From assembly GCA_905221615.1 (NCBI GenBank), contig CAJNDT010004001.1:1582474-1646473 (forward strand): a DNA stretch of 64,000 nucleotides, read 5' to 3'. A model generated the notes under the pieces. That model saw only the letters and a program-made list of their open reading frames with translations. It did no database searches and was not told the DNA's origin. How positions within the stretch are numbered: position 1 is the first letter of the stretch; each line of letters begins with the position of its first letter. This stretch comes from Symbiodinium sp. CCMP2592 (Eukaryota; Sar; Dinophyceae; Suessiales; Symbiodiniaceae). Positions 1 through 64,000 of this stretch are shown here, piece by piece. The position numbers and the translations under genes are program-made.

Positions 1-158
1 CCCTAAACCCCTACACCCCTAAACCCCTAAGCCCCTAAACCCTAAGCCCCTAAACCCTAAACCCCTACACCCCTAAACCCTAAACCCCTACACCCCTAAA
101 CCCTAAACCCTAAACCCCTAAACCCTAAACCCCTAAACCCCTAAACCCTAAACCCTAT
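1..158. repeat. Telomere repeat tract (C-strand)
   Basis: Near-continuous CCCTAAA units mixed with CCCCTAAA and CCCTACAC variants. This is the complement of the TTTAGGG telomere used by plants and dinoflagellates. The orientation, with the C-rich strand at the 5' edge of the + strand, is what a true left chromosome end would show. The admixture of variant units suggests the proximal, degenerate part of the telomere rather than its fresh tip. Confidence 0.9.
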
Positions 159-302
159 AGATCCCTTAAAGGAGCCATTAAAGGAACCCTTACAGGAACC
201 CCTAAACAGAACCCTGAAGGTACCACTCCTTGTATGGGCTGCGGCCTCTGCCCGACTGTTTGCTCGAGCCCTTTCCTCGGAAAGCTTGGCTGAAAAGCCA
301 TT
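159..302. other. Telomere-proximal junction with GATCCCTTAAAGG-like module
   Basis: Short unique stretch between telomere and tandem repeat. It holds short motifs such as ATAGATCCCTTAAAGG and AAAGGAACCC that recur across the window, for example at 8165-8230, 9475-9545, 12038-12100, 19860-19900, 41200-41390, 44420-44480, 48648-48700, 51238-51290, 55460-55510 and 57140-57250. No gene is seen. Confidence 0.6.
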
Positions 303-1378
303 GGACAGTTTTCTGGTGGTTTAAGCCTCCAAGAGGGATCCTTTTAAGGGTTTCGACAGTTTTCTGGTGGTTTAAGCCTCCAAGAGGGATCCTTTTAAGG
401 GTTTCGACAGTTTTCTGGGGGTTTAAGCCTCCAAGAGGGATCCTTCTAAGGGTTTCGACAGTTTTCTGGTGGTTTAAGCCTCTAAGAGGTATCCTGGGTT
501 TCGGACAGTTTTCTGGGGGGGTAAGCCTCCAAGAGGGATCCTTTTAAGGGTTTCGACAGTTTTCTCGTGGTTTAAGCCTCCAAGAGGGATCCTTTTAAGG
601 GTTTCGACAGTTTTCTGGGGGTTTAAGCCTCCAAGAGGGATCCTTTTAAGGGTTTCGACAGTTTTCTGGGGGTTTAAGCCTCCAAGAGGGATCCTTTTAA
701 GGGTTTCGACAGTTTTCTGGTGGTTTAAGCCTCCAAGAGGGATCCTTTTAAGGGTTTCGACAGTTTTCTGGTGGTTTAAGCCTCCAAGAGGGGTCCTTTT
801 AAGGGTTTCGACAGTTTTCGGGGGGTTTAAGCCTCCAAGAGGGATCCTTTTAAGGGTTTCGACAGTTTTCTGGGGGTTAAGCCTCCAAGAGGGATCCTTT
901 TAAGGGTTTCGACAGTTTTCTGGTGGTTTAAGCCTCCAAGAGGTATCCTTTTAAGGGTTTCGACAGTTTTCTGGGGGTTTAAGCCTCCAAGAGGGATCCT
1001 TCTAAGGGTTTCGACAGTTTTCTGGTGGTTTAAGCCTCTAAGAGGTATCCTTTTAAGGGTTTCGGACAGTTTTCTGGGGGGGTAAGCCTCCAAGAGGGAT
1101 CCTTTTAAGGGTTTCGACAGTTTTCTGGGGGTTTAAGCCTCCAAGAGGGATCCTTTTAAGGGTTTCGACAGTTTTCTGGGGGTTTAAGCCTCCAAGAGGG
1201 ATCCTTTTAAGGGTTTCGACAGTTTTCTGGGGTTTAAGCCTCCAAGAGGGATCCTTTTAAGGGTTTCGACAGTTTTCTGGGGGTTTAAGCCTCCAAGAGG
1301 GATCCTTTTAAGGGTTTCGACAGTTTTCTGGGGGTTTAAGCCTCCAAGAGGGTCAAGAGGGATCCTTTTAAGGGTGAC
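303..1378. repeat. Subtelomeric 51-bp tandem repeat, about 21 copies
   Basis: The unit runs from GACAGTTTTCTGG through GCCTCCAAGAGGGATCC to TTTTAAGGGTTTC, and copies recur every 51 bases, with a few single-base indels. The unit contains TAAGGGTTT, a telomere-like core, and GGATCCTTTTAAGG, the motif also seen at the telomere junction. Since 51 is a multiple of 3, several frames stay open on both strands with a 17-residue period. I treat these open frames as by-products of the repeat, not as genes. Confidence 0.92.
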
Positions 1379-1648
1379 GATGAGAAGTGTATCATAGGGG
1401 CTTAATAAGGATTGCTAGACGGGCGCTTGGGGCTTAGGGCTGCGCGCCTCGGTATACTTCACGGGGATTCAGGGAGGAGGTGTTCAATTTTCTGGCCGTC
1501 TAGCGTGTCGGACTTACGGGTGGCTTCAAAAAGCGGAAATTGTACGGCTTCAAGATATTCACCCCAAGCCCCCAACCCTGAAACCCAAAAGCCCTGCACC
1601 CTGCAAGCCCTAAACTCCTAAGCAGGGTAGGGCTCTAGTGGTTTAATG
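1379..1648. other. No clear gene; telomere-like filler
   Basis: Unique sequence with scattered CCCTAAA/CCCTGAAACCC fragments around 1565-1620. A 69-codon open frame at 1412-1621 ends in telomere-derived Pro/Asn/Lys-rich residues and shows no recognisable domain. Confidence 0.4.
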
Positions 1649-1745
1649 TAGAAGCCTAAATGAATACCAATATTATTCGCAGGGTTCCTTATTCTATTTC
1701 TACTATCTAGGGGCCCAACTATTCTAACTATTAAGGCCCCTACAT
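1649..1745. mobile_element. Foldback element, family E
   Basis: Starts near TAGAAGCCTAAATGAATA and ends near TATTAAGGCCCCTACATA, with an internal GGGTTCCTTATT. Related copies lie at 7871-7971, 8572-8677, 25514-25600, 45267-45375, 49581-49717 and 52521-52628, with a part copy at 53591-53660. Ends are imperfect inverted repeats, no coding capacity. Confidence 0.55.
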
Positions 1746-1895
1746 AAAGCAGGGTTTCGGGTTCTGTTGGTTTAAGCAGTTTTCATTTAGAGTTTCAGGG
1801 TTTGGTTAGACTTCGAGTTCAGGCTCAGAAGGTTTCGGGCCTTCGGGATTTAGGGATTAGGGACACAAGGGACAAGCGCAGGACGCCCAAAGCCT

Positions 1896-2006
1896 CATAT
1901 GGGTGGTTGTCCAAGTTATGGTCCCTTCTGGGGTCCCCATTATACGACGGCACCTATTATTTGGGGTACCCAAAAAGGGACCCTAATTCTGACAACCACC
2001 CATATT
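1896..2006. mobile_element. Foldback MITE, family A copy 1
   Basis: About 110 bp with terminal inverted repeats TATGGGTGGTTGTC and GACAACCACCCATA. The second and further matching blocks (GGTCCC, GGGTACCC) also pair across the centre, so almost the whole element can fold back. TA at both outer ends suggests a TA target site, as in Tc1/mariner-derived Stowaway elements. Confidence 0.8.
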
Positions 2007-2039
2007 ATTGCAAAGGGTTTGGGGTTTACTGGTTACAGG

Positions 2040-2150
2040 TTGGGGCAGCTTACGGTTCTGCGGATTTGAAGGGGGGGGGGCTGTTTATGGGTTTCAGGCA
2101 GTTTCCAGAGCTGTTTGACAAAACCACGCGCGTTGGACATGATGAAGGTG
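2040..2150 (+). CDS. Possible short exon, unknown protein
   Basis: An open stretch reads FRQFPELFDKTTRVG and continues to a GT dinucleotide after GATGAAG near 2147, which would serve as a donor. Composition is protein-like and there is no repeat. There is no recognised domain and the upstream boundary is unclear (a run of ten G precedes it). Confidence 0.25.
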
Positions 2151-2159
2151 AGCTAAAAC

Positions 2160-3349
2160 TTAGATGCTGTGTTGCGACTGGACTCTGAGCAAGACACATG
2201 TGCGATACTTGTTTCCTTGAGCCCTTAGCCGAACCTCGTGATCCTAAGCCTTAAACCCTAAACAACCCGCAAGCCTTGAACGGCCACCTTCCGAAAACAA
2301 CCTTGACAATCTTCAGGCTTCGTGGTTTTGTAGACCGTGGGTCGCATGTTTTCTTTGACCTGCCTACTTGGAGGATCAAGGTAAGGTTATAAGTACCTTC
2401 ATTGGATCTACAATACGTAGCCATGCGTATAGCACAGCCATAGTTGCTATGTCCCATGATCCCTAACAGGACTCCTTTAAGTTACTTCGGCCCGGGATCC
2501 TTTCAGTATGTGTACACCTGAGGACTGCATGCATCACCCCGGGCGCGAGCAGTGGGGACGGCATCGCCGGGGATCAGAATGGGCCCCAGATGCTGGAAGG
2601 GTTCGGGGTGCAGCACCCCCCCCCCCAGAAAACACCCCCCCCATATATGTATGAGGGGTGGGTGCTCAAGCTTTGGAGATGGAAGTTCCTAGTTGCACGT
2701 CGGGCCTGTTTAAAAAATTGAGTATACTGTATACTATACTGAACCGTAGCAGTAGCATACTGACATAACCGGGCCTTTGGGACATCGTAAACTTTTGGTG
2801 AAGTGATAGTTTTTTGTTGTCGGCAGTAATAATAAGGGGTCAGAATAAGTACCAATGTTATTCCATAGGTTCCTCATGAAAATGTATACTACAGAGATTA
2901 TGTATATACCCCAAAGCTTTAAGAGCTCGACATGATGTCTGGACCCCGAGTCCTCCCGAACCTCAAGCTTCGAGTTTGAAGCCCAGAGAACCCTGAACCA
3001 GCCTTTCCTTTTTCATGGTTCTCCCAAAAGAAGAAACAGACCGGCTAGGAGACAGTTCCTACTAAGGGATATAGGTATAGGAATAGGGCTCTGTCTATTA
3101 TTTCTAGAAGGACAAGGGTACCCTGAACCCGAATCGACTGTGGCCCATTAAACTTCTTGGTTTCGGGCTCACGCGGCTTAGGGCCTAGGGTTTAAGGCTC
3201 TGACCCTTTAGGGTCATTGTAAAGGCCTGGGTATTTACCAATACTACCTCATAGGGTATTCTATTGTACCAAAATCAGAACTTGATCATGCAACATGCCG
3301 CCAACCTCAGGTCTAATCAGATGTGTCCCTTATGTTACCTTAAGGATCC
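2160..3349. other. Gene-poor stretch with decayed MITEs
   Basis: Contains a decayed family C element (about 2365-2462: CTACTTGGAGGATCAAGG on the left, CATGATCCC on the right), poly-C tracts near 2610-2642, telomere-like fragments and a part family E copy near 3225-3262. I see no convincing gene. Confidence 0.45.
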
Positions 3350-3460
3350 ACATGGGTAGTTGTCAAAATTAGGGTACCCTTTTGGGTCCTTATTATAGTA
3401 CGGCACCTAATATTTAGGGTACCCAAAAAGCGACCATAATTTTGACAACCACCCACATGA
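3350..3460. mobile_element. Foldback MITE, family A copy 2
   Basis: Ends CATGGGTAGTTGTCAAAATT and AATTTTGACAACCACCC, about 110 bp. Shares the central TAGTACGGCACCTAATAT with copies 1 and 4. Flanking dinucleotides are CA rather than TA, so the target site has drifted or differs. Confidence 0.8.
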
Positions 3461-3889
3461 CAACATTGCCCGACAGTATTGCTGTCCTTGCTTCATGTTC
3501 TGGACCCTCACGGTTACACTCTCTATCCCCAAGCTGTGGAGACTGCATCGCTTGGACAGCGCTCCTGTTTGTGTTGCTTATCGTTTTTTGCTTGTTGCAC
3601 GGTGTCGAATTTTCCTGAGGTTGGCTCTGCACCATAAACACTAATCCCTAAGCCCTATATGTATTCAGAGCATGAACAAATGAAACCTTTATCCCAGAGG
3701 TGGTGACACGAAACATTGGCCCAGTGCGAACCAACATACCATTCATTAGGGTTACTGTCAGGGTTTAGGTTTAGGGCTTAGGGTTGACTATTCACTTCAG
3801 GTTTTAAACACTGTAACGAAACCTTCTGTTGTGACTCATCTGGCAGTTTATTTTGACCCGGGGTCCGATAGATGTTGGGGTAGCCCTAC

Positions 3890-4028
3890 AAGTGTCATAG
3901 GGATCCTTAGGGGTGTAGGGGGAGGGGGGGTAGCCTTAAGGCCCATAATAAGGACGAATAAGGCCTATTTAAGGAAATATAGTCCCCTACACCCCCCCTA
4001 CACCTCTAAGGATCCCTATGAAAGTGTG
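3890..4028. repeat. Long palindrome (foldback M)
   Basis: Left arm AGTGTCATAGGGATCCTT and right arm AAGGATCCCTATGAAAGT are inverted copies. The inner C- and G-rich runs (GTGTAGGGGG, CCCCCTACAC) also pair. I saw no second copy of it in this window. Confidence 0.7.
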
Positions 4029-4172
4029 CTGAAACTGCGAGGCCCATCGTCATGGCGGCGGGGGACCCAGCTGGATATGCTCAGCATGGACATGGGCTTG
4101 ACGGTCTTCGGGATGTGAGGCTTTGCTGAACACTGGTCTCCTTGAGCCCTGTACCCTGTAACTGTAAGCCAT

Positions 4173-4283
4173 CATATGGGTAGTTGTCAAGAACTATGGT
4201 CCCTTTTTGGGTACCCGAAATATTAGGTGCCGTACTATAATAGGGACCCAAAAAGGGACCATAGTTTTTGCAACCACCCATAT
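4173..4283. mobile_element. Foldback MITE, family A copy 3, opposite orientation
   Basis: Same termini TATGGGTAGTTGTC and CAACCACCCATA, but the centre reads ATTAGGTGCCGTACTATA, the reverse complement of copies 2 and 4. TA lies at both outer ends. Confidence 0.8.
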
Positions 4284-5030
4284 CCTCTTAGGTTAAAAGC
4301 AGGACCCAAGTGAGTCGGAGAGTGTTTATGAATCCCTGTTGTGGGGTTTTGCAAGCAAGACTTACACAGGTATCACACGTATTTTTGCGAGGCTACGCTT
4401 TTGCCACGCCAGGACCCAAAGTCTCAACTCTTCAATAAGTGATTTTGCACCCCAAGAACAGGGCTTAAACCTAACGTCCAGAAGCCTGCCTCCCGTCAGA
4501 TCCAACACAAGACGCTCCCGATTGCGGCGGTGCAATTTCACCCGGAGTGCCGGCCTCAAGACAGGGTTTAAGCTTTGGCTTAGGGCTTAGGGTTCACTTG
4601 GATCTCAAACAGCATGTAGAAGAATAGCCCTTGTGGAGTGCTGGGCTAATATTCTAACTGCTTTTGAGGTTTAGGGTTAAGGACTTAATCTTAAAATAGT
4701 GGGTTATGACCCCTTGATTAGAGGGTATAACCTGGGTATAACCCTTAAAAGCGGTAGGTTTTTGGATCCCCAGGTAAGGCTTAGGATTAGGAGCTTAGCT
4801 CGATATTCAACCTGACCCGAAGCCTCCTGGACTTGGACTTCGGCCCGAATGGAGTGTCCTGATGTCCTAGTCATCCAAGTCGCGATTCTGTTTTCATGGT
4901 TTCATGCTGGTCACGATTCTTTTCTAAGGGTTTCATCCTAGTCGCGATTCTGTTTCTAGGGTTTAGAACTCTTGTTTAGGGTTTCGGATTTAGGGTTTTG
5001 GGCCCTCCCAATGCAAGACAGTTTTCAGAA

Positions 5031-5150
5031 ATGGAGAAGCTTGTTCGAGCAGGGCTGGGGGAACTTGTGGCAGTATCGGCGGTTAAGCTGCTGATGGACG
5101 AATGCTTGCACTATCCAGAGCGAGGAAATGAAGAAAGCAACAAACTACAG
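5031..5150 (+). CDS. Exon-like segment, unknown protein
   Basis: Forty codons from an ATG, reading MEKLVRAGLGELVAVSAV and on to a charged tail ending KLQ. A GT (GTGAAG) follows the CAG at 5148-5150 as a plausible donor, and CAG precedes the start at 5024-5027. It looks helical. No family is recognised; flanks are TTTAGGG-like upstream. Confidence 0.42.
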
Positions 5151-5199
5151 GTGAAGCAAAGTATGCGTCCCGTGGATGTGGTTGTCGTGTAGTTCAAAC

Positions 5200-6700
5200 C
5201 ACTCTCACGGTCATATTTGTCACTCATCTGCTAACTGCTGTTCTTTTGGTTCGTCTTATTGTTATTGTTATTTTGCTGTTGTTGTGACATGAATCAGAGT
5301 TAGCCTTGTTCTTAGTAGTCTGAATCGCGGGAAGAGTAGGTTGGCAGGAGGCTTTTCTTCCTTCCCATCGACTCCAGACCCCTTTCTTAGAAGCTGAGTG
5401 GATAGACTTTACACTTTTTTTTTGGGGGGGGGGGCTAATTTTAACTCATGAAACTGAAAGTGTACAGCTTATAGGACTTATGAACTCAGCAACTAAGCTC
5501 ATGTCAAGAGTGTATAGTATATACTGCAATAAGAATACTAAGGAGCTCTTCACTCGTTTTAATCATTGCCTGGTGCTGGGCCGGCGCATCAGTTCGCAAC
5601 CATTCAGTCTCCACAGTTTGGATTTATCACTGCGGCTCTAAGATGGGGGGGCTCAATGTGTAATGCTGAATACTTCGGTACCTGGTGTTCCTTAACTATG
5701 ATTATGAAGTATGTTCAGACCATGATATGCCGACAAAACCCTACTGCAAGGACTAGGTGCAGCACAGTGAATGAATTCGTTTTGAACTCAGACGATTAAT
5801 CCTCGTATGCCAATCACGCACTCAACATGCAACTGTGCGAGAGTGGTTCCTGAACCCCAAACCCAAAAGCCTAAACTGTGAGCAAGAAACCCCACATACT
5901 CCGCAGTGTGTATATACAATATGGATATCCTATTCTTTACACTTTACCCTACTATGAGTCTTATATGCCCCATGAGCCGTAAACTCTTTCATGCCCGTGT
6001 CACTTCCGTCTGGGCAAGGTCGATTTTGACAAGCCCCGAGCTGGGCGCCGGGGATCCAAGTCTGCATGCTTTGTCTGAAAATTGGGGCCTCAATAATTAG
6101 CATACGGTTTGGGGTATAACTATAAGGGATCCCAGAATAGTGCTGAGAAGTAATTTGCCACCTATGTTGGGGTTGCTCCTTTGCTGCTACTGTTGCTGTC
6201 TCGGTATTGCTACTGTCCCGCTCCTACTGTTCCCTTCTACGGTTTCGATGACCCCCACGACCATTAGCGCTACCGCTACCACCAGCGCCACCACCGCTAC
6301 CACCACGGCCGTCCCCATCATTCCAGGTTTCACCCATAAAGCAGAAAGGTTCTCTGGATTTGGACTTGCAGATTAAATTCCGAGCAGTAGGACAAAGACT
6401 ATAAAGGGGGCGACCTCCGGGACCTTTAGGGTTTAGGGTCTAGGGCTTAGGGTTTAGAGTTTAAAAAAGCACAAAACTAAGAGCTTCTGGTAAGCATGAG
6501 GTCCCCCAAGCTCTGCTCCTGAGCCCCCCAAAAGGCGGCCTGAAATGGTGGGACGAAAGTAGGATCATTGGGAATTTAGGGTTTAGGGTTGGTGGGATTC
6601 CGGATCCCTTATATAATAGACTGGCATTTAGGATTGCTCCCACCTTCCCAAATCCCACTCTTGGCCTTTTGACTTGAGACTCAAGGTGCAGATGCTGGTT
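5200..6700. other. No supported gene; low-complexity patches
   Basis: Open frames at 5566-5799 and 5906-6100 have no recognised domain and more than one frame looks equally plausible. Bases 6176-6300 hold CTG/CTA and CCA-type triplet-rich sequence that produces Leu/Cys-rich and Thr-rich frames. TTTAGGG-like tracts occur at 6427-6460 and 6580-6590. Confidence 0.35.
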
Positions 6701-6701
6701 C

Positions 6702-6935
6702 ATGCCCGGACGCCCAGTTGTCGCCGATCAGGATGGCCAGCGCCTGGTGCAGATCCCAAACCCAAAAGCCCAGAACCCGAAAGCCCTAAAGCGCCCAAAC
6801 TCGGCAAACCCTAAGCTCGAGGAATCAGGGCTACCCGGCCGCAACCCTGAATCCTACCACGTGGCCCTGTGGCCATGCGAAGGATCTTCTAAGTACGGTA
6901 TTTTGTTCGTGTCCTACTGTGGGCACAGTGTCTGA
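6702..6935 (+). CDS. Possible two exon-like blocks joined by telomere-like filler
   Basis: The 77-codon frame begins MPGRPVVADQDGQRLVQ, then passes through degenerate CCCAAAAGCCC repeats, and then reads ESYHVALWPCEGSSKYG to a stop at 6933-6935. The two ends look protein-like and the middle does not, so a small intron made of telomere-derived sequence is one reading. No domain is recognised. Confidence 0.28.
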   Translation: MPGRPVVADQDGQRLVQIPNPKAQNPKALKRPNSANPKLEESGLPGRNPESYHVALWPCEGSSKYGILFVSYCGHSV

Positions 6936-7435
6936 AGTGCAGCAAGGCAGGCAAAAGAGGAGTCTGCAATTTCTAGTGCCAGAAAATACGCGGTAGTTCA
7001 GAATAATGTAGACCCCTAATCAATGAACCCTCTTCCTCAAGGCCTTCAGGGCCATAACATGAGGATCCCCATTACAGTATGAGGAGGCTCTTTTAACAGG
7101 AGACTGATTGCATCAGCCTGCACGAGAAGGATCTTCAGGTGGTTCTCTAGAGGCCCTCGGTTGTCGCCGATGTCCGGGATTCGGGTTTCGGGTTCGGGGG
7201 TTTACTTCCTCTATCTTCCGCTACTTCTGAGCAGAGTCAGTAACCTTTAACGTTTTTGAGGTGCTATAACTTATAACTCCCATATAATCCCGGCAGCGAA
7301 CCGTAAGCCTCCCCTAGTATACTGGACAGCTAAGTCTCCGAACCCCGGTATGGCTCTATGGTAATGTAGGAACCGAAGAAAGAAGCCCTGGGTCTATAAC
7401 CCGAAAATAGTAGTAGGGCTCATAATTACAATTAG

Positions 7436-7582
7436 GATGTCCTTAAGGGGGGGTGGTCCAAGGGGGGTAGGTAACCTAGTAATCCCCATTATTCCCCAAT
7501 ACTCCCTAAGCTTCCCTAAGGTTCCCCAAAGCTCCCTAGTACCCTCCCCCCAAACCTTGAACCACCCCCCCTTAAGGATCCT
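7436..7582. repeat. Long C/G-biased palindrome (foldback L)
   Basis: Left arm ATGTCCTTAAGGGGGGG with GGTGGTCCAAGGGGGG; right arm CCTTGAACCACCCCCCC then TTAAGGATCC. The arms pair over roughly 40 bases around a C-rich centre. Confidence 0.65.
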
Positions 7583-7870
7583 ATAATACAAGGAGCCCTG
7601 ATTAAGGCCCAAGGTTCTTAATCAGGTTCCTATATTCGGCCACTGCACTGCTGCAGAAGCTTGAATTATTACTGTTCCTGAAGGTTCCTTGTCCTGGTGA
7701 TATTGCAAGATTCACTAAATAATGTACCCTAACGCCTGCATGGCTCTATGCTATGCCCCAAGCGCCAGGCATTTTCATTGTGAAAGCTGGCCTGGGCTTC
7801 CGGCCTTGCCTGAGCCATCTCGGCGTCCCGTGGCTAGGCCCTTCATGCCCCAGGCTTCTATTATATAATA

Positions 7871-7971
7871 CAAGAGCCTTAATCATTAGAATAGGGTTTT
7901 GGGGCCCATTATACTATAGTTATAAGAAGGAACCCCCACAATATCATAGGTAATCATTAGGGCCCCTATAG
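7871..7971. mobile_element. Foldback element, family E
   Basis: Begins GAGCCTTAATCATTAGAATA and ends TAATCATTAGGGCCCCTATA. The internal GGGGCCCATTATACTATAG followed by AAGGAACCCCCA matches copies at 49.6 and 52.5 kb. Confidence 0.65.
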
Positions 7972-8300
7972 TACCCTTGTATCCGTATTGGGATTGTTCA
8001 GGAACCCTCAAAGATCCCAATATGAAGATTTCGGACTTCACACCAGCACGAAGGATGATTATTACTTTGAGATTACTGTGAAGTTGAGGGATAGGGGCCA
8101 GGGCTGTTGCGTGCCAGAGTGTAAGCCCTAGACATGCTGTTCTAATTATTAAGGCCCTCCATACTATAGAACCCTACTAGAGATCCCTTATAGATCCCAT
8201 TAAGGAATCCTTTGAAGGAGCCTCTATAATCCCTAAACCCTAATATTCTGATTAGGAAGGCCCCATCCCTAGACCGAGAGTAGCTGACTGGGAAGTCCCA

Positions 8301-8404
8301 GCTGAGATCCCCAAGACCCAACCTTTAAACTATTTGGGTTCTTGTAGTTTAATTGCAATCGGAAAAGTTTAACCTTTCAATTCCGTGGCTTCTTGGAGCA
8401 GTAA
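8301..8404. mobile_element. MITE, family F copy 1 (diverged)
   Basis: Shares CCCAACCTTTAAACT, TTTGGGTTCTTGTAGTTTA, GAAAAGTTTAACCTTTCAA and a terminal GTAAG with the copy at 24942-25041. Its outer ends are less well paired, so it is an older insertion. Confidence 0.65.
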
Positions 8405-8571
8405 GAGCCTCAAGACTTAAATTTTAGGGCTGAGGCCTTGCGACCAACGGACCCCTAGTATAAAAGCACTACAGGTTTATAGGGGCATTAACAATTAGAA
8501 TAGGGTTCCTGTACAAAGGCTTAAACGGTCCTATAATGGTGACTGTAGAGGTTACTATAAGTGTACTTTAA

Positions 8572-8677
8572 TATAGGGGCCTGAATACCTACCTATACTA
8601 TGTTGGGGGTTCCTGATTTTAAGTCTAGCAAACTGTACCCCGCAAGCCTATTCTGATTATTAAGGGCCCTACATTAT
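8572..8677. mobile_element. Foldback element, family E
   Basis: Starts ATATAGGGGCCTGAATACC and ends TCTGATTATTAAGGGCCC. A second, nested part copy precedes it at about 8478-8515 (GGGGCATTAACAATTAGAAT). The 8.1-8.7 kb area looks like several overlapping insertions. Confidence 0.55.
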
Positions 8678-8981
8678 GGTACTCTTGTGGTATCCTTTAT
8701 CGTAGCCCCCCCTTTAAAGGAACCGTATTCGAATTGTAAAGGCCCCTGCATTACGTCCTCTAGAGTCGGGGGCCTGCTGATTATCAAGACACCTCGAAGC
8801 ACTCGGTGCTGAGAAAGATTTTTCACTTTTGCCACAACCAGGCAAATGTAGAGATTCCTTGCGAGCTCTGTGCGACTTGACACCAGGTGTAAGACATGAT
8901 CAGAGCGTTGACCATCCAGCTGGCTGTCGTGTCCCACGAACTGGCGTGTATATCCAGTCGTCTTAGTCTGAGTCCTGCAAT

Positions 8982-9093
8982 CATGTGGGTGGTTGTCAAA
9001 ATTAGGGTCCCTCTTTGGGTCCCTGATATAGTACGGCACCTAATATTTAGGGCACCCAAAAAGGGACCCGTAATTTTGACAACCACCCATATG
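8982..9093. mobile_element. Foldback MITE, family A copy 4
   Basis: Ends CATGTGGGTGGTTGTC and GACAACCACCCATATG; centre GTACGGCACCTAATATTTAG. About 110 bp, with near-complete fold-back. Confidence 0.8.
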
Positions 9094-9246
9094 TAAAGGT
9101 CATGTCAGTGGGTCCTGTCGTACCACGCATGTCGGACATCTTCATCTCTTCGCACCTCTTTGAAACCCTATACTCCTCCCCAAACCGAAGCCTGTAGCCC
9201 TGGGGGCACCTGAAGATAACAGTCTTTCAGACCACCATGATCGCAG

Positions 9247-9498
9247 ATGAGAACCCGTTACGACCGTAGAAGCATTGTCCGAAAACTACAGCAAACATAC
9301 AGGCCTCGTTCACTCACCAGGAAACGTCCACATGAACCTTACTACCACCCCACTATATCCAGTGTTCAGACGTTAGCAAGCCGCCATGAAGACACGCAGA
9401 AGTCTGGTTGTTTCGAGTCTTGGGATGACAACAGGGCTGTGTCTTGCCTTATCGTGAAAAGGTACGCCTTGAAGCTACCCCTTAAAGGACCCTCATAG
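9247..9498 (+). CDS. Possible exon, unknown protein
   Basis: An 83-codon open frame. Its end (ASRHEDTQKSGCFESWDDN and on) has a balanced composition; the start is Arg-rich. It ends in the repeated CCCTTAAAGGACC module. No domain is recognised, and a single real exon may cover only the second half. Confidence 0.28.
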   Translation: MRTRYDRRSIVRKLQQTYRPRSLTRKRPHEPYYHPTISSVQTLASRHEDTQKSGCFESWDDNRAVSCLIVKRYALKLPLKGPS

Positions 9499-10576
9499 GT
9501 ACCCTTTAAAGGTACCCTCAGACCCTTATGGATCCTATTAAAGGTGTGATAGCCCATAACTGCAAGTCGTGGAGCTCGCCTGGACCTGCCTGTACAGCTC
9601 GAATCGTTACAGAAAAGGATGTTGCACCAGTGCTTACGGGCTTAAGGTTTAGTCAAAAAGGGGGCACCTCAGTCCGCGCTGAAAAAGGGTTTAGGGTTAA
9701 AAGCAGAAGGACGAATTACTAGGAACAACTCTTGTAGGATCCTTATGGTAATGTGAGTATCGCCTCACCCCAGAATCCTAGTCTACTCACCAAAGCTCCG
9801 ATGGGGGTTCAGGGCTGTGCGGTTTTACAGTTTGTGGTTTTGTGGTTTGGGGTGTAAACGAGCTTGAACTTCAAGTTGACAGCTAAATCGCACACCACAA
9901 TCCCAAGACGACGGGTCGTCGGAGACTCCACTATCCCTTAATGAAGGAATGTACCTGAAATTCTAGAGGATCCCTAGTATGATGGCTCCTAAACCGCGCA
10001 CCCCAAGCACTCAAAGCGGGATGCATTTCGGGTGGAGGGCCTAGTCATGGGGATTGTGAAAGCTTGGCGATTAGCTGCCCCGTTCCTCCAGGACCCCTGC
10101 GCACTGTTTCAATACTTGTTCTAGGACGATTGTGTAATGTAGCTTAGTTTGAGCCCATAGGGTCCAAGTACTCCCTATTGTAGGACTTCAGGGCCTTTTT
10201 AGGTACCAAAAACTGAAAACTAAGGGCTGCTTGGACCCTTAGGGGAGTAATTCGGTGCAGTACTATAACCTGCAATAGCCGGATTCTAGCTATGAACCCT
10301 AATGTGGAATATTTGGGCGCACTGCACCAAACCAGTATGTTTTGCAGTTCAAGGTTCAAGGTATGTAGACCCTAAACCCTCTCTGTCGGCTTGCACATGC
10401 AGGGGTTCTTTGCTGAGCAGGTGGCTTCTAATTGCTGCGGTCTTGTGGTCATGCCGCCATGCCAACCTGCCGTCATTTGAAGGTATATATGCCTGTATAC
10501 CTTCGTTGGCGAGAAAACTCAGCTACTGACGGTTGGTTATTCTCATTCTTCCCATCAAGCCGGTATTGCCAAAGTT

Positions 10577-10672
10577 ATGTCTACACAGCTGTTACTAGTG
10601 CTGCTGTTAACTGCAAGTGTCGTTCCTTACCCGGTGTGTGAAAAGCAGCAGGGTGCCGGGGGCTCATCATGA
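10577..10672 (+). CDS. Small ORF with hydrophobic signal-like start
   Basis: A 31-residue frame begins MSTQLLLVLLLTASVVPYPV, a short polar start, a Leu-rich core and a small-residue region typical of a secretory signal. It then stops after a Ser-rich tail at 10670-10672. It may be the first exon of a secreted protein or chance. The same frame is open 5' of the ATG from about 10526. Confidence 0.28.
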   Translation: MSTQLLLVLLLTASVVPYPVCEKQQGAGGSS

Positions 10673-10712
10673 ATAACCACCTACCTTAGACCTCAGACCC
10701 TAAACCCTAAGC

Positions 10713-10823
10713 TACAAACTGGTTGCTGCCGAGACCTCGGTCCCGTGGGACCTGACACAAGCTCTTGGCTCCAAGAAGGCGCTCATGCCCACGATGGTGC
10801 TCTCTATCCAAGTAGGACAGTAG
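10713..10823 (+). CDS. Exon-like segment, unknown protein
   Basis: Thirty-six open codons, YKLVAAETSVPWDLTQALG onward, ending in a TAG at 10821-10823. AG lies just upstream of it at 10710-10711 after CCCTAAACCCTA, so it begins right at telomere-like sequence. A palindromic GGTAACC-containing stretch follows at 10824-10905. Confidence 0.35.
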   Translation, partial: YKLVAAETSVPWDLTQALGSKKALMPTMVLSIQVGQ

Positions 10824-11387
10824 GTAACCTTTATCTGTAACCTTTTTGGGGTATATACTATACTCCCTATATGATCCCCGTTACTCCCCAAGGTTAACCT
10901 TCGTTCCCCAGGATACTCGACAAGTAGGCTATCATGCCAGTGGTCGGGTTCCGGGGGTTAAGTTCAGGGTAAGTTTAAGGCCTGGGGGACTGTGACTATG
11001 CACATCATCAGGCGAATTGCTGAACGAACACATAACACAGACCCCGAAGTGCTACAATAGCAAGCCCTTAGCTTTTTCCCGGAACAAGGCTTAGCCCCGA
11101 CAACCCTCCGCCAACTTCCTGCGGTACATGTTTCGGTTTGCGAGTCTTGGGTTCAGGTTTCTTCTGCGGGTTCAGGGTTTAGGGTTCAGTCGTCTTCGTG
11201 ATAAGACCGAAACATGATGGCCAGAAAGACGCACCCGGTCGGCGTCGTGATCCCAAAATCCCAAGCCCTACATCCCCAATCCCTTCACGTCAAAAGCCCT
11301 AGAGCCGGATCAACCACGCAGTAGCCATCCCGATCGCACAATTCTAAAATCCAAGATCCCAATCCCTGAACTTTAGCCTCCCTACAC

Positions 11388-11495
11388 CCTGAATGTCTCG
11401 ATGGAATGGAGCGAGTTCTATTCCTGGCCGACCGTTGACCTCAGAGTCTTCACCCATGAAGGACGCTGTGACAGCATGTGGATGAGTCACACTGA
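11388..11495. CDS. Coding-like segment, strand unclear
   Basis: Both strands are open and protein-like here. Minus reads THPHAVTASFMGEDSEVNG then PGIELAPFHRDIQ. Plus reads MEWSEFYSWPTVDLRVFTH. I slightly prefer minus on composition, but the + strand bias of the window argues the other way. Telomere-like fragments flank both sides. Confidence 0.3.
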
Positions 11496-11740
11496 ACCCT
11501 AAATCCCTGAACCCTATGAAACCCCTGGATGGGGAGAACCAGATCCTAGTGTACGTAGAATTTCGTGGTGTTGAAAACCTTCCACCACCACACAACTATT
11601 ACGAGCGCACGCAGTGGGTCTAAGAGGTATTTTTCGGATTGGGGGCTATACCTGGAACTATCGAAAAACACTTTTCTGTAGGTTCCCTATGCTTAAACTT
11701 TTATATTTCGTTTTTTCAATAAGAGCCGATAAAGACTAAA

Positions 11741-11950
11741 TAAGCAGCCAGGCAAGAGGTAGTTTCAGGTACTTGGAGGGTCGGGGGACTTAGTATATAA
11801 GCAGCCAGGCAAGAGGTAGTTTCAGGTACGTGGAGGGTCGGGGGACTTAGTAAGTAGGTTGTAAGTAGACTTAGAAGTACCCTAAAAGGGGTTATGGTAC
11901 TTATAAGTCCCTAAAATAACCAGTTACTAAGTCCCCCGACCCTCCAAGTA
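11741..11950. mobile_element. Foldback MITE, family C, with 57-bp duplication of its left side
   Basis: The element proper is 11827-11950, with ends TACGTGGAGGGTCGGGGG and CCCCCGACCCTCCAAGTA. The left flank plus left arm (from AAGCAGCCAGGCAAGAGG to GGGGGACTTAGTA) is present twice, 57 bases apart, at 11742 and 11799. The duplication includes host sequence and one TIR. Confidence 0.82.
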
Positions 11951-11996
11951 GGGTTTTGAAGGGGTTCTGCCAGACATGGGTCCCGTTAGGAGAGGC

Positions 11997-12185
11997 ACGG
12001 TTGATGATATAAATCCTGCACTGCCCATACTAAGGAAGGGATCTATAAGGGCACCTTTAAAGGGTTCCTTTAAGGGATCTATAGGGTTTTAGGGTTTAGG
12101 GTTTAGGGCCATACTAAGGAATATACCATAACTCCCACAGTCTAGGTCCTTAAGGTAATGCAGGGTTTGTATCATCAAGCGCAGC
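11997..12185. mobile_element. MITE family B copy 1, split by a telomere-repeat insertion
   Basis: Left part CACGGTTGATGATATAAAT to 12037. Right part from 12109 to about 12179, reading ATATACCATAACTCCCA and then TAATGCAGGGTTTG. Between them (12038-12108) lie 71 bases holding the GGGATCTATAAGG module and TTTTAGGGTTTAGGG. The 13-base CCATACTAAGGAA occurs on both sides (12025-12037 and 12109-12121), a direct repeat like a target-site duplication. Confidence 0.8.
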
Positions 12186-12369
12186 TGTCGCAGGCGCTTG
12201 ACGCTGACAGCTAAACCCTAAGCCTCACGCACGCAAGCTGAGGCTTAGGGTTTGGGGCCTGGGGCTTAGGGTATATAGGGTTTGAGTTTAGGGTCTCACC
12301 GTACGCATAAATTAGCACCAAATAACCGTCCTTTTTTCAGGGCTTATAAGTAATTATAAGGAAACCCCT

Positions 12370-12627
12370 ATGGGAAACCCACAAAAAGGCAGGATATCAA
12401 AGGTTCAAGTAATCGCTACAGGACGCCAGAAAACCTTTTTGCATCTTTTTGAACGCATGGCAACATCTCGAACATGCGACACCGTTTCCCCGGTCCTAAA
12501 TAATTTAAAGAAGGTTGTACGTGCTGAGGTTTCAAGCGGTTTGGGAGCTGCACAAATCCTCAATAGTTTATGGGCCCGGGATGACGACACAAGCTTCCCA
12601 CCCCAAGGCTGCAAGAGTCGAAGATAA
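12370..12627 (+). CDS. Possible coding segment, unknown protein
   Basis: 85 codons. The part FERMATSRTCDTVSPVLNN followed by LKKVVRAEVSSGLGAAQ is balanced and helix-like, with a basic C-terminus. It lies about 100 bases upstream of the spliced-leader sequence and so is unlikely to belong to the retrocopy. No domain is recognised. Confidence 0.33.
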   Translation: MGNPQKGRISKVQVIATGRQKTFLHLFERMATSRTCDTVSPVLNNLKKVVRAEVSSGLGAAQILNSLWARDDDTSFPPQGCKSRR

Positions 12628-12728
12628 GAGCTCTTATATAGCCCTAAACCCTAAACCTTAAGCCATAAACCCAAAACCGTAAGCCTTAAACCCGAAGCAC
12701 AAACCCCTACATCCCAAACAGTGAACCC

Positions 12729-12750
12729 TCCGTAGCCATTTTGGCTCAAG
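12729..12750 (+). other. Dinoflagellate spliced-leader (DinoSL) relic
   Basis: The 22 bases match the known dinoflagellate SL exactly: T, then CCGTAGCCATTTTGG, then CTCAAG. In living cells this sequence is trans-spliced to the 5' end of nuclear mRNAs. Here AAG is followed by GCCATG, not by the GT of an SL RNA gene. So it is best read as the 5' end of a mature mRNA that was copied back into the genome. It lies between telomere-like filler and the coding sequence at 12754-13379. Confidence 0.93.
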
Positions 12751-13379
12751 GCCATGTGGCTCGAGACTTCCAAGCTTTGTCTTGGGACGTTCTAGGTTGG
12801 TGACTTTTGTCATGAATCCGGTGCCGCTTCGAAAGCTCGCATCAAACATCGCTTATGCCCGACTCTGTTGCAACAAAGAGGGTCTCGTGAAGATTTCCTT
12901 GATGCTCTCGCAAGTCTTGCATGCTGTCCGGGAGGAGGTTCAACATCGAGAGGGTGCAATGACAACACAGGTGGAAGCGTGTACCCAAACTCTGGAGACC
13001 GGCACTCAGACTGAGACAATCCGATTTGGGGATGAGGACTACGCATCGTGTGGCAGCGAGGATGTCGAGCTCCATGGGGATGTTGCTGTCTCCGAGGAAG
13101 AGGACACACAGCAGCGAGCAACACCATTGCCGTCACAACCTCTAGGCAGCTCGAGTGAACAGAATTGGCCGATGAGCGATCAGCAGTGGGATTTCTTTTG
13201 TCAGAAAACAAGACTTGAGTGAACCATTGAGTGTGGCTGCGATGGATGATCTGCTTGGGAAGCATGAAGCGGCGAGTGAGTCCGAAGCGTCAGTTCTGGA
13301 TGACCAACAGTCCAAGTGTAAAGCTCTCATGGCACTGTTGTTGAACCGCCGGAAAGACTGTACAGGGGCTGTCACATGA
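12751..13379 (+). pseudogene. SL-tagged processed retrocopy, unknown acidic protein
   Basis: Directly after the SL relic, GCC-ATG starts at 12754 (MWLETSKLCLGTF), with a TAG at 12793-12795. The same frame then runs on (REDFLDALASLACC, about 12888-12930). Coding character then moves to the frame of 12782-13222: QVEACTQTLETGTQTE followed by Asp/Glu-rich sequence. At about 13200-13205 it moves again (SEPLSVAAMDDLLGKHEAAS) to a TGA at 13377-13379. No introns are apparent, as expected of a cDNA copy. Two frame changes and one stop suggest a decayed copy, though sequencing indels could contribute. A coding start at 12812 is also possible. No domain is recognised; the protein is acidic and Ser/Thr/Gln-rich. 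Confidence 0.6.
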
Positions 13380-13649
13380 CAACACTAGGGCGGGTGTGCT
13401 GGCATCAAAGAATGCTTGCTGGCGCGATTTGTGCATCGAGCATTATCCTGTCAATCTATTGTATCGTTTTGCTGATGGTTGTCAGTGCACAGATTGCCAA
13501 AATTAGTCCCGACTGCGAACCGAGAGACCTCATCTGCCGAGTCCGAGTGTGAGAGCGTAAACCCGAGACATCCTAATTTCATAAGTTTCCCGGAAGAAGC
13601 AGCCCGGGCCGATCTGCCACTTCCTGGGCTTTGGAGTACCATCCTTTAA
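13380..13649. other. Unassigned sequence after the retrocopy
   Basis: Probably the 3' UTR of the retrocopy plus older sequence. There is no poly-A tract, no clear frame and no repeat family. Confidence 0.35.
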
Positions 13650-13754
13650 TACGGTTGATGATATACATCCTGCATGACCCATAACAAGGAATATACCATA
13701 GTTCCCATAGTTCAGGGTCATTAAGGTAATGCAGGGTTTATATCATCAACCGTA
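13650..13754. mobile_element. MITE family B copy 2
   Basis: 105 bp, TIRs TACGGTTGATGATATA and TATATCATCAACCGTA, with the inner CCTGCAT and ATGCAGG pairing too. The two outer TA dinucleotides are consistent with a TA target-site duplication. Confidence 0.88.
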
Positions 13755-14690
13755 CTTTCTTGGGACCGGTTACTTAGAGGGGACAAATATGAGATAAAAG
13801 TATATGCCTTTTTTTCCTCGCTACTTCAGAGCCCAGATTCTCAATCCCAGGTCAGGACTACGCCGTGACTTGGCGCAACGGTTTGGCGTTTCAGGGCTTT
13901 TGGGACACTAACAGCCCAGCTGCAAAAAGGGCTTTGGGGTTTAGGGGTTTAGAGTTAGGGTTCAGAGGTTACTGTAGGGGTTAGCTTTGGAATGAGTTCC
14001 TGCGGATCTGCCATTGAACTCTAAACCACCCGTCCCTAGTTTGCAGCCGTTATCCAAGATTAAACAGATAGATCGACAGATCGACATTGAATATGGACTT
14101 CCTAAACCCTAGGGTACAGGGCCAGGGATCTGTTTAGTGTCCTCGAATGGACATCCCTACCCTAAGCCCGAAACCCTGGTAAAACCTGAGGAATCCTTAA
14201 ATCCCTACAATTCCCCAGTAGAGCGCTGTAAAGCCAAGCAAGAATCGTATGCCCCAAGTCTCAAGATCAAAGCTTGAGAAGCAGCGGAGTCGATGGCACT
14301 CGAGGGGTCAGGGGCTGAAGGTTCACGGGTTTAGCGTCGATCGTTTGCCGACTAAAAGCAGAAGCTGTCCGAATGTAATGTACGGTTTGGGTATTACAGA
14401 GGGTTGATCGATCTGTCTACCAGATTATTCCAACTATCTCTCTGAAGCGATGGTGACGGTGACGGTTGACGATGGCAAGCAAGGACACTGACAATCCTTT
14501 AGCAAACGAGCGATTGTGATTTTAGAAGTCACATGCTGCATGCAACGTGTTAGACATGCCCACGCAGCTTTTTCTATGTCTGGCAATGCCGTACAAGGGT
14601 GGCTCAACAGAAGAAGATTTCACCAAGAGTCAGTCATGGAGGCTTCTGTTGTGAGCTGCCCATTTTCCCTCAAACGCTAAGCCCTAAACT
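13755..14690. other. No supported gene
   Basis: Unique sequence with TTTAGGG-like patches near 13930-13965 and 14105-14180. No frame stands out on either strand. Confidence 0.4.
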
Positions 14691-14695
14691 GCGAG

Positions 14696-14976
14696 GTTCT
14701 GGATGACGTGAGGCACAATCACAGTCAGGAGGAATTTCTGCAAATTCCTGCCGGATGGGAGGTGGCACGATTTGAGGACATGTTTTGCTGGAAAGGGAAA
14801 CTCTTACCAGTCATTCCGACGCAGAGTTGATTTATGATTGCGTTTTAGGGTGTATGCATTCTAGCATGCTGCAGAGAGGATGCCGCTGACGCGCACGAAC
14901 TCATCACACACCACGAAGGCTTCAACTGCAACTTGCTGGTCACTCAGGACCCGGCACTTGCTGACTCTAAACCCGA
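14696..14976 (+). CDS. Two-exon fragment with a WEVA-type dinoflagellate module, GA-AG intron
   Basis: Exon 1 ends at 14776 and includes HNHSQEEFLQIPAGWEVA, finishing ARFE. Exon 2 starts at 14879 with DAADAHELITHHEGFNCN and LLVTQDPALADS. Removing 14777-14878 (102 nt, GACATG...CAGAGAG) joins them in phase 0 and removes a TGA at 14828. The joined block resembles a repeated module I recall from Symbiodinium proteins (a PxGWEVA motif followed by LLV), whose function I do not know. The GA donor is non-canonical in general but known in dinoflagellates. Beyond about 14970 the sequence becomes CCCTAAA-like, so the gene end is not visible. Confidence 0.5.
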
Positions 14977-15099
14977 TGCCCTAAACCTCAAACCCTAAAC
15001 CTGTTACTAATAACCTCGAAGGCCCGAAGCCTTAAACCCTCGTCGTCGCCACTACGAAGTTCAACCATGATACACCACAGCAAAGTCCTACAACAAAGT

Positions 15100-15100
15100 C

Positions 15101-15141
<41 letters not shown>

Positions 15142-15154
15142 GCTACTACTACTG

Positions 15155-15223
<69 letters not shown>

Positions 15224-15231
15224 GTTCAACT
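15100..15231. repeat. (CTA)n microsatellite
   Basis: About 130 bases of CTA triplets with rare CTG/CCA interruptions. The poly-Thr, poly-Val and poly-Tyr frames that cross it are by-products. Confidence 0.95.
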
Positions 15232-15339
15232 CTGATTCGACCCTTAGCTCGAACACGCCCAACCAAAGCCCCTTTACCCTACATCCCTACACCGCTGTAG
15301 AGCACTCAAGCCCTGAACCCTAAAGGCACGATCTGGAGG

Positions 15340-15388
15340 GCTGAGGGCGAGGATTTAGGGCTGAGGGTTTAGGGTTTAGGGTTTAGGG
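15340..15388. repeat. Interstitial telomere-like tract
   Basis: GGGCTGAGGGTTTAGGG leading into three TTTAGGG units, G-strand orientation (opposite to the left telomere). Confidence 0.75.
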
Positions 15389-15642
15389 CCTGAATTGAAT
15401 AAGTAACCATACCATCCTCGAGGTTTCCTTATTGATGCATATACGCGACACTGTATTCTGAATCTACTTATCTAGGCCGCTTTCCTGTGTGGTGGGTTTT
15501 AGTAAGGGCTTTTAAAAGGGTTCCCGTTGACGTAGTCCCGGAAGGTTTTCTGGATTTAAGTTTAGGGATGCAGGGTATAAGAGTTGAGGCTTGTGCTAAA
15601 CCTGAACGCTCAAGCCTGCGTGGTTTTCATTTGTTTGGTCTA

Positions 15643-15720
15643 CTCCTGCTACTGCTACTGCTTTTGCTACTGCTACTGCTACTGCTACTGCTACTGCTGC
15701 TGCTACTACTGCTACCACTA
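15643..15720. repeat. (CTG/CTA)n triplet microsatellite
   Basis: CTACTGCTACTGCTTTTG and on. It gives the Leu-rich and Tyr/Cys-rich open frames at 15487-15795; I do not call these as genes. Confidence 0.9.
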
Positions 15721-15952
15721 CGACGTTTGCTTAGGGTTCCATCTTTTCGAAAATTCTATAATCTACCCTTAACTCAAAGCACGTTTGATGATTAAGGCCT
15801 GTATAGTTCCGCTTGTGCACTTCCTGGGAGGATGCTGTCTTCAGAAGCAGCCGAGCTCTCCAGTGGAGAGAGGAAGATCAAGGGACCAAGCACCTCGGAA
15901 AAAATGCAGGTTTGGGTTAGGCCCATGTAGGCATTCGGGGTTTAGGATTCGT

Positions 15953-16060
15953 GACGGTAAGGTGATGATATACATCCTGCATGACCTTAATGACCCTAAA
16001 CTATTGGAATTATGGTATATTCCTTATTATGGGTAATGCAGGATTTATATCATCAACCGT
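15953..16060. mobile_element. MITE family B copy 3 (inverted centre)
   Basis: Left end ACGGTAAGGTGATGATATAC carries a small change in the TIR; right end ATATCATCAACCGTA is intact. The centre reads ACCCTAAACTATTGG, the reverse complement of copy 2. Confidence 0.8.
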
Positions 16061-16205
16061 ATGTGTGAGGAAGCCGCGAAATCGGTGGCAGCGGACCTGA
16101 ACTTGTAAGGTTCAACTAAGCAGTCCGGAGTTGGGGTAGTTTCCGGGGGGCGGCCTTTTAGATAGTGTTCATGTTGCCTCGGGGTTATTGTTTAGGGGGT
16201 TGGTG

Positions 16206-16549
16206 ATTCTGTTCAATTCTCAGAGGAGACAATACTCAGCAAACTTGACGGCGAAAGCAGCCGGTAGTCAGTAGCAAACCCTAAACCTCAAGTGTACGAC
16301 TGTGGCATGCACCTATTGTTTGTCAAACTTCATGGAGAAATGGAAGAGCAGAATGTTCCCGATTGCGCTGCTCCAACGAAGATTCGGCATGAATTAGCAC
16401 TATACCCGATCATGTGCAGAATTGGGGATGTGCGTTCGAGACATCCTGGCCATAGTTTGGGTTTAGGGAAATCATCAAAGACCCTATGTTCGCTTCAACC
16501 AGCTAAGCTGCAGCTTTATACAAAACTCACAGTCAGGTCTCAACCATAG
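16206..16549 (+). CDS. Two exon-like blocks, unknown protein
   Basis: Block one reads GDSVQFSEETILSKLDGESS and stops at 16265-16267. Block two, from about 16292, reads MHLLFVKLHGEMEEQNVPDC and on to IGDVRSRHPGH. CCCTAAACC-like filler lies between them. No domain is recognised and linking the two blocks is inference. Confidence 0.33.
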
Positions 16550-16668
16550 CCCGACAAGAGCCAGAAGCCCGATGTTTTTGGAGTTTATAGGGCTTTACTG
16601 GGTTAAGGGTTTGGGGTGTAAGGCGTTGCGATGATGGTGGCGGTCGAGGGGAGGAGGCTGATATTCCT

Positions 16669-16765
16669 AGGTAGTATAAGGGAGACCCCTTCAGGGACCC
16701 TACTTCAAGTTCTCTTAAAACGGACCATGCGGAATCTATATCCCCAAGGGTCCCGCTACTCCTAA
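16669..16765. mobile_element. Foldback element, family H copy 1
   Basis: GTAGTATAAGGGAGACCCC, then TTCTCTTAAAACGGA, then ATCTATATCCCCAA. The same order recurs at 17562-17675. The outer ends pair only partly. Confidence 0.55.
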
Positions 16766-16884
16766 CTCCTGTTTATGTGCCAAGAAGCCATTTGGATGTG
16801 ACTTTTATCATCACAACGACAGTATCTCACTAGCACAGCCCGAAAATGCTTCATAGCCACAGCACCAGCATCCTAATCATGAAG

Positions 16885-17124
16885 TTATACGGGCTGAAAG
16901 ACTGCCAGTACTATCCTCATATAATGCTTTTTCAACACACCCCGGTGGCTGCAGTCATCGTCTAGAGATGTTCGGGGGTTTGCATCTAAAATCGAGGTTT
17001 GCGGACGGTGACTTCTTGGTTTGGCACGGCCGGCACGGGGAGACCGTGATCCCGGACCACGACAGGACTCGGGCACGGTGAATTGCGAGGGTTTTGCACG
17101 GTTTGGGATCTGGCCGTGGTACAC
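16885..17124 (-). CDS. Possible coding segment on the minus strand
   Basis: 79 codons; the last part reads TSLDDDCSHRGVLKKHYMRI. The middle is Arg/Pro-rich. The plus strand is also partly open here (KLYGLKDCQYYPHIM), so the strand is uncertain and no domain is recognised. Confidence 0.22.
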   Translation of the reverse strand: MYHGQIPNRAKPSQFTVPESCRGPGSRSPRAGRAKPRSHRPQTSILDANPRTSLDDDCSHRGVLKKHYMRIVLAVFQPV

Positions 17125-17561
17125 ATATACACTGTCCTAGAATTCCTTTTTGACGTACTTTGGATTCAAGCACACTCTTGTACAAAAACGGTGCTTGAAT
17201 CAAACAAAGGACGCATCTGAGCTAAAGTTTAGCGTTTAGAGTTTCTAGCTTCTAGCCATCATTGCCGACAGCCTCTGGTGTGCTGTCTGCCTCAGGAGTG
17301 TGAGCATGTCCTCTTGCATTAGGTAGGGAGTCCAGGTGTGCAAAGCTAGAGAAGGGGGTGGCAAGGCTGAATTTTTACAGCTTCGAGATGTTATCCGCTC
17401 GAGCATAGTAAGTACATGGTATTGAGGTTTTGGGTTCAGGATGAGGCGCTGTGCTGAAATGTGTCCTACTTAGATGAGAACCTCCCAGGCTTACAGGGAG
17501 GTCACACGCAGAACATCAGCATCAATAGCCTCTTCAAGATCCTGCCTAAACCCATATGGGT

Positions 17562-17675
17562 AGTATTATCTGGGAGACCCCTTAAAGGGTACCCCTTCTG
17601 AACCCTTCTTCTGGCTCTCTTAAAAGGAGCCTTATTGAGAGGGTCTATATCCCCCAAAATTCCCCTAATCCGAAC
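17562..17675. mobile_element. Foldback element, family H copy 2
   Basis: GTAGTATTATCTGGGAGACC then CTCTCTTAAAAGGAGCC then GGGTCTATATCCCCC. About 110 bp and better preserved than the copy at 16.7 kb. Confidence 0.55.
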
Positions 17676-17903
17676 TCCCACCTAAAAACCCGGTTTAATA
17701 GGCGTAGAACTACGGACAAGTCGAAAGGCATCAAACCCTATGTAAACCCCAAACCCAGACATAACCTTCTATCCTGACAATATAGGAACATAAATGGTTT
17801 TTCAATATTAGTCCTTGGGGCACTTTGTTACGAGCATACTTGACTATACCGCCCAAGACCTCTTCTATCTACTAAGGCCCCTATCCCCTAGCCTAAACTC
17901 CTT

Positions 17904-18035
17904 CTGGAGGGTCGGGGGACTTAGTAACTGGTTATTTTTCGGGACATATAAGTACCATAACCCCAATTAGGGTCCCTTTTAGGGTACTTATAAGTCTACT
18001 TACTACCTACTTACTAAGTCCCCCGACCCTCCAAG
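17904..18035. mobile_element. Foldback MITE, family C
   Basis: Arms CTGGAGGGTCGGGGGACTTA and TAAGTCCCCCGACCCTCCAA pair almost perfectly. They share the GGGTCGGGGG variant only with the 11.8-kb copy. Confidence 0.85.
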
Positions 18036-18050
18036 TGGGCCCCAGCCTTC

Positions 18051-18182
18051 AAGCCTGGCAACCAGGCTACAGGGTCTCTGGACTCGTATCCTGCTGCAAC
18101 GGCCGAGTCTGGTTCTTCAGCTGGACATCAGATGCTCAGACACTGCGACCTGGCCCCGTGTTCCTTGGGGTTTTTGTGTGAG
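18051..18182 (+). CDS. Exon-like segment, unknown protein
   Basis: Open frame KPGNQATGSLDSYPAATAES then GSSAGHQMLRHCDLAPC, starting 15 bases after the family C element. It ends in TTTAGGG-like sequence. Ser/Ala/Gly-rich with no recognised domain. Confidence 0.35.
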
Positions 18183-18649
18183 GGTTTCGGGTTAAGGGTT
18201 AGGCGTCAGGAGTCGAACGGTTTGTTGGCAGGCTTCCCTTGCGTTTTTAACATCTTTCGTATACGTCGTATATGTAGACCTTTGGCATTACCGGCTTCAG
18301 AAGGTCATATATACGGGTGTTGATATTTGTTCATCGACCTCAAAGGCCCGGGGTGGGTAGAAAAATCAAGGTAGGGGGCTCGCAGCAATGTCAAGAGGCA
18401 CCCCAAGCCGCAGCCATAAACCGTATGAGTTAGGGTTCTTACAGGGGTTCCAGGTTCCGGTGTTGGCATTTATGGAGCCATGTCTCTTCTGTCCTCCACC
18501 GCAGCTGTCGTAACCCCTACTGTAGACTGCAGGAGCTTTGAGTGAGTGACTCGGTGCGATCTCCAGGGACCGCTTCTAGGTACGGATAGTACGGGGCGAA
18601 CTAATACAGGCGCATGTCGGTTGGTAGTTAATAGTAGTGCATCATGGTC

Positions 18650-18651
18650 CG

Positions 18652-18685
<34 letters not shown>

Positions 18686-18775
18686 CATGTAACTATGTCC
18701 GTATGTATATATATATACACTTATATATCTACATTAATTTGTTCATGCATGCATTTTCACTGCTTACCTATATAT
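18650..18775. repeat. (TA)n and TATG/CATA microsatellites
   Basis: Several runs of alternating TA with CATA interruptions. The Tyr/Ile-rich frames on both strands come from this. Confidence 0.92.
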
Positions 18776-18959
18776 GCAGCAGTTGTATTAGCCGATTAAC
18801 CCGAGCCCTGTCTAAAGTATTCAAAACATTTCATATCACCGCTGCCGTGGTACGCCGTAGAAGCCCCTACTTACGGTTTACTCACCAAGGCGGCACAAAC
18901 ATGACGAAGCCTCTGTCTACTAGCCGGGGACCGGCATGTCATCCATGAGCCTATGTCCC

Positions 18960-19073
18960 TACTTAGAGGATCACGGGACTTAGCAACTAGGGTCATAAGT
19001 AAGGTAACTATACTTATAACCCCAATTAAGGTACTTATAACCTCACTTACTAAGTCCCACGATCCTTTAAGTA
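18960..19073. mobile_element. Foldback MITE, family C
   Basis: Ends TACTTAGAGGATCACGGGAC and GTCCCACGATCCTTTAAGTA. The centre contains AGGTAACTATACTTATAAC. TA at both outer edges. It ends 12 bases before the ubiquitin-like exon at 19085. Confidence 0.87.
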
Positions 19074-19084
19074 CCATCGTTCAG

Positions 19085-19285
19085 GCGGTGGAGGTGGAGA
19101 TTCTCTCTCTGGCTGGCGATTGCTTGGGCAAGTTCGTCCTGGAGCCTGCTTCCACCGTTCGTGATTTGCGGGAAGTGGTGGGCAGCCAGAACGAGAGGCA
19201 TCGGGACGCCAAGTACGTTCTACCGGGAGGAATGCGGGTTTGTGAGGATGACGAAGAGTTGTCCAGACTTCAACCTGCTCCCTAA
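19085..19285 (+). CDS. Ubiquitin-like domain exon
   Basis: After CAG at 19082-19084 the frame reads VEVEILSLAGDCLGKFVLEP, then STVRDLREVVG, then VLPGGMRVCEDDEELSRL, with a TAA at 19283-19285. The two strands, a turn, the xxVRDLxxxV helix start and a late GxxxxDDExL turn follow the beta-grasp ubiquitin-like fold. This fold often heads ankyrin-repeat proteins in Symbiodiniaceae. There is no in-frame ATG of its own after the MITE, so an upstream exon, or loss of the start by the insertion, is likely. It is a separate gene or duplicate from the 21.5-24.0 kb gene, since its sequence differs. Confidence 0.6.
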   Translation, partial: AVEVEILSLAGDCLGKFVLEPASTVRDLREVVGSQNERHRDAKYVLPGGMRVCEDDEELSRLQPAP

Positions 19286-19811
19286 GCCCAGAACGCTAAC
19301 CGCGAAAGCCTAAACCCATGCAGTCCCAGTACCAGCGCAGAAAGTCATGCAGTTTCCGCCCAAGGCGGCTGAAGTTGTGTACAGATTCGCAGACCACCCG
19401 ACCCGAGCTGAATGAGTCCGGCATCAGGGAAAAGTGTGTAAATCTTGGACTTCTTATGAATGTGACTGTTGGGTGTACGCAAGGTTCTCGGGTTAAGGGT
19501 TTTAAAACCCTGTGTTTTTGCATCCTGTGCATTGGGCTACCACAGCCCAGCCTATACCCTATATATCCTATCACTAAACTCGAAACCCCATAAAGCCGTG
19601 TATAAATCCGACACAACATGATATAACCACACCTAGAATTTCAAGTATCCTGCCGAAGCCTTGTAATTGCAAAGACACGGTTACAGATCCTATAGAAACC
19701 CTTAAACCCTAAACTAAACCCTAAAGCCCCAAAAGCCTAAACTAAGCCTCTACTTGTCGAAAGCTCAGCTGAGCTGAGCTCCGATGCTTCTGTTCGACTT
19801 GAAGGGTTTGC

Positions 19812-19846
19812 CCTACTTAGAGGATCATGATGGGACTTAGTAACTT
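19812..19846. mobile_element. Family C, left arm only
   Basis: CCTACTTAGAGGATCATG then GGGACTTAGTAACTTG, with no matching right arm nearby. It is followed by the TCCTTTAAGGGATCTATA module. A relic. Confidence 0.6.
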
Positions 19847-19924
19847 GGGCCTAGGCTTCCTTAAAGGGTTCCTTTAAGGGATCTATACAGGCTACTATTA
19901 AGGGTTCTGTAAGGCTTTTGGGGG

Positions 19925-20038
19925 TACTTAAAGGATCATGGGACTTAGTAACTAGGGTTATAAGTAAGGTGACTATACTTATAACCTCAATTAAGGTACT
20001 TGTAACCCCACTTACTAAGTCCCACGATCCTTTAAGTA
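19925..20038. mobile_element. Foldback MITE, family C
   Basis: Ends TACTTAAAGGATCATGGGAC and GTCCCACGATCCTTTAAGTA, TA at both edges. Very close to the 18960 copy in its right half, including CCCACGATCC. Confidence 0.88.
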
Positions 20039-20056
20039 CGGGTCCATGTGCCCAAG

Positions 20057-20161
20057 TACGGTTGATGACATAAATTCTGCATTACCCATGATAAGGAATA
20101 TGCCATAATTCCCATAGTTTAGGGTCCTTAAGGTAATGCAGGATTTATATCATCAACCGTA
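20057..20161. mobile_element. MITE family B copy 4
   Basis: 105 bp, TACGGTTGATGACATAAAT to ATTTATATCATCAACCGTA. It lies only 18 bases after the family C copy, so two unrelated families sit side by side. Confidence 0.88.
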
Positions 20162-20475
20162 GTATATACTTTGGCCCCAAAATTACTTTTACAGGGACTA
20201 CTTTAAGGGCCAAAGGAATATGCTACTTTGGTGCATGGACCCTCAGGTTTAGGGCTTTAGGGGTCCAAGGTTAGGGGCGTTAGTCTGGGCGTTTAAGGTT
20301 TTGGGGCTTTGGGGTTTCGTTTTAGGGGGGCTTTAAGCTTTGGGTGGCTCAAGGGATTCAGGGCTTAGTGCATTGGAGTCCCTGCTCAGAAAAAGGGCTT
20401 TGGGGTTTAGGTTTTAGGGGTTTAGGGTTTATGGCTTCAGGTGTTAGGGTTGACAATTTCTGGGGTGCTGCTGCA

Positions 20476-20583
20476 GATTTACGCATGACACCGGCGGCCA
20501 TGATGTACGGAGGGCAGCTGCTAGTGGTTCCGGGATATCAGCTGTCCCGGCAACAATCCGACCATACGCGGCTTTGCTTTTAA
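20476..20583 (+). CDS. Exon-like segment, unknown protein
   Basis: After CTGCAG the frame reads LRMTPAAMMYGGQLLVVPGY then QLSRQQSDHTRLCF, with a TAA at 20581-20583. TTTAGGG-derived sequence lies upstream. It looks like the last exon of a gene; the family is not recognised. Confidence 0.35.
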   Translation, partial: DLRMTPAAMMYGGQLLVVPGYQLSRQQSDHTRLCF

Positions 20584-20599
20584 TGTGTGAACTTTACAT

Positions 20600-20925
20600 G
20601 TCTCTTGAACCTTGAACAGGACATCTACCTAGGCCATTCAACAGAGGTTTATACAGGCCTCAAGCAGCATGCTTGAAGGATCAGGGGGATCAGGCAGTGG
20701 GCGATAAGCAGTTTGCGGGCCTGGGCACACCTCCCTGCACCTTTCAGGTGCTTTAACATGCTCGCAGCCTGGCAGGCTAGACCTTGCAAGCCGGGACGCC
20801 AGAAAGACTTTCAACGAAGCCCGATGTCCTGAGATGCAGCCTTCCCCCTGAATTCAGCTCAAAAGGGGAGTTAATCCTGAAAAGCCCACGGTTTCGGGTG
20901 CAGGATCCACCATAGCTGAAAGCAG
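20600..20925 (+). other. Coding-like stretch, frame unclear
   Basis: Two overlapping frames look protein-like after ACAG at 20616-20619: DIYLGHSTEVYTGLKQHA, and a second reading RPFNRGLYRPQAACLKDQG to a stop near 20757. I cannot choose between them and do not call a gene. Confidence 0.25.
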
Positions 20926-20928
20926 GTG

Positions 20929-21050
20929 CTTAAAGGATCTGGGGACTTAGCAAGTGAGGTTATAAGTACTTTATTTGGGGTTATAAGTATAGTTACCTTA
21001 CCTATAACCCTAGTTCCCTAGTTACTATGTCCCATGATCCTCAAAGTGTA
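20929..21050. mobile_element. Foldback MITE, family C
   Basis: Ends GTGCTTAAAGGATC and GATCCTCAAAGTGTA, with GGGGTTATAAGTATAGTTAC inside. More diverged than the 19-20 kb copies. Confidence 0.8.
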
Positions 21051-21169
21051 CTGGTCAGAAGACGCAACAGCTTGTCCCCAGCTTTCTGAGGGCACTGCAC
21101 CAAACCAAGAGTCGCGTTGCAGCAGTTTCGGCTCGATCCTTAAACATGTGAAGTTGAAGCAGAGACGGG

Positions 21170-21192
21170 AGAGAGAGAGAGAGAGAGAGTTG
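21170..21192. repeat. (GA)n microsatellite
   Basis: About ten GA units, which give the Arg-Glu repeat in the overlapping frame. A protein-like stretch (EDATACPQLSEGTAPNQ) lies just upstream at 21058-21110 and could be a short exon, but support is weak. Confidence 0.85.
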
Positions 21193-21541
21193 AGAGACAT
21201 AGATATTTACATAGATGGCATGGTGTAATGCCTCAGAGGGTGGCCTCGCGAGACCTGACACTGAACCTTCAAGCTTAAATTGTAACACTATTCCTTAGAG
21301 TCTCTTATTTTTAAGAAGTATACCATACTGTACCCCAAACCCTATCCCCACGATGGAAGGCCACGGTATTAAACCCTGATAGCTGAGCATAATGGCCCTC
21401 AACGTAACCCGTATAGCCGTATAGAGCCCGTCGTACAGTAGCCCTTATAGAGGCCCGCTACCCCATTAAATGAAGTCTAGAGGAACCCTATTGAAACTGC
21501 GAAGGCCCCTGTTCAAGGGGTTTTCGACCATCTGAGACCTG

Positions 21542-23288
21542 ATGCTTCGCGTTCGCAGTGGAACTTCTGGCGATGAGGTCACTGTCATCCCTGTGAAGGA
21601 ATTGAAGACGGCCCCTCGGGCCGAATGTAAAGGAAAACCTATTTAAGAAGCCATGGTCTTATAACCCCAAGTTAATCAGTAGGATTCGTATCAAGTCCTA
21701 TACTACCATAACTTTAAACGCCCTAACATGGAAGTTATCGGGGCCCTACCAACAGGTAGGTCTGGTCCTTCGTAATGGTTTGAATGCAGGCGGCTGTAGA
21801 TAGTTGTTGCAGCCGAAAGGGTTCAGGGCTTGCAAATGGTTTTTTGGAGTTTCAAAATCATAAGGTTATATAGATTCCTTACGATTCGAGGTTTCCTGTA
21901 GGACATCTTCACAACAATCAGCCGATGTTTCACGTGCCGAAGATTAGGACGGCTACTGAGAGTCCCATATAATGTCTAGGGTACGTTTTGGATTGGGGTG
22001 TTGGGTGGAGTCTTGTAGTTTATGAGAATTACAATTTGTTTCACTTCTAACGAAATTGCTGGATCCAAAGGTCATTCACCACGGTTGATGATAAAAAACC
22101 TTCATTACCTCAATGGCCCTAAACTATGGGGATTATGGTATATTTATGCTGGGGTATGCAGGATTTTTATCATCAACAGTATCACTGCGAAGCATGTCGG
22201 TCAATATTCCTGTCTTGTGAGCGCTGTGCAACGGCCTACGATGCACGACGAAGCCCTAACCCCTGCACCACAATCTTAACCTCAAAACCTCTTGAAACCC
22301 AAGACAGCCAACAACCATCAAGCACCCAATGCCCTGAATCTATCAGTTAGACTCTAAAATCCTCAAGCCTAAAACTCTAAACCCCGTAAGCACCATACCC
22401 AAAAACCCTAAAGCTCTGAAATCATTAAACCCGGAGCCCTTGTTAAGTCGACCTATGCGAAAAGGCGAGGCAGTATTCTGGAGAAGGTTTGGGGTTTACC
22501 TTTAGGCTCCATTGTAGTTCCTTGTTTTGGTTTAACCAATTATATATTAAGGATCCTAAAAGGTAACCCCAAAAAGGAACTACAATGGAGACTAAAGCTA
22601 GAGTCTCGGTTCTTCAATGTTCGGGGCCCATCGGGGGTTTAGGGGTGACGGTTTTGACGGTGCAGTGCCCTTCACGGAAGTGGATGGGGTCTTACGGCTC
22701 AGGGACGAAAGGAGCCTATGGGGTTTAAGGCGTAGGGTTGGTCCTGATTGAGTTACCCCCAGACTCTGAAGCCTGAAGAGCCGGGTATATTGGCAGTGGT
22801 CAGTCTTTCTCTCTCCCTGGTTCTTAGCAGGGAATGGGGGAATGGATCCGTAAGATACTAAAAGCCGCTTCAAAGCCCAAGTGACTTTGCAAGTAAGATT
22901 ATGATTAGGATAGCCCCACTTAGGGGACTCATATCCCCAATTACAACCCTACTTACTCAGTCCCCTGAGCCCTAAGCCCTAAACAGCTCTTCTCTTCGAA
23001 GATCCCAGGTCGGAACACTGAAGGAGCGCTTACGCGAGGTATGCGGCGTGCCCCGCTTCAGGCAGACAAAACTACGCTCGAGTGACGGAACCCTTGTGGA
23101 TTGTAGAGCTCTCTAGCCTATAAAACCCCCAACTCAGCTGGAAAACCCTTCAACCCTTCAACCCAACACAGTTAGCCGCCCTATAAACCCCCAATTAAGC
23201 CCTAAACCCCGAAACCCTTAAAACCCTTAAGCCCAACACAGTTAGCCCTTGGGTACTGCCCCCACTCAGTAACAGTTGGATAATAGTC

Positions 23289-23322
<34 letters not shown>

Positions 23323-24038
23323 GACCTTAATAGTAGCCCTACTATAGACTGTTCCTGTATGGGGGGAGTGCCCGAGTTAGCCCCGCTAAATAGTGGTTTC
23401 AGGCAGCGGCTGCTTTGCGGCGATGTGCCGCTTGAGGACAGCGCAGCTACGCGCGCAGGTTTGGGTTCCACGATTTACGGTTTAGGGGTTTAGGGTTTAG
23501 GGGTACCCGGCACTCGCAATAGGCCTGGATGAAAAAGGGCTTCGTTGGAGAGTGGGGCCAAGGGAGGCCTTTTTTTGCATTGTGGTGTGCATATAAGGCA
23601 AGGCTGGATGCCGCCATGGATGTTCAACTTGTGTTGCTTCCCTTCTGCGACGTGCCTTCACCGCAACTGCTTGACTTGAAGATCGCCATACGGAACGGCA
23701 AGGTGGTTGAGGTGGAGAAGATGCTGCAATACCCCATAGACCCGAATGTGGCTATCCACGAGGCTTGCTGGGTAGGTCAGGCTGCTGTGCTGCGCTTGCT
23801 GCTGGAGGCAGGTGCTGAAGTGAATTTAGCGAACAGTGGCGGGCAAACTCCACTCCACCTGGCAAGCATGAAGGGCCATCGGGACCTTGTGCAGTTGCTG
23901 TTGGGTATAGCAGCTGATGTTAGCTTGGTCGACATGAAGGGCAAGACTGCAGTGCAGCTGGCGGGCGATGCAGGCTTCAGCGACATCGACGCTCGGCATC
24001 AGTTACTTGTATCTGCGCATCTGAACTTTTTACTTTAG
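21542..24038 (+). CDS. Ubiquitin-like plus ankyrin-repeat protein, three exons
   Basis: Proposed exons: 21542-21610 (ATG start, MLRVRSGTSGDEVTVIPV, ending ELKT), 23009-23107 (VGTLKERLREVCGVPRFRQ, ending DCR) and 23598-24038 (ARLDAAMDVQLVLLPF to the stop). Both introns are phase 0 and GC-AG: ACG|GCCCCT...CCCAG|GTCG and AGA|GCTCTC...ATAAG|GCAA. Joined, they give about 202 residues. Residues 1-70 form a beta-grasp ubiquitin-like domain of the kind heading many Symbiodiniaceae ankyrin proteins, with no internal gap at either joint. Ankyrin repeats follow at about residues 80-185: NVAIHEACWVGQAAVLRLLL, GGQTPLHLASMKGHRDLVQL and KGKTAVQLAGDAG. These repeats bind partner proteins, and the target is unknown. 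Intron 1 (1398 nt) holds a family B MITE and foldback G; intron 2 holds a (TA)n tract. The C-terminus after the third repeat is short and may be a truncated end. Confidence 0.72.
22081..22181. mobile_element. MITE family B copy 5, inside intron 1 of the ankyrin gene
   Basis: ACGGTTGATGATAAAAAACC to GGATTTTTATCATCAACAGTA. Both arms carry the same change: left GATAAAAAACC pairs with right GGATTTTTATC where other copies have ATATAAATCC. The arms therefore still match each other. Confidence 0.82.
22501..22599. mobile_element. Foldback element, family G
   Basis: Arms TTTAGGCTCCATTGTAGTTC and GAACTACAATGGAGACTAAA pair, with a short AT-rich centre. A right arm alone recurs at about 55813-55835 (AAAGGAACTACAATGGAGAC). 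Confidence 0.72.
23291..23321. repeat. (TA)n microsatellite
   Basis: About 15 TA units in proposed intron 2 of the ankyrin gene. Confidence 0.95.
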
Positions 24039-24285
24039 GTGATCGTGCGTATGTCTGTGAAAAGACCGAGGTGAGGCTAATTGAACAAGGTGCTGCGCCA
24101 AGGCCAAGAAGACATGCCGCAGATGCTCGTGGACGCAGACCGGGTTGATCAAGACCCTAAACCCTAAACTAAACCCTAGAAAGAACTATGGTGGCCTGAC
24201 CGCCTGACTTTTCCCGGGCTCCGACTGACTTGAACGACTCCTCCCTGGTCCAAGCGTCCTACGTCTCTTCTGTTCTGCGGGCAAT

Positions 24286-24468
24286 CCTGATCTCAGTCCT
24301 GTCCGAGAGACCGCGAACTATCGGATTATGGCGGGCTGGGACGTTGAGTTTGTTGAGGCCGCCTCGATTCGTAGTCGTTCTTTTGTTACTTACAGAAGCG
24401 CCCCAAAGTGGGAGTATAGCTGTTGCCGAGTGATCCTTCAAGCGAAAAGCATACCAAGGCCATTCTGA
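24286..24468 (+). CDS. Exon-like segment, unknown protein
   Basis: Sixty open codons ending at a TGA (24466-24468). Reads RETANYRIMAGWDVEFVEAA then SFVTYRSAPKWEYSCCRVIL. The aromatic, charged and Cys content is balanced and unlike the repeat-derived frames. A longer hydrophobic frame overlaps it (24230-24433), which I judge less likely. It lies about 250 bases after the ankyrin gene; the family is unknown. Confidence 0.42.
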   Translation, partial: PDLSPVRETANYRIMAGWDVEFVEAASIRSRSFVTYRSAPKWEYSCCRVILQAKSIPRPF

Positions 24469-24499
24469 CTTTTCTCTGAGTCACCTCATGGAGGTCTTG

Positions 24500-24645
24500 C
24501 TGCTTCAGCGAATAAGAACCGTGCGCAAGATTTGCTGCACCCTAAACTCGTCAACCCTAACGTCGCAGCACCCTTCTGCAGAATCAATCTGGATGTACTA
24601 CTCTGGGTTCCAGCAGCAGCAAAGTCAAAGCATCCCGCTTGAAAC
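24500..24645 (+). CDS. Possible exon-like segment
   Basis: Frame reads ANKNRAQDLLHPKLVNPNVA then INLDVLLWVPAAAKSKHPA with a TGA. It includes a CCCTAAACTCGTCAACCC stretch that may be telomere-derived, so coding status is doubtful. Confidence 0.22.
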
Positions 24646-24853
24646 TAGCAGGCATCGTGCTAGAGTCATAGCTTGAGTCATAACATGGACATGGCTAAGT
24701 GCGTACGACTCACAACTGCAGTAGTGCGGTAAAACTCTGGCTGCTTTCACTCATCGCAGCGCTTATGACTCATCTTTTTTTTCCTCCGCAGCCGTTTGTC
24801 ACTCGAGCCTCGCGGTCGTTCCTGTCCAACCTTTGCGGGCACCTCTCATATTC

Positions 24854-25149
24854 ATGGCTCCTCTTCGTTGGTTGTCGTTAGTGCTCTGCGGATCCATCGC
24901 AGCTTTTGGCGCTTCCGACAACTCCAGCTGCCTGAGGACTCTTAAATCCCCAATACCCAACCTTTAAACTTTTTGGGTTCGTGTAGTTTAGTAGAAATCG
25001 GAAAGTTTAACCTTTCAAATCTGTGGCGTATTGGGGTAGTAAGGACTCAGACAGAATCAGCAGGATCCGAAGGGGAATGTGAGCCTCAATCTCTTCTGCA
25101 GGCTCAGTCGCGAAAGTTTTCAAGACTAGGCCTACACGCACCTAATTAG
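24854..25149 (+). pseudogene. Small signal-peptide gene broken by a family F MITE
   Basis: ATG at 24854 starts MAPLRWLSLVLCGSIAAFGA, a textbook secretory signal (short basic start, hydrophobic core, AxGA-type cleavage end), then SDNSSCLRT. At 24942 a 100-bp family F element enters, flanked by AGGACTC on both sides (24935-24941 and 25042-25048). With the insertion the frame stops after about 37 codons. Taking out the element and one AGGACTC continues the same frame with no shift for 33 more codons (TESAGSEGECEPQSLL and on) to a TAG at 25147-25149. The product would have been a secreted or membrane-entering protein of about 62 residues, or one exon of a longer one. No family is recognised. Confidence 0.55.
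24942..25041. mobile_element. MITE family F copy 2, with 7-bp target-site duplication
   Basis: Ends TTAAATCCCCAATAC and GTATTGGGGTAGTAA. Internal blocks AACCTTTAAACTTTTTG and AAAGTTTAACCTTTCAAAT. The direct repeat AGGACTC borders both ends. The length is 100 bp and the insertion looks young, because the target-site copies are identical. Confidence 0.85.
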
Positions 25150-25199
25150 GTTTAGGCTTTATTGGCATGTGCTACATCGTGGCCAGAATATCTACGATG

Positions 25200-25341
25200 G
25201 TAGTCCTTCCACCCTTCGAGTGGAAACTCCCCCGCCTCTTCCTTGAACAGGCTCGGACACATGACGCTCGTGGCCGGCAACTTCTCTCTGCGGGTCGTTG
25301 CTCCGCCGGTGCTACTGGGTTCATGTTGAGAAATTTAATTT
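25200..25341 (+). CDS. Exon-like segment, unknown protein
   Basis: Frame reads VVLPPFEWKLPRLFLEQART then HDARGRQLLSAGRCSAGATG, with a stop at about 25339. No recognised domain. Confidence 0.32.
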
Positions 25342-25409
25342 AAGCTTCAATAATAGCGATCTATAGTACATTTTCCTTATTATGGTAACCTAAATAAAGT
25401 TCTTGACAA

Positions 25410-25457
25410 GAACCCAGGCTACGGTGTCGTGCCCAGACAGTGGTACTTCGTGTGCAG
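25410..25457 (+). CDS. Short exon-like segment with GT donor
   Basis: KNPGYGVVPRQWYFVCR ends at GCAG, followed by GTAACC. The upstream AT-rich 25330-25400 looks like a small foldback (TTAATTTAAG against CTAAATAAAG). Too short to assign. Confidence 0.28.
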
Positions 25458-25676
25458 GTAACCAATGCTGCCCTGATGGTACCTGGCATCCATTCGGACG
25501 ATCTTCTGGATAATGTAGGTGCTTCAATATAATTACCCATACTATTGTAGGGGTTCCTTGTTATGATTACATTATGACGTTCCCCAAAACCCTATTCTAT
25601 TAGTTTTGGTATGAGTTGAGGTGTCGGGTATTACGATCCTCCTGTGGATGGTCGTTCCGGCAGCTTCTGTTTTAGG

Positions 25677-25860
25677 ATGGTGTTTTTGGAAGTGCTTGCC
25701 GACGGTCACGCGATGCTAAGGTACCGTCTGCCCTTCTGCAGATGACAGCTTCACCGGATGCCCCGTTCCGAAGAAGTCGCAAGACTGTACCACGTCGGGC
25801 AGCTCGGATTTTAGCGGAACCGTTTGGATACGAGAGCCTCGAGGTCTCGGCTGTGCCCAA
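25677..25860 (+). CDS. Coding-like segment, frame uncertain
   Basis: Three successive or overlapping frames look coding: FLEVLADGHAMLRYRLPFC up to a CTGCAG at about 25736-25741, then MTASPDAPFRRSRKTVPRRA with ILAEPFGYESLEVSAV, or a Cys-rich alternative (TVCPSADDSFTGCPVPKK). An exon boundary or indel near 25740 would explain the change. It ends in CCCTAAACCCC-like filler. Confidence 0.35.
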
Positions 25861-25913
25861 ACCCTGCACCCCAAAACCCTAAACCCCAAGCCTGCGCCCC
25901 CAAAAACTTATAT

Positions 25914-25980
25914 AGATCCCCTAAAGTGGGAATCGGATAGTTTAACCATAAAATTCTGTGGTTTATTGGGGTAGTAAGAA
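25914..25980. mobile_element. MITE family F, right part only
   Basis: AATCGGATAGTTTAACC and TTATTGGGGTAGTAAG match the right half of the 24.9-kb copy; the left end is missing. Confidence 0.6.
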
Positions 25981-26264
25981 AACCACGGGCTTGGGCTTCT
26001 GGGATTAGCTTGGGAGGTGCTGAAGCAAAGGCCCAAGGCTTCAACGATCAGGGGGCTTACCCTAAACCCTCAGCAGATTGAAAAGCAGGGTTATGAGTTT
26101 CCTGCGGGGGTTCCTGCAGTTTGCTAGTTTTTGTTACAAGCTAAGTGCTAAGTCCTGCCGATCTTCAAGTAGAGTTGCGAAAAGGGTCCACATTCACAGG
26201 CCACAGATTACATACAGGACCTTCTCAGAATTACATGTTTAGGGCGTTGTTTAAAGCAAACATA

Positions 26265-26290
26265 AATATGTGTGTATATATATATATATG

Positions 26291-26321
<31 letters not shown>

Positions 26322-26391
26322 ATACATACATACATACACACACACATATAATGTTCATATATATGTGTGTGTGTGTGTGTCATTTTGTCTG

Positions 26392-26427
<36 letters not shown>

Positions 26428-26447
26428 CAAATACATATGTACACACG

Positions 26448-26490
<43 letters not shown>

Positions 26491-26492
26491 GT
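26265..26492. repeat. Compound microsatellite: (TA)n, (CATA)n, (TG)n, (CT)n, (CA)n
   Basis: About 225 bases of adjoining dinucleotide and tetranucleotide runs. All Tyr/Ile/His/Thr-rich frames here are by-products. Confidence 0.97.
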
Positions 26493-26537
26493 CCTTTGGT
26501 GGGGTAGGTCCTTCTGCTCCCTAAGGCGGTGGTTCAG

Positions 26538-26574
26538 TGACACCTGCACCTGCACCTGCACCTGCACCTGCACC
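26538..26574. repeat. (CACCTG)n hexamer repeat
   Basis: Six CACCTG/CACCTGCA units. CACCTG is also an E-box core, but no regulatory role can be read from sequence alone. Confidence 0.85.
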
Positions 26575-26766
26575 CGTCCCGGCTCCGGCCAGCAATTCGG
26601 CTGTCACTCTTGAGCCTCGGATTATTGTATAGTACATTAGGCACTGTGATATAGCAGAGTATATTTCTACTATAGTATAGACTTCTATAGTACTGCCAGT
26701 TGAGCGAGTTTCGGTTCGTTTGTTCAAGCCTGCCTTTGTGTGGTGGCTGCCCTATAAGAGCTTGAC

Positions 26767-26866
26767 CACCCTAAACCCTAAACCCTAAAACCTTAAACCC
26801 GAAACCCTAAACCCTAAAGCCTAAAGCCCCTAAACCCTGAACCCTAAAACCCTAAACCCTAACGAT
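26767..26866. repeat. Interstitial telomere-like tract
   Basis: CCCTAAACCCTAAACCC with CTAAAGCC variants, C-strand orientation, ending directly before the GH16-like exon. Confidence 0.85.
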
Positions 26867-26869
26867 CTG

Positions 26870-27284
26870 ACCTCCTCCGAGGATTGCTCAGGAGACGGAT
26901 TCATCGAATGCTGGACGTTCTTCACGGCACCAGACCCTACCCACGGCGACGTCGTTTACGTGGCTGAAAGTACCGCCATCGACTTGAACTTGTATTCCGT
27001 GGAAGACGGTGTTGTGTACCTGAGGAGCATCGTGGGTGAGAACGCGCCGGCCAAGAGTATCAGACTCCAATCTCGATCTGTCTACCAGGCCCCTCAACCT
27101 CCAAACCGCAAAGCCCCAAAACCCCAAAACAAAAGCCTGTACCCTAAAAACTCGCATCCCTAAACTCCAACTCCCAAAACCCTACGACTCTACACCTTAA
27201 ACCCCCCAAACGTCTTAAACCCTTAAACCCTGCCAGGCAGGCCACGTTTGGCTGATTGACATCGCACACATGCCCACCGGCCAG
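26870..27284 (+). CDS. GH16 endo-1,3(4)-beta-glucanase-like fragment, two exons
   Basis: Exon a runs from about 26873 to 27088 and includes GFIECWTFFTAPDPTHGDVV, then YVAESTA, then SIRLQSRSVYQ. Exon b, 27237-27284, reads AGHVWLIDIAHMPTGQ. The order W-FF-x-x-x-DPTxGxVxY, then (V/I)R(L/I)xSxxxY, then xxDIAHMP is that of the N-terminal third of GH16 laminarinases, where HMP is followed by CGxWPAFW and the catalytic ExDxxE. The intron 27089-27236 begins GCCCCT and ends TGCCAG, phase 0, and is almost all telomere-like. Exon b is followed by GCCCCA, again a GC donor. The catalytic exons are not visible: a family D MITE (27307-27410) and filler follow. So this is a truncated gene or one whose other exons are too short to see. 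Confidence 0.66.
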
Positions 27285-27306
27285 GCCCCAAGCCCAAACC
27301 TCAACA

Positions 27307-27410
27307 CGGGAGTTTCCGAAAATTAGGGGTACCTTATTGTGGGGTCCTTGTAACAAGGATCCTTCTTTTTGGGGGTACTCCCTTAGGGTCCCCCATTTTT
27401 CGAACCCATG
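27307..27410. mobile_element. Foldback element, family D copy 1
   Basis: CGGGAGTTTCCGAAAATTAG to CCCCATTTTTCGAACCCATG; centre GGGTCCTTGTAACAAGGATCC. Right arm diverged. It lies just after GH16 exon b. Confidence 0.7.
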
Positions 27411-27705
27411 AATCCCCAAACTCTCCTGCAAACTCTGAACTCCCAAGGCCCTCCTAAGCCCTTTGCCCTCTAAAGTATAGAACACTTAGCGAAAGCCTTC
27501 TGCAGTATGGTCTTTGGGCCCAAAAACGTTCAACCCTAAACCCTCACCTGATTAAAGTGATATCCCTTATACTAACCCTGAACCCTTGAACCCCTAAACC
27601 CTAAACCCTAAACCCTCAAGAAAGTGATAAATAGAAATTGCTTGTCCTTGTTTGTAACCACCGCTAAGGCCCAACATTTCGGATAAAACTGGCGTTAGCG
27701 TCTTG
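27411..27705. other. No gene; telomere-like filler
   Basis: CCCTAAA runs at 27530-27545 and 27593-27620 (C-strand orientation). A TATGGTCTTTGGGCCC motif at 27506 recurs as GTGGTCTTTTTGGGCCC near 43230. Confidence 0.5.
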
Positions 27706-29600
27706 ATAATCCAATTTCGCACAACCACAACTTCAACCATTAACTCAGCCCAGCCAACTCAAAACAGCCACCCGATCAAAAACGGAACAAGCTTCTTGAT
27801 AAACCAATTTCTCCATAACCTCCAACCCAGGCCCACCTTCCAATCCCCCAAATCCAGGTCCCAAACCCCAAATCCAGAATCCAGGTCCAGCCCCAAATCC
27901 AAGCGCCAGGCCCTCCAAGCCCAGGCCCCAGACCCCAGGCCCCCAGGCCCATCCCAGGCCCCAGACCCCAAACCCAGGCCCAGCCCCAAACCCAGGCCCC
28001 AGGCCCCAAACCCAGGCTCCAGACCCCAAATCCAGGCTCCAAATCCAGGCCCACAATCCAGGATCTAGGCCCCAAATCCAGGCTCCAGACCCCAAATCCA
28101 GGCCAGAGGCCCAGCATTTCGGGCACAACCATAACTTCAACCATTAACTCAGCCCAGCCAACTCAAAACAGCCACTTGATGAAAAACGGAACAAGCTTCT
28201 TGATAAACCGATTTCTCCATAACCTCCAACCCAGGCCCACCTTCCAATAATCCCCCATATCCAGGTCCAAATCCAGAATCCAGGTCCAGCCCCAAATCCA
28301 GGCACCAGGCCCTCCCACCCCAAATCCAAGCTTCAAAATTCCAGCCCCAAATCCAGGGTTAGGCGACTCCAAATCCAGGCCCAGTCCCAAATCCAAACCC
28401 CAAATCCAGGCCCAAATCCAAGCTCCAGCCCAGATCCAGGCCAGCCAGGTCCACAGGCCCAAGGCCCCAAACCCAGGCCCCAAGTTTCAAATCAGGCCCC
28501 CAAATCCAGGCTCCAGACTCCAAATCCACACCCCAAATCCAGGCCCAGCCCCAAATCCAGGCCTGGATCCAGGCATCCAGGCCCAGTCCCAAATCCCCCA
28601 AATCCAGGCTGCAGACCCCAAATCCAGGCCCAGTCCCAAATCCAGGCCCAGGCCCCAAATCCAGGCTCCAGACTTCAAGGCATCTGCAGGCTCCAGACCC
28701 CAAATCCAGGCCCGCTCCAAGCTCCAAAATCCACCCCAAATCCAGGCCCCAGGCCCCAAATCCAGACCCCAAATCCAGGCCCAGTCCAGGCACCAGGCCC
28801 CAGGCCCAAATCCAGACCCCAAATCCAGGCTCCAGACCCCAAATCCAAGCCCACCCCAAATCCAGGCCCAATCCCACCCCAGCCAGGTCCCAAATCCAAG
28901 CTCCAGACCCCCAAATCCAGGCCCAGTCCCAAATCCAGGGCTGCCCAGAGCCCCAGCCCCAGAGCTCCAGCCCCCAAATTTCAAAACATGGTTCCAAAAT
29001 CAAAACTCCAGGTCCAGCCCCAAATCCAGGCACCAGACCCTCCCAGCCCAGGCCCCAGACCCCACCCCCAAGCCCACCCCAAATCCAAGCTTCAACTTTC
29101 CAGCTTGAAATCGAGGCCCAAGCCCCAGGCTCCAGACCCTAAATCCAGGCCCAGTCCCAAATCCAGGCCCCAGCCCCAAATACCAGACCCCAAATCCAGG
29201 CCCAGTCCCAAATCCAGGCTTGAGGCACTTCCACCCCAAATCCAAGCTTCCAGCCCAAATCCAGGCGCAATCCACGCTCCAGCCCAGATCCAGGCCAGGC
29301 CAATCCAGGTCCAGGCCACAGGCCCAGGCCCAGTCCCAAATCCAGGCTCCAGGCCTGGATCCAGGCATTTAGGCCCAGTCCCAAAGCCCCAAATCCCATC
29401 CCAGTCCCAAATCGGCCCAGGCCCCACATCCAGGCTCCAGACCCCAAATCCAGGCGCACCCCAAATCGAGGCCAAGTCCCAAATCCAGGCCCAGTCCCAA
29501 ATCCAGGCCCCCCCAGAGCCCCAGCTCCAGAGCTCCAGCCCCCCCCCTCAGCAAATTTCAAAACATGGTTCCAAAATCAAAACTCTTGTCAAAACGTTTC
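27706..29600. repeat. GC-rich CCAAATCCAGG satellite array with internal duplication
   Basis: About 1.9 kb built from CCCCAAATCCAGGC and CCAGTCCCAAATCCAGG units of 10-24 bases, irregularly spaced. The flank with AACTCAGCCCAGCCAACTC to AACCTCCAACCCAGG occurs at 27742-27840 and again at 28145-28240, so the array has been duplicated with a shift of about 420 bases. TTTCAAAACATGGTTCC recurs at 28979 and 29556. The minus strand yields Trp/Gly/Leu frames of up to 224 codons; they are repeat by-products. The G-strand is rich in GGGG runs and could form quadruplexes. Confidence 0.9.
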
Positions 29601-29649
29601 GGTCAAAACTTTCGGTCAAAACTTATTGGCACCCAAACCCTTAACAATT

Positions 29650-29727
29650 TCCTTTCTAACCCTAAAACCCCTAAACCCTAAACCCTAACCCTAAAACCCT
29701 AAACCCTAAACCTAAACCCTAAACTGA
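29650..29727. repeat. Interstitial telomere tract at the start of the higher-order repeat
   Basis: CCCTAAACCCTAAACCCTAA with CCTAACCCT variants, C-strand orientation. The same tract precedes the next two copies of the 2.7-kb unit (32392-32416 and 35060-35082). Confidence 0.88.
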
Positions 29728-32416
29728 AGGCCGACCCCCCACCGCAGCGAATGGGGTCGGCCGCAGCAGGCGGACCGGAAGGCGCCTGCCGGACCGTAGG
29801 CGATGGCTGAAAAGCGAGCCGTAGGTCCTGGACCTCAGGTCCACGCGGCTCCAGTGAATAGGCCGCTACTGTCAGCCTATATAATAATAACCCTAAACCT
29901 TGGTGCGAACCGGCCGGGCACCCTTGAAATCCTCCTTTCCGGGCCCCGGTAAACCTTGGTGCAAATGGCCGGGCACCCTTGAAATCCTCCAACCTTAAAT
30001 TAAGGACCCCCCCCACCGCAGCGAATGGGGTCGGCCGCAGATTAAAGACCCAGGGACGGTTCCGAGCCTTGGACCGAGGAGCCCCAGGGCACAGTCTAGT
30101 GGAGCCACACGAAAAAAAGACGACTTGGGCACCTGGCCCTAATTAAAATGCACATTTTATATAAAGAATTTAACAAGGCAAAATCAGCAGCGATTTTCCA
30201 GATTTTTGGAGGGTAGGGAAGAGTTTAGTGGAGCCACACGAAAAGAACGGCTTTGTTTTGCTGCAGAATGTGGCCTTGACCGCTTTGGGCTCACATGGAC
30301 ACCGGATGGTTTAGTGGCGCCACACATAAAGAACGGCCCTGTTTTGCTGCAGAATGTGGCCCCGACCCCTTTGGGCACACACGAGCACTCGAGGGTCCAT
30401 TTTTCGATTCTAAGCTCAGGGACGGTTCCGAGCCCTGGACCGAGGAGTCCCAGGGCGGAGTTTAGTGGAGCCACACGAAAAGAAAGAGGGGGACCTCGAC
30501 TTGGGCACCTGGCCCTAATTAAAATGCACATTTTATATAAAGAATTTAACAAAGCAAAATCAGCAGCGATTTTCCAAGATTTTTGGAGGGCAGGGAAGAG
30601 TTTAGTGGAGCCACACGAAAAGAACGGCCCTGTTTTGCTGCAGAATGTGGCCTTGACCGCTTTGGGCAAAACATGGACACCGGATGGTTTAGTGGCGGCA
30701 CACATAAAGAACGGCCCTGTTTTGCTGCAGAATGTGGCCCCGACCCCTTTGGGCACACACGAGTCGAGGGTCCATTTTTCGATCCTAAGCTCAGGGACGG
30801 TTCCGAGCCCTGGACCGAGGAGCCCCAGGGCAGAGTTTAGTGGAGCCACACGAAAAGAAAGAGGGGGACCTCGACTTGGGCACCTGGCCCTAATTAAAAT
30901 GCACATTTTATATAAAGAATTTAACAGAGCAAAATCAGCAGCGATTTTCCAAATTTTTGGAGGGCAAGGAAGAGTTTAGTGGAGCCACACGAAAAGAACG
31001 GCCCTGTTTTGCTGCAGAATGTGGCCTTGACCGCTTTGGGCACACATGGACACTGGATGGTTTAGTGGCAGCACACGAAAAGAACGGCCCTGTTTTGCTG
31101 CAGAATGTGGCCCCGACCCCTTTAGGCACTCACGAGCACTCGAGGGTCCATTTTTCGATCCTAAGCTCAGGGACGGTTCCGAGCCTTGGACCGAGGAGTA
31201 CCAGGGCGGAGTTTAGTGGAGCCACACGAAAAGAAAGAGGGGGACCTCGACTTGGGCACTTGGCCCTCATTAAAATGCACATTTTATATAAAGAATTTAA
31301 CAAAGCAAAATCAGCAGCAATTTTCCAGATTTCTGGGCCCCGGTAAACCTTGGTGCAAATGGGCGGGGACCCCTGGATTCCTCCTTGCTGCCTTTAAAGA
31401 ACCTTAAAATTAAGGACCCGGAGCCGAAAATTAAGAACCCGGAGCTTAAAATTAAGGCCAGACCTAAAATCAAGAACCCGGAGCCTAAAATTAAGGGCCC
31501 GTAATTAAGAGCCAGGCTAAAATTAAGGCACCGGAGCTTAAAATAAGGACCGGACCTAAAATTAAGGACCCGGAGCCTAAACTTAAAGGCCCGGAGCTTA
31601 AAATTAACCGGACCTACTTAAAATTAAAGACCCAGAGCCTAGCGCAGGCCCCCACAAAGCCTGCAGAAGGTCCTCCCCCGTAAACCCTGCAGAGGCCCCA
31701 GAGGCCACAAGCCCACCGAAGCCACCCAGAAGGCCCTTTGGGTCACTTTGGGGCCTGGAGATTGTCACGCTGGGGCCTGGAGATTGTCACTTGGGGGCCT
31801 GGAGATTGTCACTTTGCGCCTGGAGTTTTTCACTTTGGTGTTGTGGAAAAGTTGGCTTGGTCTGGTTGAAGTTTTTGCAGGTTTTGCGAGGTTCTTAAAG
31901 GCTCAGAATGGTTTTTAAAAGTTTTATCTGGTTTTTGTAGCTGTTTCAATAGGTTTTAAGTAGTTTTGAACGTGGGCAAAAAGGTGTCCAGAAGGTTTCC
32001 AGAAGGCCGCGCAGCCCCCACAAAGCCTGCAGAAGGTCCTCCCCCGTAAACCCTGCAAAGGCCCCAGAGGCCACAAGCCCACCGAAGCCAACCAGAAGGC
32101 CCTTTGGGTCACTTTGGGGCCTGGAGATTGTCACTTTGGGCCTGGAGATTGTCACTTTGGGGCCTGGAGATTGTCACTGTGCGCCTGGAGATTGTCACTT
32201 TGGCGTTGTGGAAAAGTTTTTTGTTGTTGTTGCTTCCAAACCATATAAGCCCCTCTTGCTAGGGGGGGTTGGGGGGGTAGACAACCCTAAACCCGTTCAA
32301 GGTTTGAAATTAGGGTGGGAGGGCGGGCATTGCAGCTCATGCGCCGACCCCAACCACTTCAATGGAGGGGTCGACAGCGCACTCGCAGCGAAAACCCTAA
32401 ACCCTAAACCCTAAAC
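29728..32416. repeat. Higher-order repeat unit 1 (about 2.69 kb)
   Basis: Order: CTGAAGGCC(G/T)ACCCCCCACC block with CGGACCGGAAG; three ~376-bp modules (from about 30207, 30583 and 30957); a GGCCCCGGTAAACCTTGG block; a run of AAAATTAAGGACCCGGAGC units (31395-31640); a CCACAAAGCCTGCAGAAGG block present twice; GGCCTGGAGATTGTCACTTT 21-23 bp repeats (31752-31835 and 32110-32205); telomere tract. Each 376-bp module has two ~100-bp sub-units with GTTTTGCTGCAGAATGTGGC. Open frames of 130-257 codons follow the repeat on both strands; none has a recognisable domain. Confidence 0.92.
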
Positions 32417-35082
32417 TGAAGGCCTACCCCCCACCGCAGCGAATGGGGTCCGGCCCAGCAGCGGACCGGAAGTCGCCGCGACCGTGGCCGGATGGCTGAA
32501 AAGCGAGCCGTGGTCCTGGACCTCAGGTCGCGCGCGGCTTCCTGAAATAGGCCCGCTACTGTCAGCCTATATAATAATACCCTATCCTTGGTGCGAACCG
32601 TCCTGGCACCCTTGAAATCCTCCTTTCTTCCGGCCCCGGTAAAACCTTGGTGCAAATGGCCGGCAGCCCTTGAAATCCCTCCACCTTAAATTAAGGACCC
32701 CCCCCCCCGCAGCGAATGGGGTCGGCCGCAGATTAAAGACCCAGGGACGGTTCCGAGCCTTGGACCGAGGAGCCCCAGGGCACAGTTTAGTGGAGCCACA
32801 CGAAAAAAAACGACTTGGGCACCTGGCCCTAATTAAAATGCACATTTTATATAAAGAATTTAACAAGGCAAAATCAGCAGCGATTTTCCAGATTTTTGGA
32901 GGGTAGGGAAGAGTTTAGTGGAGCCACACGAAAAGAACGGCCCTGTTTTGCTGCAGAATGTGGCCTTGACCGCTTTGGGCTCACATGGACACCGGATGGT
33001 TTAGTGGCGGCACACATAAAGAACGGCCCTGTTTTGCTGCAGAATGTGGCCCCGACCCCTTTGGGCACACACGAGCACTCGAGGGTCCATTTTTCGATCC
33101 TAAGCTCAGGGACGGTTCCGAGCCCTGGACCGAGGAGTCCCAGGGCACAGTTTAGTGGAGCCACACGAAAAGAAAGAGGGGGACCTCGACTTGGGCACCT
33201 GGCCCTAATTAAAATGCACATTTTATATAAAGAATTTAACAAGGCAAAATCAGCAGGGATTTTCCAGATTTTTGGAGGGCAGGGAAGAGTTTAGTGGAGC
33301 CACACGAAAAGAACGGCCCTGTTTTGCTGCAGAATGTGGCCTTGACCGCTTTGGGCCCACATGGACACCGGATGGTTTAGTGGCGGCACACATAAAGAAC
33401 GGCCCTGTTTTGCTGCAGAATGTGGCCCCGACCCCTTTGGGCACACACGAGCACTCGAGGGTCCATTTTTTTTTTTTTTTCTCAGGGACGGTTCCGAGCC
33501 CTGGACCGAGGAGCCCCAGGGCAGAGTTTAGTGGAGCCACACGAAAAGAAAGAGGGGGACCTCGACTTGGGCACGTGGCCCTCATTAAAATGCACATTTT
33601 ATATAAAGAATTTAACAAGGCAAAATCAGCAGCGATTTTCCAAATTTTTGGAGGGCAAGGAATAGTTTAGTGGAGCCACACGAAAAGAACGGCCCTGTTT
33701 TGCTGCAGAATGTGGCCTTGACCGCTTTGGGCACACATGGACACTGGAGGGTTTAGTGGCAGCACACGAAAAGAACGGCCCTGTTTTGCTGCAGAATGTG
33801 GCCCCGACCCCTTTAGGCACTCACGAGCACTCGAGGGTCCATTTTCGATCCTAAGCTCAGGGACGGTTCCGAGCCTTGGACCGAGGAGTCCCAGGGCGGA
33901 GTTTAGTGGAGCCACACGAAAAGAAAGAGGGGGACCTCGACTTGGGCTCTTGGCCCTCATTAAAATGCACATTTTACATAAAGAATTTAACAAAGCAAAA
34001 TCAGCAGCAATTTTCCAGATTTCTGGGCCCCGGTAAACCTTGGTGCAAATGGGCGGGGACCCCTGGATTCCTCCTTGCTGACTTTAAAGAACCTTAAAAT
34101 TAAGGACCCGGAGCCGAAAATTAAGAACCCGGAGCTTAAAATTAAGGCCAGACCTAAAATCAAGGACCCGGAGCCTAAAATTAAGGGCCCGTAATTAAGA
34201 GCCAGGCTAAAATTAAGGCACCGGAGCTTAAAATAAGGACCGGACCTAAAATTAAGGACCCGGAGCCTAAACTTAAAGGCCCGGAGCTTAAAATTAACCG
34301 GACCTACTTAAAATTAAAGACCCAGAGCCTAGCGCAGGCCCCCACAAAGCCTGCAGAAGGTCCTCCCCCGTAAACCCTGCAGAGGCCCCAGAGGCCACAA
34401 GCCCACCGAAGCCACCCAGAAGGCCCTTTGGGTCACTTTGGGGCCTGGAGATTGTCACTCTGGGGCCTGGAGATTGTCACTTGGGGGCCTGGAGATTGTC
34501 ACTTTGCGCCTGGAGTTTTCACTTTGGTGTTGTGGAAAAGTTGGCCTGGTCTGGTTGAAGTTTTTGCAGGTTTTGCGAGGTTCTTAAAGGCTCAGAATGG
34601 TTTTTAAAAGTTTTATCTGGTTTTTGTAGCTGTTTCAATAGGTTTTAAATAGTTTTGAACGTGGGCAAAAAGGTGTCCAGAAGGTTTCCAGAAGGCCGCG
34701 CAGCCCCCACAAAGCCTGAAGAAGGTCCTCCCCCGTAAACCCTGCAAAGGCCCCAGAGGCCACAAGCCCACCGAAGCCACCCAGAAGGCCCTTTGGGTCA
34801 CTTTAGGGCCTGGAGATTGTCACTTTGGGGCCTGGAGATTGTCACTTTGCGCCTGGAGATTGTCACTTTGGCGTTGTGGAAAAGTTGTTTGTTGTTGTTG
34901 CTTCCAAACCATATAAGCCCCCCTTGCTAGGGGGGGTTGGGGGGGTAGACAACCCTAAACCCGTTCAAGGTTTGTAATTTGGGTGGGAGGGCGGGCATTG
35001 CAGCTCATGCGCCGACCCCAACCACTTCATGGAGGGGTCGACAGCGCACTCGCAGCGACAACCCTAAACCCTAAACCTTAAA
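32417..35082. repeat. Higher-order repeat unit 2 (about 2.67 kb)
   Basis: Same order as unit 1, with modules near 32905, 33283 and 33657, the AATTAAGG block at 34090-34330 and the GGAGATTGTCAC repeats at 34440-34520 and 34805-34870. One module (33465-33482) has a run of T in place of CGATCCTAAG, a local change not seen in other copies. Similarity to unit 1 is very high in the last 1.2 kb. Confidence 0.92.
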
Positions 35083-37490
35083 CTGAAGGCCGACCCCCCA
35101 CCGCAGCGAATGGGGTCGGCCGCAGCAGGCGGACCGGAAGGCGCCTGCCGGACCGTAGGCGATGGCTGAAAAGCGAGCCGTAGGTCCTGGACCTCAGGTC
35201 CACGCGGCTCCAGTGAATAGGCCGCTACTGTCAGCCTATAAAGTAATAACCCTAAACCTTGGTGCAAACCGGCCGGGCACACTTGAAATCCTCCTTTCCG
35301 GGCCCCGGTAAACCTTGGTGCAAATGGCCGGGCACCCTTGAAATCCTCCAACCTTAAAGTAAGGACCCCCCCCACCGCAGCGAATGGGGTCGGCCGCAGA
35401 TTAAAGACCCAGGGACGGTTCCGAGCCTTGGACCGAGGAGCCCCAGGGCACAGTTTAGTGGAGCCACACGAAAAAAAACGACTTGGGCACCTGGCCCTAA
35501 TTAAAATGCACATTTTATATAAAGAATTTAACAAGGCAAAATCAGCAGCGATTTTCCAGATTTTTGGAGGGTAGGGAAGAGTTTAGTGGAGCCACACGAA
35601 AAGAACGGCCTTGTTTTGCTGCAGAATGTGGCCTTGACCGCTTTGGGCCTACATGGACACCGGAAAGTTTAGTGGCGGCACACATAAAGAACGGCCTTGT
35701 TTTGCTGCAGAATGTGGCCCCGACCCCTTTGGGCACACACGAGCACTCGAGGGTCCATTTTTCGATCCTAAGCTCAGGGACGGTTCCGAGCCCTGAACGA
35801 GGAGTCCCAGGGCGGAGTTTAGTGGAGCCACACGAAAAGAAAGAGGGGGGACCTCGACTTAGGCACCTGGCCCTAATTAAAAAGCACATTTTATATAAAG
35901 AATTTAACAAGGCAAAATCAGCAGCAATTTTCCAGATTTTTGGAGGGCAGGGCGGAGTTTAGTGGAGCCACACGAAAAGAACGGCCCTGTTTTGCTGCAG
36001 AACGTGGCCCCAACCCCTTTGGGCACAGTCCAACGATTTTTGCCCGGGCTACCCCTTTGGGCACAGACAAGCACTCGAGGGTCCATTTTTGATCCGGGTT
36101 CCGAAGAGGTGACAGGGTTTAGGATCGGGGGCAAGTTTAGCAGCCACACGAAAAAAACGGCGCTGTAAAAAAACGGCGCTGTTTTGCTGCAGAACGTGGC
36201 CCCGACCCCTTTGGGCACAGTCCAACGATTTTTGCCCGGGCTACCCCTTTGGGCACACACGAGCACTCGAGGGTCCATTTTTTGATCCGGGTTCCGAGGA
36301 GGTGACAGGGTTTAGGATCGGGGGGAGGTTTAGCAGCCACACGAAAAAAACGGCGCTGTAAAAAAACGGCGCTGTTTTGCTCCAGAACGTGGCCCCGACC
36401 CCTTTGGCCACAGTCCAACGATTTTTGCCCGGGCTACCCCTTTGGGCACACACGAGCACTCAATTTGTTGATCTGGAGCCACACGAAAAGAAAGAGGGGG
36501 ACCTCGACTTGGGCACCTGGCCCTAATTAAAATGCACATTTTATATAAAGAATTTAACAAGGCAAAATCAGCAGCGATTTTCCAGATTTTTGGAGAGCAA
36601 GGAAGAGTTTAGTGGAGCCACACGAAAAGAACGGCCTTGTTTTGCTGCAGAATGTGGCCTTGACCGCTTTGGGCCTACATGGACACCGGATGGTTTAGTG
36701 GCGGCACACATAAAGAACGGCCTTGTTTTGCTGCAGAATGTGGCCCCGACCCCTTTGGGCACCTGGACCGAGGAGCCCCAGGGCAGAGTTTAGTGGAGCC
36801 ACACGAAAAGAAAGAGGGGGACCTCGACTTGGGCACCTGGCCCTAATTAAAATGCACATCTTATATAAAGAAAACAAAGCAAAATCAGCAGCGATTTTCC
36901 AAATTTTTGGAGAGCAAGGAAGAGTTTAGTGGAGCCACACGAAAAGAACGGCCTTGTTTTGCTGTAGAATGTGGCCTTGACCGCTTTGGGCCTACATGGA
37001 CACCGGAAAGTTTAGTGGCGGCACACATAAAGAACGGCCTTGTTTTGCTGCAGAATGTGGCCCCGACCCCTTTGGGCACACACGAGCACTCGAGGGTCCA
37101 TTTTTCGATCCTAAGCTCAGGGACGGTTCCGAGCCCTGGACCGAGGAGTCCCAGGGCGGAGTTTAGTGGAGCCACACGAAAAGAAAGAGGGGGACCTCGA
37201 CTTGGGCACCTGGCCCTAATTAAAATGCACATTTTATATAAAGAATTTAACAACGCAAAATCAGCAGCAATTTTCCAGATTTTTGGAGGGCAGGGCGGAG
37301 TTTAGTGGAGCCACACGAAAAGAACGGCCCTGTTTTGCTGCAGAATGTGGCCTTGACCGCTTTGGGCCTACATGGACACTGGATGGTTTAGTGGCAGCAC
37401 ACGAAAAGAACGGCCCTGTTTTGCTGCAGAATGTGGCCCCGACCCCTTTGGGCACACATGAGCACTCGAGGGTCCATTTTTCGGGAGAGT
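35083..37490. repeat. Higher-order repeat unit 3 (rearranged)
   Basis: Starts as units 1 and 2 and holds 376-bp-type modules near 35577, 36595, 36912 and 37290. At 35970-36470 it contains two to three copies of the 192-bp type (ACAGTCCAACGATTTTTGCC and GATCCGGGTTCCGAGGAGG), which otherwise forms the array at 39.7-40.8 kb. It lacks the AATTAAGG and GGAGATTGTCAC blocks and ends at GGGAGAGTGACCC. Confidence 0.88.
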
Positions 37491-37680
37491 GACCCGGCAC
37501 CAACCCCGCACCAGAGCAAAGGTCCAACGATTTAGGGTAATTATTTTTACTATAGTACTCCTCTAGGTGGTACCTTCTCTGAGTAGTACTGGGCTCGAAA
37601 TGCAGATGGAGGCCCCTTGCATTTCTCGCTTTACTGTAGGATCTACCTTGGGCAGGACGACGCGCACCAGGTGCGCGTTT
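37491..37680. repeat. Array-end module, copy 1
   Basis: From GGTCCAACGATTTAGGGTA through CTGAGTAGTACTGGGCTCG to CACCAGGTGCGCGTTTGG. It is repeated nearly base for base at 40940-41115, at the right edge of the second array. It is followed in both places by TTTAGGG. Confidence 0.93.
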
Positions 37681-38335
37681 GGTTTAGGGTTTAGGGTTTA
37701 GGGTTTAGGGTCTGGGGTTTCATAGTTTAGGGTTCAGGCTTTGTTTAGGGTTTAGGGTTTAGGGTTTAGGGTCTGCGGTTTCATAGTTTAGGGTTCAGGC
37801 TTTGCTGCTGGTTTAGGGTTTAGGGTTTAGGGTTTAGGGTTTAGGGTCTGGGGTTTCATAGTTTAGGGTTCAGGCTTTGCTGCTGGTTTAGGGTTTAGGG
37901 TTTAGGGTTTAGGGTTTAGGGTTTAGGGTCTGGGGTTTCATAGTTTAGGGTTCAGGCTTTGCTGCTGGTTTAGGGTTTAGGGTTTAGGGTTTAGGGTTTG
38001 GGGTTTCATAGTTTAGGGTTCAGGCTTTGCTGCTGGTTTAGGGTTTAGGGTTTAGGGTTTAGGGTTTAGGGTCTGGGGTTTCATAGTTTAGGGTTCAGGC
38101 TTTGCTGCTGGTTTAGGGTTTAGGGTTTAGGGTTTAGGGTCTGGGTTTCATAGTTTAGGGTTCAGGCTTTGCTGCTGGTTTAGGGTTTAGGGTTTAGGGT
38201 TTAAGGTTTAGGGTTTAGGGTCTGGGGTTTCATAGTTTAGGGTTCAGGCTTTGCTGCTGGTTTAGGGTTTAGGGTTTAGGGTTTAAGGTTTAGGGTCTGG
38301 GGTTTAATAGTTTAGGGTTCAGGGTTTGCTGTTAA
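37681..38335. repeat. Telomere-cassette array, nine copies
   Basis: Each cassette is four to seven TTTAGGG units, then GTCTGGGGTTTCATAG, then TTTAGGGTTCAGGC and TTTGCTGCTGG. The spacer starts near 37716, 37777, 37853, 37936, 38003, 38080, 38146, 38227 and 38301. The number of telomere units varies between cassettes while the spacer is nearly constant. G-strand orientation, opposite to the chromosome end at base 1. Confidence 0.93.
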
Positions 38336-38650
38336 GGCTTACGGATACTCTTTTTAGGGTTTAGGGTTTAGGAATAATTAAGGGTTCTGGGTTTAGGGTC
38401 TGGGGTTCAGAGTGTGCGTTCGTGTGCACAGAATCATACACACACACAGCCATTAACAGCCATACGGGAACAGTAACGAGAATACAGAAACTGCAAGCCA
38501 CAAGATCATGAGTAGGAGTAGAGGTAGTAGTCGTAGTCGTCGTAGTCGTCGTCGAAAAGGAGGAGGAGCCATAGTCGTAGCAGCCTGAAACCGAAAATCC
38601 TGTCGAGGGCAATTACTACCACAACGTCAATCTATAGTACACCACCAAAG
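38336..38650. other. No clear gene; CA and GTC-type repeats
   Basis: Short CACACACAC run near 38443 and GTAGTCGTAGTCG repeats at 38525-38560 that give Ser/Thr runs on the minus strand. Confidence 0.5.
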
Positions 38651-38652
38651 CA

Positions 38653-38730
38653 TATGGGAGTTTCCGAAAATAGGGGACCCTAATATAGCACCCTAACTAG
38701 TAGGATCCTTATTATGACAAACCCTCACAG
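38653..38730. mobile_element. Foldback element, family D, left part
   Basis: TATGGGAGTTTCCGAAAATA, then AGTAGGATCCTTATTATGA; the right end is missing after CCCTCACAG. Confidence 0.65.
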
Positions 38731-39119
38731 AAACGCCTTCAAAGAACCCTGATTTGCCACGATCCGAGCAAATGAAGCCATCAAGGCCCGCATCCCTGAA
38801 CCCAAAAATCTAGGGGCAACCTTCTCTTCGCATCCTCCGATCTTCGAACATGAACTATTCTAAGATTACACTACGTAATGCATTAGTATAGAGCATCGTA
38901 TAATGTAGTGCTGTATAATATAATATTGCTTGAAAGCTCAGGGAGAGTTACGCATAGCCATAACCAAGGTTGCAGCCCAAACCCCCGAACCCTTCAGACC
39001 GGACTGTGCATGTAGCTACCGTGCTCGCAGCCTGCATTTACCAATGGATTCGTCCCAAAACCCTCGAAGTCCTGGTCCTTAAGTGCAGCAGAACGATTGG
39101 AGGCAACGTAGGGTTTACA

Positions 39120-39219
39120 GGGAACTCCAGAAAGTTGGAATATGGATTAATGGTAGGATCCCCTATAATTTACCTTAAAGGGGTTACGATAATGATATTC
39201 CAACTTTCTGGAGTTCCCT
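39120..39219. mobile_element. Foldback element, family I
   Basis: Arms GGGAACTCCAGAAAGTTGGA and TCCAACTTTCTGGAGTTCCC match perfectly over 20 bases or more, 100 bp in all, with an AT-rich centre. Single copy here and the most perfect arm pairing in the window, so likely a young insertion. Confidence 0.82.
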
Positions 39220-39239
39220 CTAAGGTTTCGCGCTTGGAG

Positions 39240-39335
39240 ATTCAGGGCCTTCGTAGGCTTTAGGGTTTGGGATTTTGTGGGTTTAGGGTTTGGGATTTTG
39301 TGGGTTTAGGGTTTAGGGTTTAGGGTTTAGGGTTT
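39240..39335. repeat. Interstitial telomere tract
   Basis: TTTAGGGTTTGGGATTTTGTGGG twice, then four TTTAGGG units; G-strand orientation. Confidence 0.85.
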
Positions 39336-39559
39336 TCTACAGTGCCACGGCTGCCCCCCCCAGGTCATGTGTCCGCAGGGGGGGCGCCGTCTTTGCATTT
39401 GATAGCCCACCCCAAACCGCCCAAATTTTTACCTTTCACGGGTTTAGGGTTTTTTTTTTACGGAAAAACCCGGGGACTATTCTTCCATACCCCCTCCCCG
39501 ACGGAAATAAAAGTTGTATGTCGGCGAACCGCCAATCGCGGATTCGAGCAGACGCGAAC

Positions 39560-40940
39560 GCAATTGTGTTGTCGTCGCTGCGAGTGACCGAGCCTTGGAC
39601 CGAGAGTCCCGGCGCGAAGTTTAGAGCAGCCACACGAAAAGAACGGCTCTGTTTTGCTGGACCCCGGATGGTTTAGAGCAGCCACACGAAAAAAACGGCG
39701 CTGTAAAAGCACGGCGCTGTTTTGCTGCAGAACGTGGCCCCAACCCCTTTGGGCACAGTCCAACGACGTTTGCCCGGGCTACCCCTTTGGGCACACACGA
39801 GCACTCGAGGGTCCATTTTTGATCCGGGTTCCGAGCAGGTGACAGGGATTAGGATCGGGGGGAGGTTTAGCAGCCACACGAAAAAAACGGCGCTGTAAAA
39901 AAACGGCGCTGTTTTGCTGCAGAACGTGGCCCCAACCCCTTTGGGCACAGTCCAACGATTTTTGCCCGGGCTACCCCTTTGGGCACACACGAGCACTCGA
40001 GGGTCCATTTTTGATCCGGGTTCCGAGGAGGTGACAGGGATTAGGATCGGGGGGAGGTTTAGCAGCCACACGAAAAAAACGGCGCTGTAAACCCCTTTGG
40101 GCACAGTCCAACGATTTTTGCCCGGGCTACCCCTTTGGGCACACACGAGCACTCGAGGGTCCATTGTTGATCCGGGTTCCGACGAGGTGACAGGGATTAG
40201 GATCGGGGGGAGGTTTAGCAGCCAGACGAAAAAAACGGCGCTGTAAAAAAACGGCGCTGTTTTGCTGCAGAACGTGGCCCCAACCCCTTTGGGCACAGTC
40301 CAACGATTTTTGCCCGGGCCACCCCTTTGGGCACACACGAGCACTCGAGGGTCCATTTTTGATCCGGGTTCCGAGGAGATGACAGGGTTTAGGATCGGGG
40401 GGAGGTTTAGCAGCCACACGAAAAAAACGGCTTTGCCCGGGCTACCCCTTTGGGCACCCACGAGCACTCGAGGGTCCATTTTTGATCCGGGTTCCGAGGA
40501 GGTGACAGGGATTAGGATCGGGGGGAGGTTTAGCAGCCACACGAAAAAAACGGCGCTGTAAAAAAGGGCGCTGTTTTGCTGCAGAACGTGGCCCCAACCC
40601 CTTTGGGCACAGTCCAACGATTTTTGCCCGGGCTACCCCTTTGGGCACACACGAGCACTCGAGGGTCCATTTTTGATCCGGGTTCCGAGGAGATGACAGG
40701 GTTTAGGATCGGGGGGAGGTTTAGCAGCCACACGAAAAAAGAGAAGGCAGGTCCTGTCCATGCAACGCAGCAAGTGGAATCAGTCGGCAGAGAGATTTAG
40801 ACGGGACGGGACAAGCACACGAAAGGAACGGTGTTGCTTTGCTGCAGAATGTGGCACACGAAAAGAACGGCGCTGTTTTGCTGCAGCCCGAGCAAAAGCG
40901 CACCAGAGCAAACGTCCAACGGTTTAGCGGGCAAAAGCGC
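39560..40940. repeat. 192-bp tandem array, about six units
   Basis: Unit markers GCAGAACGTGGCCCC at about 39728, 39920, 40268 and 40582, with one truncated unit (near 40080-40090) lacking the GTTTTGCTGCAG part and a second shortened one (near 40430). Each holds AACGATTTTTGCCCGGGC, TCGAGGGTCCATTTTTGATC and GGTTTAGCAGCCACACG. Since 192 is a multiple of 3, a 314-codon minus-strand frame stays open through the array (39673-40617). It shares GTTTTGCTGCAG and ACGAGCACTCGAGGGTCC with the 376-bp modules, so both arrays have a common origin. Confidence 0.9.
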
Positions 40941-41130
40941 ACCAGAGCAAACGTCCAACGGTTTAGGGTAATTATTTTTACTATAGTACTCCTCTAGGTG
41001 GTACCTTCTCTGAGTAGTACTGGGCTCGAAATGCAGATGGAGGCCCCTTGCATTTCTCGCTTTACTGTAGGATCTACCTTGGGCAGGACGACGCGCACCA
41101 GGTGCGCGTTTGGTTTAGGGTTTAGGGTTC
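40940..41130. repeat. Array-end module, copy 2
   Basis: Near-identical to 37505-37690, again joined to TTTAGGG at its right side (two units, then TTCAGGG). Confidence 0.93.
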
Positions 41131-41184
41131 AGGGCAGGTTTGGCCCGAAACCTGCAACCACCAGCCTTCTCGACCAAATAAAGG

Positions 41185-41400
41185 CCTCTCCGGAGATCCC
41201 TTATAGACAGGAACCCTATGGTACCCTTGAAAGGAACCCTATTCTAAATAGAAAGGCCCTACATTCTAATACCCTTCTGGATCCCTTTTAATAAGGAACC
41301 CTATTCTAAACAGAAAGGCCCCTACATTATAGTAACCTTATAGATCCCTTTAAGGAACCCTTTAAAGGAACCCCACTCTCATGACAAAGGCCCCCTTTTT
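41185..41400. repeat. Cluster of TAAGGAACCCTATTCTAAA modules
   Basis: Three direct copies of ATAAGGAACCCTATTCTAAA-like sequence with AGAAAGGCCCCTACATT, and the GATCCCTTTAAGGAACCC module. Related to family E ends. Confidence 0.6.
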
Positions 41401-41463
41401 TAGCATCCAAGCCCCGCACGTGCCATGTCTTTCAGCGAAGATGAGACCTCGGATCGAAAGGCA

Positions 41464-41581
41464 TACTTGGAGGCCCAGGGGGACTTAGTAAGTAGGACAT
41501 AAGTAAAGTACCCTAAATGGAGTTGCCCCAATTATAACCCTACTTATAGACGACTTACTAAGTCCCCTGCCCTTCCAAGTA
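41464..41581. mobile_element. Foldback MITE, family C
   Basis: TACTTGGAGGCCCAGGGGGA to TCCCCTGCCCTTCCAAGTA. TA at both edges. It is followed by further left arms at 41580, 41682 and 41820 without partners: serial part insertions or tandem duplications. Confidence 0.82.
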
Positions 41582-42405
41582 CTTGGAGGCCCAGGAAAAC
41601 TTCGTAAGTAGTAAGGTCCCTAAGGGTTCTTACAGAGCTCCTTAAAGGGATCTACAGGGTTCCTTAAAAGGATCTATGGGCTACTTGGAGGTTCAGGGGA
41701 CCTAGTAAATAGTAAGGTTCCTTAAGGGGCTCCTAAAAAGGGTCTATGAGGAGTTCTATAAGAGGGGATTATGCTTTCCTAAGAAAGGTCTATGAGGAGT
41801 TCTATAAGAGGGGATTATGCTTTCTTGGAGGCCTCAGCGGACTTAGCAAGTCGGTCATAAGTAGGGTTACAACTGGGGTAATTCCATTTAGGGTACTTAT
41901 ATAGGGGTTAAATTCGGAATCGAAAGAAGCTGACCCCACGGCGTGGCTACAAGCAAAGTTCAACATTACCTCCAAAACCCGAAACCCAAAACTTTGAATC
42001 CTCGAACCTACTACAAATAGGAGTTCTATATAGTAATAACAATACCAATAATGGTAATTCCAATACAGATAGTCATAACAGTTCACTACAATAATCATAA
42101 AAACAATATCAGCCCCAACTTGACGGTGAAGGCTCTGCCTTTGCTCGACTCCCTCTTCCGGATCGTAGGGCGATCGGGAGTTCTGAACCCGAACCCGCCC
42201 TTCGGCCCTCCAACCCTTCCATCCGCAAAGCCCCTGCGACACAGAGTGCCTGAGTTCTTCACGCCCTGATGACCCCTAGACCGACGCCTGCCTTTCCCTA
42301 GACCCTGATTCCCCAAAACCCTGCATGACGCCCTAAACCCTGAAACCCTAAACCCTAAATTCCCACCCAGGCCTGCTTAGGCCGTACCCACCCTTTCTCT
42401 CAGGG

Positions 42406-42519
42406 TGCCTGGACCCAGAAGGAAATCCGGCAGTGATTGACACCAACTCTGGATGGACAATGGGTGGAGCCATCGGAGAGTGGTCGAATTCAGCCCCTAG
42501 GGCTGAGCCAAGCCATTAG
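42406..42519 (+). CDS. Exon-like segment, unknown protein
   Basis: After TCTCTCAG the frame reads CLDPEGNPAVIDTNSGWTMG then GAIGEWSNSAPRAEPSH and stops. A pyrimidine-rich acceptor-like stretch (CCACCCTTTCTCTCAG) precedes it. A second protein-like stretch (PIFAEGIPSNLKRLEYPEPD) follows at 42535-42595. Unknown family. Confidence 0.42.
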   Translation, partial: CLDPEGNPAVIDTNSGWTMGGAIGEWSNSAPRAEPSH

Positions 42520-42974
42520 GCCCCTTGCGTGGTGCCCATATTCGCAGAGGGAATTCCCTCGAATCTCAAGAGATTGGAATACCCTGAACCCGACGACCAA
42601 ATTTTTTGGTGGTGTTTTCCTTTTGGCCCCCCCTCAGAAAAGGCCCCAGAGGCCGGCCCAGGGGGGCCCTGGCCTGGCTCCCTGACCCTCTTGAGCCGCT
42701 CTGTTTTGTGGCGTGTGTAGGTGCGGCTTTCCTGGCCCCAACAGACAGACCAGGGGCAGGTGGGAATTGAGGGCGTAAGCGCTAAACCCTAAAAGGCAAT
42801 GTTTTGGGTGGTAGCCTGTGTATTCTCACAGCGGGTGGGAAAAGGTGAGGAACCTATGTGTAATTGTTTAGTGGTGGAATCACTTTCGAACGCTAGACGT
42901 CGATATGCCGCCCCCCACACCCCTGGGAGTGTTGGGGCGCCATCCTACATAGAAAATACTGCCGCTGCGCGGCG

Positions 42975-43040
42975 AGACGCCCTAAACCCTAAACCCTAAA
43001 CCCTAAACCCTAAACCTTAAACCCTAAACCCTAAACCCTG
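42975..43040. repeat. Interstitial telomere tract
   Basis: About nine CCCTAAA units with one CCTTAAA variant, C-strand orientation. Confidence 0.9.
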
Positions 43041-43557
43041 GCTGGGACCCATCAAACCCTCTAAGCTTGGCCTAGGTGGCCTGCGGCCTGCTTGGGTCTG
43101 TGGGCTTCATAGAGGGGCCTTGCTAGTCGCAATATCGTTTTGGCGTATACTCCAGAAGGGTTATGCAGGGACTACAGCTGGTAGTGAGGTGAACCCTAAG
43201 GCTCAAGATAGCCAAAAGCCTTATATAGTGTGGTCTTTTTGGGCCCAAAAGCCTGAAATTATGAGTCCTTAGAGCCTAAGGGTATCAAGGTGAGGAAGTA
43301 GGTTCGGGACTTGGGGTTGCACAGTTTGCGGGGTTTGGTCCTCCTTTCAGGTCCATATAAATGCCTGAACCCTAAACCTTCAAATTCCATGAGGGGCGGT
43401 ATTGCAAATTATAGCGATTTAAGGACTGTAAGGTATACTGTAGCTGAGAAAACACTATGAGGGAATACCTTCGTGCTGCTTCTTCCTAAACCCGCACAGA
43501 ACCCTCCAAAACCCGACAAGACCCTTCAGGCACGCAAGGAAGGGGATGAGATCTCGA

Positions 43558-43632
43558 CCAAACCCTAAACCATAAACCCTAAACCCCTAAACCCTAAACC
43601 CTAAACCCTAAACCCTAAAACCCTAAACCGAC
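43558..43632. repeat. Interstitial telomere tract
   Basis: CCCTAAACCATAAACCC then seven CCCTAAA units, C-strand orientation, ending 10 bases before an exon-like segment. Confidence 0.9.
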
Positions 43633-43641
43633 TCGACCAAG

Positions 43642-43746
43642 GCTCGAGCCTTCTTTGTGCACTCGGAACTGCCCCAGAATGTTATCGCTCTATGCACGAG
43701 CCAAATGTCACGGCGAGGGAAAGACGGACTCTTGAAGGGAAGCCTG
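43642..43746 (+). CDS. Exon-like segment, unknown protein
   Basis: Thirty-five open codons: ARAFFVHSELPQNVIALCTS then QMSRRGKDGLLKGSLG, then TTTAGGG. Flanked on both sides by telomere-like sequence. Confidence 0.38.
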
Positions 43747-43886
43747 GGTTTAGGGTTGAGGGCCTTGGGTGTCATCACGCGACCGATCGTGTTGTCGACA
43801 AAAATCAGACGTACACTGTGGTTTTGAAACTAAACTGAAGTGGCAATAGCGATCAGATGAAGAGCAGAAGCATTGACAGCAAATAG

Positions 43887-44054
43887 TCCTTCATAGCAAC
43901 AGCACAGCAGATGATCTTGTACATGATGAGGCTGCGACAGGGCTATCAACCCCAAAGCCCGAAGGCCCTCAGGGTACAAATACCTAATAATCAGGCACTC
44001 TCGCAGATACTTACCGACAGAACCATTATCATTATCCTAAACCTCAGTACCTGA
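43887..44054 (+). CDS. Exon-like segment, unknown protein
   Basis: Fifty-five codons to a TGA: SFIATAQQMILYMMRLRQGY, later NNQALSQILTDRTIII. A helical first part is followed by a CCCAAAGCCC-like middle; unknown. Confidence 0.33.
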   Translation, partial: SFIATAQQMILYMMRLRQGYQPQSPKALRVQIPNNQALSQILTDRTIIIILNLST

Positions 44055-44214
44055 CCACTGGGTCTTTTGGAGCCTTAGGGTCAATTCTCGATGACTGTGG
44101 GTTTAGGATTGAAAGCGCACGGCTCCGAACCACGCGACTTGCTGTCCCTCTAAGACCTAAACTCTTAATTAACTGCTAAACTAAGCCCTGACTATTATGC
44201 AGCAAACTGAAACC

Positions 44215-44305
44215 CTAGGGTTTAGGGTTTAGGGTTTAGGGTTTAGGGTTTAAACCCTGAACCCATAACCCTACACCCAAAAACGCCTAAACCCTAAACC
44301 GCACA
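44215..44305. repeat. Head-to-head interstitial telomere tract
   Basis: CCCTAGGG joins short CCCTA to five TTTAGGG units (44217-44252), which then meet TTTAAACCCTGAACCC: both orientations within 60 bases. The TTTAGGG/CCCTAAA junctions face each other as at a fusion or fold-back site. Confidence 0.75.
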
Positions 44306-44313
44306 ACGTAGTA

Positions 44314-44394
44314 TCGACTTCCCCGGAGGGCGGCGCACCAGATGGGATTGCGAAGAGCCTGAGCGGAAAACGGCTTGTGGAGTTCGGCCCCAGG
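44314..44394 (+). CDS. Exon-like segment, unknown protein
   Basis: STSPEGGAPDGIAKSLSGKR then LVEFGPR. It ends at CCCCAG just before a family C arm (44398). Confidence 0.38.
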
Positions 44395-44397
44395 GTT

Positions 44398-44525
44398 TAC
44401 TTAAAGGATCATGGGACTTAGTAAGGGTTCCTTAAAAGGGCTCTTTAAAGGGATCTATAGGGTTCCTTAAAGGGATGTATGGGGTTTAGGGTTTAGGGCC
44501 TTCTTAAAGGATCATGGGACTTGGA
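44398..44525. mobile_element. Family C left arms, two part copies
   Basis: TACTTAAAGGATCATGGGAC at 44399 and TTCTTAAAGGATCATGGGAC at 44502, separated by the TTAAAGGGATCTATAGGG module and TTTAGGG. No right arms. Confidence 0.6.
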
Positions 44526-44838
44526 TCTAGGAAGCGCAGAACTCCGTCAGTACCCTGTTTGAAACCTAAACCTCAACCCTAGACGGGTTGAAACTTCCAT
44601 CAAGCCTTACCCTAAACCCTAAGCCCCACAGCAGAGGTATAGAACTCGATAGAACATTAAAAATCCTACAAAACCCTTAAAACCCTCCCGAAACAATAAA
44701 CGCCAACCCCTAAACCCTAAATTCTACAACACCCTTAAGACCCTCCTCTAAACCTAAACCTGACCCTTCAACCCTGAATCCTACACGCTGAAACCCTAAA
44801 CCATCCCTCTAAAAGGAACCCCTAAAATCCCCTAAAAA

Positions 44839-44937
44839 GGCGGCGACTTCGTCCAGCCAACCAAAGGGCGAGATCCCTCTGAGCCTCCGGCTGTGGCTGT
44901 CCTGTGGCCTGCGAAGAAGGGCAGGGAGAAAGTTTAG
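44839..44937 (+). CDS. Exon-like segment, likely C-terminal exon
   Basis: GGDFVQPTKGRDPSEPPAVA then VLWPAKKGREKV and a TAG at 44935-44937. The basic tail and stop look like a protein end. CCCCTAAAA filler lies upstream. Confidence 0.42.
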   Translation, partial: GGDFVQPTKGRDPSEPPAVAVLWPAKKGREKV

Positions 44938-45100
44938 AGCAGTTTAATGAACTCGAAAGCCCAGGGTACAGGGTTTTGGGTTTCGGGGCTTAGGGTTTGA
45001 GGGTTTAGGCGTTTAGGGGCTTAGGGTGTGGAGCTTGGGGCTTGAGATGTTGACTTCAGGGTGGATGTGAGCCAGAGGATGTAGGGCAAGGAGCCGATCG

Positions 45101-45220
45101 TGCTTGGAGGATCATGGGACTTACTAAGTCAAGTTATAAGTCCCATTGGGGTTATAAGTAGATATAGGTACAGTTACCTAAATTACAAGCCTAGTTCCTA
45201 AGTCCCATGATCCTTTAAGC
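45101..45220. mobile_element. Foldback MITE, family C
   Basis: TGCTTGGAGGATCATGGGAC to GTCCCATGATCCTTTAAGCA: both edges carry the same change (TGCTT/AAGCA rather than TACTT/AAGTA). Confidence 0.83.
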
Positions 45221-45266
45221 AGGGTCAGGAGTCGATCCTGTAGAGAGTCGACTGCAGGACGTACCG

Positions 45267-45375
45267 TAATGCAGGAGCCTTAATAGTTACCTATACTGTT
45301 TTGGGGGGGTTCCTTATTTAATATATAGTATAATCTGCCCTAAACGCCTATTCTAATTATTAAGGCCCCTACATT
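45267..45375. mobile_element. Foldback element, family E
   Basis: AATGCAGGAGCCTTAATAG to CTAATTATTAAGGCCCCTAC, with GGGGGGTTCCTTATTTAA inside. Confidence 0.62.
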
Positions 45376-45879
45376 AACCGGTTGGGTCTGGACTCAAGCC
45401 CCTCCACCCAAGCTCTACGGCAAATCCTAAACCCGAAACACTGAGTCTAAGCGTGCCACCTAAACCTTAAACGACCCTAAACCTTAGACGACCCTAAACC
45501 CGAAACCTTAAACGACCCTAAACCCTAAACCTTTGAGATGTTTTGATCGTCAGGCGCGTAGCCTTCTATATCCAAAACCTTGAACTCCAAACTCTAAACC
45601 GATGAAACCTGAACCCAAACCGTAAAGCCAAACCGTGGCCCAATAGCGCTACGCTAGGGTGTAGGGTTTAGGACTTAAGGTTTACGGTTCAGTGCTTTTC
45701 GGGCTCAGGGCTGTTGTCCCGAAAATGATATGTTTATCATGCTTTTGCCTACTTGTCGGGTATCATGGGGAACTAAAGGTTAACCTTTTTGGTTATACAG
45801 GGATTATATAGGGACTATACTACCCAAAAAAGGTTAAAGGTTACCTACTCTACTACTAGGAATGCTTATCCTGTTTTTG

Positions 45880-46026
45880 GGAGCTGCCATCACCTCACCT
45901 ACAGAAATCATTCCCTGTGTCCCGCGCCTGTCGTGGGCCAGAAGACCTTGCGACCCTGCCGGCAAGACCAACGAGCTCTCGACGTACCACTCCTTAGAAC
46001 GAGAGATCAGGCTTGTATCTGAGTAG
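45880..46026 (+). CDS. Exon-like segment, likely C-terminal exon
   Basis: Forty-eight codons, GAAITSPTEIIPCVPRLSWA then PCDPAGKTNELSTYHSLERE then IRLVSE and TAG. Balanced composition. It follows a small palindrome (45768-45850, AAAGGTTAACCTTTTTGG against CCAAAAAAGGTTAAAGG). Unknown family. Confidence 0.45.
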   Translation, partial: GAAITSPTEIIPCVPRLSWARRPCDPAGKTNELSTYHSLEREIRLVSE

Positions 46027-46040
46027 GTATCCTTTAGCCT

Positions 46041-46130
46041 TTGGAGTTTCCGAAAATAAGGGGTTTCCTTATTTAGGGGTCCTTATAATGAGGATCCCAC
46101 TATTTACGGTACTATACTAGGGGCTAGGGT
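46041..46130. mobile_element. Foldback element, family D, left part
   Basis: TTGGAGTTTCCGAAAATAAG with GGTCCTTATAATGAGGATCC; the right TIR is not seen. Confidence 0.6.
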
Positions 46131-46417
46131 TCCTAGCAGATATCAGGTGTAGGGTTGTGGGTTTAAGGGTGTAGCGTGTGGGCTCATGATGTGGGAGTTT
46201 ACGGAGGGACTTAGCAAAAGATTTCGCATTGCTCCAAGACATCACAGAAACCCTGACTGCGAGATCGTGAACTAAACCCTAAACCCCTACTAGAGCCATA
46301 AACCCAAAACCCCTAAACCCCTAAAAAGCTAAACCCCCCTAAAGCCCCTATAACTTCTGAACCCTACACTCTAAAACAACACGCTCTGCTTTCTCGCCAC
46401 GTCTCCGGTAACTCCAG

Positions 46418-46495
46418 TACCAGGAGGCGAAGCGCCAACTCCTCGACATAGGCCTCAGCACCAGGGGGCTTCAGCTTGAAAACAGGGCCTACTGG
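46418..46495 (+). CDS. Exon-like segment, helical
   Basis: After AACTCCAG: YQEAKRQLLDIGLSTRGLQL then ENRAYW. It has an amphipathic helix pattern and ends in the repeated TACTGGGCTCCTTTAAAAGG module. Unknown. Confidence 0.4.
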
Positions 46496-46854
46496 GCTCC
46501 TTTAAAAGGGATCTGGTCTAAGGGTCTACTGGGCTCATTTAACTCTAAGGGGATCTATCTAAAAGAGTCCAGGATGTTTTATGGTCTACTGTGTTCTCGT
46601 TAAGGCGTTTACCTTAAGTTACCATGATAAAGAAACCTTACGATTCACTATAGATCCCTGTTGTGGTAACTTAAATCGCATCTACTAGTGGGGGCCTGAA
46701 TTCTTAGAGTAGGGTTTTGCGTTACATGATGCTATGTGACTTAGTAGTATACTTACAAAAGGAACCCTAAACAAAAATGCTGGCAATTCTTCAGTCTCTT
46801 TCATTACATCTGAGCCCTAACCCTTTCGCTTCCTAAACTCCGAGAGCCTAAACA

Positions 46855-46940
46855 CACAGCGTCGGCGACATTCTAGCGAGCTTGTGCCAGGGATTTAGGG
46901 CGTTGCTCTCGGAGCTGGGTGTCTCGGAGGCCTCAACAGG
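46855..46940 (+). CDS. Exon-like segment, helical
   Basis: HSVGDILASLCQGFRALLSE then LGVSEAST, ending at the palindrome J. Strong amphipathic helix pattern; unknown family. Confidence 0.4.
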
Positions 46941-47022
46941 TGGGATCAAGGTAGGTAGGATCAAGGATCCCTTATAAGGACTCTTATTTGGGAATATCCC
47001 ACCTACCTTCATCCCACCTTTT
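46938..47022. mobile_element. Foldback element, family J
   Basis: Arms AGGTGGGATCAAGGTAGGT and ACCTACCTTCATCCCACCT, about 85 bp, single copy. GGATCCCTTATAAGGA sits at the centre. Confidence 0.72.
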
Positions 47023-47124
47023 GAGGTGTTTGTCCAAGCTTGGCTGAGGTCTTTAGCGCTTACGGTTCAGGGATTCGGGTTCAGGGCCTTTTAGGGTTTG
47101 CGGTTTCGGAGTCGGAGTTCACAG

Positions 47125-47232
47125 GACAAGATAAACACCCTAAACAAACTTCCCTCGGAAAACCTCTGCAACATTGCATGGAGAATCGAGTCTGGAGCGC
47201 TGGAACTCGATGAAACCACCTCAACGCTCTAA
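47125..47232 (+). CDS. Exon-like segment, unknown protein
   Basis: DKINTLNKLPSENLCNIAWR then IESGALELDETTSTL and TAA at 47230-47232. A competing 105-codon minus frame (47081-47398) is rich in Cys/Phe/Arg and less convincing. Confidence 0.42.
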   Translation, partial: DKINTLNKLPSENLCNIAWRIESGALELDETTSTL

Positions 47233-47399
47233 CCGCCCGATAAAGCAGCGACAATTCTGCGAACAACTCTGTGAAACAGTATAAAAATCTCCAAAAACGC
47301 CCACAAATTCCAAGAAAAAGCACTTCCCAAAACTGAGTCGGCGCGCGCTGCCGCGGAGGACGATCCGTGTGCCGCGGGGAGGTCGGGAGCTGGAACAAG

Positions 47400-48015
47400 G
47401 GCTCTCCTTTTTGGGGGCTCTTTGGAGGTTTCGGGTTCTACTTTCGGGGGGCTCTGTAAAGGGTTTAGGGAGTATGGCTTAGAGTGTGAATTAAGGGTGT
47501 TCTCCTTTGTGGGGGGCTCTTTAATGGAGGTTTAGGAGTTTAGAGTGTAGGGTTTAGGGGTTAGGGGTCAGAGACTACTCTCCGGTTGGGTCTCTTTGAG
47601 GGTTGAGGCTTTAGGGTTCTCTGTTTTGGGGGCTCTTCGAGGGTTTAGGGTTTAGGGATTCTCCTTTGTGGTGGGTTTGGGGATAAAGGTTTAGGGCTGA
47701 GGGTCTAGAATCCTTTCTGATGCTCTTTCACCGGTTTTGGGGTTAGGGATTGCTCTCCGTATATAGCTTTATAGAATGGCCCTATGGGTAGCTTGCATGA
47801 TGGGGTTGGTTGCTTTCAGGGCTCCGGGTTCTACAAGGATGCTGTACGAGTTCTATAAGTTATGGTCGAGGGATTTGGGGTTTAGGGTGGGCTTCTGGGG
47901 TGTGGAATGAAGTTGATAAGTATTCATTGCGCTTAGGGGTTTAGGGGTTCAGGGTTTAGGGTTTAGGATTCAAGCATATTTAGTAGGCCTTTGGGTTTGG
48001 CATGGATGGCACTTA
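47400..48015. other. TTTAGGG-like filler, no supported gene
   Basis: Repeated GGGGGCTCTTTGAGGGTTTAGG-type blocks (CTCCTTTTTGGGGGCTC, CTCCTTTGTGGGGGGCTC, CTCTGTTTTGGGGGCTC) every 100-130 bases suggest an old tandem repeat. A short protein-like stretch (MGLVAFRAPGSTRMLYEFYK) lies at about 47797-47866. Confidence 0.45.
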
Positions 48016-48019
48016 GGGT

Positions 48020-48400
48020 TTAAGGCTTAAGTCGCGCGGTGGCGACAACATCCAGCAATGCCCCATCGGATTGACCCATGTCAATGCGCCAACCAAACTC
48101 TCTCAGCGAAAATCGCACATTCGCTGAGATGTCTGGTAGCCCGTGCTGCAAGGCGGAATCTGCAACTGGCAGATTGACAGCAAGCCTCGCGGCCTAATCC
48201 ACTTCCGAGCCGCACACAGCTGCTCGTGCCAAAGCTTCGGCTGCTAGTCCCATCTTGTACAAAAGGGGCAAGGTCCATGCCTGAGGCAGGAAGGCATGGA
48301 CCAGCTTGTCTGTTGACGATTGAAACCTAACAACATCGGCTGGCTGAGCTGTGAACGCCCGTCCATGTGGATCGGCAACTGGCCTAAGAAAGAACTGCAG
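48020..48400 (-). pseudogene. Minus-strand coding remnant with one in-frame TAG
   Basis: Reading leftwards from 48400, one frame stays open for 66 codons (FFLRPVADPHGRAFTAQPAD, LVHAFLPQAWTLPLLYKMGL, AAEALARAAVCGSEVD). It meets a TAG (48194-48196 on the + strand), then stays open for 57 more codons (LPVADSALQHGLPDIS, FSLREFGWRIDMGQSDG, LLDVVATAR) to a TAA at 48020-48022. Such balanced composition over 120 codons is unlikely by chance. Its upstream edge, CTGCAG, abuts a family D element that is itself followed by CTGCAG, so the 5' part may have been displaced. Function unknown. This is the one clear coding remnant against the + strand trend. Confidence 0.5.
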
Positions 48401-48401
48401 G

Positions 48402-48490
48402 TAGGGGTCCCTTGTTATGGGGTCCTTATAATAAGGATCCTACTATTTAGGGTACTACATTAGGGTCCCCCACTCTCGGAAACTCCCATA
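48402..48490. mobile_element. Foldback element, family D (reverse)
   Basis: GTAGGGGTCCCTTGTTATG to ACTCTCGGAAACTCCCATA, with TAATAAGGATCCTACTATT. It is in reverse orientation to the 38.6-kb copy. CTGCAG occurs at 48395-48400 and again at 48500-48505. Confidence 0.7.
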
Positions 48491-48508
48491 TTCATCCTCC
48501 TGCAGTCC

Positions 48509-48635
48509 TACTTGGAGGATCAGGGGACTTAGTAAGTAAGGCTATAAGTACCAGAATTGGGGGGGTTATAAGTAGGTATAAGTACAGTTACCTTAATTAT
48601 AACCCTAATTACTAAGTCCCATGATCCTTTAAGTA
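48509..48635. mobile_element. Foldback MITE, family C, with a second right arm at 48695-48730
   Basis: TACTTGGAGGATCAGGGGAC to GTCCCATGATCCTTTAAGTA, TA at both edges. A repeat of GTTACTAAGTCCCATGATCC follows the GATCCCTTTTAAGGAGCC module at 48697. Confidence 0.85.
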
Positions 48636-48842
48636 GACCCTGTAGATCCCTTATAGAACCCCTATAGATCCCTTTTAAGGAGCCCTTTTAAGGAACCCTA
48701 GTTACTAAGTCCCATGATCCTTTAAGTAGTTTCCTTGTGAATAAGGAAACCTCTGCTTGCAACTCGGCTTTGGGAAGCTCCCAGAGTCTGGAGTATCGAA
48801 ACTGGTCCATTTGGGATCCACAGTTCTGAGTCTCATCCTTGT

Positions 48843-48912
48843 TAGGGGTTTAGGGTTTAGGGTTTCGGTTTAGGGTTTAGGGTTTAGGGTTTAGGGTTTA
48901 GGGTTTAGGGAA
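48843..48912. repeat. Interstitial telomere tract
   Basis: About nine TTTAGGG units, G-strand orientation. Confidence 0.9.
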
Positions 48913-49124
48913 GAGCAGAGAGAAACGATGAAAACCAAACCACGAAACCCTAAATCTAGGTACCGTATAGGGGGCTACCCTAGGCAATCACCACAAATCC
49001 GACATGTCTGGTCACCGGTACCGAGTGCGATATTGATGTAGGTCCGACATTCAACCGATCTAGCCCATATGTAAACGCACCTACTAAACCCTGTAAGGTC
49101 ACGCAAGCACTGCAGTGCTCGGGA

Positions 49125-49235
49125 TATGGGAGTTTCCGAAAATAGGGTACCCTAATGTAGTAGCCTAGATAGATAGTAGGATCCTTGCTATAAGGACCCC
49201 CAAATAAGGTACCCTAACTTTTGGAAACTCCCATA
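49125..49235. mobile_element. Foldback element, family D, full copy
   Basis: TATGGGAGTTTCCGAAAATA to TTTTGGAAACTCCCATA, TA at both outer edges, 111 bp. Best-preserved family D copy in the window. Confidence 0.85.
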
Positions 49236-49469
49236 TAAGGCCACATCGTTTTGCAGCTACTGAGGCTCAATGAAAGCCCGGCTTAGACCTTCAAACGCAC
49301 CTTCAGCCTTCACAGTTCATAAACCACACGGAAGCCGCAACGCTCCAAATTTCCTTGCTCAGACTTGCTTGCACCCCAACAGTATCTATGAATAGGGCTT
49401 ATGGGTTTAAAGTTTAGGGTTCTGATTGTGTTGGAACATTATTTTACCTACTATTGGGAGGGTTTAGGT

Positions 49470-49600
49470 GTGCCCAGCAACGCAGGCCACACAACGATCG
49501 CTCGTCCTCGAAGTCCGTCAGATGCCGCAGGAGTCGGTAGGGTAGCTGCAAAGAATTCAGTGGTGCCTCCCATCGTCTCTAGGGGCTCTGAGCTTACTAG
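49470..49600 (+). CDS. Possible exon-like segment
   Basis: VPSNAGHTTIARPRSPSDAA then AAKNSVVPPIVSRGSEL. Moderately protein-like with no domain. It ends at a family E element. Confidence 0.27.
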
Positions 49601-49717
49601 TTAGAATAGGATTTTGGGGCCCATCATACTATAATCATAATAAGGAACCACCAAAAAATAGTATTGGGCCCAATATTCTATAGTTATAATACATAATAAG
49701 GAACCCCCAACATAGTA
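49581..49717. mobile_element. Foldback element, family E with internal duplication
   Basis: GGCTCTGAGCTTACTAGTTAG onward. ATAATAAGGAACC(A/C)CC occurs twice (49637 and 49693) and TTGGGCCCAAT sits between, so the right half is doubled. Confidence 0.6.
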
Positions 49718-49735
49718 AAGAGCATTTGGGGCCTT

Positions 49736-50150
49736 GCGGGCGGTTTGGGCTTGGGGTTTCATAGACGCAGGTTAGACTTGTGGATGTGTACAGCTTCGTG
49801 GCTTCAGGGTGTGTGATTTAAGGTTTAGGCTTTGGGCAGAACTACCCATTTGGGGTTCCGTGTGAGTTTCACATGCAAGTTATACCCCGGAAAAGACGAC
49901 CTCGCATCCTCCGAATGTAGCTGGACACCTCGACACCCATATCATATCCCCCAAACCTAAGGCCTCCTTTCACCCCTAGGTGCCCCCGAAAAGACCGCCC
50001 CGATTCCCCCCCCCCCGCCAGGAAAAAAATAAACCCAAAACCGAGGAGAGAGCCCTTGTCCTACTGTACTACCCCTCAAAGTGAAAACCCCCTTCCAAAA
50101 AATATCTTCAACCCTTCTACGAGCTCTCATAGTAACCCTTGTAATTTAAA
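49736..50150. other. No supported gene
   Basis: TTTAGGG-like patches, a poly-C run at 50010-50020, and otherwise unique sequence. Confidence 0.4.
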
Positions 50151-50153
50151 CCT

Positions 50154-50261
50154 TGCTGCCTGGAGCAGCTCGGACACGAAAAGCGCCCCACCGCCAGACG
50201 CGAGGCCAGCAAGGAGCCCAAGCAGATCGGGAAGGTGCCTAGGCTCTGCGATCCCATCGAG
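50154..50261 (+). CDS. Exon-like segment, basic helix
   Basis: CCLEQLGHEKRPTARREASK then EPKQIGKVPRLCDPIE, ending at ATCGAG next to TTTAAGGGTTTAGGG. Charged, helix-compatible; unknown family. Confidence 0.4.
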
Positions 50262-50471
50262 TTTAAGGGTTTAGGGTTTAAGGTTCTACGGGACTACTGT
50301 CGGAGTTTTTATGGGCTTTCTGTAGGGGCGTATGGGAGTTTGTTGATGGCGTGTTCATATCCTGGCCCTGATAAGTAGCATACGTTTTGGTTGGCTTTCT
50401 GATTCTTTTGGGGTTCGTGGTTTGGGGTGTCTTGGTGCCTTCTTGGAAGGACGCGCTCAAGTCAGGTTCTA

Positions 50472-50753
50472 CTATGGGGGAAGGCTGAGGGCTTTAGGGC
50501 CGGAGATCGAACATGCTCTTGCTCCTTTCCGGGTTAGAGACTCGTGCGGTTGATGAAGCTCACAGTTTCGGCGACAGGGAGTGCATTCATCATGTAGACC
50601 GCTAAACCAATAACACCGCCTTGCCGTAAAAGGAATCATAATCGGGATGATAAAACTACCACCCTTACAGAGAGGAGTAATCTCGTCACGAGTGTACATT
50701 CCGACTGACGGCCCAATGCCGCCAGTACCAACACCAAGCAGTAACTTAATCAT
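50472..50753 (-). CDS. Coding-like minus-strand segment, AT-richer codon use
   Basis: Reading leftwards from 50753: MIKLLLGVGTGGIGPSVGMY then TRDEITPLCKGGSFIIP. After about 50640 the protein-like frame changes to one reading GGVIGLAVYMMNALPVAETV. Codons end often in T or A (GGT, GTT, ACT, CTT), unlike the G/C-ending codons of the ankyrin and copia genes. This hints at a different origin. No confident family; a single indel would join the halves. Confidence 0.33.
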   Translation of the reverse strand: MIKLLLGVGTGGIGPSVGMYTRDEITPLCKGGSFIIPIMIPFTARRCYWFSGLHDECTPCRRNCELHQPHESLTRKGARACSISGPKALSLPP

Positions 50754-50905
50754 TTCAGGAGCCCTGTGCAGATTGACATCAATGTCCTATAGCTGCCACC
50801 TCCATGATGAGAACGCCCAAACCCTAAACCACCCGAACCCTCCTCAACCCAAGAGCCCACACCCGAAAGCCTAAATAGCCTTAACCCTACGAGTTTCATG
50901 TTTTT

Positions 50906-51022
50906 GGGGCTCCCAAAAACGAGCCTCGGGAAGCCCATCAGCCAGCTGTGGAGGACATGGAAGCTGCCCTCGCGCTTCTCGTAGTCAGACCTTCAGACCC
51001 TACTACTTGGGGCCTTGTTTGA
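50906..51022 (+). CDS. Exon-like segment, likely C-terminal exon
   Basis: GAPKNEPREAHQPAVEDMEA then ALALLVVRPSDPTTWGLV and a TGA at 51020-51022. Balanced, partly helical; unknown. Confidence 0.42.
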   Translation, partial: GAPKNEPREAHQPAVEDMEAALALLVVRPSDPTTWGLV

Positions 51023-51098
51023 ATGAACCGAATGTTGGTGGAATATCCTGTAATATGACTATGTAGGGCCTGTCAGGGGACATTTCACTATTGCCAGA

Positions 51099-51220
51099 TG
51101 CTTGGAGGGGCAGGGGACTTCGTAAGTAGGATATAAGTAGAGTTATAAGTACCCTAAATGGAGTTACCCCACTTGTAACCCTACTTATAAACGACTTACT
51201 AAGTCCCCTGCCCCTCCAAG
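51099..51220. mobile_element. Foldback MITE, family C
   Basis: TGCTTGGAGGGGCAGGGGAC to GTCCCCTGCCCCTCCAAG; arms match each other perfectly through the GGGGCAGGGG variant. The left half is close to the 41.46-kb copy. Confidence 0.85.
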
Positions 51221-51374
51221 TTGACCCTAAACCCTAAACCCCATAGATCCCTTTAAGGAACTCTATAGATCCCTCTCTTGTAGCTTCATCACGATGTAGC
51301 TTCGATTCGGGCTTCAGTTTCGGGGCTCAAGTTGCAGGGACCATCCTCCCCCTTGAGTTTCGGAATTTTAAAAA

Positions 51375-51480
51375 GGGGTTGGGGTTTAGGGTTTAGGGGT
51401 TAAAGTTTCGGGTTAGGGTTTAGGGTTTGGGGTTTAGGGTTTAGGGTTTAAGGTTTAGGGTTCAGGGTTTAGGGTTCAGT
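51375..51480. repeat. Interstitial telomere tract (mixed variants)
   Basis: TTTAGGG with TTTGGGG, TTCAGGG and TTAAGG variants, G-strand orientation. Confidence 0.85.
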
Positions 51481-51483
51481 TTT

Positions 51484-51591
51484 GAGGGTGTGGCCGCTCG
51501 GGTCTTCAAGCTTCGGGGTTTGTCACTTTATGCTTCTGCTTTGTATGACGTTGAAAAGATGCCGGAGCCCCTCAGCCTCATGTCCTCCTAA
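51484..51591 (+). CDS. Exon-like segment, likely C-terminal exon
   Basis: EGVAARVFKLRGLSLYASAL then YDVEKMPEPLSLMSS and TAA. It starts directly at the telomere tract (GTTCAGTTTTGAG). Unknown family. Confidence 0.42.
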   Translation, partial: EGVAARVFKLRGLSLYASALYDVEKMPEPLSLMSS

Positions 51592-51691
51592 CCGCAAAGT
51601 ACTAGGAATAACTCGCCTGGGTGCTAAGCCTATTCCCAAAACCCTATACCTAAACCCTACACCCTAAACCGCATCCAAGTATTAAAGACTC

Positions 51692-51775
51692 AACGCACGT
51701 GACCTCCAGAATTCCACGCAAGCCGCAGCGTCCCCCTCGTATGAGATGCTCGCCTGGGAAGCTCGCTCAAGTTGA
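51692..51775 (+). CDS. Exon-like segment
   Basis: NARDLQNSTQAAASPSYEML then AWEARSS and TGA. Short; unknown. Confidence 0.33.
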   Translation, partial: NARDLQNSTQAAASPSYEMLAWEARSS

Positions 51776-51803
51776 GGATTCAAGGGGCTGGTTAAGGGCA
51801 AAA

Positions 51804-51823
51804 TACGGTTGATGATGATGATG

Positions 51824-51857
<34 letters not shown>

Positions 51858-51858
51858 G

Positions 51859-51894
<36 letters not shown>

Positions 51895-51995
51895 TACATA
51901 TGTATAAATCCTGCAATACCTCAAGGACCCTAAACTATACGAAATGTTGTATGTTTCTTGATAGGGGTTATGCAGGATTTACATCATCAACCGTA
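51804..51995. mobile_element. MITE family B copy 6 with (TA)n growth inside
   Basis: Same TIRs (TACGGTTGATGATGATG and ACATCATCAACCGTA), but 192 bp long because a (TA)n/TATG tract (51825-51903) has grown at the AT part of the left arm. The second half (AATCCTGCAATACC to TGCAGGATTTACATC) is normal. Confidence 0.87.
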
Positions 51996-52179
51996 TTTTG
52001 GAGTTTGAGGACTTAGGGCCTTAGGGTTTCGGGTTTAGGCTTGAGGGTTTGAGGTTGAAGGTTGAGGCTATGGGATGCAGGGCTTTTGCTGTTTACGGCT
52101 GAGGGTTTAGAGTTTAAACATTAGGGTTCAGGTTGAAGGGTATGTGGTTTAGAGTCGAAGGTTTAGGCTTTTGTGTTCG

Positions 52180-52305
52180 CCCCGGGTGCCAACCTTTCAC
52201 GTGCAGGAAAGCCAGGATGTCAGCGGCAGCCATCTGTACTTTACCTATGCTGCCACATCTGAAAGACATCTGCAGGTTTCTGGCTTCGCTGCCTGCAACT
52301 CCTAG
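52180..52305 (+). CDS. Exon-like segment, unknown protein
   Basis: RVPTFHVQESQDVSGSHLYF then TYAATSERHLQVSGFAACNS and TAG. One of the most protein-like open stretches in the right half. A second short open stretch (NVDGQYGIGIGLCRLACMV) follows at 52347-52428. Confidence 0.43.
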   Translation, partial: PRVPTFHVQESQDVSGSHLYFTYAATSERHLQVSGFAACNS

Positions 52306-52520
52306 CCCGGCTCCCCAGGCCTCAAGTCCCTGTAAAAACCCTCAACCCGCAACAAATGTCGACGGCCAGTATGGTATCGGAATCGGACTTTGCAGATTAG
52401 CCTGCATGGTAAAAGGTGAACCCGCTTAGCTGGGTTCTTGTTAAGGAGCCTGGTTGAAAGTTGAAACGGCCCAAGCTTTGGATCTCTGGCAAATAATACG
52501 GTTTCCTTCTTATTATGGTA

Positions 52521-52628
52521 GTACGGGGCCTTAATAATTAGAATAGGGTTGTGGGGCCCATTATGCTATGATTATAATAAGGAAGCCCCAAAATAAATAG
52601 TATTGGTAATTATCTAGGCCCCTATATT
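52521..52628. mobile_element. Foldback element, family E
   Basis: GTACGGGGCCTTAATAATTA to GGTAATTATCTAGGCCCC, with GGGGCCCATTATGCTATG inside. Confidence 0.65.
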
Positions 52629-53091
52629 AATTTAAATTAAGTTCCCTAACAAGGACCCAGCTTCAGGCTACTGCGAACCAGGGGCTCTCTTGAACTCTAT
52701 ATGCCCCAAACCCGAGATGCCTTCCAAAGCCGATTCTAGGGTTCTAGGGTTTAGGGTTTAGGACCCTGCATGCCTTCCGAAGCCGGATTCTGATCGTTGA
52801 AGCTGCATTGAATGCTCAAACCCTGCCTTCGCAGACCAGTTCTGCATGACCCAGGAGCAAGTTTGAACCTACAGCCCAAGCCCTGGACACCTCAACCCTA
52901 CTGAAACGCAAGGTGCCGCACACTCCTTCGAGACAAAACCCTAAGCACTGTGAAATCCAAAAGCCCTTTCAACAAAAATGGTCGCAGTCATCAAAACCTT
53001 AGCAACAAGCCTACGGCCCTACCACCAAGTACAGACCCGATAACCCCAAAAGCTCTATAAAAAAAAGATAACCCAAACCCTTGCCGTAGTA

Positions 53092-53213
53092 AACCCGGAC
53101 AGAGTCCTGGCACAGTCACTACACTGCACGGAACTCTCTGCAGCCCTTGCACTACCCCTCAACCCTACAGTCCTCCGCCCCAAAGACCACAAGCCAGCGC
53201 TAAAAACCGAAAT
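53092..53213 (+). CDS. Exon-like segment running into a palindrome
   Basis: NPDRVLAQSLHCTELSAALA then LPLNPTVLRPKDHKPALK. The frame stays open through foldback K, which suggests chance or a young insertion. Unknown. Confidence 0.33.
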
Positions 53214-53330
53214 CCCAGAGAGCCCAATACCCTGTATAAAATCAAGGAGCATACCTCAAATTATAAGGGGATTCACATTTTATGATTTAAGCTCTATATG
53301 CCTTAATTCGGGGGTATTGGGCTCTCTGGG
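53214..53330. mobile_element. Foldback element, family K
   Basis: Arms CCCAGAGAGCCCAATACC and GGTATTGGGCTCTCTGGG pair perfectly, 117 bp. Inner blocks AAGGAGCATACC and GCTCTATATGCCTT pair partly. Single copy here. Confidence 0.8.
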
Positions 53331-53345
53331 AACCCCTCATCTCCA

Positions 53346-53472
53346 GACTCCTTCAACCCTAAACCCTAAAACCCTAAACCCTAAACCCTAAACCTTAAAC
53401 CCTAAACCCTAAGACTCCAAACCCTAAGCCCTAAACCCTAAAACTCCAAACCCTAAACCCTAAACCCTGCAC
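53346..53472. repeat. Interstitial telomere tract
   Basis: CCCTAAA units with AAACTCC and CCTTAAA interruptions, C-strand orientation. Confidence 0.9.
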
Positions 53473-53672
53473 CCCCCCAAGCAAGGCCCGAGCCAGCTTG
53501 GAGAGGGCCAGGTGTGTGGCAGCCATTGGCCCAGGCCTTTATTCCCACTCAGAGTCTCTGGGCTTCCAGAGTTTTAGGAGTTTAGGGTCTAATGTGGAAT
53601 CCTAAACAGCTACCAATATTATTCCTTGGGGTTCCTTTCTATAGTTCTAGTATAAAGGGTCCCGGGTGGTCT

Positions 53673-53785
53673 TATGTGGGGGTTTCCTAAAACAGTGGAC
53701 CCTAAAACAGTACCCTAAACAGTCGGATCCCTATCATAAGGACCCCTAAGTAAGGTACCCCTACATATTCGGAAACTCTCATGTA
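53673..53785. mobile_element. Foldback element, family D (diverged)
   Basis: TATGTGGGGGTTTCCTAAA to TTCGGAAACTCTCATGTA; centre CAGTCGGATCCCTATCATAAG. Confidence 0.75.
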
Positions 53786-53984
53786 GGAACTTGATTAAGA
53801 AACCTTGAGTCTGTATTAGGGCTCTCTATATGGATTAGGGTTTAGGGGGTTTCGGGTCCGCAATGTATTTAGGTTCTACGGCCAAGGCTTTCTTCATGAG
53901 GTTCCTAGATTAGAGATTCATGGCTTTAAGGGTTTAAGGGGTTAGGGTTGCTTGCGGTTTCTGGGCTTCACGTATTTGTGGGCT

Positions 53985-54098
53985 TACTTGGAGGTTCATG
54001 GGAAGTTACAAGTGGAGTTATAAGTCCCCCAATACGGGTTATAGTTATAGTTACCTTACTTATAGCCCCACTTATAACTACCCCTGAACCTCGAAGTA
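53985..54098. mobile_element. Foldback MITE, family C (lacks GACTTAGTAA)
   Basis: TACTTGGAGGTTCATGGGAA to CCCCTGAACCTCGAAGTA. Both arms have lost the GACTTAGTAA/TTACTAAGTC block at the same place, again showing that the arms track each other. Confidence 0.78.
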
Positions 54099-54304
54099 AT
54101 TTTAGGGGTCTCAACCTTTCAATAGGGTCTTTTGGTAGGGACTATGAGATAGTTGCCTTGCGTTGCCGGGCTTCGGAATGCTACAAGTTCAAGACCTAGG
54201 CCTAGGGTCTAGGTTGGTGGGTTTAGGCAGCTCTTGTCAGACCAGAAACTTACATATGTCTTCTGTAAACTTGTCTATTGTTTATCTTCAGTGAGCCCCA
54301 CGGC

Positions 54305-54405
54305 CTAAACCCTAAACCCTAAACCCTAAACCCTAAACCCTAAACCCTAAACCCTAAACCCTAAACCCTAAACCCTAAACCCTAAACCCACAACCCTAAA
54401 CCCTT
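54305..54405. repeat. Interstitial telomere tract, 13 or more perfect units
   Basis: Longest uninterrupted CCCTAAA run outside the telomere itself, C-strand orientation. Its purity suggests a recent origin. Confidence 0.95.
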
Positions 54406-54878
54406 TGAAGCCGCCAACACAAAGGAGTCATGCCGACCTCGGGAGGCCAACCCATACGCTGCCAGCTTCTTTGCTCACCTAGACCCCCAAAGTAGGTAAA
54501 ATAACTACCTTAATTGGGGTTATAAGTAGTTATAAGTATAGTTACCCTAATCATAGCTCTACCTAGACCCCCAAAAGTAGGTAAAACGATGGCCCAAAAC
54601 CTACAAAAGGCTATTATTCTACATACTTTTGGGGTCCAGGCAATTCACACATTCAAGAATTGCACATCCTCGTCTTCCAGCGGCATGCGCAGTGCAAAGC
54701 AGGCGACTGCCTCACGGGCTCTCGGATGTTCGGCCAGCCAGAAGGGTTGGTCCGCACTTTGCGACTTCCCCTGGCCTCTCTGCTGGCAGTGCCCAGCATG
54801 AGTTTCTTAGCATTCTCCAAGTCATGTTGGAGGAGCTGTGGCCAAGTCCGGTCATGCCACATCTCGTACCTGCAGTAG

Positions 54879-55013
54879 TTGCCCATCCGAAAGAGAGTCG
54901 AAGAAGACGAAGAAGAGCTGGAGGTAATCCGAGCTGACCGAGAGCGACTATGGAGCCTCATGATGCCTCGCTGGGCCGCCGGGCCCGACGAGGAAGGCTC
55001 AAGGTTGCTTTAG
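54879..55013 (+). CDS. Exon-like segment, charged C-terminal exon
   Basis: After GCAGTAG the frame reads LPIRKRVEEDEEELEVIRAD then RERLWSLMMPRWAAGPDEEG and ends in a TAG at 55011-55013. Acidic/basic helix, coiled-coil-like. The same frame upstream (54660-54875) is also open and ends at the TAG at 54876-54878. So either that is an intron end (AG acceptor inside GCAGTAG) or the gene carries a stop. Confidence 0.42.
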   Translation: MPIRKRVEEDEEELEVIRADRERLWSLMMPRWAAGPDEEGSRLL

Positions 55014-55057
55014 TGTGTGACTTGTGGGCGGAGGGGGTAGGATTTAGGATGTAGGTT

Positions 55058-55267
55058 GTGATGCATATGTTGCCTGAGTGTTCTCTGCGTTTCCAAGAGC
55101 GCCCATATCTATTGCGGCCATTATGTAGAGATGGTCTTTTGGGACCTAATTCCATAATGGTAGTACATATTAAAGACCCTCTATATTATGCGTATTTGAA
55201 GGATCTTGGTTGTTGCTTGGACGAAGCTGTTGGTGGCATGGGGCTTCTTCAGGGGTTTAAGCTTTAG
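55058..55267 (+). CDS. Possible coding segment, unknown protein
   Basis: 69 codons, ECSLRFQERPYLLRPLCRDG then LKDLGCCLDEAVGGMGLLQ. The middle includes AT-rich TATATTATGCG that may be a small insertion. Confidence 0.33.
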   Translation: MMHMLPECSLRFQERPYLLRPLCRDGLLGPNSIMVVHIKDPLYYAYLKDLGCCLDEAVGGMGLLQGFKL

Positions 55268-55371
55268 GCTTCCGATTCGGCGCGCTAGACTTCTAGAATT
55301 CATAGGTTTAGCATCTTGTGGTTTGTGTTTGAGGTTTAGAGTTTGAACCTTGACCCTTGACTTGCTCCAGA

Positions 55372-55457
55372 TACGACTGTTGATGATATAAATCCTGCAT
55401 GACTTAAGGAGTATATTTCTTGATATGGGCAATGCAGGATTGACACCATCAACCGTA
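55372..55457. mobile_element. MITE family B copy 7 (shortened)
   Basis: TACGACTGTTGATGATATAA to ACACCATCAACCGTA, 86 bp; about 20 central bases are missing. Confidence 0.75.
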
Positions 55458-55579
55458 GTACCCTTTAAAGGAGCCCTCTAGAACCCCTATAGTACCCTTT
55501 AAAGGAGCCGGGTTTCGCGAACATTTCTAGGGTGTGTCCTGTGGGGCTTGGGGCTTAGTCGTTTAGACTTCGGAAGCTT

Positions 55580-55735
55580 CGGGGTCAGTGTTTAGGGTTT
55601 AGGGGTTTAGGGGTTGAGGGGTTTAGGGGTTGAGGGGTTTAGGGGTTTAGGGCTTCAGGGGTTTAGGGGTTCAGGGTTTCGGGGTTTAGGGGTTTAGGGG
55701 TTTAGGGGTTCAGGGGATTAGGGGATTAGGGTTTA
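55580..55735. repeat. Interstitial tract of TTTAGGGG (eight-base) units
   Basis: About 18 units of TTTAGGGG with TTGAGGGG and TTCAGGGG variants. Most other tracts here are TTTAGGG; this one follows the CCCCTAAA variant present at the telomere (bases 10-40, 85-150). Confidence 0.9.
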
Positions 55736-55874
55736 GGCTCGTACCCGTTGTACTGTTTTTGATTAACCAGTGTTATGGTCAGAATCCCAGAAGATGGAAT
55801 TGGTTCACCGAGAAAGGAACTACAATGGAGACTCTGGCTAGTGTTTTGGGTTTAGGCTTCAAAGGGCCTAATGC

Positions 55875-56158
55875 CTCCGGATTCCCGTAGAACGAGCAAG
55901 CCTGAGCAACGTGGGCTCTGAGGTTGCCGGGAAGAAATGCGTAGGGATAGCTTATGCATTGAATCAGAGGTTTCGGGTTTAGGGTTTGGGTTCATCTATG
56001 GATCCCAGAACACTCTACCTCACTCACGTAATAAGGATTCTATTCAGGGCCTTCTTGCAACTACTCTCGAAGTCTATGACCTTCTGCCGGCTATTCGAAA
56101 CCCCGCGGCGCACTTGCCACACTGTAGGAAGACTGAGGAAGGGATTAAAAGCATCTAG
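55875..56158 (+). CDS. Two-exon gene end, unknown protein
   Basis: Exon 1 (55875 to about 55970): LRIPVERASLSNVGSEVAGK then KCVGIAYALNQ, ending CAGAG|GTTTCG. Exon 2 ends at a TAG (56156-56158) and reads NTLPHSRNKDSIQGLLATTL then YDLLPAIRNPAAHLPHC. Between them only about 50 bases of GGGTTTAGGGTTTGGG-type sequence remain, so telomere-like DNA seems to be the intron. The phase at the joint is uncertain; a second open frame (ending at 56171) also fits a GT-AG intron. Confidence 0.43.
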
Positions 56159-56464
56159 CCGGATCTACTGAGTTGAGGTTTGAGTGCACAACGTTCGAGG
56201 TTCGGGTTTGGTTTGATCTTACCTTTACCTGTAACCCCCACAAACCTACAAACTAGTAGGTTATGATCTCATAATTGCAAGGTAGACCCCTCCAAACACG
56301 AAGTACACTTGTGTACAACAGGGTACAAATCGGCATAAAGTCCCTCCGGACCTATAAGTATGCTACGACATCGTAATCTAAGCGCTTGTAAGTGCGAGGC
56401 CCCTCCAGATGGAAGGCAGCACTCGCCGCCGCCACGAGGCCCCTCTCGGTTTCGCATTATGGGC

Positions 56465-56540
56465 TATAGGGTACAGGGTTTAGGGTTCAGGGTTTAGGGT
56501 TCAGGGTTTAGGGTTCAGGGGTATAGGGTTTAGGACTTGC
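56465..56540. repeat. Interstitial telomere tract
   Basis: Alternating TTTAGGG and TTCAGGG units, a regular 14-base pattern. Confidence 0.88.
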
Positions 56541-56584
56541 ACTAAAGGGCTTTCGGTTTAGCGTCTTGGGGTCGCGGGCGCAGG

Positions 56585-56667
56585 GCCTTGAATTGTCGGG
56601 TGTGCAATCGGCCAGGGAAGGTGATGATGCCGGTGTCTGCCGATATGGCTGTTGTCAAACTTTACAG
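56585..56667 (+). CDS. Exon-like segment
   Basis: LNCRVCNRPGKVMMPVSADM then AVVKLYR up to TTTACAG. CxxC at its start. Unknown; flanks are telomere-like. Confidence 0.33.
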
Positions 56668-56932
56668 AACCCTTATAGCCCACTCTAGAACCTTAAACCA
56701 AACCCTAAACATCCCAAAACCCTCCAAACTGCGAAACACAAAAATCCCGAAACCGTCCAAACTCACAAAACACAGCCCCTTGCAAATCCCCATGAAAGCC
56801 TAGGGACCTATATTATGAACCTGCCCACAACCAACATATAGAGCCGCTCGAAGCCCACCCGAAACCCTAACCCGAAGCCCTCAGCCCTGAAACCTCAAGC
56901 CTTAAACATGCTTTAGCTCCGCAAACCTCACA

Positions 56933-56971
56933 ATGACGACGACGACGACTACTACTACCACCACCACCACG

Positions 56972-57044
<73 letters not shown>

Positions 57045-57045
57045 T
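56933..57045. repeat. (CTA)n / (GAC)n microsatellite
   Basis: GACGACGACGACTACTAC then a long CTA run. Poly-Thr and poly-Val frames are by-products. Confidence 0.95.
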
Positions 57046-57047
57046 AC

Positions 57048-57130
57048 GACTCTGCCTGAAGACCGCTCTCGGGGCCATGTGCAGGGCGTTTGGACCGTCC
57101 AGCATCAGGAAAGCCCTGGCCTCGCCGAGA
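57048..57130 (+). CDS. Possible exon-like segment
   Basis: LCLKTALGAMCRAFGPSSIR then KALASPR between the microsatellite and the AAAGGGTACTATAGGGG modules. Short, unknown. Confidence 0.27.
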
Positions 57131-57262
57131 TCCCCCCCCTTAAAGGGTACTATAGGGGTTCTATAGGACCTCCTTTAAAAGGGTACTTTGGGGGTTCAAT
57201 AGGGGTTCCTTTAAAAGGGTACTAGAAACTTCATGAGGCCGAGATCCCCCTTTAAAGGGTAC

Positions 57263-57277
57263 TACGGTTGATGATGA

Positions 57278-57312
<35 letters not shown>

Positions 57313-57406
57313 GTATATATCCTGCATTACCCATAATAAGGAATATACCATAATTCCCATAGTTTTGGGCCCGTAAGGTATTGCAGGGCTTATATCATCA
57401 ACCGTA
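57263..57406. mobile_element. MITE family B copy 8 with (TA)n growth
   Basis: TACGGTTGATGATGATATAT to TATATCATCAACCGTA; 144 bp, with about 40 bases of TA/TATG inserted in the same arm position as the 51.8-kb copy. Confidence 0.87.
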
Positions 57407-57409
57407 TAG

Positions 57410-57904
57410 GGGCTCCTTTAAAAGGGTACTAGAAACTTCATCGCCGCTTTTTTGGGGGGGCTTAGGGTTGCTATAGGGGCTCCTTCAAACGGATCTATAA
57501 GGGATCCTTTAAAGGGGGCGAGAGGTCGAGGGTTTACTATAGGGGTTTGTAGAATTCTGCCCCTAGGACCCCTCTTGAGTTTTCAGACTTGTGTCTTTCG
57601 CTGCGTTTGGCCCGTAGGCTTGGCTTCGGAATGTATGCCTTGGGTCACGACTTTTACACAGCGTAAGTCTTTCAAGGTAGCGTCAACTAGACAAGTGCGT
57701 AATCGCACGTTTGCTAGGACCTACGTACTTTCGTTGCTGTGTTGCGAAAAGGTTAGGAGCGTGCGAGGGTTCATGGGCCACCGGTGAGTGGCGAAGGCCT
57801 GGAGACCTCCAATCTTTATCGAGCACAAATCGAGAAGTGTACCATCTTTATCCTGGAACTGGGACTCTTGAGGACTCCTATCTGTTCTTTGGATTCTATA
57901 GGTT
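57410..57904. other. Region upstream of the copia Gag; LTR expected here
   Basis: No long repeat or clear tRNA-primer site can be assigned because the partner LTR lies outside the window. From about 57540 the sequence stops being telomere-like or MITE-like, so the element's 5' LTR and leader probably lie within 57540-57904. Confidence 0.4.
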
Positions 57905-60900
57905 ATGAGTTCCCAAGACGCTCCCTCGCGGAACTCTGGGAGCATGGAAGGGGCTCAGGCAAGTGAGAGACTTGCAGAGAGCTCTGGGAATGCAGGGCTG
58001 CTGAGTGGCTATGGGGCTGTTCAGGCAGCAGTGACGTCTACTTCGGGGAGCTTCTCTGGAAGGGCTGTTGAAGGTTCAGTTCAGGAGGGTCAGACCGAAG
58101 TTCCGGATGTCGTTGTGGAAGGGCCTGTAGTGGGCCAGACGGATATGCCTCAGGCCACCAGTGGCATGAGTACAGAGGCCCCTCCGAGCGGTGCTGCTGC
58201 GGATTCGGGAAGTTCCTCTGGCAGGGATGTTTTTTATTCAGCTGGAAGGACGACGCCGCAAGACACTGCTCAGGTTGCTCAGATGATTCAGGTCCAAGGA
58301 CAACCACAGCTGTTTGGACCGGAAGCCAACTTCCGGCTGGCGCAACTGGAAAGGGAAGCCCCTCACTTGTATGGAGGCGGGATCCCTATGACTTCAGGAG
58401 CAGCCAGATCGGACTCTTCTGGGTTCAGCGCTGGGGAGATTCAGGCAGAGGTTCATCGGCAGCTTGAGCTTGTTCGGAGGGAGCATGCACTTCAGATGAG
58501 AGCATTGGCAGCAGAGAATGAAGCCTTGAGGAATAGGTCTCTGCTGTTTGAGGGCCGAAGGCCTGTACAGGTAGAATCCTCTGGTGCGGGTTGGGGAAAT
58601 CAGGCCGCGAAGGTGATGGAGTGGTTTGGTTTAGGGCAGGGTGCGTTCCCGTCGTTCGTGCCGAGAAACCCTAACCCCGTAAGTCCTGGCACGAATCCTC
58701 TTGGACCGCAGGCCTCAGGAGATGCCCAGGTCCTTCTTCAGGGCACGGGTCACCCTGTGACCTCGGGGGCATGCAAGCGGCAGGTGTGCATTCAGGTCAG
58801 GTGCCAATGCAAGGTGCACTACCACAGGCTTCAGGTGTGCAGTCAGGCGTGCTGATGCAAGGTGCACTACCACAGGCTTCAGGTGTGCAGTCAGGCGTGC
58901 TGATGCAAGGTGCACTACCACAGGCTTCAGGCGTGCAGTCAGGTGTGCCGATGCAAGGTGCACTACCACAGGCTTCAGGGGCGCAGTCAGGTGTGCCGAT
59001 GCAAGGTGCACTACCGCAGGCTTCAGGTGTGCAGTCAGGCGTGCCGATGCAAGGTGCACTTCCGCAGGCTTCAGGTGTGCAGTCAGGCTTTCTGATGCAA
59101 GGTGCACTACCGCAGGCTTCAGGTGTGCAGTCAGGTCCACTGATGCAAGGTGCACTTCCGCAGGCTTCAGGTGTGCAGTCAGGTCCACCGATGCAAGGAG
59201 CACTTCCGCAGGCTTCAGGTGTGCAGTCAGGTCAGATGTTGCACACAGGTGCACTTCCGCAGGCTTCAGGTGTGCCACCAGGTTCCTCCGCTGAGGCCTC
59301 GAGTGCCCAGCAACAGTGGCCTTGGCATGGCTTGTTCCAGAGAGCGTGGGATGCCAGTGGAGTCAATCAAGGACTTGGATCGTCAGGTCTCTCTCCAGAT
59401 GCAGCTGGCATTCTGGCAGGTCTCCAGGCTTTGGTGTCTCAGCAGAACGGAAGTTCGTCTCCGACTGAAGGGAAGGCGGAACAGGTGAAACACTCTTGGT
59501 CGGAGCTTCCGAAGCTTCCAGAGCTAGGACCTGAGTCCTCCCTTGCGTTTTCGGACTGGCTTCACCTAGTCGCCCCACTGGTCGAGGACATGTCAGCCAC
59601 GAGTGCTCAGTACTGGGCCCTTCTCACGCGAGAGGCCGAAGAGGTTTACCGAAGGTACCTAGCTAGTGACCCCATGGGCAGGATTTCACTGAATCCAGTG
59701 GAAACCCCGGAGCTTAAGTCCCCGGTTTGGTCCAGACTCGCCAAGCGCTTGGAGGCTCTTTTGATCACGGCAGCTCCGAAGCAGGTGCGCGAAGAGTTGG
59801 TCCAGAGCCGACTCAAGTCTCCACTTCACCTTCTCTACCGCCTTCATGTGCTGTACGCCCCGGGAGGTGTACAAGAGAGGGAGCACGCCCTGCGCAGCCT
59901 CCAGCACACGAGCTCCGCTACCACTCCCCAGGCCGCTCTGGATGCGCTCCGCCAATGGAGACGGTGGCTCTCTAGGACCGAGGCCCTTGGAGGTTCGTTG
60001 CCCGACCCGGTGATCCTTATCAAAGCACTGCTGAACATAGTGAAGACTGTGCTGGAGGGCAATGCTGAGGTGCAGTTTAGAATGGGACTTGTGAAGGCAG
60101 CCCTGAGAGCTGAGACGGCCCCTACCGTCGCAGTGGTCCACCAGCTCCATGCGGCCTTGCTCTCTGAGGTGGAAGGCCTAGCTAGGACTCAGACCTTGAA
60201 GCCGAAGGCGACTCCCTCTGCAGCCGCAGTGAATGTTCCTGAGGTGCCAGCTGCAAACCCAAGGGCATCATCGGTTTCCCAAGGAAAAGGCTCTGGGAAG
60301 TCAGAGTCCTCTGGAGGCCGGACAGCAGACACCACAATCACTGTCCCTCAAGGTGCCTGCAGGTTCTATGTCCAAGGCATTGGGTGTAACAGGGGTGATA
60401 AGTGCCGCAACGCCCACAATTGGCAAGACATCCCCAGTAAGGATAAGAAGTCCAGGTGTATGTCGTGTGGTGGCACCGGCCACCAAAAGGCGTCATGCCC
60501 GCATGCTTCAGGAGGTTCAGGCCCGCCGAAGGCTCCGAACCCAGCTCCCCCTCGAAGAGCTGACAAACCCGAGAGGCCCAAGGCAGCAGCAGTGGCGGCC
60601 CAGGTTGCAACCGCTCAAGACGCCAATTCGAGCCAGGTCCAGGCCCTCTTGGATGATGCGGCGAAGGTTTTGAAGGCCATACAAGCGCCAGGGAGCCAGG
60701 TGAGGGATCCACCCGTTGCACCGAGGGCGGAGGCAGCAACACCAAAGGCGGCTCCAGTGCTTCAAGGAACCCCTGTGACGGTGGCCACTCTCCAGAGTCA
60801 CTTGGATGCCATTCGGCAGGCCATCCCAGAGGTCCAGCAGACTTCTGAGAAGCCTTCGATCAAGGCCATTGCAAGCTTGGCCATGCCCTTGGAGGAGGAA

Positions 60901-61071
60901 GGTCCGCTGGAGGAGGCAGACCCCGACGAGCAGGTGGGCTTGTTGGACAGCGGTGCGACGCATGCTGTTCGTGCGCGCGAGGAAAGAGACCAGGATCTCA
61001 CTGCAACGGAGGTTGTTTTGGCGGGAGGAGCTACCCAGTCCTGCTCCAAAACCCGGGTGGGACGATCCTAA
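57905..61071 (+). pseudogene. Ty1/copia Gag and protease region, frameshifted
   Basis: Starts MSSQDAPSRNSGSMEGAQ. The first frame (57905 to about 58765) is Gly/Ser/Ala-rich, with a helical stretch QAEVHRQLELVRREHALQ. Near the GGGGG at 58767-58771 coding moves to the frame that runs to 61071, equal to one missing base. That frame holds a 16-residue repeat (58771-59280), a helical Gag core (about 59500-60200, WSELPKLPELGPESSLAF to LVKAALRAETAPTVAVV), a CCCH finger (CRFYVQGIGCNRGDKCRNAH, CX8CX5CX3H), a CCHC knuckle (CMSCGGTGHQKASC, CX2CX4HX4C), and the aspartic protease start GLLDSGATHAVR near 60940. The Gag forms the particle and binds the RNA; the protease cuts the polyprotein. A second one-base shift near 61039 ends this frame early. 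Confidence 0.82.
58771..59282 (+). repeat. 48-bp in-frame tandem repeat inside Gag, 10-11 copies
   Basis: The unit encodes GVQSGVPMQGALPQAS (16 residues). Bases vary mostly at VPM/VLM/FLM/PLM positions and between TACCACAGG and TTCCGCAGG, so the units form two or three blocks of age. Not part of typical copia Gag; such repeats grow by slippage. Confidence 0.92.
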
Positions 61072-64000
61072 CCAATGGTCCCTCGCAGCCCATAGTGCCC
61101 CTCGGGAGCTTAGTGCGACTTCTGGGTTGTAGTGTCAACTGGACCCCTACGCGGTTAGTGGTTAAGCATCCGGTGTTTGGGAAGCTGAGGGTGAAGATTA
61201 AGCAGGGGTGTCCAGTCCTCGCCGAGGCCCGTGCTCTAGAGTTGATCCAACAACTCGAGGAGCGACGCCTTGAGAAACTACGCGGGCAAGTGGATGAGAC
61301 GGAGGCCGTGCTCCGAGCCCTCACTTCCAAGGTGCCGCTGGTTAAGGCGGTAGATAGGGCTAAGGAGGAAGGTACGCGAGCAGATGTGATGCAGACGGCC
61401 CTTTCGTGCGGTGTTTTTGAGCACCACCACCTCCAGTCCATAGCTACCACAATCCCCAGGGAGGAACGCGAGCTCCGGCACACCCTGAAAGGCTTGTCAC
61501 TTCCCCGGCGCCGCCGGCGAGCACTGGAGCAGTCCAAGGATTGGTTTGTGAACCTTCAATTCGGGAAGGAGCCAGCGGCGGTCAGTGAGAATGTGCTCTC
61601 GGCGTGCCCCGATGCTCAAGTGCTTCACATCGACTTGTCCAAGCCCCATAACAACCTTGAGCCAGGATCTCCCCTGAGAGCCTCCCTTGCCTGGGCAGCC
61701 CTTCATGGAAGGATCATCGGTCTGTCAGCGGACCTCGCCTCTCGATCCGAGCTTCTGGTCCAGGTTTCATGGTTGTGGGCAGTGGCCTCCGCCGGTAGGG
61801 GTTATACGGTTCCCTTAATGACCCTTTCGCACTCCGCTAAGCTCTTCAAGGATGAGTGGTGGCCGAAGTTCCAGCGTTGGGCCCACTTAAAGCAAGCCTC
61901 TGCGATAAGAGGAGCCGTGACTGTGTTCACAAACTGCCGGACCGATTTGGTCGAGACATGTGAGAACCGTTCCGTTCTCCCGGAAAGGGTCGTGCAATCC
62001 TTTCAGCCACAACGGCCGCAACCGGTCTCCGAGGAGGAGTTGAGAAGGATCGATCAAGAGGTGCGTGAGTCACTCCGCCTAATCAGGCCCTCAATTGCTT
62101 CAGGTGGCCAGGTTCCAGAGGCCCAAGGTGTTAAGCAAGCGGTACCGACCGCGGCCGCGCTAGATGTCGAAGGGTGGAGACGCCACATCGAGAGCGGACA
62201 CCTCCCGTTCAACAGGAAGTGCAAGGCCTGCGTTATGGGGTCAGGGGTAGGACTGCAGCACCGCAAGGTGGCCCATCCAACCTCGTTCTCCCTTTCACTA
62301 GATGTCCTGGGGCCCATCCAGAAGGGAATCTTTGAAGACTCAGTTGCAGCCCAGCCAAGGCACAAATATGCCCTTGTGGGGGCGTACAGAGTGCCTGAGG
62401 ACGTCCTTCGGAGAAGATGGGATCCTAAGAAGGACCTGAAGGATTTGTTCAGGGACACCACGCTTGAGTTGGCTTCCGCGAATGAGTACCTTGGTGGTGA
62501 GTTGAAGGGGGCCGAGCCCGAGCCGGCGCCGTCGGACCCTTTGCTTCCGATCCAAGAAGGGCAGGAGGAGGAGATGCGCGAGGAAGAATGGGACCAGTCC
62601 GAAAGGGGGCCTGAGGAATCTCTCGTGAGCGTTGAGCTGGAGGCCGAGTCCCACTCTGGGGAGACCCTCCAACAGGCCATAGAAACCCTCAAAGACCCAG
62701 TTCCCCAGGTCGTGCTTCGGTTTGTTAGGCCAATGACCTCCCGCAAGGGCCCTTCCCTCATGCCGGCCATCCACTCCATGGTTCAGGAGATAAACAAATT
62801 AGGCTTCCCAGTGAAGAATGTTCACTCCGACCAGGGCCGGGAATTCTTGAGCGACAGCTTGAGGCTGTGGTTGTCCAAAATGGGAGTGCGCGTCACCATG
62901 AGCGAAGCTCATGATAAAAAGGCCAATGGCCTGGCAGAACGCATAGTAGGGTGGTGTAAGCAAAGAGCCCGTTGCCTGCTGAACAGTGCCGAGCTCGAGC
63001 CAAGCTTCTGGCCCTACGCTATGTCTCATGCCACCGCCTCACACCAGGCCTCCCTTATAGGAGACACTCCGCTCCCCCACTTTGGGAAAAGGATAGTGTT
63101 CAAAAGGCCGATGTTGCCTGGCAACTTCAAGCCCTGGGACCATTGGTCTGAAGGTCGATACCTCTCCCCGTCCATCCTTGTGCCTGGAGGACACTCTATC
63201 CTCAGACCGGATGGCAATACCACGGTTGTGAAGAATTTCAGGGATGATTTAGTTGACCCTGAGGCCTTGGTAAGACAGCGGGATGAGGAGCTAAAGGAGG
63301 CAGCGGAGGTAGCTGCAGATGCGTCCCTTTCGGAAGGAGGCCAGGAGGAGTTGTTTCCGGAACTCTTTGGCCCCGATGGCCGGGAGCCCACGGGATCATT
63401 AAAGGAGGTGATAGGAGCAGGCGTAGGAGTGATAGACCCTGGACCCGCAGACTCCGAACTCCCTCCACCTAGCCGTCTAAAGGGAAAGGGTCCAAGGTTG
63501 AGGCCGAGGCCACGCCTTGCTGCTCTCCGGGAGCAGGAGCCAGAAGAAGAAGAGGATGAAGAAAGTGAGGAGGAGAGCGAAGAACCGGATGAGGTGACGG
63601 ATGTAGAGGCCAACACCATATCTGAGGGTCAGATCTCATCCTTGGGATCCTCCTCCTCGTCAGGGCAACAGTTCCCTCGCAGCTTGGGATCCATCCAGGA
63701 TCCGGTGATCATCCGAGCTCTTGTGAGGCTCAGCCTTGAGTCCAGAGCCCAGGGCCTCTATGATTTGGGAGTCCATGAGGTAGGCGATCTGAACTACGTC
63801 TTCAGAACAGACCTTGTTGAGGAAGGCTGGACTGATCACGAGGCTACTGTGTTCCTCCATGAATGCGGCCTGATTGCCCCAGCCCAGCGTTCCGAGAACC
63901 CAAGAAGCGCCGGGTATGTTGAGGGTCAAGTTGGGTTGATAGGGAGGGAAGATGAGTTTCCTCGTACTATGGGTGCTAAGGCCCGTGCTCGCAGGGAAGC
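61041..64000 (+). CDS. Ty1/copia Pol: protease end, integrase and start of the RT region (partial)
   Basis: One frame is open from 61041 to the window edge (about 986 codons, no stop) in the frame after the second shift. It holds LLQNPGGTILTNG (rest of the protease), a helical linker, the integrase zinc finger (H-x4-H-x6-C-x2-C in RRHIESGHLPFNRKCKAC, about 62173-62230), and the catalytic core: D at 62301 (SLDVLGPI), D at 62829 (VHSDQGREFLS) and E at 62937 (ANGLAERIVGW). D2 to E has 35 residues between, the usual DX35E. D1 to D2 has 175 residues between instead of the usual 60 or so, due to a Glu-rich insert (62340-62700). After the integrase come a Pro-rich linker (PPPSRLKGKGPRLRPRPR), an acidic tract (63540-63610) and the lead-in to reverse transcriptase. 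RT and RNase H lie beyond 64000. Confidence 0.85.
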   Translation, partial: MLQNPGGTILTNGPSQPIVPLGSLVRLLGCSVNWTPTRLVVKHPVFGKLRVKIKQGCPVLAEARALELIQQLEERRLEKLRGQVDETEAVLRALTSKVPLVKAVDRAKEEGTRADVMQTALSCGVFEHHHLQSIATTIPREERELRHTLKGLSLPRRRRRALEQSKDWFVNLQFGKEPAAVSENVLSACPDAQVLHIDLSKPHNNLEPGSPLRASLAWAALHGRIIGLSADLASRSELLVQVSWLWAVASAGRGYTVPLMTLSHSAKLFKDEWWPKFQRWAHLKQASAIRGAVTVFTNCRTDLVETCENRSVLPERVVQSFQPQRPQPVSEEELRRIDQEVRESLRLIRPSIASGGQVPEAQGVKQAVPTAAALDVEGWRRHIESGHLPFNRKCKACVMGSGVGLQHRKVAHPTSFSLSLDVLGPIQKGIFEDSVAAQPRHKYALVGAYRVPEDVLRRRWDPKKDLKDLFRDTTLELASANEYLGGELKGAEPEPAPSDPLLPIQEGQEEEMREEEWDQSERGPEESLVSVELEAESHSGETLQQAIETLKDPVPQVVLRFVRPMTSRKGPSLMPAIHSMVQEINKLGFPVKNVHSDQGREFLSDSLRLWLSKMGVRVTMSEAHDKKANGLAERIVGWCKQRARCLLNSAELEPSFWPYAMSHATASHQASLIGDTPLPHFGKRIVFKRPMLPGNFKPWDHWSEGRYLSPSILVPGGHSILRPDGNTTVVKNFRDDLVDPEALVRQRDEELKEAAEVAADASLSEGGQEELFPELFGPDGREPTGSLKEVIGAGVGVIDPGPADSELPPPSRLKGKGPRLRPRPRLAALREQEPEEEEDEESEEESEEPDEVTDVEANTISEGQISSLGSSSSSGQQFPRSLGSIQDPVIIRALVRLSLESRAQGLYDLGVHEVGDLNYVFRTDLVEEGWTDHEATVFLHECGLIAPAQRSENPRSAGYVEGQVGLIGREDEFPRTMGAKARARRE

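Follow-up and report, generated by a model that had tools for sequence, protein, structure and literature searches.

The window analysed here (the whole stretch of 64 kb, C4001:1582474-1646473, in an assembly of 1.098 Gb and 5383 contigs) contains, at 12729, an intact dinoflagellate spliced leader (DinoSL, hereafter SL) that joins a degenerate telomere-like array to a coding-like body. The best reading, to which a probability of about 0.6 is given, is that a low-copy gene (or element) gave rise to an SL-tagged retrocopy, which LINE-type machinery with a preference for telomere-like repeats put in place. The retrocopy status of the locus, which a sequence-only reading had claimed, is well supported: the SL is intact and has no donor site, at sister loci elsewhere in the genome, bodies that are nearly identical from the SL onward have different upstream flanks, and a degraded SL relic precedes a copy of the 5′ piece on another contig (C602). 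As to the integrator, non-LTR machinery is suggested by the oriented CCCTAAA and (AG)n junctions and by the SL-headed LINE that lies at a target of this kind.

The leader, TCCGTAGCCATTTTGGCTCAAG, occupies 12729-12750 on the forward strand and matches DinoSL at 22/22 positions (0 mismatches), which bears out the full 22-nt SL of the sequence-only reading; this rests on the exact match in the window and on the genome-wide motif count. It is the sole SL match in the window at up to 3 mismatches, a level at which 0/100 dinucleotide-shuffled windows had a match. Directly 3′ of it stands the GCCATG that had been described (AAGGCC at the junction), with no GT donor, and Rfam at gathering thresholds gave no match in the whole window. 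Since the SL runs into GCCATG without a GT donor, it is not that of an SL RNA gene, a candidate rejected on the absent donor and the Rfam result together; what stands here is a genomic DinoSL directly upstream of a body. No second, partial SL lies upstream at up to 3 mismatches in the window, and a second relic was rejected as a candidate, as the window has 2 matches (up to 3 mismatches) to a 15-nt relic, one of which is the SL itself, where shuffles lead one to expect 2.96.

The body is coding-like, as had been claimed: the longest open frame in 12751-13379 has 156 codons, and 13 of 2000 single-base shuffles of this stretch had one equally long. Of the stop and two frame changes ascribed to it, one frame change is left. 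The ATG at 12754, after GCC, runs into a TAG at 12793 (by eye); the ATG at 12812, common to the window and a relative on contig C5088, opens 136 codons to 13222 and leaves a single frame change near 13206, where C5088 carries 2 more nt than the window copy. Thus, on the forward strand, the SL is followed by a 5′ untranslated piece (12751-12811), the start of which (to about 12802) is common to C602:191327-191387; by an ORF of 136 aa (12812-13222); by the continuation of the frame according to C5088 (13176-13379, a 67-aa open frame ending with TGA at 13377-13379); and by a 3′ stretch (13380-13445) partly common to C5088 and C2, in which the 3′ limit of the copy is undefined. Pfam gave sub-threshold matches only, with no family above the cut-off for the body or its 136-aa ORF; a PDB search with the body gave nothing usable; and the protein had no relative among viral contigs (viral_contigs).

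A DNA search of the genome with the body, which gives lower bounds, found at least 6 matches: the locus itself, contig C3475, two pieces on C5088, one on C602 and one on C2. C3475 (22,628 bp; G000:C3475) is 99.84% identical to window positions 9233-19144 over the 9.9 kb compared, and is therefore a redundant contig or a very recent duplicate. C5088 covers 12792-12907 and 13142-13441, without the SL and the stretch after it, and C2 covers 13332-13398. C602 covers 12742-12802; at the place of the SL it has TGTGGCTCACG, which agrees with 9/11 of the last SL letters (by eye) and is preceded by CCTAAACCCTGGC, so that a short SL relic stands before a second copy of the 5′ piece of the window copy. 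The intron-bearing parent that a retrocopy leads one to look for did not turn up in this search: besides the duplicate contig there were three partial relatives, none of them evidently an intron-bearing parent. In passages of PMC6050394, only 6.4% and 9.8% of retrogenes were paired with parents in two species. The matches to C602 and C5088 break near 12795, which suggested an exon junction there, but splice sites read by eye gave it no support. No A-tail is seen in the sequence of the window copy, nor any convincing target-site duplication; the one candidate, the 8-mer AGTGAACC at +488, lies within the body and was rejected, as the homology with C5088 spans it. The A-tail and the target-site duplication are common signs of a retrogene, although not part of its definition in the passages of PMC6050394.

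The position in the contig does not support a place near a telomere, as had been supposed: 218 kb separate the window from the nearer end of its contig of 1,864,821 bp, the ends of which may themselves not be telomeres, and its many TTTAGGG/CCCTAAA tracts are thus interstitial in this assembly. The SL nevertheless abuts a telomere-like array, a degenerate (CCCTAAA)n tract at 12640-12728 on the forward strand that ends at the 5′ end of the SL, in the orientation common at other SL junctions. Alignment to (CCCTAAA)n gave a score of 30 over the last 60 nt upstream of the SL and 51 over the last 90 nt; among 3197 window positions, 1.3% score at least 30, as do 0.61% of control 60-mers. A test for exact CCCTAAA-type words finds none in the 40 nt next to the SL and is positive once 100 nt are taken; CCCTAAA-type words are present in 9.7% of window 40-mers. 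The window locus is therefore placed in the CCCTAAA class by its alignment score; as such tracts abound in the window, however, coincidence at this one locus is only moderately improbable (1.3%). On the 3′ side of the copy there is no CCCTAAA array, the 3′ limit being undefined, and a telomere-like tract further downstream (about 13933-13975) is inverted.

Other repeats lie in the window. A MITE-like family consists of inverted-repeat elements of about 105 bp, 68-91% identical to the copy at 13650-13754, with relatives at 20057-20161, 15963-16061, 57314-57406, 22081-22181, 51903-51995, 55376-55457 and 12000-12181. The last of these holds a 71-bp insert with TTTAGGG repeats (12038-12108, boundaries by eye), flanked by a 13-bp duplication, CCATACTAAGGAA; judging by the sequence, the telomere-like repeats of this insert look like an inserted mobile piece. 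The long ORFs between 57902 and 64000 match a CCCH zinc finger and an integrase core, each at a score slightly under the cut-off, and this region is probably an LTR-type retroelement running off the window.

The junction at 12729 can be compared with SL junctions throughout the genome, in which the exact SL 21-mer occurs in 429 copies (217 and 212 by strand; reversed-pattern control, 0). Because so many exact copies exist, the intactness of the SL in the window requires no special selection or conversion, which had been put forward as one of two explanations of it. CCCTAAA stands 0-12 nt upstream of 68/429 SLs, counted as distinct sites after 10 nested matches were taken off the 78 listed, and TTTAGGG in the same place upstream of 8/429 (binomial p 5.6e-13). 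Seventy of the 429 loci, the first in contig order, were read together with the 1.5 kb to either side. Within 40 nt upstream of the SL, CCCTAAA-type words are present at 18/70 loci (control, 2.2% of 18292 windows from the same loci) and (AG)n at 15/70 (control, 0.38%); the opposite orientations are found at 1/70 and 0/70, respectively. The 40 nt downstream of the 70 SLs contain neither CCCTAAA-type words nor (AG)n, and the 50 nt downstream contain (AG)n at 2/70 and CCCTAAA at 0. A second test, the alignment score over 60 nt upstream, gave 16/70 for CCCTAAA (control, 2.25%), 1/70 for TTTAGGG (2.41%), 19/70 for (AG)n (3.77%) and 3/70 for (CT)n (2.67%). Among those of the 68 sites with junctions in pure phase, 24/35 are at CCCTAAA|CCG or CCCTAAAC|CCG, i.e., with an overlap of CC. 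GT follows the SL directly at 0/70 loci, and a second SL-like motif lies within 60 nt downstream at 13/70. Thus, the 5′ ends of SLs are oriented junctions with a preference for particular repeats, which is new here; that a few kinds of repeat, mostly in one orientation, precede many SLs hints at the integrating machinery. None of the four repeat types tested was found upstream at 36/70 loci, so other routes exist.

Several SL-headed bodies occur as multicopy families, near-identical from the SL on and behind different flanks. Four loci (L013, L040, L041, L081) have bodies 99.7-100% identical over about 1.5 kb, three of them behind CCCTAAA; the exception, L081, is among the 36 loci without a tested repeat. 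L031 and L035 are 99.5% identical, and L061, L078 and L079 are 95-99% identical over about 1.1 kb. (L069 and L070 share their flank too, and may be one duplicated locus.) A more diverged DNA family has eight members (L012, L023, L044, L048, L049, L050, L071, L077), of which all except L023 stand behind (AG)n. When the longest sense ORFs were clustered as proteins (single linkage, E 1e-3, some links being weak), one cluster of 11 had 9 members behind CCCTAAA and one of 7 had all 7 behind (AG)n. The SL-headed unit of L013 runs on into an ORF of 1173 aa with a reverse transcriptase (RVT_1, E 4.2e-21) and an APE-type endonuclease (Exo_endo_phos, E 7.2e-05, just below the curated cut-off), so that one copy in these families has both enzymes of a LINE. 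Stretches 24-25% identical to this ORF are present at L067 and L023, and an RT-type ORF was seen nowhere else in the 70 loci. No RT was found in the copies behind (AG)n, and the 5 kb downstream of one of them (L012) contain no ORF of 200 aa; L023, the DNA relative that is not behind (AG)n, has the RT-ORF-like stretch. The CCCTAAA-class bodies outside the main protein cluster had no Pfam family (E 0.01) in the longest sense ORF in 9/9 cases.

At the majority of the 70 loci, the sequence read does not reach the 3′ end, or the end was not recognised. Five short insertions carry either a target-site duplication or an array at both ends: L061 is flanked on each side by AGATTAGGTA and has a tail of CAAAG repeats, L029 has an 11-nt duplication (GTTCGTATACA), L028 has a telomere-like array on both sides, and L078 and L079 have (AG)n on both sides. 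Such flanks indicate that the units went into a repeat or site already present, and not that the repeats were added later. The duplication test itself, on 71 loci, gave a match of at least 8 nt at 5/71, with the matches at L056 and the window, 8-mers only, counted as chance.

The likely course of events at 12729 would begin with a low-copy gene whose mature mRNA, trans-spliced to the SL, was reverse-transcribed as far as the 5′ end; the cDNA would have been integrated behind an interstitial telomere-like (CCCTAAA)n tract, and the copy would afterwards have decayed, with one 2-nt frame change and a blurred 3′ end. The mechanism was probably target-primed reverse transcription by LINE-type machinery, which would nick telomere-like or (AG)n DNA and prime there. 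LINE mRNAs would themselves receive the SL; the LINE-like units begin with an SL, and hence their transcripts are probably SL-capped. Families would favour different simple repeats, one CCCTAAA arrays and another (AG)n, and host mRNAs, such as that at 12729, may have been carried in trans to the same targets. The body in the window may well have been a host gene, although no parent gene was found. At the window locus itself, the absence of a convincing duplication, an A-tail and a CCCTAAA array or other target-site sign at the 3′ end counts against the LINE reading. On a more general scale, it is conceivable, if rather less than an even bet, that retrogenes and SL-capped LINEs share an integration machinery with a family-specific simple-repeat target, be it telomere-like CCCTAAA, (AG)n or another, so that the 5′ repeat records the family that wrote the copy, and that leader relics count the rounds of retroposition, because the trans-spliced leader is copied in each round.

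That the body belongs to a low-copy SL-headed retroelement, or to its 5′ part, and is thus the copy of a transposon and not a retrogene, is rather unlikely. Several bodies among the 70 SL loci do form multicopy SL-headed families, the fragmentary relatives on C5088, C602 and C2 are such as an old element would leave, and the lack of a Pfam family above the cut-off would suit an element. However, no match (E 1e-3) links the window ORF to any longest sense ORF at the other 70 loci, and its DNA relatives besides the duplicate contig, at least three, are all partial. Between the window and C5088, 60 hand-chosen aligned codons, a small sample, gave dN 0.16 and dS 0.34, which fits a once-constrained gene, and an element too.

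It is quite improbable that an SL-tagged cDNA was captured by telomerase or end joining, as a patch on a broken end or within a broken telomere-like tract, in which case the CCCTAAA beside the SL was there already or was added, without a targeted LINE endonuclease. TTTAGGG added to the 3′ end of a cDNA would give sense-strand CCCTAAA just upstream of the SL, as observed, and the favoured CC overlap at the pure-phase junctions agrees with capture; however, the (AG)n at 15/70 loci, the arrays or duplications on both sides at L028, L061, L078 and L079, and the excess of one protein cluster at CCCTAAA (9/11) are left unexplained. Far less probable still is an SL RNA gene at 12729, or a leader retained by selection as a promoter: the SL is intact, and a promoter role of retroposed DinoSLs has been proposed in passages of PMC6050394, but the leader lacks GT and an Rfam match, and intactness is common, some of the 429 exact copies heading repeats.

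DinoSL-tagged retrogenes, or recycled processed cDNAs, are known (Slamovits and Keeling 2008 and Song 2017, as cited in passages of PMC6050394), and they and their tandem relics are well described (passages of PMC6050394, PMC12014239, PMC7245778 and PMC11453091). The putative full DinoSLs in two Symbiodinium genomes number 496 and 244, some of them in SL gene arrays (PMC8045281, in part), and nearby DinoSLs have been taken as a sign of retroposed viral elements, for which LINEs were suggested (PMC10235124, in part). The window copy resembles the DinoSL-tagged retrogenes in the passages of PMC6050394 and PMC12014239 in that the genomic DNA just before a coding body holds an SL or its relic, and the 13/70 loci with a second motif resemble them in the tandem SL relics left by repeated rounds; it differs in that no parent has been identified. 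The oriented repeat target at the SL junction, found here, is not mentioned in those passages, and titles and the openings of abstracts, with subscription journals largely outside this body of text, contain no statement of a telomere-repeat or (AG)n target at DinoSL junctions. Telomere-repeat-specific LINEs of the silkworm and microsatellite-targeting elements are, by analogy of target, the nearest mechanistic parallels in the passages available. SART1 of the silkworm belongs to the non-LTR retrotransposons that insert in telomeric repeats (passages of PMC7265360 and PMC4700185); the likeness drawn here is one of target. The arrays in this genome are interstitial and in many cases degenerate, a trans-spliced leader heads the unit, and the same target is used by other bodies. 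Similarly, non-LTR retrotransposons that target microsatellites insert into a simple repeat (passages of PMC4640811), here (AG)n, although the (AG)n families here are known from 5′ ends or short units. The type of retroelement behind dinoflagellate retrogenes was stated to be unknown, with a leaning towards LTR elements, in passages of PMC6050394; which type makes these very numerous retrogenes is now a question directly testable from assemblies.

Some side observations concern other sequences associated with SLs. At L042, an SL standing behind TTTAGGG, the rare orientation, lies shortly upstream of a 493-aa ORF (1542-3020, forward strand) with a C-5 cytosine DNA methylase domain (E 1.6e-12). 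At L082, an ORF at 3611-4375 (forward strand), downstream of the LINE endonuclease-RT ORF, has a weak Tet_JBP match (16.4 bits, cut-off 34.9). Two more SL-headed protein clusters (L031/L035/L036/L056/L060 and L025/L030/L033) have neither CCCTAAA nor (AG)n in the 40 nt before the SL; L031 and L025, the two members scanned, gave no Pfam family above the cut-off, and by eye we take the proteins of both clusters to resemble tyrosine recombinases. Among viral contigs (viral_contigs), the only match to the exact SL is IMGVR_UViG_3300045993_001077, with two copies on the reverse strand (2746-2766 and 2893-2913), one of them just upstream of a 254-aa ORF that is richer in GC than the otherwise AT-rich contig, which also encodes a family-41 glycosyltransferase. 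Possibly, this contig is from a dinoflagellate virus with an SL-tagged host cDNA, or it is a misfiled host contig.
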